Positions 1-64,000 of a stretch of 64,000 nucleotides of DNA are shown in pieces. A model generated the notes under the pieces. It ran no database searches. It was not told the DNA's origin and was given only the letters and a program-made list of their open reading frames with translations. The DNA comes from Pantoea phytobeneficialis. Its GTDB lineage: Bacteria > Pseudomonadota > Gammaproteobacteria > Enterobacterales > Enterobacteriaceae. Position 1 is the first letter of the stretch, and the number at the start of each line of letters is the position of its first letter. Location of the stretch: contig NZ_CP024636.1 of NCBI RefSeq assembly GCF_009728735.1, positions 4,030,483 through 4,094,482 on the forward strand. Reading direction: 5' to 3'. The translations under genes and the position numbers were made by a program.

Positions 1-590
1 AGCTGGAGAGCATCCAGCGACGCACGCAAATCACAGTGACGCAGAATCTCCAGACCGCCTTCCAGTACCGCCACTGACGGCATTGGCTGCGATAACACCA
101 CTTCTTTCAGTTGGCGAGCATCCTGGCGCGCGCTTTCCGTTCCCAGCGTCTGCAAAGCCAGAAAACGTTCCACGGTGCGTTGAAAATCATTACTTAATTG
201 CTGCTGAAAGCCATGCAGTGTTTCCGGCTTAATACCGGGCCATTCTTCGCTGGCGGTAAAGCATGGCGACGAAGCCACACTGATCAGCCCCCGAATGGAT
301 TCCGGCACCGTAAGCGCCAGTTGACTGGCGACCAGACCACCCAGCGACCAACCCAGCAGCAGGCTGCGTTCCGGCAAATGCTCCACCAGATGCTGTGCCA
401 TAGCGGGCAGTGTCATGGCACCAAATCCCTGGCTGCGACCAAAACCCGGTAGATCGACCAGGTGCAAGCGAAAATGCGGACTGAGTCGCGGAATGATGTT
501 TTGCCACACTTCGGCATTCAATCCCCAGCCGTGCAGCAGCACAAGATCGCAATCCCCCGTGCCGGTGGTGTGCCACCAGATCGAACTCAT
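1..590 (-). CDS. bioH: Pimeloyl-ACP methyl ester carboxylesterase BioH (3' part outside window)
   Basis: BioH hydrolyses the methyl ester of pimeloyl-ACP methyl ester, ending the disguised fatty-acid synthesis of the biotin precursor in the cytoplasm. Reading from the ATG at 588-590 gives about 196 residues without a stop before the window edge, against roughly 256 in the family, so the C-terminus with the catalytic Asp and His lies outside. Visible marks are the N-terminal [12 protein letters not shown] oxyanion region (about residues 18-29), DLPGFGRS (46-53) and the nucleophile elbow GWSLGG with Ser82. The gene is divergent from gntX with a 34-base gap, as in E. coli. Confident by motif and by neighbours. 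Confidence 0.95.
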
Positions 591-624
591 CGGTTATTAT
601 CCTGAAAGTGAAAAGGAGGTCGCT

Positions 625-1302
625 ATGCTATCAATCCCTGCCCTGTGTTGGCTATGCCGTTTGCCGCTACGCATGGCGCAACACGGTCTGTGCAACGGGT
701 GTTTGCGTCAGTTGCCGGTGTTACCCGAACTTTGCCCACGCTGTGGCCTGCCCGCCCGTGCCGATCAGGTTTGTGGGCGCTGCCTGCAACGACCGCCACC
801 GTGGCAACAACTGATCTGCGTCAGCGGTTATCAACCCCCGCTCAGCCACTGGGTTCATCAGTTGAAGTTTTGCCGCGCCACCGCACTCAGGGTGATGCTG
901 GCGCGGCTACTTTTGCTAAAGTGGTTAGCCATGCGGCGATGTTATGGGCTTCCCCGACCAGATATCATCTTCAGCGTGCCCCTGCATCAGCGTCGCCACT
1001 GGCGACGTGGCTACAATCAGGCGTCGCTGTTGGCGCAACCGCTGGCGCGCTGGCTAAGTTGTGACTACAGGGAAGGCATAAGTCGCGTACGTCAGGCTGC
1101 GGTGCAGCATGAGCTGAGCGCATCGGCGCGTAAAAAGAACCTGCGCGGCGCGTTTCAGCTTGAAATCCCGGTAGAGGGACGCCATATCCTGCTTATCGAC
1201 GATGTGGTGACCACCGGCAGTACGGTGGCTGAAATCAGCCGCATGTTGCAGGCCGCAGGCGCGGCCAGCGTACAGATTGGATGCCTTTGCCGTACCTTGT
1301 AG
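625..1302 (+). CDS. gntX: ComF/GntX family phosphoribosyltransferase-like protein
   Basis: This 225-residue protein belongs to the ComF/GntX (YhgH) family. E. coli GntX has been linked to gluconate use and DNA uptake/utilisation, but its biochemistry is not settled. The N-terminus carries paired CxxC motifs (CWLC, CNGC, CPRC, CGRC; about residues 9-55) that look like a zinc ribbon. The C-terminus has a PRPP-binding loop, ILLIDDVVTTGSTV, near residue 190. The start at 625 was chosen over longer upstream reading because a strong ribosome-binding site, AAAAGGAGG, sits just before it and the length matches E. coli (about 227). It lies between bioH and nfuA as in other enterobacteria. Confidence 0.93.
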   Translation: MLSIPALCWLCRLPLRMAQHGLCNGCLRQLPVLPELCPRCGLPARADQVCGRCLQRPPPWQQLICVSGYQPPLSHWVHQLKFCRATALRVMLARLLLLKWLAMRRCYGLPRPDIIFSVPLHQRRHWRRGYNQASLLAQPLARWLSCDYREGISRVRQAAVQHELSASARKKNLRGAFQLEIPVEGRHILLIDDVVTTGSTVAEISRMLQAAGAASVQIGCLCRTL

Positions 1303-1360
1303 AGCGTCGGCGTTGGGCGTATTATAACCAACTAAATTAGTCAACTATTGAGCAATCGCC

Positions 1361-1936
1361 ATGATCCGTATTACTGATGCTGCCCAAGAGCACTTCTCAA
1401 AACTTCTGTCAAAACAGGAAGATGGCACCCAGATCCGCGTATTCGTGATTAACCCGGGTACACCAACCGCCGAGTGTGGCGTATCTTACTGCCCGCCCGA
1501 TGCCGTTGAAGCGACGGATACCGAGCTGAAGTTTGAAAAGCTGTCAGCCTATGTTGACGAGCTGAGCGCCCCTTACCTGGAAGACGCGGAAATTGACTTC
1601 GTCACTGACAACCTCGGTTCCCAGCTGACGTTGAAAGCGCCAAACGCCAAAATGCGTAAAGTCTCTGACGATGCGCCAATGGTAGAACGCGTGGAATACC
1701 TGTTGCAGGCACAGATCAACCCGCAGCTGGCAGGCCACGGGGGTCGCGTTTCACTGATGGAAATCACCGATGACGGTTACGCCATTCTGCAATTTGGCGG
1801 CGGCTGCAACGGTTGTTCGATGATTGACGTGACGCTGAAAGACGGTATCGAGAAAGAGCTGCTGGCAGCCTTCCCGGAACTGAAAGGCGTGCGCGATCTG
1901 ACCGAGCACCAGCGCGGCGAGCACTCCTACTACTGA
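1361..1936 (+). CDS. nfuA: Fe-S biogenesis protein NfuA
   Basis: NfuA carries and delivers [4Fe-4S] clusters to apo-proteins, particularly under iron limitation or oxidative stress. The 191-residue product has the family length: an N-terminal degenerate A-type domain (about 1-100) followed by a C-terminal Nfu domain with the cluster-binding CxxC in GGGCNGCSM (about residues 147-155). It stands 58 bases after gntX, in the bioH-gntX-nfuA order of enterobacteria. The intergenic stretch may hold its own promoter, but no clear -35/-10 pair was fixed. It converges with malQ across a GC-rich hairpin. Confidence 0.97.
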
Positions 1937-1941
1937 TTCCC

Positions 1942-1975
1942 AACGCGCGACCGCGACCCGACGCTGTCGCGCGTT
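1942..1975. terminator. GC-rich inverted repeat between convergent nfuA and malQ
   Basis: AACGCGCGAC (1942-1951) pairs exactly with GTCGCGCGTT (1966-1975) around a 14-base loop. It separates two convergent genes and overlaps the malQ stop codon at 1974-1976. No T-run follows on either strand, so intrinsic termination is only possible; RNA 3'-end protection is the alternative. Confidence 0.4.
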
Positions 1976-4034
1976 AAACCCGCTTCCTGCCGATACTCAC
2001 AGCCTTCAGCAATCGTTGCACTTCCCCCTCTGCAAACATCGCCTCCAGCGTGGTACTGAGCTTACGACGCCAGTTAGGATACTGTTCAACTGTGCCTGGC
2101 ACATTCACCGGTGAGTCCATACCCAACCAATCTTCCGGTTGCAGGCCCAGCAACGCGCTGTCGGTAGCCGTCAGAAAACGGTGCATCGCCAGATTGAGCG
2201 CGGGTGACATCCCCCGTTTGGCCGCCTGTTTACCGCTGGGTTTGGCTAACGCCCCGGCCTGATGCAATGCATCCAGCAGCGCCTGCTTCTGTTTTTCCCG
2301 CTGCTGCTGCAATGACTGCAACACGCTTTCACCAGGATACAACCCGAGCTTATTTCCCAGCAGCAAGTCACCCGCCTCCCAGAATCCGGTCAGGGTTGGC
2401 AGATCGTGGGTGCTGGCACTGGCAATTGACTGGCGCGGATACTCCTCTGGCTGACGATAACGCCCATCACGATGTTGCTCAAACCACAACACCTTCCATG
2501 AAAAGATGCCGCTGTTGCGCAGCAGGCTGACAATCTCAGCAGGTACCGTACCGAGATCTTCACCAATGACCATGCAACGATGGCGCTGACTTTCCAGCGC
2601 AAGGATCGCCAGCAGGTCCTGCACCGGATAAGCGACATAGGCCCCTTTATCCGCCGTCTCACCCCAGGGAATCCACCACAGGCGCAGCAACCCCATCACA
2701 TGATCGATACGCAACGCGCCGCAATCGCGCATGTTGGCTCGCAGCAGATCGATGAACGGTTGATAGCCGCGCGCACGCATTACATGAGGATCGAGCGGCG
2801 GCAGCGACCAGTTTTGCCCGAGTGGACCGAGGCGGTCTGGCGGTGCCCCAACCGACGCACCTAACTTGTAGAGCTGAGGATCCTGCCAGGTTTCTGCACT
2901 GCCCTGGGCCACACCGACCGCCAGATCGCGATACAACCCTACCGCCATCCCCAACTGCTGGCTACGCTGCCAGCACTGCGCAAATTGCTGCTGCGCCAGC
3001 CACTGCAACCAGCTCCAGAACTGAATCTCGTCCTCATGCTGCATACACCATTGCTGGACCTCGGTCTGCTGCGCATTGCGCCAGCCTTCTGGCCAACCCG
3101 TCCAGCCCCACGCCTGTTGATCGTCGGTGTGCCGTTCTGCCTGAATGCCGTCAAACGCTGCCTGGTAGCGCAGGTGCTCGCCCCCCTCCACCACAAACTG
3201 CTGAAACGCATCCTGCTGGACGCCATGCCGACGAAATGCCTGCCATGCGAGACGTAGCGCGTGGATTTTCAGCTCTGCCACCGTGCTGTAGTCCACCCAT
3301 TCGCTGACGCGGGCTTTCTCCAGCATCCGCCGCGTTTTGGCGCTGTTCCACCAGCGCTGCGCCGCGTGGCTTTGCTGGAAATCTGTCAGTTGGCTGACAT
3401 CGATATACAGCACGTTCAACCAGCGGCGTGAGGTGGGACTATAGGGGCTGGCCATCTCTGGCTGTGCCGGGTAAAGCGCGTGCAGCGGATTGAGCCCAAC
3501 GAAATCACCCCCCTGTGCCGCCACCTGTTCCAGCATGCGCTCCAGATCGCCAAAATCCCCCATGCCCCAGTTGTGTTCGGAACGCAGGGTATAGAGCTGA
3601 ACCAGCGCCCCCCAACGTTTTTCACCTTGCTCCAATGGCGCAGGCAGGTAACAACGGCGCGGGGCGAGGATGATACGGGTCTGCCACTGCTGGCGGCCTT
3701 TACGCAAGATAAGCTGATGGTAGCCCTGTGGTAACCGGGGAGGCAGCGTCAACGGTTCGCCCCCCTGCACGCTGCCGTGAAATTGCTTACCTTGTTCGGA
3801 AGTCAACTGCCAGTGGAATTCGCCACTGCCTTGCGGCGTCACTTGGCGCTGCATCCGTCCACTGAATACCTGGACCGGCGGTAACGGCGGTGCTTTGCCC
3901 GTTGGCGCGTCCATCACCGCCAACAGCGCCCGCTTGGTGTCATCACTGATGGTTGCAGGCTCGCCGTTGGCATTGATAAAACGCAGTGCGATGCCCGCAG
4001 CCTGTGCGGCTTGATCCAACTTGTTCAACGTCAT
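1974..4034 (-). CDS. malQ: 4-alpha-glucanotransferase (amylomaltase) MalQ
   Basis: MalQ transfers glucan chains between maltodextrins and releases glucose, working with MalP in cytoplasmic maltodextrin breakdown. The 686-residue protein is close to E. coli MalQ (about 694). GH77 landmarks are visible: the nucleophile region RIDHVMGLLRLWW, the acid/base region VIGEDLGTVP and the STHDLPTLTGFW motif. The N-terminal region holds the beta-sandwich seen in the enterobacterial enzymes. It lies 99 bases downstream of malP on the same strand, the usual malPQ order, with an inverted pair of the window's dispersed palindromic repeat in the gap, which could stabilise the upstream malP message. Confidence 0.97.
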   Translation of the reverse strand: MTLNKLDQAAQAAGIALRFINANGEPATISDDTKRALLAVMDAPTGKAPPLPPVQVFSGRMQRQVTPQGSGEFHWQLTSEQGKQFHGSVQGGEPLTLPPRLPQGYHQLILRKGRQQWQTRIILAPRRCYLPAPLEQGEKRWGALVQLYTLRSEHNWGMGDFGDLERMLEQVAAQGGDFVGLNPLHALYPAQPEMASPYSPTSRRWLNVLYIDVSQLTDFQQSHAAQRWWNSAKTRRMLEKARVSEWVDYSTVAELKIHALRLAWQAFRRHGVQQDAFQQFVVEGGEHLRYQAAFDGIQAERHTDDQQAWGWTGWPEGWRNAQQTEVQQWCMQHEDEIQFWSWLQWLAQQQFAQCWQRSQQLGMAVGLYRDLAVGVAQGSAETWQDPQLYKLGASVGAPPDRLGPLGQNWSLPPLDPHVMRARGYQPFIDLLRANMRDCGALRIDHVMGLLRLWWIPWGETADKGAYVAYPVQDLLAILALESQRHRCMVIGEDLGTVPAEIVSLLRNSGIFSWKVLWFEQHRDGRYRQPEEYPRQSIASASTHDLPTLTGFWEAGDLLLGNKLGLYPGESVLQSLQQQREKQKQALLDALHQAGALAKPSGKQAAKRGMSPALNLAMHRFLTATDSALLGLQPEDWLGMDSPVNVPGTVEQYPNWRRKLSTTLEAMFAEGEVQRLLKAVSIGRKRV

Positions 4035-4065
4035 TGCTGCTCCTGAATCGCGTAAGGCACATTCG

Positions 4066-4120
4066 GTAGCGGCGCGATTTATCGTGCAAAATCAATCAGC
4101 GCGATAGATCGCGCCGCTAC
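4066..4120. repeat. Inverted pair of GTAGCGGCGCGAT-type palindromic repeats (malP-malQ gap)
   Basis: One unit beginning GTAGCGGCGCGAT (4066-4087) faces a second unit ending ATCGCGCCGCTAC (4099-4120), with an 11-base AT-rich loop between. The pair would fold into one long stem, the layout of REP/BIME elements. It lies inside the malPQ transcription unit. Confidence 0.85.
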
Positions 4121-4133
4121 GAGACGTGCAGGT

Positions 4134-6539
4134 TTACCGTTTCGCCTGCCAGATGCGTTTCTGGTAATCACGGATAGAGCGATCGGAGCTGAACATCCCA
4201 TTGCGGGCAGTATTGAGGATGGCCGCTTTGGTCCAGGCTTCCTGATCCTTCCACAGTGCCTCAACGCGCTGTTGCGCCTCGACGTAAGCATCGAAATCGG
4301 CCAACACCAGCCAGGGATCGCCGTTTTTCGTCAGGCTGTTGAGCAACAAATCAAAGGCGTGTTTGTCGCCATCGCTGAATTTGCCCTTTTCCAGTTCTTT
4401 CAACAGCCCGTCGAGATGTTTATTGGCCTTACGCAGTTTTTTCGGATGGTAACCCTCGGCCTTCAACGCTTTAACCTCATCCACGGTATGACCAAAGATA
4501 AAGATATTCTCCTCGCCAACTTCCGCCGCAATCTCAACGTTGGCACCATCCAGCGTACCGATGGTGAGCGCACCATTCAGCGCCAGTTTCATATTGCCGG
4601 TGCCGGAAGCTTCATATCCGGCGGTCGAAATCTGTTCGGAGAGATCAGCCGCCGGGATCATCAGTTCAGCGGCGGTAATTCGATAGTCAGGAATAAACAC
4701 CACCTTCAACTTATCGCCCACCTTCGGGTCGTTATTGACCACCTCAGCGACCTTGTTGATGGCATAGATAATATTTTTTGCCAGGTAATAACCCGGCGCG
4801 GCTTTCGCGCCAAACAAGAACACCCTCGGGACAAAGTCAGGATTTTTTGGGTCATCGCGCAGTTGACGGTAGCAATGGAGGATATGCAGCAGGCTGAGAT
4901 GCTGACGTTTGTATTCGTGCAGGCGTTTGATCTGTACGTCAAACAGCGCCTCGGGATTCACCTGAATGCCGGTCACCTGACGGATGTACTCGGTCAGTTG
5001 CTGCTTATTGGCCTGCTTGATTTTGCGGTACTTCTGGCGGAACGCTTTTTTAGCGGCAAAAGGCTCCAGCGCTTTTAGCGCCTCAAGATTGTTGGCCCAT
5101 TCCACCTGCAATGTCTCGTCAAGCAACGCCGACAACCGTGGGTTACATTGCTGGAGCCAGCGACGCGGGGTGATGCCGTTGGTGACATTATGGAATTTCT
5201 TCGGCCAAAGCTGGTGATATTCCGGGAACAGATCTTTCACCACCAACTCGGAATGCAGCGCCGCCACGCCGTTGACGGCGAAGCCACTCACCACACACAA
5301 ATTGGCCATCCGTACCTGACCCTCCGCAACCACCGCCAGCTTCTGCCACACCGCCTCATCATCCGGCCACTGACGTTGCACCAGTTTCTTCAGACGTCGG
5401 TTAATCTCACGGATGATCTGCATATGGCGCGGCAACAAACTGCGCACCAGGCGCTCGTCCCAGCGCTCCAGCGCCTCCGGCATCAGCGTATGGTTGGTAT
5501 AAGCAAACACGCGGCTGGTGATGTGCCAGGCGTCATCCCAGCTCAGCTGATGTTCGTCCAGCAGCAGGCGCAACATCTCTGGAATCGCAATGGTCGGGTG
5601 GGTGTCATTCAGTTGAATCACTTCGTAGTCTGGCAGGTCATGCACCGAACGCCCGGCCAGATGATGCCGCCGCAGAATATCGCCCACCGCGCAGGCACAC
5701 TGGAAATATTGCTGCATCAGGCGCAGGCGTTTACCTTCCTGATGGTTGTCATTGGGATAGAGCACCTTGGTGAGTTTGGCCGCCTCAATGCCCGACTGCT
5801 CCGACTGGAGAAACTTTCCGTCATTGAACAGCGTCAGATCAAACGGGTGATCGCTGGTCGCTTTCCATAACCGCAGCGGTAAGGTCACGCCATTACGATA
5901 GCCTACCACCGGCAAATCCCAGGCTTCCCCTTTTAACCAGAAAGCGGGCTGCCAGTACCAACCGCCGTTTTCCGTTTTCTCAACTTTGCCGCCAATACCG
6001 ACCTGCACATCATGCGCTGCGTTATGGCGAAACCACGGGTAGCGATCGCGCTGCCAGTCATCCGGCGCTTCTTTTTGCTGGCCATCATCAAACGACTGAC
6101 GAAACAGGCCATATTGATAATTAAGGCCATGCCCCATCGCCGCCTGACCTACGGTGGCCATTGAATCCATATAGCAAGCGGCTAAACGTCCCAGCCCACC
6201 GTTACCGAGCGCCGGATCGACCTCTTCTTCCAGTAACTCGCTTAACGAAACCTGATAAGTCGCCAGCGCTTCCTGCACCTCCTGATACCAGCCGAGATTC
6301 ATCAGGTTGTTGCCGGTCAGACGGCCAATCAGAAATTCCATCGACAGATAATTAACATGGCGCTGGCCTTTGCGTGGTGTCAGTGGGGGTTGCGTCGCCA
6401 GCAGCTCCGCCAGCGCAGCGCTTAGCGCCTGCCACCATTGATGCGGCGTCATTTGTTGTGCTGAAGAAAGTCCAAGATATTGCCACTGGCGGGTAAGTGC
6501 GGCGTCAAAACGCGCTTTATTGAATTTTTGTTGCGACAT
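4134..6539 (-). CDS. malP: Maltodextrin phosphorylase MalP
   Basis: MalP phosphorolyses linear maltodextrins to glucose 1-phosphate with pyridoxal phosphate as cofactor. The 801-residue product is close to the E. coli length (797). The PLP-lysine region [20 protein letters not shown] near the C-terminus is intact, as is the N-terminal segment [12 protein letters not shown]. The start has AAGGGATTGAT just upstream. In E. coli malT, the activator, is divergent from malP. Here the next gene upstream is glpR on the same strand, 148 bases away, and no convincing MalT box was found in that gap. Confidence 0.97.
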
Positions 6540-6644
6540 ATCAATCCCTTCCGAGTCCGGTAACGGTGAAGCGAAATTGGGGAGCGCATGGCCGGATGCT
6601 GGCCTGAATGGATAAGTAAAGACGGGTCAGGGGAAAAAAGCGAC

Positions 6645-6678
6645 AGAAAAACAAGGCGGGAGAGAAAAAAACCCGCCT
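6645..6678 (-). terminator. Rho-independent terminator of glpR
   Basis: On the minus strand AGGCGGG (6678-6672) pairs with CCCGCCT (6660-6654) around an 11-base T-rich loop and is followed by TGTTTTTC. It begins 10 bases after the glpR stop and would separate the glp transcript from malPQ. Confidence 0.65.
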
Positions 6679-6687
6679 CGTGCAGAT

Positions 6688-7446
6688 TTAGCAGAGTTCG
6701 AGTTGTACTTCGTGTTGCTCAATCACCTTCATCACGCTGGCAGGTGGCGTGAGGTCGGTATACAGATAGTCGATCAGGCTCATGTTGCCCAGGTTCACCA
6801 TCGCGTTGCGACCAAATTTTGAGTGATCCACCACCAGCATCACGCAACGCGAGTTTTCAATGATCGCGCGCTTGGTGCGAACTTCGTGGTAGTCGAACTC
6901 CAGCAACGAGCCATCCATGTCAATACCGCTGATACCAAGAATGCCGTAATCCAGGCGGAACTGGGAGATAAAGTCGAGGGTGGCTTCCCCCATAATGCCG
7001 CCATCGCGGGTACGCACTTCGCCACCGGCAATGATGACGCGGAAATCCGGTTTCGCCATCAGCAGCATCGCGACGTTGAGGTTGTTGGTGACGACACGCA
7101 GATTGCTATGATTGAGCAACGCATGCGCCACTGCTTCAGGCGTGGTGCCAATATCGATAAATAATGTCGCCCCATCGGGGATCTGGCTGGCAACGCGCTC
7201 GGCAATACGCGCTTTTTCAGCCGACCACATCATTTTTCGGTCCTGCCAGGCGGTATTTTCCGAGCTGGAGGGTAGCGCTGCACCGCCGTGATGACGCTGA
7301 ATTTTGTTTTGATCGGCCAGATCGTTCAAATCGCGCCTGATGGTCTGTGGGCTGACTTCAAAGTGATCCACCAGCTCTTCCGTGCTGACATATCCCTGAC
7401 GCCGGACCAGATCGATAATGGCGTCATGACGTTGCGTCTGCTTCAC
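6688..7446 (-). CDS. glpR: DeoR-family glycerol-3-phosphate regulon repressor GlpR
   Basis: GlpR represses genes for glycerol and glycerol-3-phosphate use and is released by glycerol 3-phosphate. The 252-residue protein has the DeoR-type N-terminal helix-turn-helix, with GYVSTEELVDHF followed by SPQTIRRDLNDL (about residues 18-41), and a C-terminal sugar-phosphate-sensing domain with the DIGTTPEAVAHAL segment. It is the last gene of a glpE-glpG-glpR set, 48 bases after glpG, as in E. coli. Two likely targets of this protein lie in the window just upstream of glpD. Confidence 0.97.
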   Translation of the reverse strand: MKQTQRHDAIIDLVRRQGYVSTEELVDHFEVSPQTIRRDLNDLADQNKIQRHHGGAALPSSSENTAWQDRKMMWSAEKARIAERVASQIPDGATLFIDIGTTPEAVAHALLNHSNLRVVTNNLNVAMLLMAKPDFRVIIAGGEVRTRDGGIMGEATLDFISQFRLDYGILGISGIDMDGSLLEFDYHEVRTKRAIIENSRCVMLVVDHSKFGRNAMVNLGNMSLIDYLYTDLTPPASVMKVIEQHEVQLELC

Positions 7447-7494
7447 ATCTCTCTCCTGTTCACGGCTTGATGCCGCGTTTTTCTTCTTCTGGTA

Positions 7495-8325
7495 TTAACG
7501 GCGCACCACTTTCTTACGCGTATCAACAAACGCCATCGCTAACCCAACCAGCAGGCCGGTAACGTGTGCCGCATTGGCAATCGACAGACCAAATGCGCCG
7601 TACCAGCCAATAATCAACCACACAATAGCGAACCCCATCAAACCGCGCTCGAGATAAATACCACTTTCGGGATCGCGCTCGCCTCGCAACCAGCAATAAC
7701 CCATCAACGCATACACCACGCCAGATAAACCGCCAAACAGCACGCCGCTAAATTTAGCCTGCATCCAGCCGGTAAGTAGCGCGGAAATGAGCATGATGAC
7801 AAATAACTTGCCGCTCCCGAGACGCTTTTCGACTGCCCCGCCGAGATACCACCACCACATCAGGTTGAACAAAATATGCAGCAGGGAAAAATGCAGCAGC
7901 GCATGACTGAACCAGCGCCACACCTGGAAATATTGCTGCGGCCCATCAGGCCAGCCCAACCAGCCAAGCAGGGTTTCATCACCGAAAATCTGCATCAGGA
8001 TAAACACCGCGACACAGGCCATCATCATGGTCATGGTGAGCGGGCCTGCGCGTTCGCGAATGTTCGCCCAAATATGGCTTCGCTCATAACGCAGCCCACT
8101 TTCCGTGCTGCCGGTATGCCAGCTGGCGGCCTGATAACGTGGATGGTTGGGATCACGCACGAACTGCGCGAGTTCGTTTTCGACCATATCCAGCTTGCTT
8201 TCGTCTTCCAACAGAATGACAAAATGGCTTTCACGTTCAATCGTTAACCTGACGCCACGCGTCGCCATATAGTCCACAAACGCCTGGGCCATGCGCGGAT
8301 TATTGAACTGGGTAATGCGCATCAT
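7495..8325 (-). CDS. glpG: Rhomboid intramembrane serine protease GlpG
   Basis: GlpG is an inner-membrane rhomboid protease that cleaves transmembrane substrates. The 276-residue protein matches the family length. An N-terminal cytosolic domain (about 1-90) is followed by six membrane segments. The catalytic serine lies in [13 protein letters not shown] and the partner histidine in [30 protein letters not shown] is the conserved loop/TM2 region. Two adjacent ATG codons (8325 and 8322) could serve as start; the first is given. It lies 30 bases after glpE. Confidence 0.96.
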
Positions 8326-8355
8326 GCGGTGCTCTCCGTACCTTTATCAAAAGGC

Positions 8356-8682
8356 TCACATCGTACCAGTTGTCACCTGAGCCGGAAACGCCGCACGCCA
8401 GGCGTCAAATCCCCCATCAATACTGTAGGCCGCACTAAACCCTTGTCCCAGCAGGAACTGCGCGGCACCTTTGCTGCTATTGCCGTGGTAGCACATCACC
8501 AGCACTGGCAGGTCATGATTGGCCTGGCTGATAAAATCGGCGAGGTTGTCATTCGACAGGTGTAGCGCACCTGCGGCATGGCCCAGAGAGAAGCTTTGCG
8601 GATCGCGGATGTCCACCAGCTGCGCACCTTGTGTCAGATGCTCCTGAGCCTGTAGGACGTTAATACATTCGAAGGTTTCCAT
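8356..8682 (-). CDS. glpE: Thiosulfate sulfurtransferase GlpE (rhodanese)
   Basis: GlpE is a small single-domain rhodanese that moves sulfane sulfur from thiosulfate to thiol acceptors in the cytoplasm. The 108-residue product has the active-site loop [12 protein letters not shown] with the catalytic Cys near residue 65, and the VDIRDPQSF motif. The start at 8682 was chosen because METFECINV aligns with the family N-terminus and GAGAGAAACC precedes it. The longer open frame upstream runs into the glpD control region. First gene of glpEGR, divergent from glpD. Confidence 0.95.
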
Positions 8683-8859
8683 GGTTTCTCTCATCACATC
8701 GTCACAATTAACGCCTAGTTTACCCTGAGTTGCGAGCGCCATAACCTGATAAAGCATGTGGCTTTGTGTTTTTTTTCCTGCCGGAATGTTAGCTGTATCA
8801 CGCAAAGATGTTTTTATTAGGTTAACCGCTGGCATCAATGTTGGTTTCCGATTATTATT

Positions 8860-8877
8860 ATGCTCGAAAACGAACAT
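8860..8877. promoter_or_regulatory. GlpR operator, upstream copy
   Basis: ATGCTCGAAAACGAACAT matches the GlpR consensus core ATGTTCGWTAWCGAACAT at 16 of 18 positions, with its 3' half exact. It sits 33 bases before the glpD start, between the divergent glpE and glpD. Confidence 0.8.
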
Positions 8878-8879
8878 TT

Positions 8880-8897
8880 AAGAACGATTCCGAACAT
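8880..8897. promoter_or_regulatory. GlpR operator, second copy overlapping the glpD leader
   Basis: A second site beginning two bases after the first ends in a perfect CGAACAT half-site (8891-8897). About 13 of 18 positions match. Tandem operators of this kind are usual for glpD. Confidence 0.6.
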
Positions 8898-8910
8898 CGG
8901 AGGAGATGAC

Positions 8911-10419
8911 GTGGAAACCAAAGACCTGATCGTTATCGGCGGCGGCATCAACGGTGCCGGCATTGCAGTGGACGCTGCAGGACGCGGACTGTCGGTGCTA
9001 ATGCTGGAGGCGCGGGATTTGGCCTGTGCAACCTCCTCTGCCAGTTCCAAACTCATTCACGGTGGCCTGCGCTACCTTGAACACTACGAATTTCGCCTGG
9101 TGGGCGAAGCGTTGGCGGAGCGTGAAGTGCTGCTGAAAATGGCACCGCATATTGCTTTCCCGATGCGCTTTCGTCTGCCGCACCGCCCGCATTTACGCCC
9201 GGCTTGGATGATCCGCATGGGCTTGTTTATGTATGACCATCTCGGCAAACGCACCAGCCTGCCGGGTAGCAAAAGTCTGCGTTTTGGCGCGGATTCGGCA
9301 CTTAAGTCTGAAATCACGCGCGGATTCGAATATTCCGACTGCTGGGTGGATGATGCGCGCATGGTGGTGCTCAATGCTCAGGAAGTGGTGAAACAAGGTG
9401 GCGAAGTACGCACCCGTACCCGCGTAACCCGTGCCTGGCGTGAGGCTGGCCTGTGGATGGTGGAAGCCGAAGACATTGATACCGGCAAAACCTACACCTG
9501 GCGCGCCAAAGGGCTGGTGAATGCTGCTGGTCCGTGGGTTAAACAGTTCTTTGACGACGGCCTGAAACTGAAATCGCCTTATGGCATCCGTCTGATCAAA
9601 GGCAGCCATATTGTGGTGCCGCGCGTACATCGTGAAAAACAGGCCTATATCCTGCAAAACGAAGATCATCGTATCGTGTTTGTCATTCCGTGGATGGATG
9701 AGTTCTCAATCATCGGTACCACAGACGTCGAATATAAAGGCGACCCGAAAGACGTGAAGATCGACGATAACGAAATCAACTATTTGCTGAAGGTGTATAA
9801 CGCGCACTTCAAAAAACAGCTGACGCAGGAAGATATCGTCTGGACCTATTCCGGTGTACGTCCGTTGTGTGACGACGAATCCGATTCACCGCAGGCCATC
9901 ACCCGCGATTACACGCTGGATGTCCATGACGATAATGGTCAGGCTCCGCTGCTGTCGGTATTTGGCGGCAAGCTGACCACCTACCGTAAGCTGGCGGAAC
10001 ACGCGCTGGAAAAACTGGCGAAGTATTATCCGAACGCTGGCCCGGCCTGGACCAAAAATGCGGTGCTGCCGGGAGGCAATATCGCCGGTTCGCGCGAAGA
10101 TTACGCCGCCAGCCTGCGTCGCCGCTATCCATTTATCAGCGAAGGTATGGCGCGTCATTATGCCCGCACCTTTGGCAGCAACACCGAAGTGTTGCTGGAA
10201 GGTGCACAGAGTCTGGAAGATCTCGGCGAGAATTTCGGTCATGAGTTTTATGAGGCCGAACTGCGTTATCTGGTGAAACACGAATGGGTGTATGAACTGG
10301 ATGATGCCATCTGGCGTCGTACCAAACAGGGGATGTGGCTGAGCGACGCCGAGCAGGCGCGCATTCGCGAATGGTTGGCAACTCACCGCCAGAAACCGAC
10401 GCTGTCGCTGGCATCCTAA
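8911..10419 (+). CDS. glpD: Aerobic glycerol-3-phosphate dehydrogenase GlpD
   Basis: GlpD oxidises sn-glycerol 3-phosphate to dihydroxyacetone phosphate at the inner membrane and passes electrons to quinone through FAD. The 502-residue protein is nearly identical in length to E. coli GlpD (501). The N-terminal FAD-binding stretch LIVIGGGINGAGIA (about 6-19) is intact, and YGIRLIKGSHIVVPR and FGGKLTTYRKLAEHAL follow in order. The start is GTG at 8911, which aligns with the E. coli N-terminus and follows GGAGGAGATGAC. The ATG at 8860 is too far upstream and lies inside the GlpR operator. A strong terminator follows. Confidence 0.97.
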   Translation: METKDLIVIGGGINGAGIAVDAAGRGLSVLMLEARDLACATSSASSKLIHGGLRYLEHYEFRLVGEALAEREVLLKMAPHIAFPMRFRLPHRPHLRPAWMIRMGLFMYDHLGKRTSLPGSKSLRFGADSALKSEITRGFEYSDCWVDDARMVVLNAQEVVKQGGEVRTRTRVTRAWREAGLWMVEAEDIDTGKTYTWRAKGLVNAAGPWVKQFFDDGLKLKSPYGIRLIKGSHIVVPRVHREKQAYILQNEDHRIVFVIPWMDEFSIIGTTDVEYKGDPKDVKIDDNEINYLLKVYNAHFKKQLTQEDIVWTYSGVRPLCDDESDSPQAITRDYTLDVHDDNGQAPLLSVFGGKLTTYRKLAEHALEKLAKYYPNAGPAWTKNAVLPGGNIAGSREDYAASLRRRYPFISEGMARHYARTFGSNTEVLLEGAQSLEDLGENFGHEFYEAELRYLVKHEWVYELDDAIWRRTKQGMWLSDAEQARIREWLATHRQKPTLSLAS

Positions 10420-10438
10420 GCCGTAAAGTCAGATAACA

Positions 10439-10473
10439 GGCCGTAACCCTCTCCAGGGTTACGGCCTTTTTTT
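10439..10473 (+). terminator. Rho-independent terminator of glpD
   Basis: A 12-base perfect stem, GGCCGTAACCCT (10439-10450) with AGGGTTACGGCC (10455-10466), encloses a CTCC loop and is followed by seven T. It starts 19 bases after the glpD stop. Confidence 0.93.
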
Positions 10474-10480
10474 GCGCTTT

Positions 10481-10588
10481 AAATCGCGCTGGTGCAGTCT
10501 GTAGCGGCACGATTCATCGCGCTGGCGCAGTCTGTAGCGGCACGATTCATCGCGCTGGCGCAGTCTGTAGCGGCGCGATTCATCGCGC
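10481..10588. repeat. 33-bp tandem array built from the GTAGCGGCGCGAT-type repeat
   Basis: Three direct units start at 10501, 10534 and 10567, each opening GTAGCGGCRCGATTCATCGC and followed by GCTGGCGCAGTCT as a linker. A partial unit without its 5' half lies at 10481-10500. Units one and two are identical over 33 bases. The third changes one base (CAC to CGC) and ends at 10588. Elsewhere in the window the same repeat appears singly or as inverted pairs, so this head-to-tail array is different. It lies between the glpD terminator and the iolE 3' end. Confidence 0.9.
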
Positions 10589-10597
10589 GTTTTTACC

Positions 10598-11494
10598 TTA
10601 AAGACCGGTATTCTCGCGAATATATTTCCGCGCTTTCACCGCATATTCAAACGGGTTAGCCAGCGCCGGGTCCTGTTCCGCTTCCACCACCATCCAGCCT
10701 TTATAGCCGAAATCATCGAGGATTTTGAACACCGGTTGGAAATCGATGACGCCATCGCCCGGCACAGTAAAGGTGCCTTTCTTCACGCCATCGAGGAACG
10801 ACAACGAATTCGCGCGCACTTCCGCCACCACGCTGTCGCGCACGTCCTTCAGATGCACATGGAAAATGCGTGGCAGGTATGTGGTCAGCACATCCAGCAT
10901 CGCCTGTTGCGAACCTTCTGAGTAGTAGATGTGGCCGGTGTCGTACAGCAAGCCAACATTCTCATTGGTCGACGCCATAAAGCGGTCGATTTCCGCCGGG
11001 GTCTGAATCGCCGTGCCCATATGGTGATGCAGACACACACGCATCCCTTTCTTTGCCGCAATCTCCGCCAGCTCGTTATAGCCTTCGGCTGTCAGACGCC
11101 ACTCTTCATCGCTAAAAATTGGCTTCTGCTCCAGAACCGGCAAGCTGGTGCCCTGAATACTTTTGCTCTGCTCGGAGCAACCAATCACGCGCGCCCCCAT
11201 AGCATGCAGGAAGTTCATATGGTTGGTGAATTCGTCGATAGTTTTCGCTTTATCGCCATTAGCGAAGAAGGTACTAAACCAGGCGTTACAGATCTGAATG
11301 CCGCGAATATCCAGCATGGGTTTCAGCACCGCCGGATCGCGCGGGTATTTGCTACCCACTTCGCTACCGGTAAAGCCCGCCAGCGCCATTTCGCTGACCG
11401 TCTGCTGGAAGGTGTTTTCGCTGCCCAGTTCCGGCATGTCATCGTTGGTCCAGCCAATCGGCGCAATCGCCAGTTTTACATTGTCTTTGTTCAT
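10598..11494 (-). CDS. iolE: Myo-inosose-2 dehydratase IolE
   Basis: IolE dehydrates 2-keto-myo-inositol (scyllo-inosose) to a diketone in the second step of inositol breakdown. The 298-residue protein is a sugar-phosphate isomerase/epimerase-type TIM barrel. Its metal-site residues are spread over [32 protein letters not shown] and the C-terminal [29 protein letters not shown] at the N-terminus is characteristic of the family. It lies 12 bases downstream of iolG on the same strand, so the two share a transcript with iolD (order iolD-iolG-iolE). Confidence 0.95.
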
Positions 11495-11506
11495 GGGAAG
11501 CCCTGA

Positions 11507-12520
11507 TTATTTGTTGTAGAAAGTCGGACGCGGTGGCATTTCAACCGCTTCGATAGCCCCGCTGTTCTGCGCTTTCAGACAGGCATCCGCCGCCACTGAG
11601 GCCGCAAAACCATCCCAGGCAGAAGGCCCGGTCAGTTGGCCGGCTTTCACATCATTGATAAACGCCTGCAACTCCACGTCGTAAGCCTCGATAAAACGAT
11701 CTTTCCAGTCAGTCAGAATGGCGTTGCCAAGACGGGCGTTTTTACGCATCTGAATCGCTGAAGGTTCCGGCAGTTTCGCAATGCCCTCTTCCCCCACCAC
11801 CTCGCACTGGATGTCGTAGCCGTACGCACAGTTCACAAAGATTTCCACGTCGATGCGGATCCCTTTCTGCGTTTCAAACAACACGATTTGCGGATCTTTC
11901 AGCTTCGCATGCGTTTTCGAGGTCACGCGCGGGAACACCACCTGCACCGTTTTGTAGTCGTCTTCCGTCAACCAGCGCAGCACGTCCAGCTCATGAATCA
12001 GGGTATTGGTAATGGCCATGTCGGTGGTGTAGTTCTCGCCAACGCTCTGGTTGCGATGCGCGCAGTGCAGCATCAGTGGCTCGCCGATTTCACCGTCGGT
12101 GATGACCTTTTTCAGTGCGCGGTAACCAGCATCATAAGGGCGCATAAACCCGACCTGGACCAGGCGTTTGCCGTGTTTGATTTCTGCATCGACAATGCGG
12201 CGACAACCCTCGGCGCTCAGTGCCAGCGGCTTTTCACAAAACACCGGTTTGCCCGCAGCAATCGCCGCGAGGGTAAATTCTTCATGTGTCGGATCCCATG
12301 AAGTGACCAGCACCGCATCAACTTCTGGCGAGTTGATCACCTGATGACCATCCTGATAAACCTCGGCATCAATATTCAGACGTTGCAGCGCAGCACGCGC
12401 GCCTTCCACATTAATATCTGAAACCGCCACCACCTTCGCACCCTGTAGCACATTGTTGCAGCGGCGGATATGTTCCTGACCAATTGCACCGGTACCGATA
12501 ACACCGAGTTTGAGCGTCAT
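11507..12520 (-). CDS. iolG: Inositol 2-dehydrogenase IolG
   Basis: IolG oxidises myo-inositol to 2-keto-myo-inositol with NAD+, the entry step of the pathway. The 337-residue protein opens with a Rossmann fold ([15 protein letters not shown], about 6-20) and has the GFO/IDH/MocA motif FCEKPLALS near residue 95. The segment [13 protein letters not shown] carries the conserved catalytic His-Asp region. The start is preceded by GTGTAATT with no strong Shine-Dalgarno, so coupling to iolD, 59 bases upstream, may help expression. Confidence 0.95.
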
Positions 12521-12579
12521 AATTACACCTGTAGAGTCGGATAAGGGTAAATAAAGGCCGGAGAAGTCCGGCCTGAAGA

Positions 12580-14514
12580 TCAGTACTTACGCGCCTGTTC
12601 GATATGCGCGTTAAGGTTGTCAGCCACCTGTTGCGTACGCTCGGAAGTGGACGCTTGCGCGACCCCGACGTGCCACCAGCTGAAGTATTTGTGGACCATA
12701 GTTTTCGGCAGCACTTTAATATCGATAAGCGTTGAGACCGTCTGCTTCTGCGCATCGGCCAGTGCGGCCTTCAGCTGCTCCAGGCTGGTGACGCGATAGG
12801 TTTTGCAGCCGTAACCTGCGGCAATCGCCGCAAAATCCACCGGAACAAAGCCACCGTCCAGCTTGCCGCCTTCCGGGTTACGGAAGCGGAACTCGGTGGT
12901 GAAGCTGTCCATACCGTGTTCCATTTGCAGGTTGTTGATACACCCGTTGGTCATGTTATCCAGCAGGATGACGTTGATTTTCGCCCCTTCCTGAACTGAG
13001 GTGACCAGCTCGGAGTGCAGCATCATGAAAGATCCGTCACCGACCATGGCGTAGACTTCACGCTGCGGCTCAGCCAGCTTCACCCCCAGCGCGGCATTCA
13101 CCTCGTAGCCCATGCAGGAGTAGCCATACTCAACGTGGTACGAGTTGTAATCTTTGGTGCGCCACACGCGTTGCAGGTCGCCCGGCAGACTGCCCGCGGC
13201 CGCGACAATCACCGCATCCTTTGGGAGTTGCTCGTTTAAGGTGCCCAGCACGCTGCTCTGCGTCAGTACCGACTGCGTCAGGCGCTGGAATTCGGCAAAC
13301 AACGCTTCACGGTCGATATGGTCGGCGATTTCTGGGATGAAATCGTCGGTGTTATAGGTCGCGGCATACACGCGCTGCGTCTCTTTCAGCAGCTTACTTT
13401 GCGCCTGATCGATCTGGCCGCCCCAGTGACTTTCAAAGCCCTGCAAACCCTTATCCAGCGCGGTCAGCGCTTCGCGGGCATCGGCCAGCAGTTGCACTGC
13501 ATCCAGCTTGTAGCTGTCGAAGTTGTTGACGTTGATATTGAGATAGCTAACGTCCGGGTTCTGGAAAATCCATTTCGAAGCGGTGGTAAAATCGGTGTAG
13601 CGCGTCCCCACGCCAATCACTAAATCCGCCTCTTTCGCCAGCAGGTTAGCCGCCAGACAGCCGGTTTCACCGACGCCGCCGACATTTAGCGGATGGTCAG
13701 AGACAATGGTGCCTTTCCCCGCCTGCGTTTCGGCAAACGGAATGTTGAAACGCTCAGCAAACTGGCGCAGCGCTTCACCCGCTTCGGAATATTTCACGCC
13801 GCCACCGCATACAATCAGTGGCTTATGTTTACGCACAATCAGTGCCAGTGCCTCTTCCAACTGGGCCACGGTGGGTAGACGGCGATCCAGACGATGTACG
13901 CGCTTCTGGAAGAAATATTCCGGGAAATCCCAGGCTTCACCCTGCACATCCTGCGGCAGCGCAATGGTCACCGCACCGGTTTCCGCCGGATCGGTCAACA
14001 CGCGCAATGCGTTTATACAGGCGGTCATCAGCTGCTCCGGGCGGCTGACGCGGTCCCAGTATTTGCTGACGGCACGGAAAGCATCGTTGGTGCTGATGCT
14101 GAGATCGTGGCTTTGCTCGATTTGTTGCAACACCGGGTCCGGCTGGCGCGTGGCGAACACATCGCCCGGCAGCAGTAATAAAGGAATACGGTTGGCGGTT
14201 GCGGTCGCGGCGGCGGTGATCATGTTGGCTGCGCCCGGTCCGACCGACGAGGTACAGGCAATAATCTGGCGGCGCAGCGACTGCTTGGCAAAACCGATGG
14301 CGGCATGCGCCATACCTTGCTCGTTACGGCCCTGATGCACCACCAGATCGCCGCTGTCCTGTTCCAGCGCTTGCCCCAGCCCCAGCACGTTGCCGTGACC
14401 GAAAATAGCGAAAATGCCTTTCACAAACTTGGTTTCAACGCCATCAACGTTCAGATACTGGTTATCAAGAAATTTCACCAGCGCCTGTGCCGTGGTTAAT
14501 CTGATTGTGCCCAT
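12580..14514 (-). CDS. iolD: 3D-(3,5/4)-trihydroxycyclohexane-1,2-dione hydrolase IolD
   Basis: IolD is a thiamine-diphosphate enzyme that opens the cyclohexanedione ring to 5-deoxy-D-glucuronate. The 644-residue product agrees with the family (637 in B. subtilis). The ThDP-binding motif GDGSFMML running to NMTNGCINN is present near residues 500-540. The start at 14514 is chosen because [16 protein letters not shown] is the family N-terminus and AAAGGATGAGC precedes it. A longer open frame to 14637 would add a hydrophobic tail not found in the family. First gene of iolD-iolG-iolE, divergent from iolC. Confidence 0.95.
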
Positions 14515-15042
14515 ATGCTCATCCTTTACATGCTGGTACCTGTGAACCAGGTACAACGCGGTTGACGTCAACGCACCGGAAATGGCGACCGCGGATAAGT
14601 GAAACGTGAGGCGATTATAAACAAATATTTTTTCCATAAAATACGATTACAGAAGAAACATTTCATTTTGCGATGGAGATCAAATTCAGGGATGGAACGG
14701 ACCCAGACACAGGCCAAAAAGGGGGAAAAGTGGAACAACAATAAAGCAAAGAAGCCTCATAAAGAAATTTCATTTCACTTCAGCAGCTTCCATTATTTTT
14801 CAGGGTTTTCCTGAGAGCTGGCTCACAAGCCAGAGCATCCGTGAAACTTGTCTTGCCACTCTCCCCTGCACGCTACGTTGTTCAGAGTTTTACCTGGTTC
14901 ACAAAATCGTGACAGATATTTCATTTCATATTGAATTTGGAATTTTTATTCCCCATACTGCGACCATAGCCAATCAGGCACCTTGAGAACCCGGAAGCAC
15001 AGCGCCCGAAGTGTCTGCTTATCACAGAAGGAAACCACAAGT
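14515..15042. promoter_or_regulatory. Divergent iolD/iolC control region
   Basis: This 528-base AT-rich gap between iolD and iolC carries no gene that could be supported. It holds four copies of the heptamer ATTTCAT (ATGAAAT on the other strand) at 14660-14666, 14767-14773, 14918-14924 and 14923-14929. The last two overlap to give ATTTCATTTCAT. The same heptamer recurs in front of iolR and between iolA and the iolI-like gene, which points to IolR binding. A short hairpin CTGGCT/AGCCAG lies at 14818-14833. Precise -35/-10 elements were not assigned. Confidence 0.6.
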
Positions 15043-16956
15043 ATGAGTACACAACAGAAGCGGCTTGATGTGATTTGTATCGGACGCATCGCCGTCGACC
15101 TCTACGGTCAGCAAATTGGCGCGCGACTGGAAGATATGAGCACCTTCGCTAAATACCTCGGCGGATCTTCCGGCAACGTTGCCTATGGCACGGCCATCCA
15201 GGGGTTGAAATCCGCCATGCTGGCACGCGTCGGGGACGAGCATAATGGCCGCTTTCTGCGTGAAACCCTGCAACGCGTGGGTTGCAGCACTGAGGGGTTG
15301 ATTACCGATAAACATCGCCTGACCGGGCTGGTGATCCTCGGTATTAAAGATGAAGAGACCTTCCCGCTGATTTTCTACCGTGACAACTGCGCGGATATGG
15401 GGCTGGTACCCGAAGATATTCAGGAAAATTTCATTACTTCCTCACGCGCTGTCGCAGTAACCGGTACTCACCTGTCGCATCCTCATACCCGTGCCGCGGT
15501 ATTGAAAGCGCTGGATATCGCCAGGCGAAACGGCCTGCGCACTGCGCTGGACATCGACTATCGCCCGGTGCTGTGGGGGCTGACCTCACTCGGCGACGGT
15601 GAAACGCGTTTCATCGAGTCCAGCCAGGTTACAAAACAGCTTCAGGAAGTGGTGCACTATTTCGATCTGATTGTCGGAACAGAAGAAGAGTTTCATATCG
15701 CCGGTGGTAGCACCGATACCCTGACCGCGCTGAAAAACGTGCGTCAGGCCAGCCAGGCGACGCTGGTGTGCAAACGCGGCCCGCTGGGTTGCGTGGTATT
15801 TGAAGGCGCGATCCCGGATAGCTGGGAGCAGACCAAACTGCACAGCGGCGTGCGCGTAGAAGTGCTGAACGTACTGGGCGCGGGTGATGCCTTTATGTCT
15901 GGCCTGCTGCGTGGTTGGCTGAACGATGAAGGCTGGGAACAGGCGTGTCGCTATGCCAATGCCTGCGGCGCACTGGTGGTATCTCGCCACGGCTGCGCGC
16001 CAGCGATGCCGACCAAAGAGGAACTTGATGATTTCCTCAGCCGCGATCAAGAGGTAAAACGCCCGGACCTCGATACCCGTCTCAATCACCTGCACCGTGT
16101 CACCTCGCGCACCCGTGAGTGGCCGGAACTGAACGTGTTCGCTTTCGACCATCGTAAGCAGTTAGCCGATATGGCTCGCGAGGCCGGTGTCGATGAAAGC
16201 CGCATCCCACAACTCAAGCTGCTGTTGTTGCAGGCAGCACAAGAGGCGTCGCAACAGGCCGGTCTGGACAGCAAAAGCGGCATCCTCGCGGATACCACCT
16301 ACGGCCAGAAAGCGTTGAACGCCATCACCGGTAAAGGCTGGTGGATTGGTCGCCCGATTGAGTTACCCAGTTCGCGCCCGTTGCGTCTGGAGCACGGCAA
16401 TATCGGCTCCCAGTTGATCGACTGGCCGCAGGAACATGTGGTGAAATGCCTGGTGTTTTACCACCCACATGACAGCGCGGAACTGCGTAAAGAGCAGGAC
16501 GATCTGCTGCTGGATGTGTGGAAGGGTTGTAACAAAAGCGGGCACGAGCTGCTGCTGGAAGTGATTTTGCCGGAGAGTAACCCGGATAAAGAAGAGTCTT
16601 ACTATGTCGATATGTTGAGCCACTTCTATAGTCTCGGCATCCAGCCCGACTGGTGGAAGTTACCGCCGCTGTCGGCAGAAACCTGGCAGGCGGTAAGCAG
16701 CCTGATCGAACAGCAGGATCCTCACTGCCGTGGCATTCTGCTGCTCGGCCTTGATGCACCAGAAGAGAAGCTGAAAGCCGGTTTCGCGGCGGCGGCCCAG
16801 GCACCGTGGGTGAAAGGTTTTGCAGTAGGTCGCACCATTTTCGGCCAGCCATCACGCCAGTGGTTGCAGGGCGAGCTGGATGACCAGGCGCTGATTGAAA
16901 CAGTGAAAGGCAATTATCTGCGCCTGATTGAGTACTGGCGCGCGGCACGCGGTTAA
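15043..16956 (+). CDS. iolC: 5-dehydro-2-deoxygluconokinase IolC with fused C-terminal DUF2090 aldolase-like domain
   Basis: The N-terminal half (about 1-330) is a PfkB-family kinase that phosphorylates 5-dehydro-2-deoxygluconate: YLGGSSGNVAYG near the start, and the anion hole/catalytic base segment VLNVLGAGDAFMSGLL. The C-terminal half (about 345-637) is a DUF2090 domain, beginning NVFAFDHRKQLADMA, of the type annotated as the phosphate aldolase in proteobacterial fusions. The 637 residues fit the fused form; unfused B. subtilis IolC is about 325. The start at 15043 follows AGAAGGAAACC. Transcribed divergently from iolD. No separate iolJ aldolase gene is in the window, in keeping with the fusion. 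Confidence 0.93.
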   Translation: MSTQQKRLDVICIGRIAVDLYGQQIGARLEDMSTFAKYLGGSSGNVAYGTAIQGLKSAMLARVGDEHNGRFLRETLQRVGCSTEGLITDKHRLTGLVILGIKDEETFPLIFYRDNCADMGLVPEDIQENFITSSRAVAVTGTHLSHPHTRAAVLKALDIARRNGLRTALDIDYRPVLWGLTSLGDGETRFIESSQVTKQLQEVVHYFDLIVGTEEEFHIAGGSTDTLTALKNVRQASQATLVCKRGPLGCVVFEGAIPDSWEQTKLHSGVRVEVLNVLGAGDAFMSGLLRGWLNDEGWEQACRYANACGALVVSRHGCAPAMPTKEELDDFLSRDQEVKRPDLDTRLNHLHRVTSRTREWPELNVFAFDHRKQLADMAREAGVDESRIPQLKLLLLQAAQEASQQAGLDSKSGILADTTYGQKALNAITGKGWWIGRPIELPSSRPLRLEHGNIGSQLIDWPQEHVVKCLVFYHPHDSAELRKEQDDLLLDVWKGCNKSGHELLLEVILPESNPDKEESYYVDMLSHFYSLGIQPDWWKLPPLSAETWQAVSSLIEQQDPHCRGILLLGLDAPEEKLKAGFAAAAQAPWVKGFAVGRTIFGQPSRQWLQGELDDQALIETVKGNYLRLIEYWRAARG

Positions 16957-16980
16957 ACAGTACCCGCACAGTGCACGAAC

Positions 16981-17008
16981 GTAGCGGCGCGATTTATCGC
17001 GCCGCTAC
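16981..17008. repeat. Perfect palindromic unit of the dispersed repeat (after iolC)
   Basis: GTAGCGGCGCGAT (16981-16993), TT, then the exact reverse complement ATCGCGCCGCTAC (16996-17008). This 28-base perfect palindrome is the cleanest copy in the window. It lies 24 bases after the iolC stop and could act as an mRNA 3' hairpin. No T-run follows. Confidence 0.9.
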
Positions 17009-17046
17009 GATTACCCCCTGCATTTTGTGAGGCGTTTCATAAACCG

Positions 17047-17087
17047 ATGAAATAACCGTCACGATGCTGCCAAACAAATGAAATTTT
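17047..17087. promoter_or_regulatory. Two ATGAAAT motifs upstream of iolR
   Basis: ATGAAATAA (17047-17055) and ATGAAATTTT (17078-17087) lie 31 bases apart, about three helical turns, within the 100 bases before iolR. They match the heptamer found in the other two iol control regions and suggest that IolR controls its own gene. Confidence 0.5.
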
Positions 17088-17149
17088 CCATCCATCTGGT
17101 ACTATAGCGCTCATTATCCAGCCACAATGTTTATTAGCAGGCCGAAGTA

Positions 17150-17992
17150 ATGACCAATAACCCCACCCAACTGACTTTGTTACAGGACGACATTCGTCGT
17201 CGTTATGAGACGCTGAGTAAACGCCTGAAACAGGTGGCGCGTTATATTCTTGATAACAGCAATAGCATCGCTTTCGACACCGTGGCCTCAATCGCGCAGC
17301 AAGCGGATGTCCCCCCTTCTACGCTGATCCGCTTTGCCAACGCCTTTGGTTTCAGTGGTTTTAACGAGATGAAGCAGGTTTTCCGTCAGCACCTGATGGA
17401 AGAGACGGTGAACTACACCGAACGCGCCCGCCTGTTCCGTCAGACCGCCACCGACGACAGCGCCTCTTCGCCGGAAAGCCCGGTCGAAATCCTCAACGTC
17501 TTCACTATGGTCAACAGCCAGGCGCTGCAACAGCTGGCGATGCAGGTTAACCCTGACCAGCTCAACAAAGCGGTGAAGATGCTGAATGAAGCGGAAAATA
17601 TTTACATCATTGGTCTGCGCCGCTCGTTCAGCGTGGCGTCGTATCTGGTGTACGCGCTGCGCCATCTGGAGCGTCGCGCGTTCCTGATCGATGGCCTCGG
17701 CGGCATGTTCACCGAACAGCTAAGCATGGTGAACCCGAAAGACGTGGTGATTGCCATCAGCTATTCACCGTACGCGCGTGAAGCGGTGGAACTGGTGGAA
17801 CTGGGTGCCAAACGTGGCGCACACCAAATCGCCATCACCGACAGCCAGGTCAGCCCGCTGGCGGCCTTCAGCGATGTCTGCTTTGTGGTACGCGAAGCGC
17901 AGGTTGATGGCTTCCGCTCACAGGTGGCGTCTCTGTGCCTGGCACAAACCCTCGCGGTTTCCCTGGCCCTGAATAACGTCGAAAAAGCCTGA
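17150..17992 (+). CDS. iolR: RpiR-family regulator of the iol genes (IolR-like)
   Basis: The 280-residue protein has an N-terminal RpiR-type helix-turn-helix (about 15-80, with FDTVASIAQQADVPPSTLIRFANAFGFSGF) and a C-terminal SIS sugar-phosphate-binding domain (about 130-270, with IYIIGLRRSFSVASYLVYAL and VVIAISYSPYAREAVEL). RpiR-type IolR repressors control inositol genes in Salmonella and rhizobia and respond to a pathway intermediate. Here it lies 193 bases downstream of iolC in the same direction. The family call is firm; the regulatory role is inferred from context and the shared motif. Confidence 0.85.
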   Translation: MTNNPTQLTLLQDDIRRRYETLSKRLKQVARYILDNSNSIAFDTVASIAQQADVPPSTLIRFANAFGFSGFNEMKQVFRQHLMEETVNYTERARLFRQTATDDSASSPESPVEILNVFTMVNSQALQQLAMQVNPDQLNKAVKMLNEAENIYIIGLRRSFSVASYLVYALRHLERRAFLIDGLGGMFTEQLSMVNPKDVVIAISYSPYAREAVELVELGAKRGAHQIAITDSQVSPLAAFSDVCFVVREAQVDGFRSQVASLCLAQTLAVSLALNNVEKA

Positions 17993-18099
17993 CCCTGCGG
18001 CTGGCAGCGAGACGCTTGCCAGCCTCCCCCGCGATGGTTAGTGTGTGAGGATCGCGACCGCTGCGGCGGCGCATTCTCCCCCGTACCGAGGCAGGATTG

Positions 18100-19014
18100 A
18101 TGCAGATCGAACCTTTACCGCCCCTCAACACGCTCATTGCCTTCGAGTGTGTGGCGCGCTACGGCAATATTTCGCGCGCGGCTGAAGAACTTAACCTGAC
18201 GCAAAGCGCCACCAGCCGCCAGATTTTGCAGCTGGAAGAGATGCTCGGTTGCAAACTCTTCACCCGCACGCAACGCCGGGTGTTACTGACGCCACGCGGC
18301 GAGGCTTATGCCACCCAGGTACGTCAGCAGCTCTCCGCCCTGTCCCATGCCACCGCTGAAGTGATGGGCTGGAACGGTCTGCCGCAGGTGACGATTGCCT
18401 GCACCAGCGCGATGGGATCGCTATGGTTAGCCCCACGACTCTCCGCGCTGCACCGCGAATTACCCGATTTGCAAATCCGTATGAAAATCTCCGACAGCTT
18501 CGCCGATATGCGCTCGTCGGAGTTTGACCTGGCAATTTTCTATCTACGCGAAGCCCCGCCAGGCTTTCAGGCCACCCCGCTGTTTGACGAAATCTGTTAT
18601 CCGATGTGCGCCCCTGAGTTTCTGACCAGGCTGGAGGATAATGCCTCCGCCGAATCATTACTCCACCATATGTTGCTGATTCAGGACGACCCGCAACGTG
18701 AATGGACCGGCTGGAGTGACTGGTTCGCCTCGCAAAATGTGTTGAGTTTTGTACCACGCCAGACCTGGCGGGCGAATAACTATCCGTTTCTGGTGCAGGC
18801 GGCGGTGCGGGGTGACGGGATATTACTCGGCTGGGAAGGCTTAGTGCAGGATCATCTCAACCGGGGTGAGCTGGTGCCGGCCCATAGCGGCAAGCTGGCT
18901 GCCAACGGCAAATGTTTTCTGCTGATCCCGCAGGACCGCTATCTCAAGCCGATTGTGCGCCATGTTATGAGCTGGCTCCAGCACCAACATCAGACTGAAA
19001 TGTTGCCATTATAA
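18100..19014 (+). CDS. LysR-family transcriptional regulator (GcvA/AmpR-like)
   Basis: A 304-residue LysR-type regulator with the N-terminal winged helix (LNTLIAFECVARYGNISRAAEELNLTQSATSRQILQLEE, about 9-47) and a periplasmic-binding-like effector domain (about 90-295). The arrangement PLPPLNTLIAFE resembles the GcvA/AmpR group. The ATG at 18100 is preferred over the TTG at 18097, with AGGATT just upstream. It lies between iolR and a small membrane gene, and 600 bases upstream of a peptide-type ABC operon on the same strand. That operon is its most likely target, but nothing in the sequence proves it. Confidence 0.88.
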   Translation: MQIEPLPPLNTLIAFECVARYGNISRAAEELNLTQSATSRQILQLEEMLGCKLFTRTQRRVLLTPRGEAYATQVRQQLSALSHATAEVMGWNGLPQVTIACTSAMGSLWLAPRLSALHRELPDLQIRMKISDSFADMRSSEFDLAIFYLREAPPGFQATPLFDEICYPMCAPEFLTRLEDNASAESLLHHMLLIQDDPQREWTGWSDWFASQNVLSFVPRQTWRANNYPFLVQAAVRGDGILLGWEGLVQDHLNRGELVPAHSGKLAANGKCFLLIPQDRYLKPIVRHVMSWLQHQHQTEMLPL

Positions 19015-19016
19015 AA

Positions 19017-19055
19017 AAACGGTGATGCAGCAGATTATTTGCCACATCACCGTTT
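19017..19055. terminator. Hairpin terminator after the LysR gene
   Basis: AAACGGTGATG (19017-19027) pairs with CATCACCGTTT (19045-19055) around a 17-base loop. A-rich and T-rich flanks on both sides suggest use on either strand. It starts three bases after the LysR stop. Confidence 0.65.
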
Positions 19056-19085
19056 ATACAAAACATAAGTAAATTAATATCACGC

Positions 19086-19121
19086 CATAGGTTTTTCTTA
19101 TATATAAAATAAAAGCCTATG
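19086..19121 (-). terminator. AT-rich hairpin after the CBU_0592-type gene
   Basis: CATAGG (19086-19091) pairs with CCTATG (19116-19121), and the stem continues through A/T-rich inner pairs. It lies 18 bases beyond the stop of the minus-strand gene ending at 19139. Likely its 3' end, but weaker than a classical terminator. Confidence 0.4.
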
Positions 19122-19138
19122 CCGCTATTTCCCTTTCT

Positions 19139-19426
19139 TTATTGCTGGGTATCCATCGGCGGAAGTTTATTTTTTAGCGCGCCGCGTCGACGATGTGAAG
19201 AATGCATACCAACCAGCGTAAAAATTAACCACATCGACTGGGAAATCACCATCGCCAAATTAAAATCATGACTCAATGAATAGAGGCCACAAACCCCTCC
19301 CGCGATATTCAGACAAGCATAAATATCTGAATCAATGACTAATTTACGCAACTGAACCAGTGCGTAAGCCAGTAAGTAACAAAAAACGCCAATTAGCCCA
19401 ACTATCGTATGCAGTTCCACATGCAT
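19139..19426 (-). CDS. Small membrane protein, CBU_0592 family
   Basis: A 95-residue protein with three predicted membrane segments: about 8-25 (VGLIGVFCYLLAYALVQ), 38-54 (CLNIAGGVCGLYSLSHD) and 57-73 (LAMVISQSMWLIFTLVG). A basic, polar tail follows. The pattern of Leu-Asp-Ser-Asp after the first segment and FNLA before the third fits the CBU_0592 family of uncharacterised membrane proteins. AGGGAAA precedes the ATG. It is oriented against both neighbours and has its own downstream hairpins, so it is probably a single-gene unit. No function is known. Confidence 0.8.
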   Translation of the reverse strand: MHVELHTIVGLIGVFCYLLAYALVQLRKLVIDSDIYACLNIAGGVCGLYSLSHDFNLAMVISQSMWLIFTLVGMHSSHRRRGALKNKLPPMDTQQ

Positions 19427-19614
19427 TTTCCCTGGTGTTGCCTGATGATCAGGAAATTATCTTTTTTGTGGGTGTTCTGCTGCGCGTTTTTCGCATAGTC
19501 TGATACGAAAATCTCATACATCAGGTTTTATTGGTTTTGATATAAATCAGAAATAACTGCGCTAAGGCTCAGGGTGATTAGTAAAACAGGGCGAATAACA
19601 ACGGAGAAAAATAA

Positions 19615-21204
19615 ATGAAAGACGAGCAGGACAAATTTAACAAATATCTTCAGGGCGCGAATTTAAGCCGCCGTTCATTTATCAATACTGCCGCGCTGAT
19701 TGGTGCGGGTACGGCATTATCACTTTCTCCTTTCGCCGGTTTTGCGGCTGAGGCCACCCCGAAAAAAGGCGGCGTGCTGAAACTCGGTATGTCCGGCGGC
19801 AATACCAGCGATTCACTGGACCCAACGCTGTTCAGTGACTGGGTGCCGCTCAACCAGGCTTACATGCTGATGAACGGCCTGATCGAGATTGATGAGAACA
19901 ACCAGGCGACGCCAGAGCTGCTGGAAAGCTGGTCGGCAAAACCTGGCGCGCAGGAGTGGACCTTTAAAGTACGCCAGGGCGTGACCTTCCATAACGGTAA
20001 GACCCTGACGGTAGAAGATATTCTCTACTCCATTAACCTGCATCGCGGCGACCAGTCGCGCAGCGCCATCAAAACCCAACTGGCGAGCATCACCGAGCTG
20101 AAGAAAAGCGGTGATAACGAAATCACCCTGACGCTGGACAGCGGCAACGCCGACTTACCTTATCTGCTGGCGGATTACCATCTGGTGGTGGTGCCGGACG
20201 GCTTCACCGACTGGAAACACCCGATCGGCACCGGCGGCTTTGTCTTTGATCAGTACCAGCCTGGCGTGCGTTCTTACTTCAAACGTAACCCGAATTACTG
20301 GAAACCGAATCGCGCCTTTGTTGATGCGGTCGAAGTGCTGGTGATCAACGATGCCACCGCACGTACCAACGCACTGATCTCCGGTCAGGTCCATGCCATT
20401 AACCGCGTGGATTTCAAAACCGTTGATTTCCTGAAACGCAGCCCGGCGCTGAACATCATCCGTTCGTCTGGCGGCCAGCACTTTACCTTCCTGATGGATT
20501 GCCGCGTTGCGCCGTTTAATAACAACGACGTACGTATGGCGATTAAATACGGTATCGACCGTGAAAAACTGTTGGCGACCGTACTGCGTGGCTACGGCTC
20601 ACTGGGTAATGACCATCCGATCCCGAAAACTGACCGCTTCTTCAACAAAGCGCTGCCCCAGCGTGCTTATGATGCCGACAAAGCGAAGTTCTATTTGAAG
20701 AAAGCCGGACTGACCAGCCTGCCGGTCGAACTCTCCTCTTCCGATGCCGCCTTTGCCGGTGCGCTCGATGCTGCTGCGCTGTTCCAGGGTCAGGCCGCAC
20801 CGGCGGGGATTCAGGTCAGCATCAAACGTCAGCCTGCCGACAGCTACTGGGACGACGTGTGGATGAAAGCCCCGTTCAGCATGGGTTACTGGGGTGGTCG
20901 TCCAACCGCTGACCAGATGTTCTCCACCGCATGGCAATCCACCGCCAAGTGGAACGATACCCACTGGAAGAACGAGAAATTCGACAGCCTGCTGATTCAG
21001 GCACGTTCGCTGCTGGATGAGCAGAAACGTGCCGAGATCTATGGCGAATTGCAGCAAATCGCCAGCGATGATGGTGGTGCGATGATCCCGCTGTTCGGTG
21101 ACTACCTTGATGCCACCAGCAAAAAACTGGGCGGCGTAAAACCACATCCGATGTTCAACTTTATGGGTGGTCGCCTGGCTGAACGCGTCTGGTTGGAGTC
21201 GTAA
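19615..21204 (+). CDS. Peptide-type ABC transporter substrate-binding protein with Tat signal
   Basis: A 529-residue family 5 (DppA/OppA-type) periplasmic binding protein. The N-terminus has a twin-arginine motif, NLSRRSFIN (about 17-25), then a hydrophobic stretch and a likely cleavage site after GFAAEA. It therefore appears to be exported folded through Tat, which is uncommon for this family in enterobacteria. The mature domain keeps NGKTLTVEDILYSINLH and the C-terminal SBP_bac_5 pattern. The stop overlaps the start of the next gene (TAATG), so synthesis is coupled to the permeases. The ligand is unknown; dipeptides, oligopeptides, or opine- or glutathione-like compounds are possible. Confidence 0.9.
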   Translation: MKDEQDKFNKYLQGANLSRRSFINTAALIGAGTALSLSPFAGFAAEATPKKGGVLKLGMSGGNTSDSLDPTLFSDWVPLNQAYMLMNGLIEIDENNQATPELLESWSAKPGAQEWTFKVRQGVTFHNGKTLTVEDILYSINLHRGDQSRSAIKTQLASITELKKSGDNEITLTLDSGNADLPYLLADYHLVVVPDGFTDWKHPIGTGGFVFDQYQPGVRSYFKRNPNYWKPNRAFVDAVEVLVINDATARTNALISGQVHAINRVDFKTVDFLKRSPALNIIRSSGGQHFTFLMDCRVAPFNNNDVRMAIKYGIDREKLLATVLRGYGSLGNDHPIPKTDRFFNKALPQRAYDADKAKFYLKKAGLTSLPVELSSSDAAFAGALDAAALFQGQAAPAGIQVSIKRQPADSYWDDVWMKAPFSMGYWGGRPTADQMFSTAWQSTAKWNDTHWKNEKFDSLLIQARSLLDEQKRAEIYGELQQIASDDGGAMIPLFGDYLDATSKKLGGVKPHPMFNFMGGRLAERVWLES

Positions 21205-22151
21205 TGAAAAAGCAGATTTTACATCGCCTGCTGCTGGGCTTACTCACGCTCTGGCTGGTGTCGTTACTGATTTTTGTCGGTACGGAATTGCTGCCTGGCG
21301 ATGTCGCCAGCGCAATTCTCGGACAAAACGGTACGCCGGAAACCATCGCCGCGCTGCGCACGCAGCTCGGACTGGATCAGCCCGCCATCTGGCGCTACCT
21401 GCACTGGCTGGGTGGCGTTTTGCACGGCGATCTCGGTAACTCGCTGGCGAACAACCAGCCGATTAGCGCGGAGCTATTACCGCGTCTGGCGAATACGCTG
21501 TTCCTCGCCGGTTATGCCGCCATCATCGCCATTCCGCTGGCGGTGCTGCTGGGTATCGCCTCGGCGGTGTGGCGTGGTTCCTGGTTTGATCGTCTGGCTA
21601 ACTCGCTGACCTTGCTGAGTATTTCCGTGCCGGAATTCTTTGTCGGTTATGTGCTGGTGATTTTCTTCGCCATCCGCCTGGCGTGGTTTCCCAGCCTGGC
21701 GCTGGTCGACCCGGATGCCGGTTTCCTTTCACGCCTGTACGCCTGCACTCTGCCAATGTTGACGCTGGTGCTGGTGGTGCTGGCGCATATGTTGCGGATG
21801 ACCCGCGCCTCCGTGGGCGCGGTGATGTCGAGCAGCTATATCGAAACCGCGCTGCTGAAAGGCCTGTCGCGCTGGCGCATTGTGCTGGGCCATGCGCTGC
21901 CGAATGCGCTGGCACCGATCATCAACGTCATCGCCTTCAACCTCGCCTATCTGGTGGTGGGAGTGATTCTGGTCGAAGTGGTGTTTGTATATCCGGGCAT
22001 TGGGCAACTGATGGTGGATGCGGTGACCAAGCGCGACCTGCCGGTGGTGCAGGCTTGCGGGCTGCTGTTTGGCGGCACCTACATTCTGCTCAACACCGCC
22101 GCCGATTTGCTGGCGATTTGGTGTAACCCACGACTACGCCACGCGAGGTAA
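21204..22151 (+). CDS. Peptide-type ABC transporter permease 1 (DppB-like)
   Basis: A 315-residue inner-membrane permease with about six transmembrane segments, starting with RLLLGLLTLWLVSLLIFVG. The DppB-type signature between TM1 and TM2 (ELLPGDVASAILG, LRTQLGLDQP) is clear, and the cytoplasmic EAA loop reads TALLKGLSRWRIVLGHALPNAL. It shares one base with the upstream binding-protein gene and precedes permease 2 by three bases, so the operon is tightly coupled. Confidence 0.92.
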   Translation: MKKQILHRLLLGLLTLWLVSLLIFVGTELLPGDVASAILGQNGTPETIAALRTQLGLDQPAIWRYLHWLGGVLHGDLGNSLANNQPISAELLPRLANTLFLAGYAAIIAIPLAVLLGIASAVWRGSWFDRLANSLTLLSISVPEFFVGYVLVIFFAIRLAWFPSLALVDPDAGFLSRLYACTLPMLTLVLVVLAHMLRMTRASVGAVMSSSYIETALLKGLSRWRIVLGHALPNALAPIINVIAFNLAYLVVGVILVEVVFVYPGIGQLMVDAVTKRDLPVVQACGLLFGGTYILLNTAADLLAIWCNPRLRHAR

Positions 22152-22154
22152 GCA

Positions 22155-22985
22155 ATGAAAAAACTGAAAAGCCGCGCGGTGCCGTTTTCCGCCATGCTCG
22201 GCCTGGCGATCATCGCCATTAACCTGATTGCCGCATTGTTTGCGCCGTGGCTGGCACCGCACAGCGAAACCGCACAGGTGGGCGATATCTGGATGCTGCC
22301 CTCCGGCGCGCTGCCGCTCGGCACTGACAGCCTTGGCCGCGATATGTTGTCGCGTATTTTGTTTGGCGCACGTACCACCATCGCCATCGCGCTGGCCATC
22401 ACCGCCATCTCGTTTGTCATCGGTATTCTCACCGGCTTCACCGCCGCCATTTATGGCCGCTGGGTCGATGTGGTGCTGACGCGCATCGTCGATACCCTGA
22501 TGTCGATCCCGGTACTGATTCTGGCGCTGATCGTGTTGTCGGTACTCGGCACCTCGATTCCGGTGCTGGTCGGCACCATCGCCTTGCTGGATGCCACCCG
22601 CGTTTATCGTCTGGCGCGTCTGGTGGCGCAGGGCATTGTCTGCCAGGAATATGTCGAAGCGGCGCGTCTGCGCGGTGAGGGCCTCGGCTGGATCGTGCGT
22701 AAGGAGATTTTGCCGAATGCCATCCCGCCACTGCTGGCGGAATTTGGCATGCGTTTCTGCTTCACCTTTCTGTTTATCGCCGGTTTGAGCTTTCTCGGTC
22801 TGGGTATCCAGCCGCCGTGGGCCGACTGGGGCAGCATGGTGCGTGACAACGCCCAGGCAATTAACTTCGGCCAACTGGCCCCGCTTTACCCGGCTGCCGC
22901 TATCGCCCTGTTGACCATTGGCGTCAACCTGGTGGTTGACTGGCTGCTGGTGCGCAACAACCTCTCGCTGGGGGAAGAAGGATGA
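22155..22985 (+). CDS. Peptide-type ABC transporter permease 2 (DppC-like)
   Basis: A 276-residue DppC-type permease. It has an N-terminal membrane segment followed by the typical periplasmic stretch ALPLGTDSLGRDMLSRILFGARTT (about 50-73), five further membrane segments, and an EAA loop AARLRGEGLGWIVRKEILPNA. It overlaps the ATPase gene by four bases (ATGA). It should form the transmembrane heterodimer with the preceding permease. Confidence 0.92.
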   Translation: MKKLKSRAVPFSAMLGLAIIAINLIAALFAPWLAPHSETAQVGDIWMLPSGALPLGTDSLGRDMLSRILFGARTTIAIALAITAISFVIGILTGFTAAIYGRWVDVVLTRIVDTLMSIPVLILALIVLSVLGTSIPVLVGTIALLDATRVYRLARLVAQGIVCQEYVEAARLRGEGLGWIVRKEILPNAIPPLLAEFGMRFCFTFLFIAGLSFLGLGIQPPWADWGSMVRDNAQAINFGQLAPLYPAAAIALLTIGVNLVVDWLLVRNNLSLGEEG

Positions 22986-24604
22986 TTCAACCGATTCTGG
23001 AAATGCGCAATCTGCGCATTGAAACCGACCAGGGCATTCCACTGGTACAGAACATTTCACTCAGCCTGAAACCCGGCGAGGTGCTGGGACTGATTGGCGA
23101 ATCCGGTGCCGGTAAATCCACCATCGGCCTCGCCGCACTGGGCTATGCCCGTTCCGGCTGCCGTATTGCCGGTGGCGAGGTGCGTATCGCCGGACAGGAT
23201 ATCGTGCCACTCTCCAGCAAAGAGAAGCGTGAAATTCGCGGCAGACGCGTGGCCTATGTGGCGCAAAGCGCCGCCGCCGCGTTTAACCCGGCGCTGACCA
23301 TCGGTAAACAGGTGTGCGAAGGCCCGATCCGTCACGGCCTGATGAACGCCGAAGAAGCGCAGGCCTGGGCAGTGACGCTGTTCCGGGCGCTGGATCTGCC
23401 GCAGCCGGAAACCATCGGCCAGCGCTATCCGCATCAGTTGTCGGGCGGCCAGTTGCAGCGCGCGATGGCAGCGATGGCGATGTCCTGCAAACCTGACCTG
23501 CTGGTGATGGATGAACCCACCACCGCGCTGGATGTCACCACCCAGATTGAAGTGCTGGTGATGCTGCGCAAGCTGGTACGCGAGTTCAACACCGCCGCGC
23601 TGTATATCACCCACGATCTGGCGGTGGTGGCGCAAATCGCTGACCGCATCATGGTGCTGCGTCAGGGCAGCGAAGTGGAATGCGGCAGCACCGCTGACAT
23701 TCTGCAAAATCCGCTGGAAACTTATACCCAACGGTTGGTATCGGAGCGCGCCCATGCGCTGACGTCGGTGCACGCCGAGAACACCGCGCAGGGTCAACTG
23801 CTGAGCCTGCAAAATCTCTCCACCGGTTACAACGGCAACACCGTGGTTCACGGCGTTTCGATGAGCATTGCCAAAGGGGAAACCCTGGCGATTATCGGCG
23901 AATCCGGCAGTGGCAAAAGCACCCTGGCACGCGCGCTGTGTGGATTGCTGGGCGATACCGCGGGCAACGTCAGCTTTGCCGGTCAGGTGCTGGCGAATCG
24001 CTACCAGCAGCGCGACAAAGAGACGCTGCGCCGCATCCAGATGATTTATCAATTGCCGGATGTGGCGCTCAACCCACGCCAGACCATCCTTGAAGCGATT
24101 GGCCGCCCGATTGCCTTCTATTTCGGACTGGATAAACGCCAGGTACGGGCACGCGTGGAAGAATTGCTGCGCCTGACCGAGCTGCCGCTCACCCTGATCG
24201 ATCGCTACCCCGCCGCGCTGTCGGGTGGTCAAAAGCAGCGTGTTTGTATCGCCCGCGCACTGGCCGCCGAGCCGGACTTGATCATCTGCGATGAAGCCAC
24301 CTCGGCACTTGATCCGCTGGTGGCGGAAGAGGTGCTGAATCTGCTGCGTCGTTTGCAGGAGCAACTGGGGCTGTCGTACCTGTTTATCACCCACGATCTC
24401 AGCACCGTGAAGCGCATCGCGCAGCAGGTGGCGGTAATGTACCAGGGCAACGTGGTGGCGCAGGGGCCGACCGAGCAAGTGTTCAGCGCCCCGATGCACA
24501 GCTACACCGAAAAACTACTGACCTCAGTGCCGGAAATGCGCACCACCTGGCTGGATGAGGTGCTGGGTCAGCGTCAGAACAACGCAATGGCAGGAGCCTC
24601 ATGA
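22982..24604 (+). CDS. Peptide-type ABC transporter ATPase with two fused nucleotide-binding domains
   Basis: A 540-residue protein joining the DppD and DppF halves. Domain 1 has Walker A GESGAGKST (about 39-47), signature LSGGQLQR and Walker B LLVMDEP. Domain 2 has Walker A GESGSGKST (about 310), signature LSGGQKQR and Walker B LIICDEA. The fused form is common in some peptide and glutathione (GsiA-like) transporters. The ATG overlaps the permease stop and its own stop overlaps the hydrolase start, each by four bases. Confidence 0.93.
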   Translation: MIQPILEMRNLRIETDQGIPLVQNISLSLKPGEVLGLIGESGAGKSTIGLAALGYARSGCRIAGGEVRIAGQDIVPLSSKEKREIRGRRVAYVAQSAAAAFNPALTIGKQVCEGPIRHGLMNAEEAQAWAVTLFRALDLPQPETIGQRYPHQLSGGQLQRAMAAMAMSCKPDLLVMDEPTTALDVTTQIEVLVMLRKLVREFNTAALYITHDLAVVAQIADRIMVLRQGSEVECGSTADILQNPLETYTQRLVSERAHALTSVHAENTAQGQLLSLQNLSTGYNGNTVVHGVSMSIAKGETLAIIGESGSGKSTLARALCGLLGDTAGNVSFAGQVLANRYQQRDKETLRRIQMIYQLPDVALNPRQTILEAIGRPIAFYFGLDKRQVRARVEELLRLTELPLTLIDRYPAALSGGQKQRVCIARALAAEPDLIICDEATSALDPLVAEEVLNLLRRLQEQLGLSYLFITHDLSTVKRIAQQVAVMYQGNVVAQGPTEQVFSAPMHSYTEKLLTSVPEMRTTWLDEVLGQRQNNAMAGAS

Positions 24605-26622
24605 AAACCTTCGTAACGCAATTCCCCCACAGCGTCAGCGTGACGGAACATCTCTGGATTACCCTGAAAGACGGCACGCGCCTGGCCGCGCGCATGTGGC
24701 TGCCGCTCTCCGCCAGCCAGCAGCCGGTGCCCGCCATTCTCGAATACATCCCCTACCGCAAGCGCGACGGGACACGTACCCGTGATGAGCCGATGCACGG
24801 TTATTTCGCCGGTCAGGGTTATGCGGTGCTGCGCGTCGATATGCGCGGTAGCGGCGAATCAGACGGCTTACTGGAAGATGAATATCTGTTGCAGGAGCAG
24901 GAAGACGCGCTGGAGGTGATTGACTGGATTAGCCAGCAATCCTGGTGCAGCGGTGCGGTTGGCATGATGGGCAAATCCTGGGGTGGTTTTAACTGCCTGC
25001 AACTGGCGGCGCGCCGCCCACCTGCGCTGAAAGCCATCATTACCGTATGTTCTACCGACGATCGTTACAACGATGATATCCACTACAAAGGCGGCTGCCT
25101 GCTGAATGACAACCTGTGGTGGGGCGGCATCATGCTGGCTTACCAGAGTCGCCCGCAGGACCCGGCCCTGGTAGGGGAAAGTTGGTATCAGGACTGGCTG
25201 AATCGGCTGGAAAACATGCCATTCTTCCCGGCGCTGTGGATGGATCATCCGCTGAAAGATGCTTACTGGAAACACGGTTCGGTCGGTGAAGACTGGTCGG
25301 CAATTCAGTGTCCGGTGATGGCGGTTGGCGGCTGGGCGGATTCCTACAGCAACGCGGTGTTCCGTCTGATGGACAACCTCGACGTGCCGCGCAAGGCGAT
25401 TATCGGCCCGTGGGCGCATATCTATCCGCAGGATGGCACGCCGGAACCGGCAATTGGTTTCCTCCAGGAAGCGGTGACCTGGTGGGATCGCTGGCTGAAG
25501 CAGGTGGATAATGACGCACTGGCTGGCCCGCGTGTGCAGGCCTGGCTGAACGACAGCCAGCGTCCGGGATCACAGCGTCCCCAGGCGTTTGGCGAGTGGA
25601 TTGCTATCGACGGCGATACCGACGCGGTGACCCAGCCGCAACGCTGGCATGTGCAACCAGGCAGCCTGACCACCACGCCGCTGGCGCAGGAGAGCTGGCA
25701 AGCCATCTGTACCCAGCAGAACCACGGCCTGTTTGCCGGTGAGTGGATGGGGGCGGGCGTGTTGGGCGAAAGCCCGAGCGACCAACGTATGGACGACGGA
25801 TTGGCAGAGAGTTTTGACAGCGCGCCGTTAAGCGAAAGCCTGAGCATTTACGGTTTCCCGCAGTTCAGCGTCAAACTGAGCAGCGACAAACCGGCGGCGA
25901 TGCTGTATGTCCGTCTCTCCGATATCGCACCGGATGGCGCATCAACCCGCGTGACACACGGCTGGGTTAACCTGAGCCATTTGCAGGGGCAGGATAAAAA
26001 CGTGCCACTGACGCCGGGTGAAGTGGTGGATGTGCAGGTGCAACTGGACGGTATCGCCTGGCGCTTTGCCGCCGGACATCGTCTGCGCATTTCGCTGGCG
26101 ACCACCTTCTGGCCAATGATCTGGCCGATGGCGGAAGTCGCCACCTTGAGGGTGAATCTGGCGAGCGCCGCACTCGAACTGCCGGTATGTCGTCAGGTGA
26201 CAGCGATTGACGGCCCCAACCCGCAACCGACCACCGCAGCCAATACGCCACTGACGTTACTGTCGCCGGGACGTGTCGAACGTGAGTTGCGTTATGACGT
26301 GGTCAACGATAGCTGGGAAAGTGTCACCCACGGTATCGGCGGGGTGTTCGGTGAGGGCGTCTATCGTTTTGATGATATCGATACCACCGTTGATCACAGC
26401 CTGCGCCGTCAGTTGACCTGTCATAACGATGATCCGCTGTCAGCCCATTATCTGCTGACGCAGAGCATGAAGATTGGCCGGGAAGGTTGGTGGACGGAAA
26501 CCGATATTGAGCTGGAAATGCGCAGCGATTTGACGCATTTCATCATCAGCGGCGAGATGAAGGTGCAGCATAACGGTGAAGCGGTGTTTAATCGCCGTTG
26601 GGATCGACGGATTAAACGTTAA
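24601..26622 (+). CDS. CocE/NonD-family (peptidase S15-like) hydrolase
   Basis: A 673-residue alpha/beta hydrolase of the X-prolyl dipeptidyl-peptidase/cocaine esterase/glutaryl-acylase superfamily. The oxyanion/early region is YIPYRKRDGTRTRDE (about 49-63), then VDMRGSGESDG. The nucleophile elbow is GKSWGG with Ser126. A C-terminal jelly-roll domain (about 390-670) follows. No signal peptide is visible, so it acts in the cytoplasm, probably on the compound the coupled ABC transporter brings in. The start overlaps the ATPase stop (ATGA). Substrate class, peptide, ester or amide, cannot be fixed from sequence alone. Confidence 0.87.
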   Translation: MKTFVTQFPHSVSVTEHLWITLKDGTRLAARMWLPLSASQQPVPAILEYIPYRKRDGTRTRDEPMHGYFAGQGYAVLRVDMRGSGESDGLLEDEYLLQEQEDALEVIDWISQQSWCSGAVGMMGKSWGGFNCLQLAARRPPALKAIITVCSTDDRYNDDIHYKGGCLLNDNLWWGGIMLAYQSRPQDPALVGESWYQDWLNRLENMPFFPALWMDHPLKDAYWKHGSVGEDWSAIQCPVMAVGGWADSYSNAVFRLMDNLDVPRKAIIGPWAHIYPQDGTPEPAIGFLQEAVTWWDRWLKQVDNDALAGPRVQAWLNDSQRPGSQRPQAFGEWIAIDGDTDAVTQPQRWHVQPGSLTTTPLAQESWQAICTQQNHGLFAGEWMGAGVLGESPSDQRMDDGLAESFDSAPLSESLSIYGFPQFSVKLSSDKPAAMLYVRLSDIAPDGASTRVTHGWVNLSHLQGQDKNVPLTPGEVVDVQVQLDGIAWRFAAGHRLRISLATTFWPMIWPMAEVATLRVNLASAALELPVCRQVTAIDGPNPQPTTAANTPLTLLSPGRVERELRYDVVNDSWESVTHGIGGVFGEGVYRFDDIDTTVDHSLRRQLTCHNDDPLSAHYLLTQSMKIGREGWWTETDIELEMRSDLTHFIISGEMKVQHNGEAVFNRRWDRRIKR

Positions 26623-26640
26623 ATCCGCACATCAAAAAAA

Positions 26641-26701
26641 GCGCGATAAATCGCGCCGCTACAAATACATGCAAATATCGTAGCGGCGCGATTCATCGCG
26701 C
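26641..26701. repeat. Inverted pair of the dispersed palindromic repeat (hydrolase/iolB junction)
   Basis: One unit ends ATCGCGCCGCTAC (26641-26662). After a 17-base spacer a second starts GTAGCGGCGCGAT (26680-26701). The pair lies between the convergent hydrolase gene and iolB, exactly where the peptide cassette meets the second half of the iol genes. Confidence 0.87.
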
Positions 26702-26713
26702 GGTTTGCGCGAT

Positions 26714-27529
26714 TTAAACGCGCGGATACTTGTCGCTATTCACCCAGGCGTGATCTTTCTCCCAGGTAAATTTCCACAGACGTACCGGACCCGCCATCAC
26801 GTTCAGGTAATAATTATCGTACCCCGCCAGCGTTGCCACCGGATGGTAGCCGCGCGGCACCGTCACCACATCCCGGTTATACGGTGCCATACATTCGTCG
26901 AGTGAACGATCGTCGGTATACACGCGCTGCATGGCAAAACCCGGCTCCGGATCGAAACGGTGGTAATACGTCTCTTCCAGGTAGGTTTCGTCCGGGCTGT
27001 CCTTCTGGTCGTGCTTGTGGCTTGGGTAAGAACTGGTCGCGCCTTCGTCGGTGTAGACTTCCACCACCAGCAGGCTATCAGCTGGCTGAGTGTCCGGCAG
27101 AATGTTATGCACCAGACGCTGGTTGCGTCCCTTGCCACGATGTTCGACCCCGACATCTTCCGGCGCAATCAGGCGCGCCGGTAAGTTGCCCTGGCTGGGA
27201 GCGTTGCACACCGCCAGCTCCAGATCGCTATCGGCGTAGACTTCCACCTCATCGTTATGCGGCACATACACCGAATACGGCGGAATACGCTCGAACGGTG
27301 ACAGACGCTTACCGAGATTGGGGAACTCCGCATGACGGGTTTTCACCGAAGCAAAACCTGCCACCAGCACCAGACACAGCTCTTTATCGCCGCTGCTGAG
27401 TTTCAGCGTCTGTCCCTTCTTCAGCAGATAAGCATCAAAACCGACATATCCCCAGCCCGCGCTTTCCGGCGTAACATGCTGGATACGGCCATTGCTGTCT
27501 GGCTGCTGCGCTTTCGCAAGTAGTGACAT
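26714..27529 (-). CDS. iolB: 5-deoxy-glucuronate isomerase IolB
   Basis: IolB converts 5-deoxy-D-glucuronate to 5-dehydro-2-deoxygluconate. The 271-residue protein equals the B. subtilis length. It is a cupin with metal-binding pairs in SYPSHKHDQ and the YLEETYYHRFDPEPGFAMQRVY segment, and ends with PRGYHPVATLAGYDNYYLNVMAGP. The ATG at 27529 follows the strong site GGAGGAGGGTG; the GTG one codon earlier is less likely. It lies 23 bases downstream of iolA on the same strand. Confidence 0.95.
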   Translation of the reverse strand: MSLLAKAQQPDSNGRIQHVTPESAGWGYVGFDAYLLKKGQTLKLSSGDKELCLVLVAGFASVKTRHAEFPNLGKRLSPFERIPPYSVYVPHNDEVEVYADSDLELAVCNAPSQGNLPARLIAPEDVGVEHRGKGRNQRLVHNILPDTQPADSLLVVEVYTDEGATSSYPSHKHDQKDSPDETYLEETYYHRFDPEPGFAMQRVYTDDRSLDECMAPYNRDVVTVPRGYHPVATLAGYDNYYLNVMAGPVRLWKFTWEKDHAWVNSDKYPRV

Positions 27530-27552
27530 CACCCTCCTCCTCTGTTGGCAGA

Positions 27553-29058
27553 TTAACCCAGGGTCGGCATGCTGAATTCAGACACCGTCTGCTGACCGCT
27601 CGGCCAGCGCACAGTGGCGGTTTTCATACGGGTATAGAAACGAACGCCGTCCGGACCGTGCACGTTCAGCGCGCCAAACACCGAACGTTTCCAGCCGCCG
27701 AAGCTATGGAACGCCATCGGTACCGGCACCGGAACGTTGACGCCGACCATGCCCGCTTCCACATCCTGCACAAACTCACGCGCGGTGTGGCCGTTGCTGG
27801 TGAAGATGGCGCTACCGTTGCCGAATTCATGGCTATTGACCAGTTGCAGCGCGCTGTGGAAATCCGGGGAACGCATGATGCTCAGCACCGGTCCGAAGAT
27901 CTCTTCGCGCCAGATGGTCATCTCTGAGGTCACATTGTCGAACAGCGTACCGCCCACGTAATAACCTTCCGCATGGCCCGGCACCTGATAGTTACGACCA
28001 TCCACCACCAGTTTCGCGCCTTCCTGCTCACCTTTGTCGATATAACCCAGCACTTTTTTCTGGTGCGCGGCAGACACCACCGGCCCCATTTCATTCTCTT
28101 CCGCACCCTTCTGGATACCCGGACCGACGCGCAGCGCTTTGATCAGCGGCGTCAGGCGTGCAATCAGTTTATCGGCGGTGCCTTCACCCACGGCCACCAC
28201 CACCGGCAGTGCCATGCAACGCTCACCGGCCGAACCAAATGCGCCGCCCATAATGGCGTTCACGGTGGCATCAAGATCCGCATCCGGCATCACGATGGCG
28301 TGGTTTTTCGCTGCGCCAAACGCCTGAACACGTTTGCCGTGGGCGCTGGCGGTTTTGTAGATATGCTCGGCCACGCCGGATGAACCGACGAAGCTCACCG
28401 CCGCAATGCGCGGATCTTTATACAGCTGCTCAGCATCTTCGTTGGAGGAGTGCACCACGTTGAACACGCCATCTGGCAGACCCGCTTCTTTCAGCAGCTC
28501 CGCCATGCGCACAGAGGCTGACGGGTCGAGCGCCGGTGGCTTAAGCACAAAGGTGTTACCGCAGGCCAGCGCAATCGGGAACATCCACAACGGCACCATC
28601 GCCGGGAAGTTGAACGGCGTAATACCCGCCACCACGCCCACCGGCTGCATCAGCGAGTAGCTATCAACGCCGCCGCCCACGTTGGGTGAATTTTCGCCTT
28701 TGATCAGATGCGGGATTCCGCAGGCAAACTCAATCACTTCAATACCGCGCGTCAGCTCGCCCAGCGCATCAGACCAGACTTTACCGTGTTCAGAGACAAT
28801 CAACGCCGCCAACTCCTCACGGTGTTGTTCCATCAGAGCTTTGAAGTTGAACATCACGCGGGCACGACGCAGCGGAGAGGTCTTCGACCATTCCGGGAAG
28901 GCCGCATGCGCGACTTCAATCGCCTGAGCGACTTCGTCCGAGGTGCTCTGCGTCAGCTCGCGTATCACTTTGCCGGTCGCCGGATCGTAAACAGGGATAG
29001 TTTCGTTGCTGGCGCTGTGGGTAATCTGGCCGCCGATAAAGTTTCCTACGATGTTCAT
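27553..29058 (-). CDS. iolA: Methylmalonate-semialdehyde/malonate-semialdehyde dehydrogenase IolA
   Basis: IolA (MmsA-type) oxidatively decarboxylates malonate semialdehyde to acetyl-CoA with NAD+ and CoA. The 501-residue protein has the aldehyde dehydrogenase NAD-binding region SFVGSSGVAEHIY and the catalytic cysteine in SAGERCMALPVVV (about residue 285). The N-terminal GNFIGGQ and C-terminal FGGWKRSVFG are typical of the MmsA group. First gene of iolA-iolB, divergent from the iolI-like gene. Confidence 0.96.
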   Translation of the reverse strand: MNIVGNFIGGQITHSASNETIPVYDPATGKVIRELTQSTSDEVAQAIEVAHAAFPEWSKTSPLRRARVMFNFKALMEQHREELAALIVSEHGKVWSDALGELTRGIEVIEFACGIPHLIKGENSPNVGGGVDSYSLMQPVGVVAGITPFNFPAMVPLWMFPIALACGNTFVLKPPALDPSASVRMAELLKEAGLPDGVFNVVHSSNEDAEQLYKDPRIAAVSFVGSSGVAEHIYKTASAHGKRVQAFGAAKNHAIVMPDADLDATVNAIMGGAFGSAGERCMALPVVVAVGEGTADKLIARLTPLIKALRVGPGIQKGAEENEMGPVVSAAHQKKVLGYIDKGEQEGAKLVVDGRNYQVPGHAEGYYVGGTLFDNVTSEMTIWREEIFGPVLSIMRSPDFHSALQLVNSHEFGNGSAIFTSNGHTAREFVQDVEAGMVGVNVPVPVPMAFHSFGGWKRSVFGALNVHGPDGVRFYTRMKTATVRWPSGQQTVSEFSMPTLG

Positions 29059-29351
29059 GTCGTTGCCTCTTTAATGTGTAAACCAGCTAAGACTAAAAGC
29101 GTGATATGAAGCTATTACAATGAAATAAATTTTTCAAATACTTATTTTTGGAAAATTTCCTTTTAGCGGGCTGGATCGCATTTTTCCTCGCGTCCCATCC
29201 ACGATGGCCGCCGCACAGATCGGGTATACAAAACGAAATATGAAATTTTTGCGAGGCAGATCCAATATCTGATATTTCATAATTCACTAATAATGAAATA
29301 AATGTTTTCTTTGGCTCCATCTTACCCGCACATCATTACAGGAGCCGCAGC
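29059..29351. promoter_or_regulatory. Divergent iolA / iolI-like control region with four ATGAAAT motifs
   Basis: The 293-base AT-rich gap holds ATGAAAT or its complement at 29120-29126, 29240-29246, 29274-29280 and 29293-29299. The first and last are part of an identical 11-mer ATGAAATAAAT. These match the motif in the iolD/iolC and iolR control regions and are the best candidates for IolR sites. No promoter hexamers were assigned. Confidence 0.6.
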
Positions 29352-30167
29352 ATGGCCATCGATCCCACCCGTTTCTGTATTAACCGTAAAATTGCTCCAA
29401 CGCTGTCGCTGGAAGCGTTCTTCCAGCTGGTGCAGCGTCTGGGACTGAACAAAGTCGAACTGCGTAACGATATGCCGAGTGGCAGCGTCACCGATGGCCT
29501 CAGCGCCGCCGCGCTGCGCGCGCTGGCCGACAAATACCACATTGAAATCGAAACCATCAACGCGCTCTATCCGTTCAACCGCGTTGATGACGCGCTGCTG
29601 GCGAAAACCGAAGCCCTGTTGCAGGAAGCGCAGCAGATCGGGGCCAAAGCGTTGGTGATGTGCCCACTGAACGAAGGGATCGCCATCTCCCCGGAACAGA
29701 CGTTGGCAGCGCTGCAAACGCTAGCGCCGCGCTTTGAACATTACGGTATTCAGGGACTGGTGGAACCGCTTGGCTTCCCGGTCAGCTCGCTGCGTTCGGC
29801 GGTGAAAACCCAGCAACTGATCCGCGATGCGCAGGTACCTTTCAAACTGCTGCTGGATACCTTCCACCATCATCTGTACGAAAACGCTGAGCTGGAGTTC
29901 CCGCAGGAGATTGATGTGAATCAGATCGGTCTGGTGCACCTGTCGGGTGTGGAAGATCGTCGCCCGACGGCGCAGCTCACCGATGAAGAGCGCATCATGC
30001 TGAGTGATAAAGATGTCCTGAACAGCGTGGCGCAGGTGAAGCGTCTGGAGAGACTGGGCTACAAAGGCATCTATGCCTTTGAACCCTTCTCTTCCGAGCT
30101 TGAGAAGTGGAGCGCGCAAGACATCGAACGTGAAATCCGCGCCAGTATCGAATTGCTACAAGCCTGA
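29352..30167 (+). CDS. IolI-like TIM-barrel isomerase/epimerase
   Basis: A 271-residue sugar-phosphate isomerase/epimerase-family TIM barrel. The metal-site segments align with inosose isomerase IolI: GLVEPLGFP, KLLLDTFHHHLYEN, VGLVHLSGVEDR with LTDEERIM, and YAFEPFSSEL. B. subtilis IolI is 278 residues and has the same LTDEDR stretch. IolI interconverts 2-keto-myo-inositol and 1-keto-D-chiro-inositol, which would let the pathway take other inositol isomers. The start follows AGGAG. It is divergent from iolA and has its own terminator. IolH-type function is the alternative. Confidence 0.8.
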   Translation: MAIDPTRFCINRKIAPTLSLEAFFQLVQRLGLNKVELRNDMPSGSVTDGLSAAALRALADKYHIEIETINALYPFNRVDDALLAKTEALLQEAQQIGAKALVMCPLNEGIAISPEQTLAALQTLAPRFEHYGIQGLVEPLGFPVSSLRSAVKTQQLIRDAQVPFKLLLDTFHHHLYENAELEFPQEIDVNQIGLVHLSGVEDRRPTAQLTDEERIMLSDKDVLNSVAQVKRLERLGYKGIYAFEPFSSELEKWSAQDIEREIRASIELLQA

Positions 30168-30214
30168 CCGAAACGAACCCTTATCTGTGTCTCTGACACA
30201 ACTTTGTAGTGATT

Positions 30215-30238
30215 GGCCTCGGTCGGAGGCCTCTTTTT
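30215..30238 (+). terminator. Rho-independent terminator of the iolI-like gene
   Basis: GGCCTC (30215-30220) pairs with GAGGCC (30226-30231) around GGTCG and is followed by TCTTTTT. It reaches the 3' end of the convergent MFS gene. Confidence 0.75.
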
Positions 30239-31457
30239 AATTCTCTTTGATTTCAATGGGCGGGCTGGCGGGCTGACGTCGGCTCATGCGCAGCGTACAT
30301 ACCAGCGCCAGACACACCAGTAGCGCAGTGAGGAAGTAGACCAGCGGCACTCCCGCGAAGCTCATAATAAAACCGGCAATCGGGCCGGTGATCCCCAACG
30401 ACAAATCCATAAACGCGGTATAGGTGGCGAGCGCGCTGCCCTGATTCTGCTGCGGCACCACTTTGACCGCCACCACGCCAATCGCCGGGAAGACTAACGA
30501 GAAGCCTGCGCCGGTAAAGAACGCGCCAACCTTTGCCATCCAGGGATCAAACGACGCCGCAACCAGGAACAGGCCCACCGCCTCCACCGCAAAGCAGATG
30601 CTGGCAACCCGTAGGCCGCCGAGGCGGTTGATGGCATTCGGGAACAACAAACGGGTGCCGACAAAGGCAGCGCTGAATAGCGTCAGGGCAAATGCCGCGC
30701 CATCCCAGCCTTTATCTTTATAGAACAAGGTAATAAAGGTAGCGATCACCCCGAAGCCCGCCGATCCCATCGCCAGGATCAGGCCAAAACCGTAAATCTT
30801 GCCCAGGACATCACGGAATGGCAGCGGTTTGGCTTTGCTGCCTTTCACCGGCGCACGCGGTAACGCCAGCGCAATCGCCAGCACACAGATGGCGATGATC
30901 ACCCCGGAGAGCAGCAACAGCCCGCCGCTGTGGAAAATCACCACGCCAAGCGGTGCCCCAATCGCCATCGCCCCATAGGTGACAATGCCGTTCCATGAGA
31001 TCACCCGACCAATATGCAATGAGCCAACCCGTGCCACGCCCCACAGCGAGGTGCCGGTGCCGGAGAAACTCTGGCCGATACCAAGAATCACCCTGCCCAG
31101 GCACAGCAACCCAAGACTGAGCACCGTCCAGCTTTCGGTCAAGGCCGAAAGCAGAATGCATAACCCGCTGATAAAACAGCCGAACAGGCCGATCACCACC
31201 ACTTTTTTCGGTCCCCACTGGTCGGCATAGCGTCCGGCATGGGGGCGGCTCAGCAGCGTGGCGAGATATTGCAGGCTAATCACCAGTCCGGCCCAGAAGG
31301 CACTATAGCCGAGGCCGTCATGGACAAAGCCGGGCAGCACCGCCAATGGCAAACCAATGGTGAGATAGCTGGCAAAGTTGAACATCACGATGGAGAGAAT
31401 CAGTAAATTCAGACGGAAAGGCGTTAAAGCAGGTTCCGCAGCAGGCTGGTCAGGCAT
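30237..31457 (-). CDS. yhhS: Major facilitator superfamily transporter YhhS
   Basis: A 406-residue, 12-helix MFS protein. It carries long stretches characteristic of E. coli YhhS, for example NFASYLTIGLPLAVLPG, FWAGLVISLQY and RPHAGRYAD in the N-terminal half, and VPQQNQGSALATYT near the C-terminus. E. coli YhhS has been associated with export (arabinose, glyphosate tolerance). It is probably not an inositol importer. It is convergent with the iolI-like gene and marks the end of the inositol region. In E. coli it sits between dcrB and yhhT, so its position here is rearranged. Confidence 0.9.
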   Translation of the reverse strand: MPDQPAAEPALTPFRLNLLILSIVMFNFASYLTIGLPLAVLPGFVHDGLGYSAFWAGLVISLQYLATLLSRPHAGRYADQWGPKKVVVIGLFGCFISGLCILLSALTESWTVLSLGLLCLGRVILGIGQSFSGTGTSLWGVARVGSLHIGRVISWNGIVTYGAMAIGAPLGVVIFHSGGLLLLSGVIIAICVLAIALALPRAPVKGSKAKPLPFRDVLGKIYGFGLILAMGSAGFGVIATFITLFYKDKGWDGAAFALTLFSAAFVGTRLLFPNAINRLGGLRVASICFAVEAVGLFLVAASFDPWMAKVGAFFTGAGFSLVFPAIGVVAVKVVPQQNQGSALATYTAFMDLSLGITGPIAGFIMSFAGVPLVYFLTALLVCLALVCTLRMSRRQPASPPIEIKEN

Positions 31458-31691
31458 GAGTAATTGCGCTCGTGTTTGACGAAGTTTTTATAACAGAACC
31501 TTTACTATACGCCTTTTATGCCGCGGCGCATCATAGCCTCTGATGATATTTGGTCATCATTCCGTCATATCTCCACCGTACACTCGCCGCCAGTGAAATC
31601 CCAAAGAGGATAACAATCTGATGCCGCTCCTGATAGACCATCGGGTGCGCGTGGCGTGCTGTCGCTTCCTGTTGTTAGCGGGAGGTGGTCA

Positions 31692-32405
31692 ATGACGCGT
31701 GTCGCGCAACCCATCGAACTGAAAAACCTGAGCTGGTCAGCGGGTAACCTGACCATTCTGCACGATCTCTCCCTGACCATTCCGGCCGGACAAACGCTGG
31801 CGCTGCTCGGCCCTTCTGGCTGTGGCAAAAGTACGCTGCTGAAACTGCTGGCGGGTTTGCTGCAACCCACGTCCGGCGAAATCTGGCTGGGCGACCAGTG
31901 CGTCGCCTCCGCCACCCACTGCGCAGCGCCGGAAGCGCGCAACCTCGGCATGGTGTTTCAGGATTACGCGCTGTGGCCGCATATGAGCGTGGCGCAGAAC
32001 GTGGCCTTTCCGTTGCGTATGCGCGGGGTAAAAAAAGCAACGGCGCTGGAGCAGGCACAAGCCGCGCTGACGCAGGTGGAACTGAGCGGATTTGGCGATC
32101 GTAAACTCGCGATGTTGTCGGGCGGTCAGCAGCAACGCGTCGCGTTAGCGCGTGCGCTGGTCGCACAACCGGCGATTCTGCTGTTCGACGAACCCTTATC
32201 CAATCTCGACCGCGAACTGCGTGAAACCCTCGCACAACATATGGCGCAGTTGCTGCGCGCCGCCGGGATCACCGCCGTATACGTCACCCATGACCGCGAG
32301 GAGGCCAATACCCTCGCCGACCGCATTATCCATCTGGCGCAGGGCCAGATGGTTTCAGTCACTGACCTCTCAGGGGAAAACCATGCCATCTCTCAAGTCT
32401 GTTAA
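31692..32405 (+). CDS. ABC transporter ATPase, iron(III)/2-aminoethylphosphonate type
   Basis: A 237-residue nucleotide-binding subunit with Walker A GPSGCGKST (about 38-46), signature MLSGGQQQR and Walker B ILLFDEPLSNLD, plus the H-loop VTHDREEA. The early ATG at 31656 is rejected in favour of 31692, which follows GGGAGG. It overlaps the next gene by 23 bases. It lacks the long C-terminal regulatory extension of FbpC/PotA proteins, so it is a minimal ATPase. The substrate is set by the next gene's product and is not known. Confidence 0.9.
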   Translation: MTRVAQPIELKNLSWSAGNLTILHDLSLTIPAGQTLALLGPSGCGKSTLLKLLAGLLQPTSGEIWLGDQCVASATHCAAPEARNLGMVFQDYALWPHMSVAQNVAFPLRMRGVKKATALEQAQAALTQVELSGFGDRKLAMLSGGQQQRVALARALVAQPAILLFDEPLSNLDRELRETLAQHMAQLLRAAGITAVYVTHDREEANTLADRIIHLAQGQMVSVTDLSGENHAISQVC

Positions 32406-33354
32406 AACAGGAGCCATCAGCGCGATGATTTTGACTTCCGCCATGATGATGAACGATGCCGAGGCACTGACGGTGTACACCGCCGGGCCGGGATCGCTGG
32501 CAAAAAGCCTCGCCGCCGGGTTTGAAAAACAAACCGGGGTCAAGGTGAATATATTCCAGGCCACCACCGGCAAGGTGATGGCGCGCCTGGAAGCCGAACA
32601 GGCAAATCCGCAGGCCGATGTGCTGATCTCCGCCTCCTGGGATACCGCCGAAGACCTGCAACAACGTGGTTGGTTGCTGCCTTACCAAAGCCCCAACGCG
32701 GCCAACGTCCCGGCGGCGTTTAAAACCGATGCTTACGTGGCACAAGGCATTTCCGCGCTCGGTATCGTCTGGAACACCAATAGCCATACCCCGGAACCGA
32801 AAACCTGGCAGGACCTCACCGGCCCGGCATTTAAAGATCAGGTCACTACACCCGATCCAGCGCTGTCCGGGGCGTCCCTCGATCTGTTAATCGGTTTGCA
32901 GAACGGCGAAGGTGAAAAAGCCTGGCAGTTGTTTGATCAACTCAAAGCCAACGGTATGGTGATCAGCGGCCCGAACGCCCAGGCGGTGACGCCGGTGTTG
33001 CAGGGTGCGAAGGCGGCGGTATTTGGTGCGGTGGATTACGTGACCTACAACAACATCGCGCAAGGTGAGGCGGTGAAAGTGATTTTCCCGGAAAACGGCA
33101 CGGTGGTCGCGCCGCGTCCGATGATGATCCTGAAAACCAGCCAACATGCTGCGGATGCCAAAGCCTTTATCGATTATGTGTTGTCGGATGAGGGCCAGCA
33201 GCAAGTGGCGAAGGCCTGGCTGATGCCAGCGCGTACCGATATCAAGGCACAACGCCCGCTGATCACCGAGATTAAACTGTTGCCGGTGAATCAGGAGGGG
33301 GGCAGCGAACGCGCGGCAGTGCTGAAACGCTTTGCCACGCTGTTCGGGCAATAA
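32383..33354 (+). CDS. ABC transporter periplasmic binding protein (FbpA/AEP-type)
   Basis: A 323-residue extracellular solute-binding protein. A signal peptide of about 28 residues ends near MNDAEA, and the mature protein starts LTVYTAGPGSLAKSLAAGFEKQTG. The pattern ATTGKVMARLEAEQANPQADVLIS matches the iron(III)/2-aminoethylphosphonate binding-protein family. The paired tyrosines that bind ferric iron in FbpA are not clearly present, so phosphonate- or other anion-type ligands should be kept open. The start lies inside the ATPase gene, so translation is coupled. Confidence 0.86.
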   Translation: MPSLKSVKTGAISAMILTSAMMMNDAEALTVYTAGPGSLAKSLAAGFEKQTGVKVNIFQATTGKVMARLEAEQANPQADVLISASWDTAEDLQQRGWLLPYQSPNAANVPAAFKTDAYVAQGISALGIVWNTNSHTPEPKTWQDLTGPAFKDQVTTPDPALSGASLDLLIGLQNGEGEKAWQLFDQLKANGMVISGPNAQAVTPVLQGAKAAVFGAVDYVTYNNIAQGEAVKVIFPENGTVVAPRPMMILKTSQHAADAKAFIDYVLSDEGQQQVAKAWLMPARTDIKAQRPLITEIKLLPVNQEGGSERAAVLKRFATLFGQ

Positions 33355-33357
33355 GTC

Positions 33358-35010
33358 ATGGCGCGTGCCCTGTTTAACGGTTTGATCCTGCTGGCGTTGC
33401 TGGTGCTGGTGGCGCTGCCGCTGCTGTTTATCGTGCTCCAGGCGCTGTTTCCGCATCTGAGCGAGGGAGAGTGGCGTGGCGCTTTCAGCGCGCTGCCGAC
33501 CCTGCTGGAGGACCCGCAGTTAGTCCCGATGTGGCTGGGTACGCTGAAAATTGGCCTGGGAGTGGCACTCGGCAGCCTGCTGCTCGGACTACCCCTTGGC
33601 GCGCTGCGTGGGCTGTTTCGCCTGCCCGGCGCGGCGCTGTGGGATCTGTTGTTTCTTATCCCCTTCCTGACGCCACCTTACATCGTCGCGCTGGCCTGGA
33701 CGCTGGCGCTACAACGCAATGGTTACGTTGCCCAGCTCACCGGGCTGAATTTTGACAGCCTGCTGTTCAGCAGCAGCGGCATGATGCTGGTGATGACGCT
33801 GAATATCTTTCCGGTGGTTTACTTCGCGGTGTCGCGTGCGCTGATGACAAGTGGGCAGCGTCTGGCCTGGGTGGCGCGGGTGCATGGTGCTTCCGCATGG
33901 CGTGCTTTCTGGCAAATCACCCTGCCCCTGACCTTACCGGCGTTGGCGGGTGGTGTGCTGCTGGCGTTTACCCTGGCGATTGAGGAGTACGGCGTCCCGG
34001 CGGCGCTCGGTGCACGCGCCGGATTAACCTTGATGACGGTGGGCATTGAACAGAAGCTGGCCGACTGGCCCATCGATTTGCCAGGGGCCGCCTCGTTGTC
34101 GCTGATGTTAAGCGTGGTGGCGCTGCTGGCGTGGTTTTGCCAGCGCAAACTGACCGGCAGCAGCGATGTCACGGCAGTGAGCGGCAAACCGGTGTCACAG
34201 GACGCCGCCGATCCTGGTGGCTGGCAATGGCCAATGCTGCTGCTGTTCACCGGGACCACGTTGCTGGCAGTAGCGTTACCGCTGGGGGCCATGACGCTCA
34301 GCGGCCTGTTAAATACCTTGTCCGGTGGCATTCATACCAGCAACCTGACGCTGCGCCATTTCGCCGCGCTGTTCAGCCAGCAGGGGGATGCGCTGACAGC
34401 CTTCTCCACCAGCATCGGGCTGGCGCTGGGGGCGGCGTTGCTGACCGGGCTTCTTGGCTTTCTCATCGCCTGGCGCGTTGCCGAGGGCAAAACCCGTCTG
34501 CTGGCGCTGATGGATGGTCTGGCGCTGCTACCGGCGGCCATGCCGGGGGTGGTGATTGGCGTGGGGTTGATTCTGCTGTGGAATCGCGGTTTCTGGCCAG
34601 TTTCACCTTACAACACGCTGGCGATTTTGCTGCTTTCCTATAGCTGCCTACTGCTGCCGTGGCCGGTGCGCTATGTCAGCAGCGCCCTGCGCCAGCTTGG
34701 CCCAACGCTGGAACCCGCCGCCCGCGTGCATGGGGCGACGCGTATCCAGGCGCTGCGTTTGATTGTGTTACCGCTGGTGGCACCGAGCCTGCTGGCGGCC
34801 ATGATGATGGTGTTTGCCGTCGCCTCGCGCGAACTGGTGACTTCACTGATTCTGGCTCCGGCAGGCACGCAAACCGTAGCGATATTTATCTGGCGACAGT
34901 TTGAGCAAGGCTCCGTCGGACAGGGCATGGCAATGGCCACCCTGACGCTGCTCGCCAGCCTCAGCCTGATGCTCGCCGCGCTGGCGTTGCTGCGCGGAAA
35001 ATCGGGCTAG
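33358..35010 (+). CDS. ABC transporter fused permease (two membrane domains)
   Basis: A 550-residue inner-membrane protein made of two BPD_transp_1 halves, each with about six membrane segments. EAA-type loops are RVHGASAWRAFWQITLPLTLP in the first half (about 175-195) and RVHGATRIQALRLIVLPLV in the second (about 450-470). The fused layout is known in FbpB/SfuB and phosphonate-type permeases. It begins three bases after the binding-protein stop and completes a one-operon transporter. Confidence 0.92.
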   Translation: MARALFNGLILLALLVLVALPLLFIVLQALFPHLSEGEWRGAFSALPTLLEDPQLVPMWLGTLKIGLGVALGSLLLGLPLGALRGLFRLPGAALWDLLFLIPFLTPPYIVALAWTLALQRNGYVAQLTGLNFDSLLFSSSGMMLVMTLNIFPVVYFAVSRALMTSGQRLAWVARVHGASAWRAFWQITLPLTLPALAGGVLLAFTLAIEEYGVPAALGARAGLTLMTVGIEQKLADWPIDLPGAASLSLMLSVVALLAWFCQRKLTGSSDVTAVSGKPVSQDAADPGGWQWPMLLLFTGTTLLAVALPLGAMTLSGLLNTLSGGIHTSNLTLRHFAALFSQQGDALTAFSTSIGLALGAALLTGLLGFLIAWRVAEGKTRLLALMDGLALLPAAMPGVVIGVGLILLWNRGFWPVSPYNTLAILLLSYSCLLLPWPVRYVSSALRQLGPTLEPAARVHGATRIQALRLIVLPLVAPSLLAAMMMVFAVASRELVTSLILAPAGTQTVAIFIWRQFEQGSVGQGMAMATLTLLASLSLMLAALALLRGKSG

Positions 35011-35019
35011 CCTGTTTTT

Positions 35020-35068
35020 GCGTGATAAATCACGCCGCTACGTCAGGTAGCGGCGCAATTTATTGCGC
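35020..35068. repeat. Diverged inverted pair of the dispersed palindromic repeat
   Basis: GCGTGATAAATC followed by ACGCCGCTAC (35020-35041) faces GTAGCGGCGCAA followed by TTTATTGCGC (35047-35068) across five bases. Changes in one arm are compensated in the other (GCGTGAT with ATCACGC, GCGCAAT with ATTGCGC), so the stem is kept. It separates the convergent permease and binding-protein genes. Confidence 0.82.
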
Positions 35069-35074
35069 TTTCAA

Positions 35075-36034
35075 TCAATACTGCCCGCCGTCAGCAAACA
35101 CCTGTGTATCGGTAATCGCCTGCACATCTACCTTATTCGGCAGAATATGCAGCGCGCTGAACAGGTCAGATACCTGCTGCACCTGGGCGATATCATCCGG
35201 TGTCACCGCGCGAATACCGTGGGAGATACGCGCGGTGATTTTCCCGGCATCAGCCGGTTGCAGACGCGTCAGTTGCGCATACACCTGGTTGTATTCTTGC
35301 GGGTGCGCCAGCGCCCACTCACGCGCCTGTGCCAGACGATGAGTGAAATCGGCAATCGCCGCGCGCTTCAATGGATCATCGAGCGAGCTTTGTGTCGCGG
35401 TGACAAAGGAGAGTGCCGTGGTCAGCCCTTTGCCATCACGCAGCAGGCGTGCGCCATGCTGCTCCGCAATACCTAAATAGGGATCAAAGGTGGCCCAGGC
35501 GCTAATCTGCCCTGAGTTAAACGCCGCGCTGGCATCGGTTGGCAGCACAAAACGCACCGGTACGGCATCCCGTTGCACATCTGCTTCCTGCAAAGCCTGA
35601 TACAACAGATGCTGTGAGATGCTGCCGCGCGCAGATGAAACCACCACCTCTTTACCCACCAAATCCTTAACGCTGTGGATTGGGGAATCCGCCGGGACAA
35701 TCAGCCCGTTGGAGCCGCCGTCACCGACGTTGGTGGCGATGATTTTCAGCGGAACACCGCCAGATGCCGCCATCAGCACCGGTAAATCACCGGCGTAGGA
35801 GGTGTCCACGGCCCCGGCGCGTTGCGCTTCAAACAACGGTGCCGCCCCCTGAAAATTCGCCCAACGGTACTGATAAGGCGCATCTTTCATCACTCCGGCC
35901 GCTTCAACCAGCGAGCGCAGGTTTCGCGCCTGATCGCCCAGCACCAGCGTGACGTGACTTAAATCAGGCGCAGCCTGACTGCCAAACGCCGCGCACAGCA
36001 GCAGCGCAGCAACAACGGGTTTCTGCCATTTCAT
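35075..36034 (-). CDS. Orphan sulfonate/taurine-type ABC substrate-binding protein
   Basis: A 319-residue periplasmic protein with a clear signal peptide (KPVVAALLLCAAFGSQA, cleaved near residue 21) and the SsuA/TauA/ThiY-like binding fold: LVLGDQARNLRSLVEAAG, then WANFQGAAPLFEAQRAGAVD, VGDGGSNGLIVPADSPI and WATFDPYLGIAEQHGARLL. No permease or ATPase of this class adjoins it. It follows the class II aldolase gene by 11 bases, so the two are probably co-transcribed. The ligand is unknown; sulfonates are the default guess for the family. Confidence 0.85.
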   Translation of the reverse strand: MKWQKPVVAALLLCAAFGSQAAPDLSHVTLVLGDQARNLRSLVEAAGVMKDAPYQYRWANFQGAAPLFEAQRAGAVDTSYAGDLPVLMAASGGVPLKIIATNVGDGGSNGLIVPADSPIHSVKDLVGKEVVVSSARGSISQHLLYQALQEADVQRDAVPVRFVLPTDASAAFNSGQISAWATFDPYLGIAEQHGARLLRDGKGLTTALSFVTATQSSLDDPLKRAAIADFTHRLAQAREWALAHPQEYNQVYAQLTRLQPADAGKITARISHGIRAVTPDDIAQVQQVSDLFSALHILPNKVDVQAITDTQVFADGGQY

Positions 36035-36045
36035 CGGTGAGACTC

Positions 36046-36810
36046 TCAGAGGGCGTTGCGGTTGAGCTGACGGATGTAGGCATCCCAGTGCAGCAGATAT
36101 TTTTGGTTGCGGATGCTGTTATCAAATGCCTGCGCAGCTTTCTCCGCCACCGCATCCGGCAGGATAATCAGTTCAGCACCGCCCGCTTGTGCCGCCAGCT
36201 GTGCCTGACAGGCGCGTTCGAGATAATAGAGGTTATAAAATGCCTCTTCGATGCTGCCGCCGCTGGTGAGCAGGCCATGATTGCGCAAAATCAACGCGTT
36301 ACGCGTGCCAAGATCGGCCACGATACGTTGCTGCTCATCCAGATCCAGCGCAATACCTTCGTAATCGTGATAGCCAAGGCGCTGATGGAAGCGGGTGCTG
36401 TGCTGCGAAATCATCAACAGCCCGTGCTTCTGTGCCGACACCCCAATGCCCGCGGCGGTATGGGTATGCAGCACCGCATGCGCATCCGGGCGGGCGCGAT
36501 GGATCGCGCTGTGAATCACAAATCCGGCCGGGTTAATACCCAGTCCGGTCGGATCATCAATGATGTTGCCATCGATGTCGATCTTCACCAGCGTCTCCGG
36601 CTGGATTTCATCGAAGGTCTGCCCGTAAGCATTAATCAGGAAATGCGGTTTTTCGCCGGGTACGCGCAGTGAGAAATGGGTGTAAATATGATCCGTCCAA
36701 CGCAGCTTTGCCGCCAGATGATAAGCCTGCGCCAGTTTGACGCGTGCCTGCCATTCTCCCTCGCTAATGCGCTGCCGTAATGCGCTGATATCCAGGATTG
36801 CCGTACTCAT
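36046..36810 (-). CDS. Class II aldolase/adducin-family protein
   Basis: A 254-residue class II aldolase/adducin-domain protein. The zinc-binding histidines are in HAVLHTHTAAGIGVSA, and the third is in RNHGLLTSGGS. The N-terminal ARVKLAQAYHLAAKLRWTDHIYTHFSLR is the form seen in the larger decarboxylase/aldolase-like group rather than in fuculose-phosphate aldolases. The ATG at 36810 is preferred because AAAGGAG precedes it. It is the first gene of a two-gene unit with a sulfonate-type binding protein. Substrate unknown. Confidence 0.88.
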   Translation of the reverse strand: MSTAILDISALRQRISEGEWQARVKLAQAYHLAAKLRWTDHIYTHFSLRVPGEKPHFLINAYGQTFDEIQPETLVKIDIDGNIIDDPTGLGINPAGFVIHSAIHRARPDAHAVLHTHTAAGIGVSAQKHGLLMISQHSTRFHQRLGYHDYEGIALDLDEQQRIVADLGTRNALILRNHGLLTSGGSIEEAFYNLYYLERACQAQLAAQAGGAELIILPDAVAEKAAQAFDNSIRNQKYLLHWDAYIRQLNRNAL

Positions 36811-37049
36811 TTTCTGCTCCTTTGCCGGGTCGGTTTGCCTGCAAATCATCCTGACACAGCGCTTTTCACCCTGGGAAATGCCAATAACGGCAAAACAATG
36901 TCAATAAACGCAAAGCGGAGTCGATAATTGACCTGGGTCAGTTTGGTTGAAAATCAAAACGCTAACATGCACGGCCCCGGGAAGTGCTATGCTGCTGAAG
37001 CCGCAGCTTATCGCCCTTCCCGCTGCTTAAACCTGACGAGGGATGCCTG

Positions 37050-38654
37050 GTGCCACCGCAGAGACGAAACCGCGATTTTGGTTGGCTGTTGATTGTTTGT
37101 GCCGGGCTGCTGCCGCTGGTGCTTGGCATCCTCTGCACGGCCATTGAAGCACGCCACACCGTGCATCAGCAGCAAATCACCACTGCTAACTCCCTACTGG
37201 CTCAGGCAGAAAGAATGAGCGACAGCGCCTGGGACATGATCACCGAGTTGCGCCAGTTCCACTATCAACCCTGTTCGGCGATTGAAGACAAGCTGCAACG
37301 TGAAGGTAACCTGAACGCCTATTTTCGCTCCATCGGCAAGCTGGAAGGCGATAACGTGACCTGCTCCTCGGCATACGGGATGAATCCCGGTTCCCTGAGC
37401 GAAATGATGCTGCGTCACCCCCCCGTAACCGGCAAAGCCTGGTGGAGTATCTCAATCCGTGGGACATTTGGCGTGCCAAACCGCCCGGCAGTGATCTTTG
37501 TGCGGCAACTGCCTGATGGTGAAGGCTTTTGGGCGGTGATTGATGGTCAGTATTTGATGGATTTTATGCGCGCATTGGGCGAGTCGCGTGGCTATCGCAT
37601 GACCATGCGGTTTAATGACGGTGCCCCCATCACCAGCGGGCCGGCGGAGCAGTTGCCGGAAACCTACCTGAAAAGTGAACCCTGGCGGGCAGAATCCAGC
37701 CGCTATCCCATCAGCGTCGAAGTGGTGGTCCCTCCCAGCGAACTGTTGAAGGCGTGGCGGCAGGCGTTGTTTATTTTCCTGCCGATGGCGGCGATTTTTT
37801 CCATTTTGCTGATGATTCTCACCGCCAACTGGTTGCGTCGTCGTATCTCCTGGCGGGATGAAATTCGTCGCGCGATGCGCAACCGCCAGTTTTCGGTCCA
37901 TTATCAGCCGGTCTACAGCATGGCCGCGCAGCACTGCAACGGTGTCGAAGCGTTGCTACGCTGGCATTTGCCAAACGGCGATACCATCCGGCCTGACATT
38001 TTTATCAGCGCAGCAGAAGAGGAAGGCATGATTGTGCCGCTGACGCGTCATTTGCTGGAGCTGATGGCGGAAGACATTCAGAGCTGGCAAGTGGAACCGG
38101 GGTTCCATATCGGGTTGAACCTGGCGGCAGAACATTTGCAACACCCGGAGTTTGTCGCAGATATCCAGCTGTTCGCCAGACGCGTGCAGAACAAAAAATT
38201 GCAGATAACCCTGGAGCTGACCGAGCGCAGTTTGATTCACGACGGTGAGGATGTGGCGCGTAAGTTGCGATTGCTACAGTTGCAAGGGATGAAGGTGGCA
38301 ATCGACGATTTCGGTACTGGTCACTGCTCGCTCAGTTATCTGCAAACTTTTCCACTCGATTATCTGAAAATTGATCGCGGCTTTATCAACGCGATTGAAC
38401 GGCTGGATGGCGAAACCCCGGTACTGGACGCGATTATCAATCTGGCGCACAAGTTGCAGCTTGAGGTGCTCGGCGAAGGCGTTGAAACCTCGTTACAATT
38501 CCAGTACCTGCAACAGCGTGGTGTGGTATTTATTCAGGGCTATTATTACGCCTGGCCAATGGATAATGACCGGCTGCGCGCATGGCTCAATGAGCAGGGG
38601 CAGCAGCCGCTACTTGCTGAGGAATCCCATGAGTCTGAACTGCATCATTCTTGA
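37050..38654 (+). CDS. Cyclic-di-GMP phosphodiesterase with CSS periplasmic domain and EAL domain
   Basis: The 534-residue membrane protein has TM1 about 11-32, a periplasmic CSS domain with the redox motif TCSSAYG (CSS at 105-107) and a second Cys at 75, TM2 about 238-260, then a cytoplasmic EAL domain. The domain keeps E300-A301-L302, the DDFGTGHCSLSYL loop, LKIDRGFI and the EGVET glutamate, so it should hydrolyse c-di-GMP. CSS-EAL enzymes (PdeB/PdeC type) are switched by periplasmic disulfide state. The start is GTG at 37050. Its 3' end overlaps the dehydrogenase gene by 26 bases. Confidence 0.9.
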   Translation: MPPQRRNRDFGWLLIVCAGLLPLVLGILCTAIEARHTVHQQQITTANSLLAQAERMSDSAWDMITELRQFHYQPCSAIEDKLQREGNLNAYFRSIGKLEGDNVTCSSAYGMNPGSLSEMMLRHPPVTGKAWWSISIRGTFGVPNRPAVIFVRQLPDGEGFWAVIDGQYLMDFMRALGESRGYRMTMRFNDGAPITSGPAEQLPETYLKSEPWRAESSRYPISVEVVVPPSELLKAWRQALFIFLPMAAIFSILLMILTANWLRRRISWRDEIRRAMRNRQFSVHYQPVYSMAAQHCNGVEALLRWHLPNGDTIRPDIFISAAEEEGMIVPLTRHLLELMAEDIQSWQVEPGFHIGLNLAAEHLQHPEFVADIQLFARRVQNKKLQITLELTERSLIHDGEDVARKLRLLQLQGMKVAIDDFGTGHCSLSYLQTFPLDYLKIDRGFINAIERLDGETPVLDAIINLAHKLQLEVLGEGVETSLQFQYLQQRGVVFIQGYYYAWPMDNDRLRAWLNEQGQQPLLAEESHESELHHS

Positions 38655-39588
38655 TGATTACCAGAATGTCGCCCTGACGCTTGCCGACTGGGCGACGCTG
38701 GAACCCCTGGTCCACACCACCGCCCTCACCACCCACATCGACGATCCCGACACGCTGGTCAGCCAAATTGAGCACGCAGATATTCTGGTGGTGATGCGTG
38801 AACGTACTCCGCTCAGCGCTGAGCTGATTGGCCGCCTGCCTAAACTGAAGCTGGTGGTCACGTCCGGCATGCGGAACGCCTCTATCGATCTCGATGCCTG
38901 CCGCGAACGTTATATCGCGGTATGCGGTACTGGCAGCAGCAGCGCACCGCCGCTGGAGCTGACCTGGGGACTCGTGCTGGGGCTGGCGCGTCATCTCGTC
39001 AGCGAGAATCAGGCGCTACGCAGCAATGGGCCGTGGCAGCAGACGCTGGGCATCGGGTTGCAGGGCAAAACCCTGGGATTGATTGGGCTGGGGAAAATTG
39101 GCGGCGAGATGGCGAAGGTGGCACAGGCATTTGGTATGCGAGTATGCGCCTGGAGCCAGAATCTGACCGCAGAGCGCGCGGCTGCCTGTGGGGCAGAAAA
39201 GATGAGCACGCTGCCCGCCTTGTTGCAGGCGAGTGATGTCGTCTCACTTCATCTGGTACTGAGCGATCGCACCCGCCATCTGCTGGATGCCGACGCGCTG
39301 GCGCAGATGAAAGCGGGCGCGCTGCTGATCAATACTTCGCGTGCTGCCCTGGTCGATCAGCCGGCAATGATCGCCGCCTTGCAAAGCGGGCAACTGGCGG
39401 GTGCCGGGCTGGATGTGTTTGATCAGGAACCGCTGCCAGCCGACCATCCGTTGCGCCAGTTAACGAACGTCCTCGCCACGCCACACCTGGGTTACGTGGC
39501 CGATAATAACTACCGCACCTACTTCACCGAAGCCGTAGAAAATATCAATGGTTGGGTAAAAGGCGCACCGCTGCGGTCCCTGCTGTAA
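38629..39588 (+). CDS. D-2-hydroxyacid dehydrogenase family protein
   Basis: A 319-residue NAD(P)-dependent dehydrogenase of the D-isomer 2-hydroxyacid family. The Rossmann motif GLIGLGKIGGEMA lies near residue 148. The catalytic set is Arg in INTSRAALVD, Glu in VFDQEPLP and His in TPHLGYVA. The start at 38629 follows GAGGA and lies inside the EAL gene, so expression is coupled. The longer open frame reaching back to 38371 belongs to that overlap and is not used. Substrate unknown; the sequence resembles phosphoglycerate- and hydroxypyruvate-type enzymes. Confidence 0.87.
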   Translation: MSLNCIILDDYQNVALTLADWATLEPLVHTTALTTHIDDPDTLVSQIEHADILVVMRERTPLSAELIGRLPKLKLVVTSGMRNASIDLDACRERYIAVCGTGSSSAPPLELTWGLVLGLARHLVSENQALRSNGPWQQTLGIGLQGKTLGLIGLGKIGGEMAKVAQAFGMRVCAWSQNLTAERAAACGAEKMSTLPALLQASDVVSLHLVLSDRTRHLLDADALAQMKAGALLINTSRAALVDQPAMIAALQSGQLAGAGLDVFDQEPLPADHPLRQLTNVLATPHLGYVADNNYRTYFTEAVENINGWVKGAPLRSLL

Positions 39589-39619
39589 ACCTGCGTTTTA
39601 CGCCCATTCATAGCCATAG

Positions 39620-39653
39620 TTTCAGCCACAAACTCGCTGGTTTTTGGCTGAAA
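39620..39653. promoter_or_regulatory. Nine-base-pair hairpin upstream of the proP promoter
   Basis: TTTCAGCCA (39620-39628) pairs exactly with TGGCTGAAA (39645-39653) around 16 bases. It lies 32 bases after the dehydrogenase stop and just before the candidate proP -35. It may be a weak terminator or a protein-binding site; no T-run follows. Confidence 0.4.
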
Positions 39654-39654
39654 C

Positions 39655-39684
39655 ATGACAAATATCACACAAAAACGGTATACT
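39655..39684 (+). promoter_or_regulatory. Candidate sigma-70 promoter for proP
   Basis: ATGACA (39655-39660) and TATACT (39679-39684) are separated by 18 bases, leaving a leader of about 155 bases before the proP ATG. E. coli proP has two promoters with CRP and Fis control; those sites were not identified here. Confidence 0.5.
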
Positions 39685-39845
39685 CTGTCGCGGGATGCAA
39701 TAATTGCCAGCGTAATTATTGCTGTAGCAAGCCGGAGAAACGCACTTTTTACGGCTATGCTTTAATTTTCTCAACGCCGCGGACTGACTGCTGTAACCCG
39801 GTCCGCGCCGTTGAGGACTTTCTGATTCCAGGACAGGGTAACCTC

Positions 39846-41351
39846 ATGAAAATTCGTAGGAAACGTGTAAAACCGATCGGGCTGGATGATGTCACCATCA
39901 TCGACGATAGCCGTTTACGTAAGGCCATCACCGCGGCATCTCTGGGTAACGCGATGGAATGGTTCGATTTTGGTGTGTATGGCTTCGTGGCGTATGCGCT
40001 GGGTAAGGTGTTTTTCCCGGACGCGACGCCCGGTATTCAGATGATCGCCGCGCTGGCGACCTTCTCCGTCCCCTTTCTGATCCGTCCGCTGGGTGGCCTG
40101 TTCTTCGGCATGCTGGGGGATAAATACGGTCGTCAGAAAATTCTCTCGATAACCATAGTCATTATGTCGATCAGTACCTTCTGTATCGGCCTGATACCTT
40201 CGTATGCGTCTATTGGCATCTGGGCGCCGGTGTTACTGCTGCTCGCCAAAATGGCGCAGGGCTTCTCGGTGGGCGGTGAATATACCGGCGCGTCGATCTT
40301 CGTCGCCGAATACTCGCCGGACCGTAAGCGTGGCTTTATGGGAAGCTGGCTGGATTTCGGTTCCATTGCCGGTTTCGTGCTGGGTGCCGGTCTGGTCGTA
40401 CTGATCTCCACCATTATCGGCGAAGACCGCTTTCTGGAGTGGGGCTGGCGTCTGCCGTTCTTCCTTGCGCTGCCGTTAGGCATCATCGGGCTGTATCTGC
40501 GCCATGCGTTGGAAGAGACTCCGGCCTTCCAGCAGCATGTGGACAAGCTGGAACAGGGCGATCGTGAAGGTTTACGTGACGGCCCGAAAGTCTCGTTTAA
40601 AGAGATCGCCAGCAAACACTGGAAAAGCCTGCTGGCTTGCGTAGGTCTGGTGATTGCCACCAACGTGACCTATTACATGCTGCTGACCTATATGCCGAGC
40701 TACCTGTCGCATAACCTGCACTACTCGGAAGATCACGGTGTGCTGATTATCATCGCCATTATGATCGGGATGCTGTTTGTCCAGCCGGTGATGGGGATGC
40801 TGAGTGACCGTTTTGGCCGCCGCCCGTTTGTCATTATTGGTAGCATCGCGCTGTTCATCTGCTCCATTCCGGCGTTTATGCTGATTAACAGCGGCGTGAT
40901 TGGGCTGATTTTTGCCGGTCTGCTGCTGCTGGCGGTGATCCTGAACGCCTTTACCGGTGTGATGGCCTCCTCGCTGCCCGCGATGTTCCCGACCCATATC
41001 CGCTACAGCGCACTCGCCAGTGCCTTCAACATCTCGGTGCTGATTGCCGGTCTGACGCCGACCGCCGCCGCCTGGCTGGTGGAGTCCACCAACAATCTCT
41101 ACATGCCGGCTTATTATTTGATGGTGATTGCGGTGATTGGTTTGGTCACCGGCCTGTATATGAAAGAGACGGCGAATAAACCGTTGATTGGCGCAACGCC
41201 TGCGGCATCTGACATTGAAGAAGCGCGTGAAATCCTCCAGGAACATCACGACAACATCGAGCAGAAAATCGAAGATATCGATGCCGAGATCGCGAAACTG
41301 GAAGCGAAGCGTAAAAACCTGGTGCAGCAGCACCCGGATATCAACGAGTAA
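39846..41351 (+). CDS. proP: Osmosensory proline/glycine betaine transporter ProP
   Basis: ProP is a proton symporter of the MFS that takes up proline, betaine and ectoine under osmotic stress. The 501-residue product matches E. coli (500). Twelve membrane segments lie between about 35 and 450, with the MFS loop GMLGDKYGRQ and its repeat GMLSDRFGRR. The C-terminal 45 residues (IEEAREILQEHHDNIEQKIEDI onward) form the heptad coiled coil that sets the osmotic activation point. The ATG follows AGGGTAACCTC. A strong terminator follows. Confidence 0.96.
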   Translation: MKIRRKRVKPIGLDDVTIIDDSRLRKAITAASLGNAMEWFDFGVYGFVAYALGKVFFPDATPGIQMIAALATFSVPFLIRPLGGLFFGMLGDKYGRQKILSITIVIMSISTFCIGLIPSYASIGIWAPVLLLLAKMAQGFSVGGEYTGASIFVAEYSPDRKRGFMGSWLDFGSIAGFVLGAGLVVLISTIIGEDRFLEWGWRLPFFLALPLGIIGLYLRHALEETPAFQQHVDKLEQGDREGLRDGPKVSFKEIASKHWKSLLACVGLVIATNVTYYMLLTYMPSYLSHNLHYSEDHGVLIIIAIMIGMLFVQPVMGMLSDRFGRRPFVIIGSIALFICSIPAFMLINSGVIGLIFAGLLLLAVILNAFTGVMASSLPAMFPTHIRYSALASAFNISVLIAGLTPTAAAWLVESTNNLYMPAYYLMVIAVIGLVTGLYMKETANKPLIGATPAASDIEEAREILQEHHDNIEQKIEDIDAEIAKLEAKRKNLVQQHPDINE

Positions 41352-41361
41352 TTCTCCCTCC

Positions 41362-41384
41362 ACTCCCGCTTCGGCGGGAGTTTT
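41362..41384 (+). terminator. Rho-independent terminator of proP
   Basis: ACTCCCGC (41362-41369), a TTCG tetraloop, GCGGGAGT (41374-41381) and a short T-run. It begins 11 bases after the proP stop. Confidence 0.9.
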
Positions 41385-41467
41385 CATTTGCTGCGCAGCA
41401 CACAAACCTTCATCCACCGCCGTGAAAAGGAGTAGACTGGCGCTACTTTTTTCACCTGTAAGTAAGA

Positions 41468-42451
41468 ATGAGCATGTCTGATTTTTCTCTTATCCAGCGT
41501 CCAAGAAGGCTGCGTAAAAGCGCCGCGATGCGTGAAATGTTCCAGGAAACCAGCCTGAGCCTCAGCGATTTGGCGCTGCCCATCTTCGTTGAAGAAGGGG
41601 TGGATGATTACAAACCCATTACCGCCATGCCAGGCGTGATGCGTATTCCCGAAAAACGTCTGGCGTATGAAATCGAGCGTATTGCCAAAGCGGGTATCCG
41701 TTCGGTGATGACCTTTGGTATTTCGCACCACACCGATGCCACCGGCAGCGATGCATGGAACGAAAACGGCCTGGTGGCGCGTATGTCGCGCATCTGCAAA
41801 GACACCGTGCCAGAGATGATCGTCATGTCTGACACCTGTTTCTGCGAATACACCAGCCACGGCCACTGCGGCGTGCTGTGCGACCACGGTGTCGATAACG
41901 ACGCCACCCTGATTAACCTCGGCAAGCAGGCAGTGGTTGCCGCGCAGGCCGGTGCTGATTTTATTGCGCCGTCAGCGGCAATGGATGGTCAGGTTAAAGC
42001 GATTCGTCAGGCGCTCGACGCCGCCGGATTTACCGATACCGCCATCATGTCTTACTCCACCAAATTCGCGTCTTCGTTCTACGGTCCGTTCCGTGAAGCG
42101 GCGGGTACGGCGCTGAAAGGCGATCGCAAAACTTATCAGATGAATCCGATGAACCGCCGTGAAGCGATTCGCGAATCGCTGATTGATGAAGCGGAAGGTG
42201 CCGATTCGCTGATGGTGAAACCGGCTGGAGCCTACCTTGATATCCTGCGTGATATCCGCGAGCGTACCACGCTGCCGCTGGCTGCCTATCAGGTAAGCGG
42301 TGAGTACGCGATGATCAAATTCGCCGCGCAAGCCGGTGCCATTGATGAACGCAATGTGGTACTGGAAAGCCTTGGTGCCATTAAGCGCGCCGGTGCTGAT
42401 TTGATTTTCAGCTATTTTGCCCTTGATCTCGCCGAGCAAAAAATGCTCTGA
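41468..42451 (+). CDS. hemB: Delta-aminolevulinic acid dehydratase (porphobilinogen synthase) HemB
   Basis: HemB condenses two 5-aminolevulinate molecules to porphobilinogen in haem synthesis. The 327-residue protein is close to E. coli (324). The zinc-binding cysteines are in [15 protein letters not shown] (about 119-133). The Schiff-base lysines are in [13 protein letters not shown] and [11 protein letters not shown]. Two in-frame ATG codons (41468 and 41474) are possible starts. It is not next to proP in E. coli, so this position reflects rearrangement. A hairpin follows. Confidence 0.97.
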
Positions 42452-42462
42452 TCACCGTTACG

Positions 42463-42497
42463 CTTATCAGCCGTTGTTTGGCGGCTGATAAGTTATT
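42463..42497 (+). terminator. Probable terminator of hemB
   Basis: CTTATCAGCCG (42463-42473) pairs exactly with CGGCTGATAAG (42482-42492) around eight bases and is followed by TTATT. It begins 11 bases after the hemB stop. Confidence 0.7.
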
Positions 42498-42565
42498 ACG
42501 GCCATCTTTTGTTGTGGCACAACACCAGTTCTGTAGCACCTGCATCCTATAAGAAGAGTAACGCG

Positions 42566-43534
42566 ATGAAAGCACCTGCACTGCCCGCAGACGAGTCATA
42601 TCGTCTGGCTCAGTTACGTGCGCTCAACATTCTGCATACCCCGGCAGAAGAGCGTTTTGACCGTCTGACCCGCCTCGCCCGTCGTCTGTTTGGCGTGCCG
42701 ATTGCGCTGGTAAGTCTGCTGGAGGAGGACCATCAATGGTTCAAATCTATCGCGGGACAATCCGGTGAAACCGCGCCGCGCAATACCTCCTTTTGCGGCC
42801 ATGCCATCTTACAGGATGATGTGATGGTGGTGGAGAATGCGCTGGAAGACGAACGTTTCCACGATAATCCCTTAGTCACTGGCGAGAACCCAGTACGCTT
42901 CTATGCGGGTTGCCCGCTGCGTACCCCTGCCGGTGCCAAAGTCGGCACCCTGTGCATTGTCGACCACCATGCCCGTGCGTTTGATGCCGAGGATTGCCAC
43001 ACGCTGCGCGATCTGGCGGCGATGGCGGAAGCTGAGCTGGTGGCTTTCCAGACCGCCACCTCCGACGAGCTGACACAAATCACCAATCGCCGTGGCTTTA
43101 TGACGCTGGGGCAACTGGCGTTGAACGAATGTCAGTTGAAGCAGTTGCCCGCCAGCCTGACGTTTCTCGACCTCGACCGCTTTAAAGAGATCAATGACAC
43201 CCTCGGCCATCGTGAAGGCGATCGGGCGTTGATGGATTTTGCCGATGCAATGAAGGTGAGTTTCCGTCATGCGGATCTGTTCGCGCGTCTGGGCGGTGAT
43301 GAATTTGTGGTGCTGTTTAACGGCCTGCAACAAGCAGATGCCGAGGGAGTACTGGAGCGCTTTGATCGGTTGCTGCAAAAACAGACGCGCGATCTGAACC
43401 GGCGCTATCAACTACATTTTTCGTCCGGCATCGTCGAGTTTGATCCACACCACCCGTTGTCACTGGAGCAACTGCTGGAAAGCAGCGACGAACGGATGTA
43501 TGCCGCGAAAAAACTGCGTAAACAGACGCGATAA
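42566..43534 (+). CDS. Diguanylate cyclase with N-terminal GAF domain
   Basis: The 322-residue cytoplasmic protein has a GAF domain (about 20-160; FFxH-type core RNTSFCGHAILQDDVMVVENAL) and a GGDEF domain (about 165-320). The active site is intact: RLGGDEFVVLF with GGDEF at 243-247. The inhibitory site RxxD (RHAD, 234-237) lies exactly five residues before it, so product inhibition is expected. No membrane segment is seen. The GAF ligand is unknown. It makes c-di-GMP, opposite in action to the CSS-EAL enzyme 4 kb upstream. The start at 42566 follows AAGAAGAGTAAC. Confidence 0.9.
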   Translation: MKAPALPADESYRLAQLRALNILHTPAEERFDRLTRLARRLFGVPIALVSLLEEDHQWFKSIAGQSGETAPRNTSFCGHAILQDDVMVVENALEDERFHDNPLVTGENPVRFYAGCPLRTPAGAKVGTLCIVDHHARAFDAEDCHTLRDLAAMAEAELVAFQTATSDELTQITNRRGFMTLGQLALNECQLKQLPASLTFLDLDRFKEINDTLGHREGDRALMDFADAMKVSFRHADLFARLGGDEFVVLFNGLQQADAEGVLERFDRLLQKQTRDLNRRYQLHFSSGIVEFDPHHPLSLEQLLESSDERMYAAKKLRKQTR

Positions 43535-43548
43535 ACCGCAAACAACTT

Positions 43549-43608
43549 GCGCGATAAATCGCGCCGCTACGGAATAGGTGAAATCGGTAGCGGCGCGATT
43601 CATCGCAC
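43549..43608. repeat. Inverted pair of the dispersed palindromic repeat
   Basis: A unit ending ATCGCGCCGCTAC (43549-43570) and a unit starting GTAGCGGCGCGAT (43587-43608) are separated by 16 bases. The pair lies between the convergent diguanylate cyclase and alpha/beta hydrolase genes. Confidence 0.87.
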
Positions 43609-43618
43609 GGTGTTGACC

Positions 43619-44626
43619 TTACCGCGCCAGGTCATCAATCAACGTCTGATTAAACTTCTGCGGTTCTTCCATCTGCGGCGCATGCCCCATGCCTGGGAAT
43701 TCAATCAGGCGCGCGCCAGGGATCAGTTTTGCCACCTGTTTACCCAGCACATTGTAATGCCCCAACTGCGCTTTCACCGCTGGCGGTGCGATATCGCTAC
43801 CGATGGCGGTGGTGTCGGAGGTGCCGATCATCAGGGTGGTCGGCACTTTCAGATCTTTAAATTCGTAGTACACCGGCTGGGTAAAAATCATGTCGTAGAT
43901 CAGCGCTGAGTTCCAGGCGACCTTTTTATGCCCCGGACCGCTGTTTAACCCGGCCAACATATCCACCCATTTGTCATATTCCGGCTTCCACTGGCCGACG
44001 TAATAGGTTTGCTGCTCATACTTTTTGATACCGGCGGCGTTGAGCTTCAGCTCGCGTTGATACCACTGATCCACCGAACGCCAGGGCGCGCCTTTGGCTT
44101 TCCAGTCTTCCAGACCAATCGGGTTCACCAGCACCAGTTTTTGCGTCTGCTGTGGATACATCAGCGCATAGCGCGTAGCCAGCATGCCGCCGGTCGAGTG
44201 GCCGACAATCACCGCCTTATCGACACCCAGTTGCTGCAATAACTGATGGGTGTTCTGCGCCAGTTGCTGGAAGGTGTATTGATAATTCGCGGGTTTGCTG
44301 GAACTACAGAAACCAATCTGGTCCGGTGCCACCACGCGATAGCCCTGCTGGCTCAGTGCCTTGATGGTGTCTTCCCAGGTGGCACCGCAGAAGTTTTTGC
44401 CATGCATCAGCACCACCGTCTGCCCATTGGCATGCTGCGCGGGCTGCACATCCATATACCCCATGCTGAGCGTCTGCTGCTGGGAGGCGAAGTTAAAGTG
44501 CTGCAACGGATAAGGGTACTGGAATCCTTCCAGTTGTTCTCCATAGACGTTGGCGGCAAGCGCTGATGCGCTGCTCATCAGCATCAGCGAAGAGATCAAT
44601 AACTTCACGGGAAAACGTAACGCCAT
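43619..44626 (-). CDS. Exported alpha/beta hydrolase
   Basis: A 335-residue alpha/beta-fold hydrolase with an N-terminal signal peptide (LLISSLMLMSSASALA, cleaved near residue 25). The oxyanion region is LMHGKNFCGATW, then DQIGFCSSSKP. The nucleophile elbow is GHSTGG, and the C-terminal His is in EFPGMGHAPQMEEP. These place it with epoxide hydrolase/haloalkane dehalogenase-like esterases acting in the periplasm. The start at 44626 follows CAGGAGATG. It stands alone between two divergent or convergent units. Substrate unknown. Confidence 0.88.
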   Translation of the reverse strand: MALRFPVKLLISSLMLMSSASALAANVYGEQLEGFQYPYPLQHFNFASQQQTLSMGYMDVQPAQHANGQTVVLMHGKNFCGATWEDTIKALSQQGYRVVAPDQIGFCSSSKPANYQYTFQQLAQNTHQLLQQLGVDKAVIVGHSTGGMLATRYALMYPQQTQKLVLVNPIGLEDWKAKGAPWRSVDQWYQRELKLNAAGIKKYEQQTYYVGQWKPEYDKWVDMLAGLNSGPGHKKVAWNSALIYDMIFTQPVYYEFKDLKVPTTLMIGTSDTTAIGSDIAPPAVKAQLGHYNVLGKQVAKLIPGARLIEFPGMGHAPQMEEPQKFNQTLIDDLAR

Positions 44627-44954
44627 CAGGACATCTCCTGTCAGATCAAAAGATCGAGTGTGGCATGTTACGCGTATCGCTGTATTGATGGGCCGTGCCA
44701 TCAGTAAATTTCCCTGATGTATGGCAACCGATGTGGCGCAAAAAATCAGGTTATGGGATTTACGTTAACTAATTAGGGTTAAATCAGGATATTCCCTCAA
44801 CAAATAAACAACATATAACGGTCAAATCTCACGAGTTGCGAGAATAGTCTGATAGCAGAAAAATAAACCTCAACTTCCTGATAAAACTTTACGTAACAAG
44901 GCACACGGAAAGATAAGTTAAATTACACTGTGCGCACTGACCTGGAGGTGCTAT
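44627..44954. promoter_or_regulatory. AT-rich divergent intergenic region upstream of the AraC/MarA-like gene
   Basis: The 328 bases between the exported hydrolase and the MarA-like gene contain no supported gene. The stretch is much more AT-rich than its surroundings. A strong ribosome-binding site, CTGGAGGTG, lies at its right end. No clear marbox/soxbox or repeat was identified. Confidence 0.5.
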
Positions 44955-45449
44955 ATGCAAGAGAGAAAATACAATGAAGGTGTCATTCTCGCCGTAACTG
45001 AATGGATTGTTGAAAACTTAGATCAACGCTTAAGCATTGATGATATTGCGCAAAAATCTGGTTATTCAAAATGGTATTTGCAGAAACTTTTCGCCCGTTG
45101 TCATAATGAAACTCTGGCACGTTTTATTCGCAAAAAGAAACTGGCCGCCAGCGTTGTCGAGCTGAAAAACAGCGAAGCAACGATTATCAGCCTGGCCGTA
45201 AAATACCATTTTGAAAGCCAGCAATCTTTTACCCGTTCATTTAAACAAATGATGGGTTGTACCCCGCTTGCATGTCGTAAAAAACAATTAAGCGGCGAAC
45301 GGCAACAGCAACTGACAGAATGTGAAGATCCTTGCGTCTTGTGTCGCCTGGAATCTGTCGCCAACAGCAAAGTGATGCCAGAGATTCTGCCACCACCGAT
45401 GCGGTCGGGTCAGTTTCCGGTGCGCCGTATTGACTGTGTAATGCAATGA
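44955..45449 (+). CDS. Short AraC/XylS-family regulator (MarA/SoxS/RamA-like) with Cys-rich tail
   Basis: A 164-residue protein. Residues 10-108 form the double helix-turn-helix of the MarA/SoxS/Rob group: LSIDDIAQKSGYSKWYLQKLFARC, then IISLAVKYHFESQQSFTRSFKQMMGCTP. It has no ligand-binding domain in front. The unusual part is a C-terminal extension of about 55 residues with three close cysteines, CEDPCVLC (123-130), absent from MarA or SoxS. The start follows CTGGAGGTG. A terminator sits directly after the stop. It probably activates stress or efflux genes; the cysteines might sense redox state or metal, which is inference. Confidence 0.85.
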   Translation: MQERKYNEGVILAVTEWIVENLDQRLSIDDIAQKSGYSKWYLQKLFARCHNETLARFIRKKKLAASVVELKNSEATIISLAVKYHFESQQSFTRSFKQMMGCTPLACRKKQLSGERQQQLTECEDPCVLCRLESVANSKVMPEILPPPMRSGQFPVRRIDCVMQ

Positions 45450-45452
45450 GAC

Positions 45453-45478
45453 AAAGCGCGATAATCGCGCTTTTTTTT
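45453..45478 (+). terminator. Rho-independent terminator of the MarA-like gene
   Basis: AAAGCGCGAT (45453-45462) pairs with ATCGCGCTTT (45464-45473), followed by more T (45471-45478). It begins three bases after the stop codon. Confidence 0.85.
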
Positions 45479-45494
45479 ATCGTGTCTTTCAGGC

Positions 45495-45520
45495 AAAAAA
45501 AAGCCCCTTCCGGGGCTTTT
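45495..45520 (-). terminator. Rho-independent terminator of the YhcN-like gene
   Basis: GCCCC (45503-45507), TTCC, GGGGC (45512-45516), flanked by eight A on the left and four T on the right. Read on the minus strand it gives a hairpin followed by eight T, four bases past the minus-strand gene ending at 45525. Confidence 0.88.
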
Positions 45521-45524
45521 CGCA

Positions 45525-45797
45525 TTATTTGTAGACCTGGGCTACCGCGTCGAAATTATTTCCGTGTTGGCGTGCAGCCTCGACCACATAATATTTTCCG
45601 CCTTTCTCATCAGCCATCTCTGACAAACGTTGATGCAGATCCATCGGCGAGCTGATGGCACCGCCAGTATCGGATACGCTAATATTTCCCAGCGACTCAA
45701 GTTTAAAGTGTTCCGCTTCCTGCGCAGAAATATTATTGGCGGCCATAACCGGTACGCTCGCACCAAGCAGCAACGCAGACAGAATATATTTTTTCAT
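45525..45797 (-). CDS. YhcN/BhsA-like DUF1471 periplasmic stress protein
   Basis: A 90-residue protein of the DUF1471 (YdgH/BhsA/McbA) family, whose members are induced by acid, metals, peroxide or biofilm growth. Signal peptide MKKYILSALLLGASVPVMA is followed by a mature domain that keeps the family pattern: GNISVSDTGGAISSPMDLHQRLSEMADEKGGKYYVVEAARQ, with a C-terminal VAQVYK. Single gene with its own strong terminator. The family call is firm; the specific member name is not assigned. Confidence 0.9.
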   Translation of the reverse strand: MKKYILSALLLGASVPVMAANNISAQEAEHFKLESLGNISVSDTGGAISSPMDLHQRLSEMADEKGGKYYVVEAARQHGNNFDAVAQVYK

Positions 45798-45890
45798 CAG
45801 CTCGTCCTCTTCAATTGTCGTGGTAATTTTCTATGGCTATTGTCCAATTAATCGCCACCCGACATTGATCTTTTTGAGCACTTATTATTC

Positions 45891-45913
45891 GTAGCTAAAC
45901 GATTTATCGCGCC
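45891..45913. repeat. Degenerate single copy of the dispersed palindromic repeat
   Basis: GTAGC then TAAAC then GATTTATCGCGCC differs from the usual unit only in the four bases at 45896-45899. It lies between the YhcN-like gene and the unknown 116-residue gene. The left arm can no longer pair fully, so it is probably a decayed copy. Confidence 0.6.
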
Positions 45914-45920
45914 AAACCAT

Positions 45921-46271
45921 TTAGCCCTGTAATTCCTGACCCGGTAATAATTTTTCCGACATCAAACGGCGGCATTGGGTACGGTCCTGATGGGCTTGCT
46001 GTTGCAGTTCAGGCGACAAGCCTTGCCACACCATTTGCAGATGCTCACCGAGACCGCGCTGGAAGTGAATTTTTTGCAGCGCATAGTCTGAATTACTGCC
46101 TTCAATAATCTGCTGCATATCCTGCACCGAATTACTGCGCCCATCATGGGTTAAGGTACAAAACATGGCGATGTAATACGCCTTGTCCTCGTCACTGTAA
46201 TGCGGCGTAAACCACCAGACCAAAGCGCTGATAATGATCAGCAACGGCAGGATAAATTTCAGTTTTAACAT
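45921..46271 (-). CDS. Hypothetical protein with one N-terminal membrane segment
   Basis: A 116-residue protein not recognised. An N-terminal hydrophobic segment (about 4-21, LKFILPLLIIISALVWWF) is a signal anchor or uncleaved signal peptide. The remaining 95 residues are hydrophilic, helix-prone and contain Cys at about 39 and 104, which could form a disulfide in the periplasm. The ATG at 46271 is preferred to a TTG at 46286; neither has a strong ribosome-binding site. It lies between the YhcN-like gene and rcnA, with the rcnA terminator just upstream, so it should have its own promoter. Confidence 0.65.
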   Translation of the reverse strand: MLKLKFILPLLIIISALVWWFTPHYSDEDKAYYIAMFCTLTHDGRSNSVQDMQQIIEGSNSDYALQKIHFQRGLGEHLQMVWQGLSPELQQQAHQDRTQCRRLMSEKLLPGQELQG

Positions 46272-46290
46272 GGGGAAAATAACCAAATGG

Positions 46291-46326
46291 AAAAAAACGC
46301 CGCGATGTTAACAGATTCGCGGCGTT
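46291..46326 (-). terminator. Rho-independent terminator of rcnA
   Basis: On the minus strand AACGCCGCGA (46326-46317) pairs with TCGCGGCGTT (46305-46296) and runs into T residues (46297-46291). It begins six bases after the rcnA stop. Confidence 0.88.
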
Positions 46327-46331
46327 GCGGT

Positions 46332-47408
46332 TTAGTGCAGGATGCCACTTAACCCGTGATAACCCATATAAAGTGCCACCAGCGCGATCAGGGTGCCGGA
46401 GAACCAGGGCGCACGGCGTGCCAGCGTATCCAACCCCTGCCAGCGCTGGGTGGCTTTTTGTACGCTTAACGCGGCAGCGGCCCCCACCCCTACCAGCGTC
46501 AGTGCCAGGCCAATGCTGAAACACAGCACCAGCGCAGCGCCAAGGCTGAAGGCTTTCACCTGAATGCACAACAACAGTACCGTGATGGCCGCCGGACAGG
46601 GGATCAGGCCGCCGGTTAAACCAAACAGGATAATCTGCCCGTTGGTCACTTCACGGCTGGCAAAACGCTTTTTGATATCGCTGGCATGGGCACGCTCATG
46701 CGCATCCTGAAAACTGCCATCATGCTCGCCAGGTGCGCGCTGGACCTCCCCCTGCTGCCATGCCACATCGTAATCATGGGAATGACCAGCATGACCGAGT
46801 GACAGACGCGCATTGAAGGTATGCGGTTGTGGCACCGCCAGTGTCGATTGCAGGACACCGTCCTGTGCGGCGAAGGTAAAGATTTGCGAGAACCCCATTC
46901 CGCGCCGGGTCGCGAGGCTAACCTGGCTGGCCTGCCATGCCGCGCCATCCAGAGTACGCAGTTGCCAGTGGCCCTGATGCAGCGCCAGTTCAATATGGCC
47001 GTGCCCGGTGTCGAGCACCTGCGCATCTGCCCGCTGCTCGTGCTGATGTTGCTTGCGCTGCTGCTCGCTTTGCCAGGTACGCCAAATCATCCAAAGCGCG
47101 GTTGCCAGAATGATAATGGCGGAGATCAGTTGGAACCAAGGTTCGGCAGTATCGGCCGTCAGCTTGCGGCTGACATACATCCCCCCTAACGCGACCAGCC
47201 AGACAATCAAGGTATGCGACAGGGTTGCCGCCAGCCCCAGCATCACTGCCTGTTTAACCGTGCCGCGAATCGCCACGATAAACGCCGCCATCATGGTTTT
47301 TGAATGTCCCGGCTCCAGGCCGTGTAATGCCCCCAGCAAAATTGCACTGGGGATAAACAGCCAGGCGCTGGAGGTGCCCTGGCTGATCAGGACGGCAAAA
47401 TCAGTCAT
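46332..47408 (-). CDS. rcnA: Nickel/cobalt efflux protein RcnA with enlarged central loop
   Basis: RcnA exports Ni(II) and Co(II) across the inner membrane. The membrane segments match E. coli: LLGALHGLEPGHSKTMMAAFI (about 24-44), AVMLGLAATLSHTLIVWL (about 54-71), and after the loop REVTNGQIILFGLTGGLIPCPAAITVLLLC. The 358 residues exceed E. coli RcnA (about 274). The extra length is in the cytoplasmic loop, about 115-235, where the short E. coli run of consecutive histidines is replaced by a longer domain with only scattered His (GHGH, HQGH, GHAGHSHDYD). The ATG at 47408 aligns with E. coli; GAGAGAAAAT precedes it. Divergent from rcnR. Confidence 0.93.
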   Translation of the reverse strand: MTDFAVLISQGTSSAWLFIPSAILLGALHGLEPGHSKTMMAAFIVAIRGTVKQAVMLGLAATLSHTLIVWLVALGGMYVSRKLTADTAEPWFQLISAIIILATALWMIWRTWQSEQQRKQHQHEQRADAQVLDTGHGHIELALHQGHWQLRTLDGAAWQASQVSLATRRGMGFSQIFTFAAQDGVLQSTLAVPQPHTFNARLSLGHAGHSHDYDVAWQQGEVQRAPGEHDGSFQDAHERAHASDIKKRFASREVTNGQIILFGLTGGLIPCPAAITVLLLCIQVKAFSLGAALVLCFSIGLALTLVGVGAAAALSVQKATQRWQGLDTLARRAPWFSGTLIALVALYMGYHGLSGILH

Positions 47409-47461
47409 ATTTTCTCTCATTGTCACGGTGCGGCAGATGCAATTGTCTGACACTGCGAATA

Positions 47462-47481
47462 TACTATACCCCACTATAGTA
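47462..47481. promoter_or_regulatory. Candidate RcnR operator
   Basis: TACTATA (47462-47468), CCCCAC, TATAGTA (47475-47481). This perfect seven-base inverted repeat flanks a C/G-rich centre, as in RcnR sites (TACT-G-tract-AGTA). It lies between rcnA and rcnR, 21 bases before the rcnR ATG, and can control both. Confidence 0.75.
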
Positions 47482-47502
47482 TTGATCAACGGATGTCACG
47501 CC

Positions 47503-47778
47503 ATGTCTCATACCCTGAAAGACCAAAAGAAATTGCTGGCGCGCGTACGCCGCATCAAAGGCCAGACCGAATCACTGGAAAAAGCGCTGGTGGGCGGGGA
47601 AGAGTGTCTGAAGGTGTTGCAGCAGGTCGCAGCGGTGCGAGGGGCGATTAACGGATTAATGAGTGAGTTGCTGGAAGGACATATTCGCGAGCACCTGATG
47701 AACCCACACGCCAGCGAGCAAGAGCGCAACGCCGATATGGAACAGATTATTGCGGTGGTGCGCAGTTATATGAAGTAA
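47503..47778 (+). CDS. rcnR: Ni(II)/Co(II)-responsive repressor RcnR
   Basis: RcnR is a CsoR/RcnR-family all-helical repressor that releases DNA when it binds nickel or cobalt. The 91-residue protein matches E. coli (90). N-terminal SHTLKDQKKLLARVRRIKGQTESLEKAL supplies the metal-binding His3, and Cys35 is in GGEECLKVLQQVAAVRGA. His60 and His64 are in LEGHIREHL. The start at 47503 follows a weak site (GGATGTCACGCC). It is divergent from rcnA with the operator between them. Confidence 0.95.
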   Translation: MSHTLKDQKKLLARVRRIKGQTESLEKALVGGEECLKVLQQVAAVRGAINGLMSELLEGHIREHLMNPHASEQERNADMEQIIAVVRSYMK

Positions 47779-47785
47779 CAACATC

Positions 47786-47832
47786 GCGCGATAAATAGGT
47801 GTGGATTACGTAGCGGCGCGATTTATCGCGCC
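47786..47832. repeat. Dispersed palindromic repeat, one full and one truncated unit
   Basis: A full unit GTAGCGGCGCGAT followed by TTATCGCGCC lies at 47810-47832 and runs into TTTTT. To its left, GCGCGATAAAT (47786-47796) is the remnant of an inverted partner whose other arm is gone. Sits between convergent rcnR and the FAD oxidoreductase. Confidence 0.82.
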
Positions 47833-47839
47833 TTTTTCC

Positions 47840-49132
47840 TCAAAATCGCTCAAACCGATACGGCGTGGGGTCGATCAGCGGCGTATGACCGGAGACCAGA
47901 TCGGCCGCCAGTTGCCCGGCTGCCGGTGACGTACCGAAACCGTGACCGGAAAAACCGGTCGCCAGCGTCAGACCCGGCAAGCTGGCAACCGGGCCGATGA
48001 CCGGGTTCGAATCGGGCGTCACATCAATCACCCCAGCCCAGGCCTGCGCCAGCTCGGCTTGCTCAAACACCGGCCAGGCCGCACACAGGTTACGCATCGC
48101 CTCCTGATTGAGCGCCGGGTTAGCCGCCGGATCGAGCGTACGAACACGTTCGAACGGCGAACGTCGATCGCCACGCCAGCGTCGAGCCAGCGCCAGGTCT
48201 TTAACAAAATAGCGGCCAAGCGAGATACGCAGATTGTCCCGCGCATGACGCAATTGGGGTAAATAGCGCGTCCCCAGCAGCAGATGGTCGAGGGTCAGCG
48301 GCGCATCCAACGCGCCACGCTGAGTAATAACAAATCCACCATCCTGGTGTTTGCGGAACGAGAAATCCGGCGCACCCACGGCGATATGGGTTGGCCCCTC
48401 CATCGGTTTAGTGCGCATCACCGAACAGATCAATGGCAGTGTCGGCAGCGCAATCCCCTGGTTGCCAAGGAAACGCCGCGACCAGGCTCCCGCCGCCAGC
48501 AGCACCTGGTCACAGCGAATTTCGCCACGTTCGGTAATCACCCCGCTAACCTTGCCGTCGCTGGTTTCCAGCGTGCGCACCGCGCACTGCTCAACAATGA
48601 TCGCCCCGCGCGCGATAGCCGCTTTCGCAATCGCGCTGGCAGCGAGCGTCGGTTCTGCCCGACCATCGGAGGCGGTGAAAATCCCCCCCGCCCAATGCCC
48701 CTGCCCTCCCGGCACCCGTTGTGCAATCTCCGCTTTGCTCAGCAATTGCGTATCCAGCGCCAGCGGCGCTACCGCCTTAAACCAGCTTTCATGCAGCGCC
48801 ATCTGGGCTTCGTTGCGGGCGATAAACATAATGCCCGCCTGACGATATCCCACATCGCTGCCAACACGCGCCGCCATGCCCGCCCACAGACGATCGGCAG
48901 CCTGCGCCAGTGGAATATCATCGGCAGCACGGCTGGTTTTACGAATCCAGCCCAGATTGCGCGATGACTGCTCGCCCGCGATGCGGCCTTTTTCCAGCAC
49001 CACCACCGGGATGCTGCGCTCCGCCAGCGTTAGCGCGGCGGTTAAACCGACAATGCCGCCGCCAATAATCACCACCGTGGTGGCGGAGGGGAAAGCGGCA
49101 GAGGTGGTAACGGGGGTAATTTGCGGTGACAT
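47840..49132 (-). CDS. FAD-dependent amine/amino-acid oxidoreductase (DAO family)
   Basis: A 430-residue flavoprotein of the D-amino-acid oxidase/glycine oxidase group. The FAD dinucleotide motif VVIIGGGIVGLTAALTLAE lies at about 20-38, followed by VVVLEKGRIAGEQSSRNLGWIRKTSR, and the C-terminal FAD motif is LATGFSGHGFGTSPAAGQLAAD. It should oxidise a C-N bond of an amino acid or amine to an imine. AGGAGG precedes the ATG at 49132. It is the last gene of a minus-strand set with a Rid protein and an ornithine-cyclodeaminase-like protein; 20 bases separate it from the Rid gene. Substrate unknown. Confidence 0.86.
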   Translation of the reverse strand: MSPQITPVTTSAAFPSATTVVIIGGGIVGLTAALTLAERSIPVVVLEKGRIAGEQSSRNLGWIRKTSRAADDIPLAQAADRLWAGMAARVGSDVGYRQAGIMFIARNEAQMALHESWFKAVAPLALDTQLLSKAEIAQRVPGGQGHWAGGIFTASDGRAEPTLAASAIAKAAIARGAIIVEQCAVRTLETSDGKVSGVITERGEIRCDQVLLAAGAWSRRFLGNQGIALPTLPLICSVMRTKPMEGPTHIAVGAPDFSFRKHQDGGFVITQRGALDAPLTLDHLLLGTRYLPQLRHARDNLRISLGRYFVKDLALARRWRGDRRSPFERVRTLDPAANPALNQEAMRNLCAAWPVFEQAELAQAWAGVIDVTPDSNPVIGPVASLPGLTLATGFSGHGFGTSPAAGQLAADLVSGHTPLIDPTPYRFERF

Positions 49133-49152
49133 AACGCGCCTCCTGTGATGCC

Positions 49153-49575
49153 TTACAGCGCCACGGTGATTTCCTGTATTGCGGCCTGACCGGCCCCACG
49201 GTATGCCGTAACCTCCAGCTCCACCTTGTAAACCGTGGAACCCAGCGGCGGGCAAGTCACGGTGGTGGCCGGGTTGATGCCACGAAACTTCTCGCCGATG
49301 ATGGCCATTACCGTCGGCACATCGTCCGGTTCCTGAATAAACACCCGCGAGAACACCACATCCTTGAGCGAGGCATCAATCGCCGCCAGCGCCGCTTCGA
49401 TATTGGCAAACACCTGCAAGGTTTGCTCCGTGACATCGGCCGGAATCTCCTTGCTGACCGGGTTGCGGCCTGCGGTATTGGAGACATAAATCCAGTTATC
49501 CACCGCGACAATGCGTGAATAACTGCCCATCTCTTCAAATTTTGAACCGGTTTTTACTTTAATAATCTGCGTCAT
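49153..49575 (-). CDS. RidA/YjgF-family imine/enamine deaminase-like protein
   Basis: A 140-residue Rid-superfamily protein: IYVSNTAGRNP, EQTLQVFANIEAALAAIDASLKDVVFSRVFI, FRGINPATTVTCPPLGSTVYKVELEVTAYRG. RidA enzymes hydrolyse reactive imine/enamine intermediates to ketones and ammonia. The conserved Arg of canonical RidA near the pattern NPAxT appears shifted here (PATTVT), so this is likely one of the Rid1-7 side groups rather than housekeeping RidA. AAGGAAACC precedes the ATG. It lies between the FAD oxidase and the cyclodeaminase-like gene, which suggests it clears the imine made by one or both. Confidence 0.85.
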   Translation of the reverse strand: MTQIIKVKTGSKFEEMGSYSRIVAVDNWIYVSNTAGRNPVSKEIPADVTEQTLQVFANIEAALAAIDASLKDVVFSRVFIQEPDDVPTVMAIIGEKFRGINPATTVTCPPLGSTVYKVELEVTAYRGAGQAAIQEITVAL

Positions 49576-49589
49576 GCTGGTTTCCTTGG

Positions 49590-50729
49590 TTAGCTGAGTA
49601 CCGGGGTTTCCCACAGGTTTAATTTCACGCCGATGCCTTTTGCGATCGCGTTGCGATACACCACCGTGCCCCAGGCAACATCTTCCACCGGCATACCACC
49701 GACGGACATGATGATGATCTCTTCATTGTTTTGGCGGCCAGGTGCATCACCGGCAACGATTTTGCCAATATCTTCCAGTTGCTCCGCTGCCAGCTTGCCT
49801 TCGGCGATCATGTCCATAAAACGCGCGCCGATAACCGGGATGGTTTTATGGGCGGGTTTCGGCACCTCCTCGAACCACGCCTGATACAGGCCGGTGTTAT
49901 CCAGCACTTTGCGCACGTCGGGTTGCTCCATCCCGACGTCGATGTTGCACAGCGCAGGCATGGCAAGAAACGCCCCTGGCTTTACCCACTCGCGTTTGAC
50001 CAGTGGATAGCTGTCCGGGTCGCCCACCTCGCCGGAACTGCAATAGGTCACGATGTCGGAGTCACGCACCACCGCTTCGAGGGTATCGACGATTTCGATA
50101 TGTTTGATTTGCGGATACGTCTCCTGCACCCAGGTGAGGAAGTTATCGAGGCTACGCTGCCCACGCCCCTTCACTTTGATGGTGTCGATCAGCGGGCACA
50201 CCGCGATAAACGCGGCGACGGCGGTTTTACCCATCACGCCGGGTCCCAGCAGGCCAATTACGCGGGAATCCTTGCGTGCCAGATGGCGCGCGCCCACGCC
50301 AGGTACTGCGCCGGTACGATATGCCGACAACAGGTTCGCTGACATATGCGCCAGCGGTGCGCCGGTATCCGCATCGTTAAGGGTGAACATCAGAATCGAG
50401 CGCGGCAGTCCTTTTTCGCGGTTGGCGATATTCGAGCCATACCATTTCACCCCGGCGGTACAGAAGCTGCCGCCGAGATAGGCGGGCATCGCCATTAAAC
50501 GTCGGTCAGCCGTGGGCTTCGGCATCGTGGGAAAGGGCGAGTTTTCCGGGAAGGTCACCATCGCGCCGTGCGAATCGTTATTGGCCCCGGCCATGCGGTA
50601 GTCGCCTTGATACAGCAGGCCAAACATTTCCTCCATGGTATCGACACAGGCAGGCATGTCGGTGACGCCTGCGCGGATCATGTCCTGCTCCGACAGGTAG
50701 ATAAAATCAATCCGGGTTGAATCTGTCAT
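49590..50729 (-). CDS. Ornithine cyclodeaminase/mu-crystallin family protein
   Basis: A 379-residue NAD(P)-binding protein of the OCD/mu-crystallin family: AYRTGAVPGVGARHLARKD, then the Rossmann motif VIGLLGPGVMGKTAVAAF, then VRDSDIVTYCSSGEVGDPDSYPLVKREWVKPGAFL. The family includes cyclodeaminases, ketimine reductases and alanine dehydrogenases. Related genes have been labelled tyramine oxidase subunit B in some annotations, which I recall but cannot confirm here. AAGGGG precedes the ATG. First gene of the minus-strand set OCD-Rid-FAD oxidase, divergent from an AraC regulator. Confidence 0.84.
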   Translation of the reverse strand: MTDSTRIDFIYLSEQDMIRAGVTDMPACVDTMEEMFGLLYQGDYRMAGANNDSHGAMVTFPENSPFPTMPKPTADRRLMAMPAYLGGSFCTAGVKWYGSNIANREKGLPRSILMFTLNDADTGAPLAHMSANLLSAYRTGAVPGVGARHLARKDSRVIGLLGPGVMGKTAVAAFIAVCPLIDTIKVKGRGQRSLDNFLTWVQETYPQIKHIEIVDTLEAVVRDSDIVTYCSSGEVGDPDSYPLVKREWVKPGAFLAMPALCNIDVGMEQPDVRKVLDNTGLYQAWFEEVPKPAHKTIPVIGARFMDMIAEGKLAAEQLEDIGKIVAGDAPGRQNNEEIIIMSVGGMPVEDVAWGTVVYRNAIAKGIGVKLNLWETPVLS

Positions 50730-50907
50730 GGCTAACCCCTTTTCAGTCTTCGTTCGTATTCCCGCCAGCGCAGTACGTCTGGCGTGCAGGTGGATGCCTT
50801 TAGGAATACGTGACTGGATTCGGGCTGTATTGAATATTTGCGACATCCGCGTGGCACAGCGCTTGCATGATCCCGCTATCCCTGTTCAGCCTGTAGCGGA
50901 GCGCGCG

Positions 50908-51741
50908 ATGTCTGAGAATTCCCTTTATCGTCATGGCGGCAGCTTTCACCCGGAACAGCCGTTTTTCGTGCTGAATGCCGCGCAACATTACTCCGTGATC
51001 GCCTCAGAAAACCCGGCGATTTCACACTTTTACAGCTTCGATGTCGCGCAATCGGCAGGCATGACGCTGGCGATTCCCGATGGCTGCGTCGATATCGTGT
51101 TTGATTGCGATCCGCTCAACCCGAAAGGGCGCGTGTGCGGCACCACGCTGGAAGCACGCGGCGCCGACATGCTGCACAACCATCATTATTTTGGCGTGCG
51201 GTTCGCGCCAGGCGTTATCCCCGACTTCCTTGATCTGATGGCAGAGGAGATCCCCGACCATGAATTCAGCTTTCTTGATGTGGTACCTGATGCCCGACTG
51301 GCGTTTGAACAAATTGTGCAAAGCCACAGCTTTTCACAGCAAATTTCGTTATTTAACGCCCACTTCACGCCACGGCTGGTGCGCAAAGCCTCATCGGTAA
51401 CTGCCTTTATCATCCACGCGATGCGCCAGCAAAAGGGCAATATTCGCGTCGATCAACTGGAAGCCCTGACCGGTTATACCTGCCGCACCATTCAGCGGCA
51501 GTTCCGCCAGGATACCGGTTTGTCGCCCAAAGCCTTCAGCCGCATTCTGCGCTGCCAGTCGGCGCTAACCAGCATCCATGCGCAGGGTAATATTTCCTTT
51601 AGCGATCTGGCGTTTAACCTCGGGTTCAGCGACCAGTCCCACTTCCTGCGTGAATTTAAAAAGTTCGTCAGCACCACGCCCTGCGACTATCAACGCCGGA
51701 TTGCCCACGACGCGTTGTTCCATCGCTTGCGCTATCACTGA
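50908..51741 (+). CDS. AraC-family transcriptional regulator
   Basis: A 277-residue regulator. The N-terminal domain (about 20-155, with PDGCVDIVFDCDP and YFGVRFAPGVIPDFL) resembles the DUF6597-type sensor of AraC proteins. The C-terminal double helix-turn-helix (about 175-270) reads LEALTGYTCRTIQRQFRQDTGLSPKAFSRILR and ISFSDLAFNLGFSDQSHFLREFKKFVSTTP. The start at 50908 is preferred for the GGAG upstream. It lies between the minus-strand OCD-Rid-oxidase set and the plus-strand permease, so it is the obvious local regulator. Confidence 0.9.
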   Translation: MSENSLYRHGGSFHPEQPFFVLNAAQHYSVIASENPAISHFYSFDVAQSAGMTLAIPDGCVDIVFDCDPLNPKGRVCGTTLEARGADMLHNHHYFGVRFAPGVIPDFLDLMAEEIPDHEFSFLDVVPDARLAFEQIVQSHSFSQQISLFNAHFTPRLVRKASSVTAFIIHAMRQQKGNIRVDQLEALTGYTCRTIQRQFRQDTGLSPKAFSRILRCQSALTSIHAQGNISFSDLAFNLGFSDQSHFLREFKKFVSTTPCDYQRRIAHDALFHRLRYH

Positions 51742-51748
51742 GCACTAA

Positions 51749-51770
51749 AACGGTGCAACTCTGCACCGTT
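51749..51770 (+). terminator. Hairpin after the AraC gene
   Basis: AACGGTGCA (51749-51757) pairs exactly with TGCACCGTT (51762-51770) around ACTC. A T-run follows only 12 bases later, so termination is plausible but not strong. It separates the regulator from the permease. Confidence 0.55.
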
Positions 51771-51890
51771 GCTCTGTCCGATTTTTTCTATCTGTCATCG
51801 TCATCGCTGAGAAATGATGCAGCGAAGTTACCTGCTTCAGGCGACGCAGATCGCCTGAGAAATTTCACTCTCTCCATAGAGGCGCTGGCG

Positions 51891-53288
51891 ATGAACAACG
51901 ATACCGGTTTACGCAAAAATACGTTGGGCTTGTTTTCTCTGGTCTTTTTTGTGGTGGCGGCGGCGTCGCCGCTGACTGGCGTGGTCGGTGGCCTGCCGGT
52001 GGCGATTATTTCCGGCAATGGCGGTGGCATTCCGGTGTTTTACATCCTGTCGTGCGTCATTTTGATGCTGTTCGCGGTGGGCTTTATCGCCATGAGTCGC
52101 CACGTCAATAACGCCGGTGCCTTCTATACCTATATCTCCAAAGGTCTGGGAGAAAACTGGGGCGCATCGGCGTCGGTACTGGCGTTAATGGCCTACTTCT
52201 CCATCCAAATCGCGATTGTCGCCATGCTCGGCTTCTTTACCCAGCTGTTCCTTGAAGAACATCTCAGCACCCATATTCCCTGGTGGGCGCTGAGTATGTT
52301 GTTTGCGGTGATTGCCTGGGTTCTGGGCATCAAACGGGTTGAGGTGGGCGGTAAGTTACTGGGCGTGCTGATGCTGGCCGAGGTCGCGATCGTGCTGCTG
52401 ACCGATGTGATGCTGCTGGTGAAAAAAGCCGGTCCTTACACCTTCCAGTCGTTTGAGCCGTCCGTGTTTATGCAAGGCAACCTCGGTATCGCCTTTATCT
52501 TTACCATCGCCGCCTTTATCGGTTTTGAATCAACGGCGATCTATGCCGAAGAGTGCCGCGATCCACAGAAAACCGTGCCACGCGCCACCATTTGCGCCCT
52601 GCTGCTCATCACCGCCTTTTTCTGCTTTACCAGTTGGTCGCTGGTGCAGGCCTATGGCTTCGATGAAATTGTGGCCATCGCCAGCAAAGATCCCGGCAAT
52701 TTTGTCTTCAACATCACCCGTCAGTATGTCGGCCAGTGGGCGGTGGATACCATGTCGGTGTTGTTGATCACCAGCCTGTTCGCCGCCACCCTGGCGTTTC
52801 ACAACAATATCTCCCGCTATCTGTTTAGCATCAGCCGTGATGGTCTGATCTGGAAAGAGCTGTGCAAAACCCATCCCACCAACGGTACGCCACATAACGC
52901 CAGCCATCTGCATAGCGTGATTCTGTTGCTGTTACTGGCGGGGATGGGCAGCGCCGGGCTGGACCCGATGGTGCACATCTTTGCCATCGGTTCGGCGGTC
53001 GCTACCCTGTGTATCCTGATTCTGCAATTGGGCGTGTCAGCGGCGGTGGTGCTGTTTTTCCGTCGCGTCGTAACGGATGACAGCCGGTTTCAGGTGTTCT
53101 GGGCACCGCTGCTGTCGATTATTTGTATGACCCTCACCATCATTCTGGTGGTGAACAATCTGCAATCCCTGAGTGGCAGCGATTCCAGCGTGGTGAAGAT
53201 GATCCCGTGGTTTATCGCCGCCTGTGCGCTGGCGGGTTACGGCATGTCATTGAAGCGTGGAATGAAAGTGGCGGTGATAAAAAAATAA
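51891..53288 (+). CDS. APC-family amino acid/amine permease
   Basis: A 465-residue inner-membrane transporter of the amino acid-polyamine-organocation superfamily with about 12 membrane segments. Motifs include the TM1 region LVFFVVAAASPLTGVVGGLP, the AGAFYTYISKGLG segment and the TM6 FIGFESTAIYAEECRDPQKTVPRAT stretch. The start at 51891 was chosen for the upstream GAGGCG and because earlier residues are not family-like. It follows the AraC gene and probably imports the substrate of the OCD-Rid-oxidase genes. Specificity cannot be read from sequence. Confidence 0.88.
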   Translation: MNNDTGLRKNTLGLFSLVFFVVAAASPLTGVVGGLPVAIISGNGGGIPVFYILSCVILMLFAVGFIAMSRHVNNAGAFYTYISKGLGENWGASASVLALMAYFSIQIAIVAMLGFFTQLFLEEHLSTHIPWWALSMLFAVIAWVLGIKRVEVGGKLLGVLMLAEVAIVLLTDVMLLVKKAGPYTFQSFEPSVFMQGNLGIAFIFTIAAFIGFESTAIYAEECRDPQKTVPRATICALLLITAFFCFTSWSLVQAYGFDEIVAIASKDPGNFVFNITRQYVGQWAVDTMSVLLITSLFAATLAFHNNISRYLFSISRDGLIWKELCKTHPTNGTPHNASHLHSVILLLLLAGMGSAGLDPMVHIFAIGSAVATLCILILQLGVSAAVVLFFRRVVTDDSRFQVFWAPLLSIICMTLTIILVVNNLQSLSGSDSSVVKMIPWFIAACALAGYGMSLKRGMKVAVIKK

Positions 53289-53335
53289 TCTGCCTTAGCT
53301 GCTTTAACTCAGTTTCCCCCTGAATATCCCTATAT

Positions 53336-53413
53336 GTAGCGGCGCGATTTATCGCGCTCTTTTCAGGCTGTGGCATGACCTGCAAAGACCCGCGCGATAA
53401 AACGCGCCGCTAC
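53336..53413. repeat. Inverted pair of the dispersed palindromic repeat
   Basis: A unit starting GTAGCGGCGCGAT (53336-53357) and a unit ending ACGCGCCGCTAC (53392-53413) are separated by 34 bases, the widest spacing in the window. They lie after the permease gene and mark the left edge of the AT-rich hcp region. Confidence 0.85.
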
Positions 53414-53785
53414 TCAATGCACCATCGTTTCCCGCCCCACGCTTCCCAACATTGGGCAACATCATTCAGTTTCAGAATCATCCTAATAAAATCGTTAACA
53501 CTGTTAATTTATTGACATGAAGCCGTGTTAAATTTTACTAATGTATTACGGTGCCATCGCGTATTTACGCGATGATAATCAGATCCAATCTCTACACAAA
53601 TAAGTGACATATCAGCTTTAGCAGGCCGCAATATCACCTCGGTTTATTCAGATAATCGGGTGAAAAGTGACATTGCGGTGACAGAATTATCTCCATATTA
53701 ACTGGCTTGACACCATTTTCACGTAACCGAGTGAGATGCGTATCTCATTTATCTTTCATGGAAAAAACAATCAGGAAATCAGGTA
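53414..53785 (+). promoter_or_regulatory. AT-rich leader of the hcp pair with candidate promoter and palindrome
   Basis: No gene is supported in these 372 bases. TTGACA (53512-53517) and TTTACT (53534-53539) are spaced by 16 bases and form a candidate sigma-70 promoter. A perfect 20-base palindrome, CATCGCGTA, TT, TACGCGATG, lies just downstream at 53555-53574 where a repressor could bind. A second inverted repeat, TGAGAT, GCGT, ATCTCA, lies at 53732-53747. No sigma-54 promoter, common in front of T6SS genes, was recognised. The leader would be about 240 bases long. Confidence 0.5.
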
Positions 53786-54268
53786 ATGGCTATTGATATT
53801 TATTTGAAAGTTGACGGAACAACCGGTGAGTCCCAGGACAGCAATCACAAAGGATGGACCGATGTACTCTCCTTTACATGGGGGGCTGCACAACCGGGAA
53901 ATATGTCAGTTGGCGGCGGCGGTGGTGCTGGCAAAGTGGCTTACCGTGATCTGAATATTAAGGCGTTGATTGATAAATCCACCCCGGCGATTTTGAAGTT
54001 CTGCTCCAGCGGTAAACATGTCGACAAAGTCGAGCTGTCAGTTTGTAAGGCCGGTGGCAACCAGGTTGAATATTCAAAGATCACTCTTGAAGACGTGCTG
54101 GTTACGCAAACCGACTTCAACGGCGTGGGTCAGAGCGACACCATCGTAGTGGATTACGCCTTCCAGGCGGCCAAAGTCTCCATGAGCTATTGGGAACAGG
54201 GCGAGAGTGGTACCAAAGGTGCCGAAAGCAAAGTGAGCTGGGACATTAAGCAAAACAAAGAAAGCTAA
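53786..54268 (+). CDS. hcp: Hcp family type VI secretion tube protein, copy 1
   Basis: A 160-residue Hcp1-type protein. Hexameric Hcp rings stack to form the inner tube of the type VI secretion system and carry small effectors in their lumen. The family pattern is complete: MAIDIYLKVDGTTGES, then WGAAQPGNMSVGGGGGAGKV, KALIDKSTPAILKFCSSGKHVDKVELSVCKAGG, and TLEDVLVTQTD. The ATG follows AGGAAATCAGGTA. It is followed 45 bases later by a second copy, about 70% identical by eye. No T6SS core genes (tssB, tssC, vgrG, clpV) are in the window, so the tube must be supplied to a machine elsewhere. Confidence 0.93.
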   Translation: MAIDIYLKVDGTTGESQDSNHKGWTDVLSFTWGAAQPGNMSVGGGGGAGKVAYRDLNIKALIDKSTPAILKFCSSGKHVDKVELSVCKAGGNQVEYSKITLEDVLVTQTDFNGVGQSDTIVVDYAFQAAKVSMSYWEQGESGTKGAESKVSWDIKQNKES

Positions 54269-54313
54269 ACACGCATGACACCCTGATATCACGACAAGGC
54301 GATGGTAAACACA

Positions 54314-54796
54314 ATGGCGATAGATATTTTTTTAAAAGTGGATGGCATCAATGGTGAATCGCAAAATGCGAATCACAAGAACTGGATCGATGTGTATTCA
54401 TTTAGCTGGGGTGCAAAGCAACCCGGTAATATGGCGGTGGGTGGTGGTGGTGGCGCAGGCAAAGTGAATTATCGTGACCTTACTGTGCAGGCGCTGGTTG
54501 ATAAAGGTACCCCGGCGTTACTGAAATATTGCTCCAGCGGCAAACATATTGCCAAAGTTCAACTGTCAGTCTGCAAAGCCGGCGGTCAGGAAGTCGAATA
54601 TACCCTTATTACGCTGGAAGATGTGTTGGTAACACAAACCGATTATATCGGCGTAGCACATGGATCAACCCTGGGTATGGAATACGCATTTCAGGCCAGT
54701 AAGGTGGCGATGGAATATTGGGAACAGACTTCGCAGGGGAATAAAGGCGCGTCAGTGCAGATGGGTTGGGATATCAAACAAAACAAAGAAGTCTAA
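54314..54796 (+). CDS. hcp: Hcp family type VI secretion tube protein, copy 2
   Basis: A second 160-residue Hcp1-type protein of identical length to copy 1. It differs at about 49 positions, and the lumen-loop region NMAVGGGGGAGKVNYRDL and the C-terminal WDIKQNKE are kept. Substitutions are clustered between residues 108 and 120 (GVGQSDTIVVD to GVAHGSTLGME) and at 138-152, so the copies may have different surface or cargo specificity. The ATG at 54314 is chosen to match copy 1; the ribosome-binding site is weak, so it may depend on upstream translation. It is followed after 17 bases by a gene of unknown function. Confidence 0.92.
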   Translation: MAIDIFLKVDGINGESQNANHKNWIDVYSFSWGAKQPGNMAVGGGGGAGKVNYRDLTVQALVDKGTPALLKYCSSGKHIAKVQLSVCKAGGQEVEYTLITLEDVLVTQTDYIGVAHGSTLGMEYAFQASKVAMEYWEQTSQGNKGASVQMGWDIKQNKEV

Positions 54797-54813
54797 CCAC
54801 GCTCGGGGGCGTT

Positions 54814-55644
54814 ATGGCATTTCCGAAATCACATGAAATATTAGCACTGACATCACAACCCGAATTAAATAATCGTGTGTCAGCAAACTATCTGACCACT
54901 GAAATTCTGGACGAAGCTTTGATTCTCGTCCGTTCGTTATCCACGGATGAAGTCTTCAGACTGGCTAAATCGGAAACCAGTCAGATTGCTTATACCCTGA
55001 AAGATTACAAAGACGAGAATAACCGCCGCCTGGCTTCCGGCGATGTCGAGTCAGGACAGTTACCACTGGGGAGGATTAACCATCTGGATAACCGGGTAGC
55101 CGGTGTGCGCGTCCAGCATGTGGATAATGCCGCCAAAAGTGCGTTGGGGGGAACCGCAATATTTCTCGGTGCCGGGCTATGGGCGGGATTAGGTTCCAGT
55201 GTGGGCAGCATCATTGGCAGGAATGCCGTACAGTTCGGCGTCACCGCCGCCTCCGCGTGGGGAACACGTTTTGTGACCCAGAAAGTCGTGGCGGTGAATC
55301 AGATGGCGTCACATATCAAAAATCTCGCCGATATGTTCAATACCACCCACAATGCATTTTCTGAATTCCGCAATGACGTCTATGTCAAACGCGTACAGTA
55401 CAAACCTGATGAAGACAGCCCTCCCCTGACTTTTGAACAAAATGTCACCGGTAAAAATGCACTTCCGGGCGATCAGGCCGCGGCAATTCAGCAGATACTG
55501 ACCCGATTTATCAGCTCAGCCTATCAGCGCGTTGATATTGTTGGCCGACCTGCCGAGTTTATGAAGGTCTATTTTGAAGGCGGGGCCCCGCTGGATATTT
55601 CACGTATTCAGTATGATTACCTGATCAATCTCAAGTTGCCGTAA
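54814..55644 (+). CDS. Unknown protein encoded with the hcp pair; Gly-rich hydrophobic centre
   Basis: A 276-residue protein that I do not recognise. Residues 1-105 are soluble and helix-prone. Residues 108-152 form a Gly/Ala-rich hydrophobic stretch (GGTAIFLGAGLWAGLGSSVG then VQFGVTAASAW) that could insert as a membrane hairpin. Residues 160-276 are again soluble. No signal peptide is seen. It starts 17 bases after hcp copy 2 (GGGGGCG upstream of the ATG), in the same direction, and ends just before the convergent yhiN. An Hcp-carried T6SS effector or an hcp-associated accessory protein are both possible; no immunity gene is visible beside it. Function is not known. Confidence 0.75.
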   Translation: MAFPKSHEILALTSQPELNNRVSANYLTTEILDEALILVRSLSTDEVFRLAKSETSQIAYTLKDYKDENNRRLASGDVESGQLPLGRINHLDNRVAGVRVQHVDNAAKSALGGTAIFLGAGLWAGLGSSVGSIIGRNAVQFGVTAASAWGTRFVTQKVVAVNQMASHIKNLADMFNTTHNAFSEFRNDVYVKRVQYKPDEDSPPLTFEQNVTGKNALPGDQAAAIQQILTRFISSAYQRVDIVGRPAEFMKVYFEGGAPLDISRIQYDYLINLKLP

Positions 55645-56835
55645 TCAGGATGACAACGCCTGCGCGCACGCCCAGGCGGAACTCCACGCCCACTGGAAGT
55701 TATAGCCACCCAGCCAGCCGGTCACATCCACCACTTCGCCGATAAAATATAATCCGGGCACATCGCGTGCTTCCAGGGTTTTTGACGATAACAGGGTGGT
55801 ATCCACGCCGCCCAGCGTCACTTCAGCTGTGCGGTAGCCTTCGGTGCCGTTTGGCTGTACCCGCCACTGATGCAGGGTTTGCACCAGTTCGCCCTGCTGC
55901 TTGCTGTTGAGCTGCTTCAGGGTGACGTCAGGGATCTGGTTCAGCGCCTGCAACACTTCCACCAGGCGCTTCGGCAAAATTTTCGCCAGGCTGTTTTTCA
56001 GGCTGAGATTCGGATGGGCGTCACGCTGGATATTAATAAACCCATCCAGCGGCGTTGCCGGGGATAAATCCACCGTCACGAACTCGCCGGGCTGCCAGTA
56101 ACTGGAGATTTGCAACACCGCCGGGCCAGATAAACCGCGATGGGTAAACAACAACGCCTCTTTAAATAAGGTGCCGTCCTGCGCAGTGATGGTGGTGGGT
56201 AACGCCACGCCGGATAAGGTGTTCAATTGTTCCAGCAGCGGTTTATGCAGAGTAAAAGGCACCAGCGCAGCGCGCGTCGGGAACACTTTCAAACCAAACT
56301 GCTCCGCCACTTTATAACCGAACGGTGAAGCTCCCAGCCCCGGCATCGATAAGCCACCGCTGGCGATCACCAACTTCTCCGCCTGCACCGTCATGCCGTT
56401 CAGTTGCAGGGTGTAGCCTGCGTCGTCACGCTGCACGCTCAGCACTTCGCTGCGCAACCGGAGCGTCACCTGTCCGGCTTCACACTCGGCCAGCAGCATA
56501 TCCACGATTTGCTGCGCCGAATCATCGCAGAACAACTGGCCCAGCGTTTTCTCGTGATATGCGATGCCGTGACGATTGACCAGATCGATAAAGTCCCACT
56601 GGGTATAGCGCGCCAGCGCAGATTTACAGAAATGCGGGTTGTGCGACAGGTAAGCTGCGGGTTCGGTATACATATTGGTGAAATTGCAGCGTCCGCCGCC
56701 CGACATCAGAATTTTGCGGCCCGCTTTTTTGCCGTTATCAAGCAGCAGCACACGCAGGCCACGCTGTCCGGCCTGTGCAGCACAGAACATGCCCGCAGCA
56801 CCCGCGCCAACAATGATAACGTCAAACTTTTCCAC
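55645..56835 (-). CDS. yhiN: HI0933/YhiN-family FAD-dependent oxidoreductase
   Basis: A 396-residue predicted flavoprotein of unknown reaction. The N-terminal FAD motif DVIIVGAGAAGMFCAAQAG (about 5-23) is followed by GRKILMSGGGRCNFTNM, the hallmark of the HI0933 family, and the C-terminus ends in the family pattern DVTGWLGGYNFQWAWSSAWACAQAL. The gene is divergent from pitA, as yhiN is in E. coli, which supports the orthology. It converges on the unknown gene next to the hcp pair; the two stop codons are adjacent. Confidence 0.93.
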   Translation of the reverse strand: MEKFDVIIVGAGAAGMFCAAQAGQRGLRVLLLDNGKKAGRKILMSGGGRCNFTNMYTEPAAYLSHNPHFCKSALARYTQWDFIDLVNRHGIAYHEKTLGQLFCDDSAQQIVDMLLAECEAGQVTLRLRSEVLSVQRDDAGYTLQLNGMTVQAEKLVIASGGLSMPGLGASPFGYKVAEQFGLKVFPTRAALVPFTLHKPLLEQLNTLSGVALPTTITAQDGTLFKEALLFTHRGLSGPAVLQISSYWQPGEFVTVDLSPATPLDGFINIQRDAHPNLSLKNSLAKILPKRLVEVLQALNQIPDVTLKQLNSKQQGELVQTLHQWRVQPNGTEGYRTAEVTLGGVDTTLLSSKTLEARDVPGLYFIGEVVDVTGWLGGYNFQWAWSSAWACAQALSS

Positions 56836-57076
56836 TGCTTTTTCTCACTTCACCCGAAAGGCGCTGATTGTAGTGATCTGTCCTCTTTGACGCCAGTGTC
56901 AAAAAAATGCCGTAAATATGTCATATTGTAAATGACTCATATTTCGGCATTTTTCCCTTGTTTAGGCGTGTGACTGGCAACATTAAGACAAAAAAAGACT
57001 ATATTTCCCTTTCCCATACAGCACGTTGTCGCGGATAATGCGCCGCGTTCATGTCCTCCAAAATGGCGTAACGTTT

Positions 57077-58576
57077 ATGCTACATCTGTTTGCTGGTCTT
57101 GACCTGAGTACCGGCCTGTTATTGGTTCTTGCCCTGCTGTTTGTATTGTTTTACGAAGCAATCAACGGTTTCCACGACACAGCCAACGCGGTCGCGACAG
57201 TTATCTACACCCGTGCGATGCGGGCGCAGCTGGCGGTTGTGATGGCAGGTGTTTTCAACTTTTTCGGTGTTTTGCTGGGCGGTTTGAGCGTGGCCTATGC
57301 CATTGTTCATATGCTCCCCACCGATCTGCTATTAAATGTTGGTTCAGCTCACGGCCTGGCTATGGTGTTCTCCATGCTGCTGGCTGCGATTATCTGGAAC
57401 CTCGGCACCTGGTATCTTGGCCTGCCGGCGTCCAGCTCCCATACCCTGATTGGTGCCATTATTGGTATCGGTCTGACCAATGCTCTGATGACCGGAACGT
57501 CGGTGGTTGATGCGCTCAACCTGCCAAAAGTTCTGAATATCTTCCTTTCCCTGATCCTGTCGCCGATTGTCGGTCTGGTGATTGCCGGTAGCCTGATTTT
57601 CCTGCTGCGCCGCTACTGGAGCAGCACCAAGAAACGCTCGCGTATTCATATGACGCCAGCCGATCGCGAGAAAATCGACGGCAAGAAAAAGCCGCCATTC
57701 TGGACGCGTATCGCCCTGATTGTTTCCGCCATTGGCGTAAGCTATTCACACGGTGCGAACGATGGTCAGAAAGGCATTGGCCTGATCATGCTGGTGCTGA
57801 TTGGTGTCGCACCTGCGGGTTTCGTGGTCAACATGAATGCCTCCGGTTATGACATCACCCGTACCCGTGATGCCGTCAACCATCTGGAGCAGTACTACCA
57901 GCAGCACAGCGAAACCCTGACGCACATCGTGCAGATGGTGCCGCCTGCGGTGCCTGCGCCAGAAGAGTCCATCAATGGCCCGCATGAATTCCACTGCGAT
58001 AGCGCCCGTGCGCTGCCAGCGATTCAGCGAGCTCAGGGCTTACTGAACAATCTGCAAAGCTACAGTGACCTGACACCTGACCAGCGCAGCCAGATGCGTC
58101 GTCTGCTGCTGTGCATCTCCGATACCGCCGATAAAGCGGCGAAGCTGCCGGAAACCAGCGCTGACGACCAGCGTTTCCTGAACAAGCTGAAAAGCGATCT
58201 GTTGGGAACCGTTGAGTATGCGCCGGTGTGGATCATCATGGCCGTAGCCCTGGCGCTTGGCGTCGGCACCATGATTGGCTGGCGTCGTGTGGCGACCACT
58301 ATCGGTGAGAAGATTGGTAAGAAAGGCATGACCTACGCGCAGGGTATGTCAGCGCAGGTGACGGCAGCGGTGTCGATTGGCATTGCCAGCTACACCGGGA
58401 TGCCGGTTTCCACCACGCACATTCTGTCGTCGTCAGTCGCCGGGACCATGTTGGTTGATGGTGGCGGTCTGCAAAGCCGTACCATCAAGAATATCGCGAT
58501 GGCGTGGGTGTTTACCCTGCCGGTGTGTATTCTGTTGTCCGGTTCCTTGTACTGGATTGCGCTGAAGCTGGTGTAA
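57077..58576 (+). CDS. pitA: Low-affinity inorganic phosphate transporter PitA
   Basis: PitA is a proton symporter for metal-phosphate complexes and a main route of phosphate, zinc and magnesium-phosphate uptake. The 499-residue protein has the E. coli length. Paired signature repeats are [18 protein letters not shown] (about 28-45) and [13 protein letters not shown], and [12 protein letters not shown] and [13 protein letters not shown] also match. The start at 57077 aligns with the E. coli N-terminus [10 protein letters not shown]; an upstream in-frame ATG at 57026 is possible but not family-like. Followed by a strong terminator. Confidence 0.96.
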
Positions 58577-58596
58577 TCACCGCTTCAGACACCGAA

Positions 58597-58623
58597 GGGC
58601 GACAGCAATGTCGCCCTTTTTTT
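58597..58623 (+). terminator. Rho-independent terminator of pitA
   Basis: GGGCGACA (58597-58604), GCAA, TGTCGCCC (58609-58616), then seven T. The T-run overlaps the stop codon of the convergent uspB. Confidence 0.93.
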
Positions 58624-58957
58624 ATTGCCAGACCGCCATCGCGATCAGGCTGACAACCACCAGCCCACACAGCCCGCTGGTCAAAATAAATTGCCCGCGT
58701 ACCCGTTCACAGCGACGAATAAACTCTTCGTCGTGATGGTCACGATAGCGCTTCTCCCAGATATAGCGCACCAGGCGCACCTGTTTGCTGGGCTGACCGT
58801 GCGACGTAAAGAAGCCAGCACCATCCACATATTGATATAACAGCGGATCGCAACCGCGTAGCACCGCCAATAACGAGCGCAGAGAAGAGAAGTAGCGCGC
58901 CATATTCACCAGACAAACTACACAAAGAGCCCAAAAAAGCGCGATAGTGCTAATCAT
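58622..58957 (-). CDS. uspB: Universal stress protein B UspB
   Basis: UspB is a small inner-membrane protein needed for ethanol tolerance in stationary phase. The 111-residue protein matches E. coli in length. It has an N-terminal membrane segment ([20 protein letters not shown]), a polar middle and a C-terminal one ([19 protein letters not shown]). The start at 58957 follows GGAGGGGATC. It lies between pitA (convergent) and uspA (divergent), as in E. coli. Confidence 0.95.
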
Positions 58958-59367
58958 GATCCCCTCCCGGCTGGAGACGTGGAGACGCAACGCTGTAAAC
59001 GCTCCACGAGAAAGCCTTCCACTGAATGAATCGAATTGCGTTGTTTTTTTGCGAGTCCGGCGGTAAGTCATCAGGAGATGTATGACCGTCATTTTCAGTG
59101 TAGGAGATTTGGTAAAAATTTTTCCAGCGATGATTTTCGTTCACCGCGAGCGAAAAAAGCGATAACCCTTGATCTTCCTCACAGCGGCGCAGCGCCTTGC
59201 AGCATTTGTTAACAACTCTGGCTATACTGGGGGTATAACAACAAACCGCCTGCAAAGCATAAATCTCGATGGGTGGCGCTTATCGCCGTTATGCGCAAAG
59301 GATTTCGCCAGCCGTGACGTGGCAGGAATTCGGGTTGCCCCCAGAATCTTGTGAAAGGAGTTATATC
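58958..59367. promoter_or_regulatory. Divergent uspB/uspA intergenic region
   Basis: A 410-base gap with no supported gene. A TATACT hexamer at 59223-59228, about 140 bases before the uspA ATG, is a candidate -10, but no good -35 was assigned. Only about 40% of the length would be needed for two ordinary promoters; stress-linked regulation in other enterobacteria would account for the rest. Confidence 0.4.
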
Positions 59368-59802
59368 ATGGCTTATAAACACATCCTGATTGCAGTAGAC
59401 CTTTCCCCTGAAAGCCAGTTACTGGTTGAAAAAGCCGTCTCACTGGCACGTCCTTATGATGCGAAAATCTCATTAATCCACGTTGATGTGAATTATTCAG
59501 ACCTCTACACCGGGCTGATTGACGTCAATTTAGGTGATATGCAGAAACGCATCTCTGAAGAGACGCATACCGCACTGAAAGAACTTTCGACCAACGCCGG
59601 ATACCCCATCAGTGAAACCCTGAGCGGTAGCGGTGACCTCGGTCAGGTGCTGGTGGATGCGATTAGAAAATATGATGTGGATTTGGTGGTATGTGGCCAC
59701 CATCAGGACTTCTGGAGCAAGCTGATGTCCTCAGCGCGCCAGCTCATTAATACGGTGCATATTGATATGTTGATTGTGCCGTTGCGCGATGACGACGAAT
59801 AA
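59368..59802 (+). CDS. uspA: Universal stress protein A UspA
   Basis: UspA is a cytoplasmic dimeric stress protein induced when growth stops. The 144-residue product matches E. coli. The alpha/beta fold begins [27 protein letters not shown] and continues through [36 protein letters not shown]. The Walker-like ATP-binding loop of UspFG types is absent, as in other UspA proteins. AAAGGAG precedes the ATG. In E. coli dtpB lies between uspA and rsmJ; here it is missing and uspA and rsmJ converge. Confidence 0.97.
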
Positions 59803-59804
59803 CA

Positions 59805-59834
59805 AAACAGGCCGGGAAACCGGCCTGTTTTTTT
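59805..59834 (+). terminator. Rho-independent terminator of uspA
   Basis: AAACAGGCCGG (59805-59815), GAAA, CCGGCCTGTTT (59820-59830), then T to 59834. Begins two bases after the uspA stop. Confidence 0.93.
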
Positions 59835-59854
59835 GTAGCGGATAGGTGCAAATA

Positions 59855-60604
59855 TCAGCTTAGCGGCGGATAGATATCAAAACGATGGCTTTTGGTCACC
59901 ACCGCTGACTGTGTCACCACACCCGCTAACGGCGGGGCGTAATCCGGGCGCTTCACCACAATACGTTTTTTCGCCAGACGCCGCGCCGGTTCCAGCAGTG
60001 CATCAGCATCCTCATCCGCGCCTACCAGAGACTGGAATACCCGCATCTCCTTTTTCACCATCGCGCTTTTTTGCCGGTGAGGATACATCGGGTCGAGATA
60101 CACCACATCTGGCGCGGGAGTGATTTCACTCAGCGCCTGCTGGCTGACGACATGCAGCAGCGTTAATCGCTCGCGCAGCCAGCCGCCGATTTCCGCATCG
60201 TCATAACCCCGACGCAAACCATCCTCCAGCAACGCCGCCACCACCGGATGACGTTCCAGCATGCGCACCCGGCAGCCCAGCGCGGCCAGAACAAAGGCAT
60301 CGCGTCCTAATCCGGCCGTGGCATCGACCACATCCGGCAGGTAATCACCCTTGATACCCACCGCTTTCGCCACTGCTTCACCGCGCCCACCGCCAAAACG
60401 ACGCCGGTGCGCCATCGCGCCAGAGACGAAATCAACAAAAATGCCGCCCAGCTTTGGCTCGTCGCGTTTACGCAGCTCAAGATGGCTGGCAGTCAGCACC
60501 AGCGCCAGTGGCGACTGCTCATCCTGCTCCAGTCCCCAGCGCTGGGCCAAATGTAATAAGGCGCCGTCTCCGGCGCCTGTTTCATCAATTAAACCGATTT
60601 TCAC
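59855..60604 (-). CDS. rsmJ: 16S rRNA (guanine1516-N2)-methyltransferase RsmJ
   Basis: RsmJ methylates G1516 of 16S rRNA with S-adenosylmethionine. The 249-residue protein is nearly the E. coli length (250). The methyltransferase motif I region is [21 protein letters not shown] (about 92-112) and motif IV is [44 protein letters not shown] is strongly conserved. It lies eight bases after prlC on the same strand, the usual two-gene operon. Confidence 0.97.
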
Positions 60605-60612
60605 AAGCAGGC

Positions 60613-62655
60613 TTATCCCTGAATCCCGTAATGTTCCAGCATCGCATCGAGCTGCGGTTCACGGCCACGGAAGCGTTTAAACAGCTCCATTGGCTCCTCA
60701 GAACCACCACGCGTCAGGATGTTGTCGAGGAACGACTGACCGGTTTCACGGTTAAAGATACCCTCTTCTTCAAAGCGTGAGTACGCATCGGCAGCCAGCA
60801 CGTCGGCCCACAGGTAGCTGTAGTAACCTGCGGCATAGCCACCCGCAAACACATGGCTGAAGGCGTGCGGGAAACGGCCCCATTCCGGGCTGGGTACCAC
60901 CGCCACCTGCTTCTTCACTTCACGCAGGGTTTCGAGGATTTGCGCGCCCTGCTGCGGGTTAAACTCGGTGTGTAGACGGAAATCGAACAGGCCGAACTCC
61001 AGCTGACGCAGGATAAACAGCGCTGCCTGGTAGTTTTTCGCTGCCAGCATTTTATCCAGCAGTTCTTTCGGCAGCGGCTCGCCAGTTTCATAGTGGCCGG
61101 AGATAAACGCCAGCGCGTCCGGTTCCCAGCACCAGTTCTCCATAAACTGGCTCGGCAGTTCCACCGCATCCCACGGCACACCGCTGATACCGGACACGCC
61201 AGGGGTTTCGATACGCGTCAGCATATGATGCAGACCATGACCAAACTCGTGGAACAGCGTGGTCACTTCATCATGGGTGAACAACGCAGGCTTGCCCTGC
61301 ACCGGACGGTTGAAGTTACAGGTGAGGTAAGCCACCGGCTTTTGCAGGCTGCCATCGGCTTTGCGCATCTGGCCGACACAGTCGTCCATCCAGGCTCCGC
61401 CGCGTTTGTGCTCACGCGCGTAGAGGTCGAGGTAGAAGCTACCGCGCAGTTCGCCGGTTTCATCAAACAGGTCGAAGAAACGCACATCCGGGTGGTAAAC
61501 GTCGACATCTTTACGCTCTTGCGCGCTGATGCCGTAGATACGTTTCACCACTTCAAACAGGCCATTCACCGCACGCGCTTCCGGGAAATAGGGACGCAGT
61601 TGCTCATCGCTGATGGTGTAGAGATGCTGCTTCTGCTTTTCGCCGTAGTAAGTCAGATCCCACGGATTCATCTCGTCGACGCCGAACTCTTTTTTGGCGA
61701 AGGCGCGCAGTTGGGCCAGCTCCTTCTCACCCTGTGGACGGGCGCGTTTAGCAAGGTCAGTGAGGAAATCGATCACCTGAGACGGGCTTTCCGCCATTTT
61801 GGTCGCCAGCGATTTATCCGCAAAGGAATCAAAGCCGAGCAACTGGGCCAGTTCGTGGCGCAGCGCCAGTTCTTCTGCCATCACCGGGCCGTTATCCCAT
61901 TTACCGGCGTTCGGGCCTTGATCAGACGCACGGGTTGAGTAGGCGCGGTACATCTCTTCACGCAGCGCCGCGTTGTCGCAGTAGGTCATCACCGGCAGAT
62001 AGCTCGGGATATCCAGCGTCAGCAACCAGCCTTCCTGCTCTTTGGCTTCCGCCATCGCTTTGGCTGCCGCCAGCGCGCTTTCCGGCATACCGGACAGCTC
62101 CGCTTCATCGGTGATCAGTTTGTTCCAGCCCTGAGTGGCATCGAGGACGTTGTTGCTGTAGGTCGAACCCAGCTCAGACAGACGCGCGGCAATCTCGCCA
62201 TAGCGTTTCTGTTTTTCTTTATCGAGTCCGATACCCGATAACTCGAAATCACGCAGGCTGTTATCCACCGCTTTCTTCTGGGCGATATCCAGCGCCGCAT
62301 AGTTGTCACCCTGCTTCAGGTCACGATACGCCTGGTACAGTCCTTCATGCTGACCAACCCAGGTGCTGTATTCGGACAGCAGCGGCAGCGTCTGCTCATA
62401 AGCCTCACGCAGTTCCGGGCTGTTTTTTACCGAGTTCAGATGGCTGACCGGCGAAAAAATACGCCCGAGGCGATCATCCACTTCTGCCAGCGGTTGTACC
62501 AGGTTATCCCAGCTATAAGGCGCGCCCTGTGCCACTACGCGCTCCACCGCCGCACGGCAGTCGTCCAGTGCGGCGGTTACCGCAGGAACAACGTGCTCAG
62601 GTTTGATGGCAGAAAAAGGCGGAAGGGTAAAAGGCGTAAGTAACGGATTGGTCAT
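60613..62655 (-). CDS. prlC: Oligopeptidase A (PrlC)
   Basis: A 680-residue M3-family zinc metallopeptidase that degrades peptides, including cleaved signal peptides, in the cytoplasm. The active site [10 protein letters not shown] is present, with a glutamate ligand downstream in the [19 protein letters not shown] stretch. Length equals E. coli OpdA/PrlC. The start at 62655 gives [22 protein letters not shown], the family N-terminus. A longer open frame to 62763 is not family-like. Divergent from rlmJ and followed by rsmJ, as in E. coli. Confidence 0.97.
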
Positions 62656-62841
62656 AAGCGCAGTCCTTTTATGGAGTATGGGGCGCGATCGGTCGCGCAA
62701 CGCAATCTTACTAACATGCGGCCTGATTAGCGGAAAATCAATGCTGCCCCGAAACGTCAGCAATTTTTATCCAGCGCGGCTATAATCCCGCCACATACGA
62801 TGTAGTGAATTCTTTGATCCAACCGCGGACCCCTCTTTTTT

Positions 62842-63684
62842 ATGCTGAGTTATCGCCACAGTTTTCATGCCGGCAACCATGCCGACGTGCTCAAACACAC
62901 CGTTGAGAGCCTGATCCTGACCGCCCTGATGGAGAAGGAGAAGCCTTTCCTCTATCTGGATACCCACGCCGGTGCCGGACGTTACCAGCTGAGCGGTGAG
63001 CACGCCGAGCGTACCGGTGAATATCTGGAAGGCATCGCGCGTATCTGGCAGCAGCCGGATGCGCCGGAACTGCTGAAGCCTTACTTCTCGGCGATCCGTA
63101 ACCTGAACCCTAACGGCACCCTGCGCTACTATCCGGGTTCACCGCTGATTGCCCGCCATCTGCTGCGCCAGGACGATAAACTGCAACTCACCGAGCTGCA
63201 TTCCAGCGATTATCCGCTGCTGCGCAATGAATTCAGCAAAGACAGCCGTGCGCGTGTCGAGCGTGCCGATGGTTATCAGCAGTTGAAAGCCAAGCTGCCA
63301 CCGCCAACGCGCCGTGGCCTGATCCTGATCGACCCGCCGTATGAGCTGAAAAGCGATTATCAGGACGTGGTGAAAGGCATTCAGGAAGGTTACAAGCGTT
63401 TCAGTACCGGTATCTACGCGTTGTGGTATCCGGTGGTGCTACGTCAGCAAATCAAACATATGACCAAAGATCTGCAAGCCACCGGCATTCGCAACATTTT
63501 GCAGATTGAGCTGGCCGTCCGCCCGGACAGCGACCAGCGTGGTATGACCGCTTCGGGGATGATTGTGATTAACCCACCGTGGAAGCTGGAGCAGCAGATG
63601 AAAGAACTGCTGCCGTGGCTGCATCAGAAACTGGTGCCAGCAGGCACCGGTCATACTCGTATTGAGTGGATTGTGCCGGAGTAA
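62842..63684 (+). CDS. rlmJ: 23S rRNA (adenine2030-N6)-methyltransferase RlmJ
   Basis: RlmJ methylates A2030 of 23S rRNA. The 280-residue protein equals E. coli. The N-terminal MLSYRHSFHAGNHADVLKHT and the catalytic DPPYELKSDY motif (about 164-173) are conserved, and LYLDTHAGAGRYQL is the SAM-binding region. It is divergent from prlC. The promoter lies within the 186-base gap, which contains no other gene. Confidence 0.97.
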   Translation: MLSYRHSFHAGNHADVLKHTVESLILTALMEKEKPFLYLDTHAGAGRYQLSGEHAERTGEYLEGIARIWQQPDAPELLKPYFSAIRNLNPNGTLRYYPGSPLIARHLLRQDDKLQLTELHSSDYPLLRNEFSKDSRARVERADGYQQLKAKLPPPTRRGLILIDPPYELKSDYQDVVKGIQEGYKRFSTGIYALWYPVVLRQQIKHMTKDLQATGIRNILQIELAVRPDSDQRGMTASGMIVINPPWKLEQQMKELLPWLHQKLVPAGTGHTRIEWIVPE

Positions 63685-63690
63685 GGCGCA

Positions 63691-64000
63691 CTAAATCTCG
63701 AACACCGCAAAATCATGTGCCAGCTCCGTCGCCGCAAAGATGGACTGGCACTCCGCCAGCAATCTCTCCCGATCCTGTGACAAATAGCGCGAGCTAAAAT
63801 GGGTGGCGATCAACCGCTTAGCCCCGGCCTGTTTTGCCACTTCTGCCGTTTGTATCGTGGTGGAATGGCCGCGACTGTTGGCCTTCTCCGCCAGCGCCGC
63901 CTCGAGCGTGGTTTCGTGCACCATCACATCGGCATCAGCCGCCAGTTGCAACGCCACCTCAGTCGGCCCGGTATCGCCAAAAATCGCCACCACCTTGCCT
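63691..64000 (-). CDS. rnz: Ribonuclease Z / RNase BN (5' part outside window)
   Basis: The C-terminal part (about 102 residues) of a tRNase Z of the beta-lactamase fold. The visible part starts [14 protein letters not shown], then [12 protein letters not shown], with metal-ligand residues in [29 protein letters not shown]. The reading frame is open to the window edge, so the start lies beyond 64000. It ends six bases past the rlmJ stop, converging on it. In E. coli gor follows rlmJ, so this is another departure from that order. The gene is also called rbn/elaC. Confidence 0.9.

Follow-up and report, generated by a model that had tools for sequence, protein, structure and literature searches.

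A tandem hcp pair followed by a gene of no known family

Why would a bacterium keep two hcp genes in tandem, apart from its type VI secretion system (T6SS) loci and directly ahead of a gene that matches no known family? The question is raised by three genes of Pantoea phytobeneficialis that lie in the 64,000-nucleotide stretch of DNA analyzed here (contig NZ_CP024636.1, positions 4,030,483 to 4,094,482; referred to below as the window). The original prediction, made from the sequence, was that the pair encodes specialized delivery tubes with a dedicated cargo or adaptor, the product of the third gene, which we call X.

The three genes lie head to tail on the plus strand, separated by gaps of 45 bases (hcpA-hcpB) and 17 bases (hcpB-X) (Table 1); an alternative in-frame ATG for hcpB at 54302 would give a protein of 164 aa. 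HcpA and HcpB are identical at 111 of 159 positions (70%), score above the cut-offs of Pfam PF05638 (119.1 and 122.2 bits; cut-off, 23.5) and NCBIfam TIGR03344 (66 and 62.1 bits; cut-off, 58.9), and are similar in sequence to solved Hcp structures such as 1y12. For X, searches returned nothing at E ≤ 1 in Pfam, NCBIfam, or PADLOC, no PHROGs match at E ≤ 0.1, and nothing meaningful among PDB sequences (best E, 0.76 for X itself and 0.16 for a profile of X). The expectation of two Hcps of equal length and about 70% identity, followed 17 bases later by an unplaceable 276-residue ORF, is therefore confirmed. The further claim that the window holds no other T6SS gene is upheld for Hcp and TssC, the sole markers checked, whose other matches in the genome all fall outside the window. 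The G+C content of the three genes is 0.47 to 0.50, compared with 0.559 for the window. On the 5′ side, the neighboring ORF, which we take to be transporter-like, ends at 53288; on the 3′ side, X directly abuts a convergent gene at 55645 that is presumably yhiN-like.

Table 1. Positions of the cassette genes and neighboring features in the window
Feature	Position	Strand	Remarks
hcpA (TssD/Hcp, 160 aa)	53786..54268	+	Member of the cassette Hcp group
hcpB (TssD/Hcp, 160 aa)	54314..54796	+	In 61 genus genomes, HcpB lineage seen solely alongside X
X (276 aa), without known family; putative Hcp-loaded cargo	54814..55644	+	
Codons for X residues 109-151; proposed membrane hairpin	55138..55266	+	43 residues, one charged (R136); 53% Gly+Ala+Ser; GxxxG steps
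Inverted pair of REP-like elements	53336..53413	.	Upstream of and outside the cassette; 2 of the 16 matches of the element in the window
AT-rich promoter-like/operator-like block (TTGACATG...GTGTTAA)	53499..53545	+	Clear in 6 of 11 X loci, weaker in 4 Serratia loci, absent from the plasmid

X was found only behind hcpA and hcpB

In genus searches, X was present in 6 of 61 Pantoea genomes, where the copy of Pantoea sp. AS-PWVM4 is 100% identical to that in the window, and in 5 of 30 Serratia genomes. A sample of the family contained it in 4 of 392 genomes, all of which recur in the genus searches, and an X profile matched 2 of 394 genomes in a sample of the order, both already counted. Among 72,556 plasmid records there was a single match, on a Serratia plasmid (locus L019). 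Phage records contained no X, and scans of viral_contigs with X, A1, and A3 yielded no relative, so that a phage origin is unsupported.

These searches define 12 distinct X loci, the window included (L006, L007, and L008 repeat three of them), and in all 12, which come from Pantoea, Serratia, and the Serratia plasmid, X lies directly behind hcpA-hcpB. Both hcp genes are whole in 11. At the twelfth (L022, in genome G440), similar intervening sequences, which we read as insertion-sequence remnants or assembly joins, come between the two hcp genes and truncate X at residue 264. The association extends to the Hcp itself: in a separate search with HcpB, orthologues of at least 80% identity were found in exactly the 6 X-carrying genomes of the 61, the next best match being 70%, and in G440 the orthologue is present only as a fragment. 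Because the same three genes recur in the same order in other genomes and among other neighbors, the arrangement is not chance. Two outcomes had been named in advance as evidence against a cargo or adaptor role, namely, X lying mostly away from hcp and X matching a housekeeping family. X was never found away from hcp, and the library searches at E ≤ 1 described above gave no housekeeping match.

A second family, Y, is distantly related to X

Five further Pantoea genomes carry orphan Hcps that are 72 to 76% identical to HcpA, and these are followed by a different protein of 303 to 322 aa, here called Y. A profile built from the five Y proteins identified 15 relatives in the 392 family genomes, spread over 8 of 154 genera. 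Every one of these 15 loci has Y directly behind an orphan hcp, with a single hcp within the flank of about 1.5 kb, and hcp played no role in the search that found them. Plasmid records gave 32 Y matches, 31 of them from Cronobacter, and hcp directly precedes Y in both of the two plasmid loci examined.

Judged by profile comparison, X and Y are distant homologues. A profile of 20 Y rows and one of 13 X rows, in which two rows repeat a locus, matched with a probability of 77% and a pairwise E of 2e-5, and after realignment the match is co-linear over X columns 20 to 273 of 277 against Y columns 11 to 306 of 311 (columns 106 to 273 before realignment). The score of 43.5 exceeds the maxima obtained from 60 column shuffles (26.5) and 60 block shuffles (27.8), as well as the 24.7 and 23.8 of two reversed controls. 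Exchanging X and Y gave a probability of 57% and a score of 39.0; with only five Y rows, the comparison found nothing.

Nearly all cassette Hcps group apart from the T6SS-locus Hcps compared, and most carriers have a T6SS marker

The genome that contains the window has four hcp genes. Two are those of the cassette, and the others are divided between two T6SS regions, whose TssC genes lie at C1:3.461 Mb and 3.795 Mb; the Hcp encoded in the first of these regions is 66 to 67% identical to HcpA and HcpB. We built a tree of 34 Hcps, of which 27 are cassette Hcps and five are T6SS-locus Hcps, the latter all from Pantoea T6SSs of the first type. Of the cassette Hcps, 26 of 27 group apart from the five T6SS-locus Hcps (support, 99/93). 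HcpB forms one clade (100/99), and HcpA forms another (100/98) except on the plasmid, where the Hcp in the hcpA slot of L019 clusters with those of the T6SS loci with moderate support (93/70). Apparently, then, HcpA can give way to another Hcp without HcpB and X being parted, and the retention of HcpB-X on the plasmid points to HcpB as the dedicated partner. Ten residues (I12, N18, L69, Q83, E93, S118, E134, S147, V148, and M150) are present in all 7 HcpB sequences and in none of the others among 27 aligned Hcps.

Carriers of X or Y also tend to possess a T6SS. TssC was found in 29 of 31 carriers, compared with 231 of the 392 genomes of the family sample; within that sample, the figures are 18 of 19 carriers versus 213 of 373 noncarriers (Fisher p, 0.0006, uncorrected for relatedness). 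The two carriers lacking a TssC match are G210, which has Y, and G440, which has the interrupted X cassette and is the sole exception among the 11 X genomes (the host chromosome of the plasmid left aside). The TssC match of G447 is split in two.

Most X and Y proteins have a nearly uncharged core

X consists of conserved N- and C-terminal parts around a central stretch that is rich in Gly, Ala, and Ser and almost free of charge, in which GxxxG steps (GLWAG and GSIIG) can be seen. In 30 of 33 rows (12 of 13 for X and 18 of 20 for Y), the longest stretch with at most one Asp, Glu, Lys, or Arg exceeds what shuffling of that protein yields (p < 0.05); p is 0.018 for the X of the window. The three exceptions are the plasmid X of L019, whose longest uncharged stretch lies elsewhere (residues 147 to 178), and the Y proteins of L035 and L039, which have extra charges between two hydrophobic segments. 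An arginine is invariant in each family (R136 in 10 of 10 X rows and R158 in 20 of 20 Y rows), and the two align in the profile comparison. The best 19-residue hydrophobicity mean of X is 1.59 (relatives, 1.25 to 1.92); since these values are moderate, the membrane hairpin is put forward here only as a proposal, and whether it contains true membrane helices is uncertain. An AlphaFold2 model of X built from three sequences had a pLDDT of 32.8 and was useless.

The commonest weak match of Y in both family libraries is to SLATT, an effector domain with two TM segments, covering the hydrophobic center and the following helix (NCBIfam NF033635 in 7 of 20 members, best E, 1.4e-4; Pfam PF18142 in 6 of 20, best E, 0.002). 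Other weak Pfam matches are equally good (Carn_acyltransf, 1.1e-4, 2 members; DUF7269, 0.0015, 4 members), and none of 10 X rows matches SLATT in Pfam. We do not assign Y to SLATT, as a Y member scored 21.7 bits against an NCBIfam cut-off of 35 and 14.5 bits against a Pfam cut-off of 26.5. In a search of the open-licence PMC literature for SLATT together with type VI secretion, the matches listed appear unrelated by title.

The cassette changes neighbors, and X diverges behind its Hcps

The cassette has one set of neighbors in the window, others in the Serratia loci, and others again on the plasmid. DNA identity between L007 and L019 falls to background outside the stretch from hcpA to the end of X, and between L007 and L008 it extends about 200 to 300 bp upstream of the unit and then reaches background at the edges. 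On the plasmid, IS genes are present within about 5 kb on either side of the cassette. Upstream of the cassette, the AT-rich block was scored in 11 X loci against a 20-base reference taken from L022. Six of these, L022 itself included, matched at 15 to 20 positions; four Serratia loci matched at 11 to 12 positions, the same as T6SS-locus controls, although a similar block falls at this place in the alignment. No such block is present on the plasmid, and one Y locus reached 15 positions.

The three proteins do not diverge in step. Between the window and the near-identical L023, X is 97% and the Hcps are 98 to 99% identical; between the window and the plasmid, X is 53% and the Hcps are 69 and 82% identical; and between the window and L007, L008, L020, and L021, X is 36 to 64% identical and the Hcps are 81 to 88% identical. 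In the pair L020 and L021, HcpA is 93%, HcpB is 95%, and X is 45% identical. Here DNA identity drops from about 85% to about 58% at the hcpB-X border, then declines further, and does not recover over at least the next 3.4 kb, so that X was not exchanged alone; the break would fit a replacement that took in both X and the DNA beyond it. Comparison of close relatives shows X to be under purifying selection and thus a maintained protein: dN/dS was 0.04 to 0.13 for X in five close pairs (0.00 to 0.06 for its center) and well below 1 for hcpA, hcpB, and X alike.

No immunity gene was recognized downstream of X or Y

If X were an antibacterial toxin, a cognate immunity gene would be expected next to it. 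We compared 90 same-strand ORFs of at least 35 aa that start within 400 bp downstream in 30 loci, and no ORF is common to different locus families at E ≤ 1e-4. The similarities found at this threshold are confined to close relatives, and two of them lie at differing distances: an ORF that we take to be symE-like, shared by L020 and L021, and 36- and 44-aa ORFs in L051 with matches in L055. In the window, the ORFs downstream of X are all antisense to the convergent gene. Across loci, the scan covered the downstream side by similarity, so a fast-changing gene would escape it; within these limits, it found neither the adjacent immunity gene of an antibacterial effector-immunity pair nor the small downstream immunity ORF of the Ssp6 family.

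Is X a cargo?

The absence of a recognizable immunity gene speaks against a classical antibacterial toxin and leaves room for a non-bacterial target or for an adaptor role. An adaptor or loading chaperone, which would help the cassette Hcps to form rings or would recruit effectors encoded elsewhere and would not itself be the payload, needs no immunity gene, and its fixed Hcp partner and the strong purifying selection on X between close relatives would suit such a function. Known T6SS adaptors include Eag/DUF1795, Tap/DUF4123, and DUF2169. X has no match to these or to any other family in Pfam at E ≤ 1, nor in NCBIfam; it has diverged far more than the Hcps that it would serve in the comparison of the window with L007, L008, L020, and L021; and most members have an uncharged Gly-rich core. 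We therefore regard an adaptor as unlikely. X as an ordinary antibacterial effector, with its immunity gene elsewhere or too small or variable to recognize, seems to us distinctly unlikely. Many loci do have small downstream ORFs, a rapidly evolving immunity gene would be missed by a similarity scan, Ssp6-like pore formers can adjoin orphan hcp genes, and the 204-bp immunity ORF of Ssp6 had itself gone unannotated (PMC6889166). Against this stand the convergent gene that X abuts in the window, which leaves only antisense ORFs downstream, and the lack of any shared ORF among the 90 examined.

The remaining alternative, that the cassette is a decaying duplication in which redundant hcp copies carry along a passenger gene without present function, could account for G440, in which the set is interrupted, X is truncated, and TssC gave no match. 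It is highly improbable for the cassette as a whole, which recurs in two genera and on a plasmid, has no internal stop in any copy of X, and shows low dN/dS for all three genes in all five close pairs.

Of the two roles left open by the original prediction, cargo is thus favored over adaptor on the comparative evidence, since it is X, and not the Hcps, that varies most between loci and since most X proteins have a hydrophobic Gly-rich core. The predicted specialized tubes fit the fixed partnership and a lineage of Hcps distinct from the five T6SS-locus Hcps; what did not emerge is the recognizable immunity gene expected of an antibacterial effector.

Relation to known systems

The orphan hcp pair is itself already known: adjacent hcp-1 and hcp-2 genes, apart from the T6SS loci and near hypothetical genes and symE, were reported for Pantoea ananatis in 2014 (PMC3942780). 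L020 and L021 resemble that locus in having a symE-like ORF downstream, with the T6SS-locus hcp 93 and 86 kb away. The accessible text of the report names "hypothetical proteins," to which X, its linkage to hcp, Y, the HcpB lineage, and mobility are added here; its coarser tree clusters hcp-1 and hcp-2 with the hcp of T6SS-1 (PMC3942780), whereas nearly all cassette Hcps separate in ours. Variable putative effector genes, proposed to be carried by Hcp, have also been described beside hcp in the hcp/vgrG islands of Pantoea and Erwinia (PMC3235180). Those islands lie inside core T6SS loci, whereas the cassette stands apart with its own Hcp lineage.

Ssp6 family members are ion-selective pore-forming T6SS effectors, each with a small ORF immediately downstream that is the predicted immunity gene, and in Klebsiella an orphan hcp lies beside Ssp6-like effectors (PMC6889166). 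These small effectors depend on Hcp, act on membranes, were horizontally acquired, and sometimes adjoin an orphan hcp, a description that X, as proposed here, would fit; X and Y differ in lacking a recognizably common downstream immunity ORF. Of the Serratia marcescens antifungal effectors, Tfe2 lacks an immunity protein, Tfe1 can do without the one that had been proposed for it, and Tfe1 depolarizes membranes, features that, as described, are like those we propose for X; the two differ from X in length (183 and 226 aa) and in being encoded in regions without relation to the T6SS (PMC6617251). Membrane permeabilization mediated by GxxxG has been described for the T6SS effector Tde1 (PMC10240207). 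In Pseudomonas aeruginosa, the lumen of Hcp3 rings encloses a Tce effector of about 39 kDa, with two stacked rings in the model, indicating that a protein larger than the 276-residue X can travel in the tube (PMC13323088). It differs from the cassette in having one type of Hcp and in that Tce1 and Tce2 are putative cysteine proteases; a 2026 paper on Hcp heterohexamers is cited in the same source (PMC13323088). In surveys, cargo effectors have been sought downstream of vgrG in Serratia (PMC12165300), and up to three genes downstream of vgrG have been analyzed in Klebsiella (PMC12469244). Neither X nor Y was noticed in the titles and passages brought up by searches of open-licence PMC papers.

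Conclusions

On balance, and with a little more confidence than doubt, we favor the explanation that the cassette is a mobile auxiliary module of the T6SS and that X is an Hcp-loaded, probably membrane-active cargo that does not belong to a classical effector-immunity pair. What leads us to infer loading of X into Hcp is its obligate linkage to a separate Hcp lineage, its divergence while the Hcps ahead of it stay constant, an uncharged core for which shielding would be an advantage, the mobility of the unit, and its co-occurrence with a T6SS. HcpA and HcpB would supply the tube with subunits from a lineage separate from the Hcp of the machine itself, and X would be loaded into HcpA/HcpB rings, with HcpB as the constant partner and the hydrophobic hairpin shielded inside the ring lumen. 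X would then be fired by a T6SS encoded elsewhere, of which the host genome has two regions to offer, and after delivery the Gly/Ala/Ser-rich hairpin and its arginine may insert into, or act at, a membrane. Since no recognizable immunity gene is kept with X, the target is probably not a sister cell (it may be a eukaryotic microbe, for example), or else self-protection comes from elsewhere.

Taken jointly, these ideas give a bolder and decidedly tentative picture, which we would doubt in its entirety. HcpB would be an obligate, co-inherited second tube subunit for a single immunity-free, membrane-inserting cargo, and HcpA and HcpB would form mixed or alternating rings whose lumen shields the hairpin of X. 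X and Y would be a widespread family of T6SS cargoes directed against non-sister targets, such as fungi or protists, and the unit would move between T6SS hosts with a payload that is exchangeable behind a constant Hcp pair.

With its one-to-one association of HcpB with X, its apparent replacement of HcpA on the plasmid, and its break in sequence where the Hcp pair meets X, the cassette is a compact system for testing the specificity of Hcp for its cargo. It touches on the pairing of cargo with Hcp and on the passage of hydrophobic effectors through the tube. Should X and Y act in the absence of immunity genes, they would represent a class of effectors that would be missed by searches keyed on such genes.

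Genomic settings of the cassette

The cassette of two hcp genes followed by X, the 276-residue proposed Hcp-loaded cargo, is also found in a flower isolate of Serratia liquefaciens, where a conjugative plasmid carries it; IS6 and IS1 genes lie near this copy, and its hcpA slot is filled by an Hcp resembling those encoded within T6SS loci. In genome G440, the hcp pair is broken, as is X at its 3′ end, by similar intervening sequences, and a search of this genome for the T6SS marker TssC returned no match. The G440 cassette is possibly a case of decay following loss of the T6SS. In the window, the REP-like palindromic element GTAGCGGCGCGATTTATCGCGC occurs in 16 copies (three or fewer mismatches; none expected), frequently arranged as inverted pairs, and one such pair lies immediately 5′ of the cassette.

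Coordinates of cassettes, neighboring ORFs, and related hcp loci
Locus	Source	Coordinates	Feature
Window		4066-53413	REP-like copies
Window		57026-58576	Presumed Pit-type transporter-like ORF
L008	Serratia	893-2503	Presumed Pit-type transporter-like ORF
L011	Pantoea	974-1195	symE-like ORF
L019	NZ_CP033895.1	6937-8861	Plasmid cassette
L022	G440	12476-13835	Interrupted cassette
L042		3001-7024	T6SS locus with two Hcp genes
L060	Cronobacter plasmid	6455-13995	hcp-Y pair and tssB-tssC-tssK

Neighboring genes and related hcp loci

An ORF that we take to be Pit-type phosphate transporter-like lies a few kilobases or less from the cassette in both the window and L008, on opposite sides, possibly by coincidence. 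A symE-like ORF lies 3′ of X, at differing distances, in two Pantoea genomes (L011 and L021), matching the symE reported near the P. ananatis orphan hcp genes (PMC3942780).

On the Cronobacter plasmid, hcp paired with Y (the wider family of ∼300-residue distant X homologues) lies ∼4 kb from the tss genes. The two Hcp genes of L042 are spaced 3.5 kb apart and preceded by almost identical DNA directly 5′ of each; the ORF between them is, in appearance, presumably lysozyme-like.

A further orphan hcp lineage, represented by L043 and L044, is accompanied by a divergent gene, which at L044 encodes DUF4225 (Pfam, E = 5.7e-49) and at L043 resembles its L044 counterpart by eye. Two small ORFs adjoin this gene, and together they possibly represent a different cargo with immunity.
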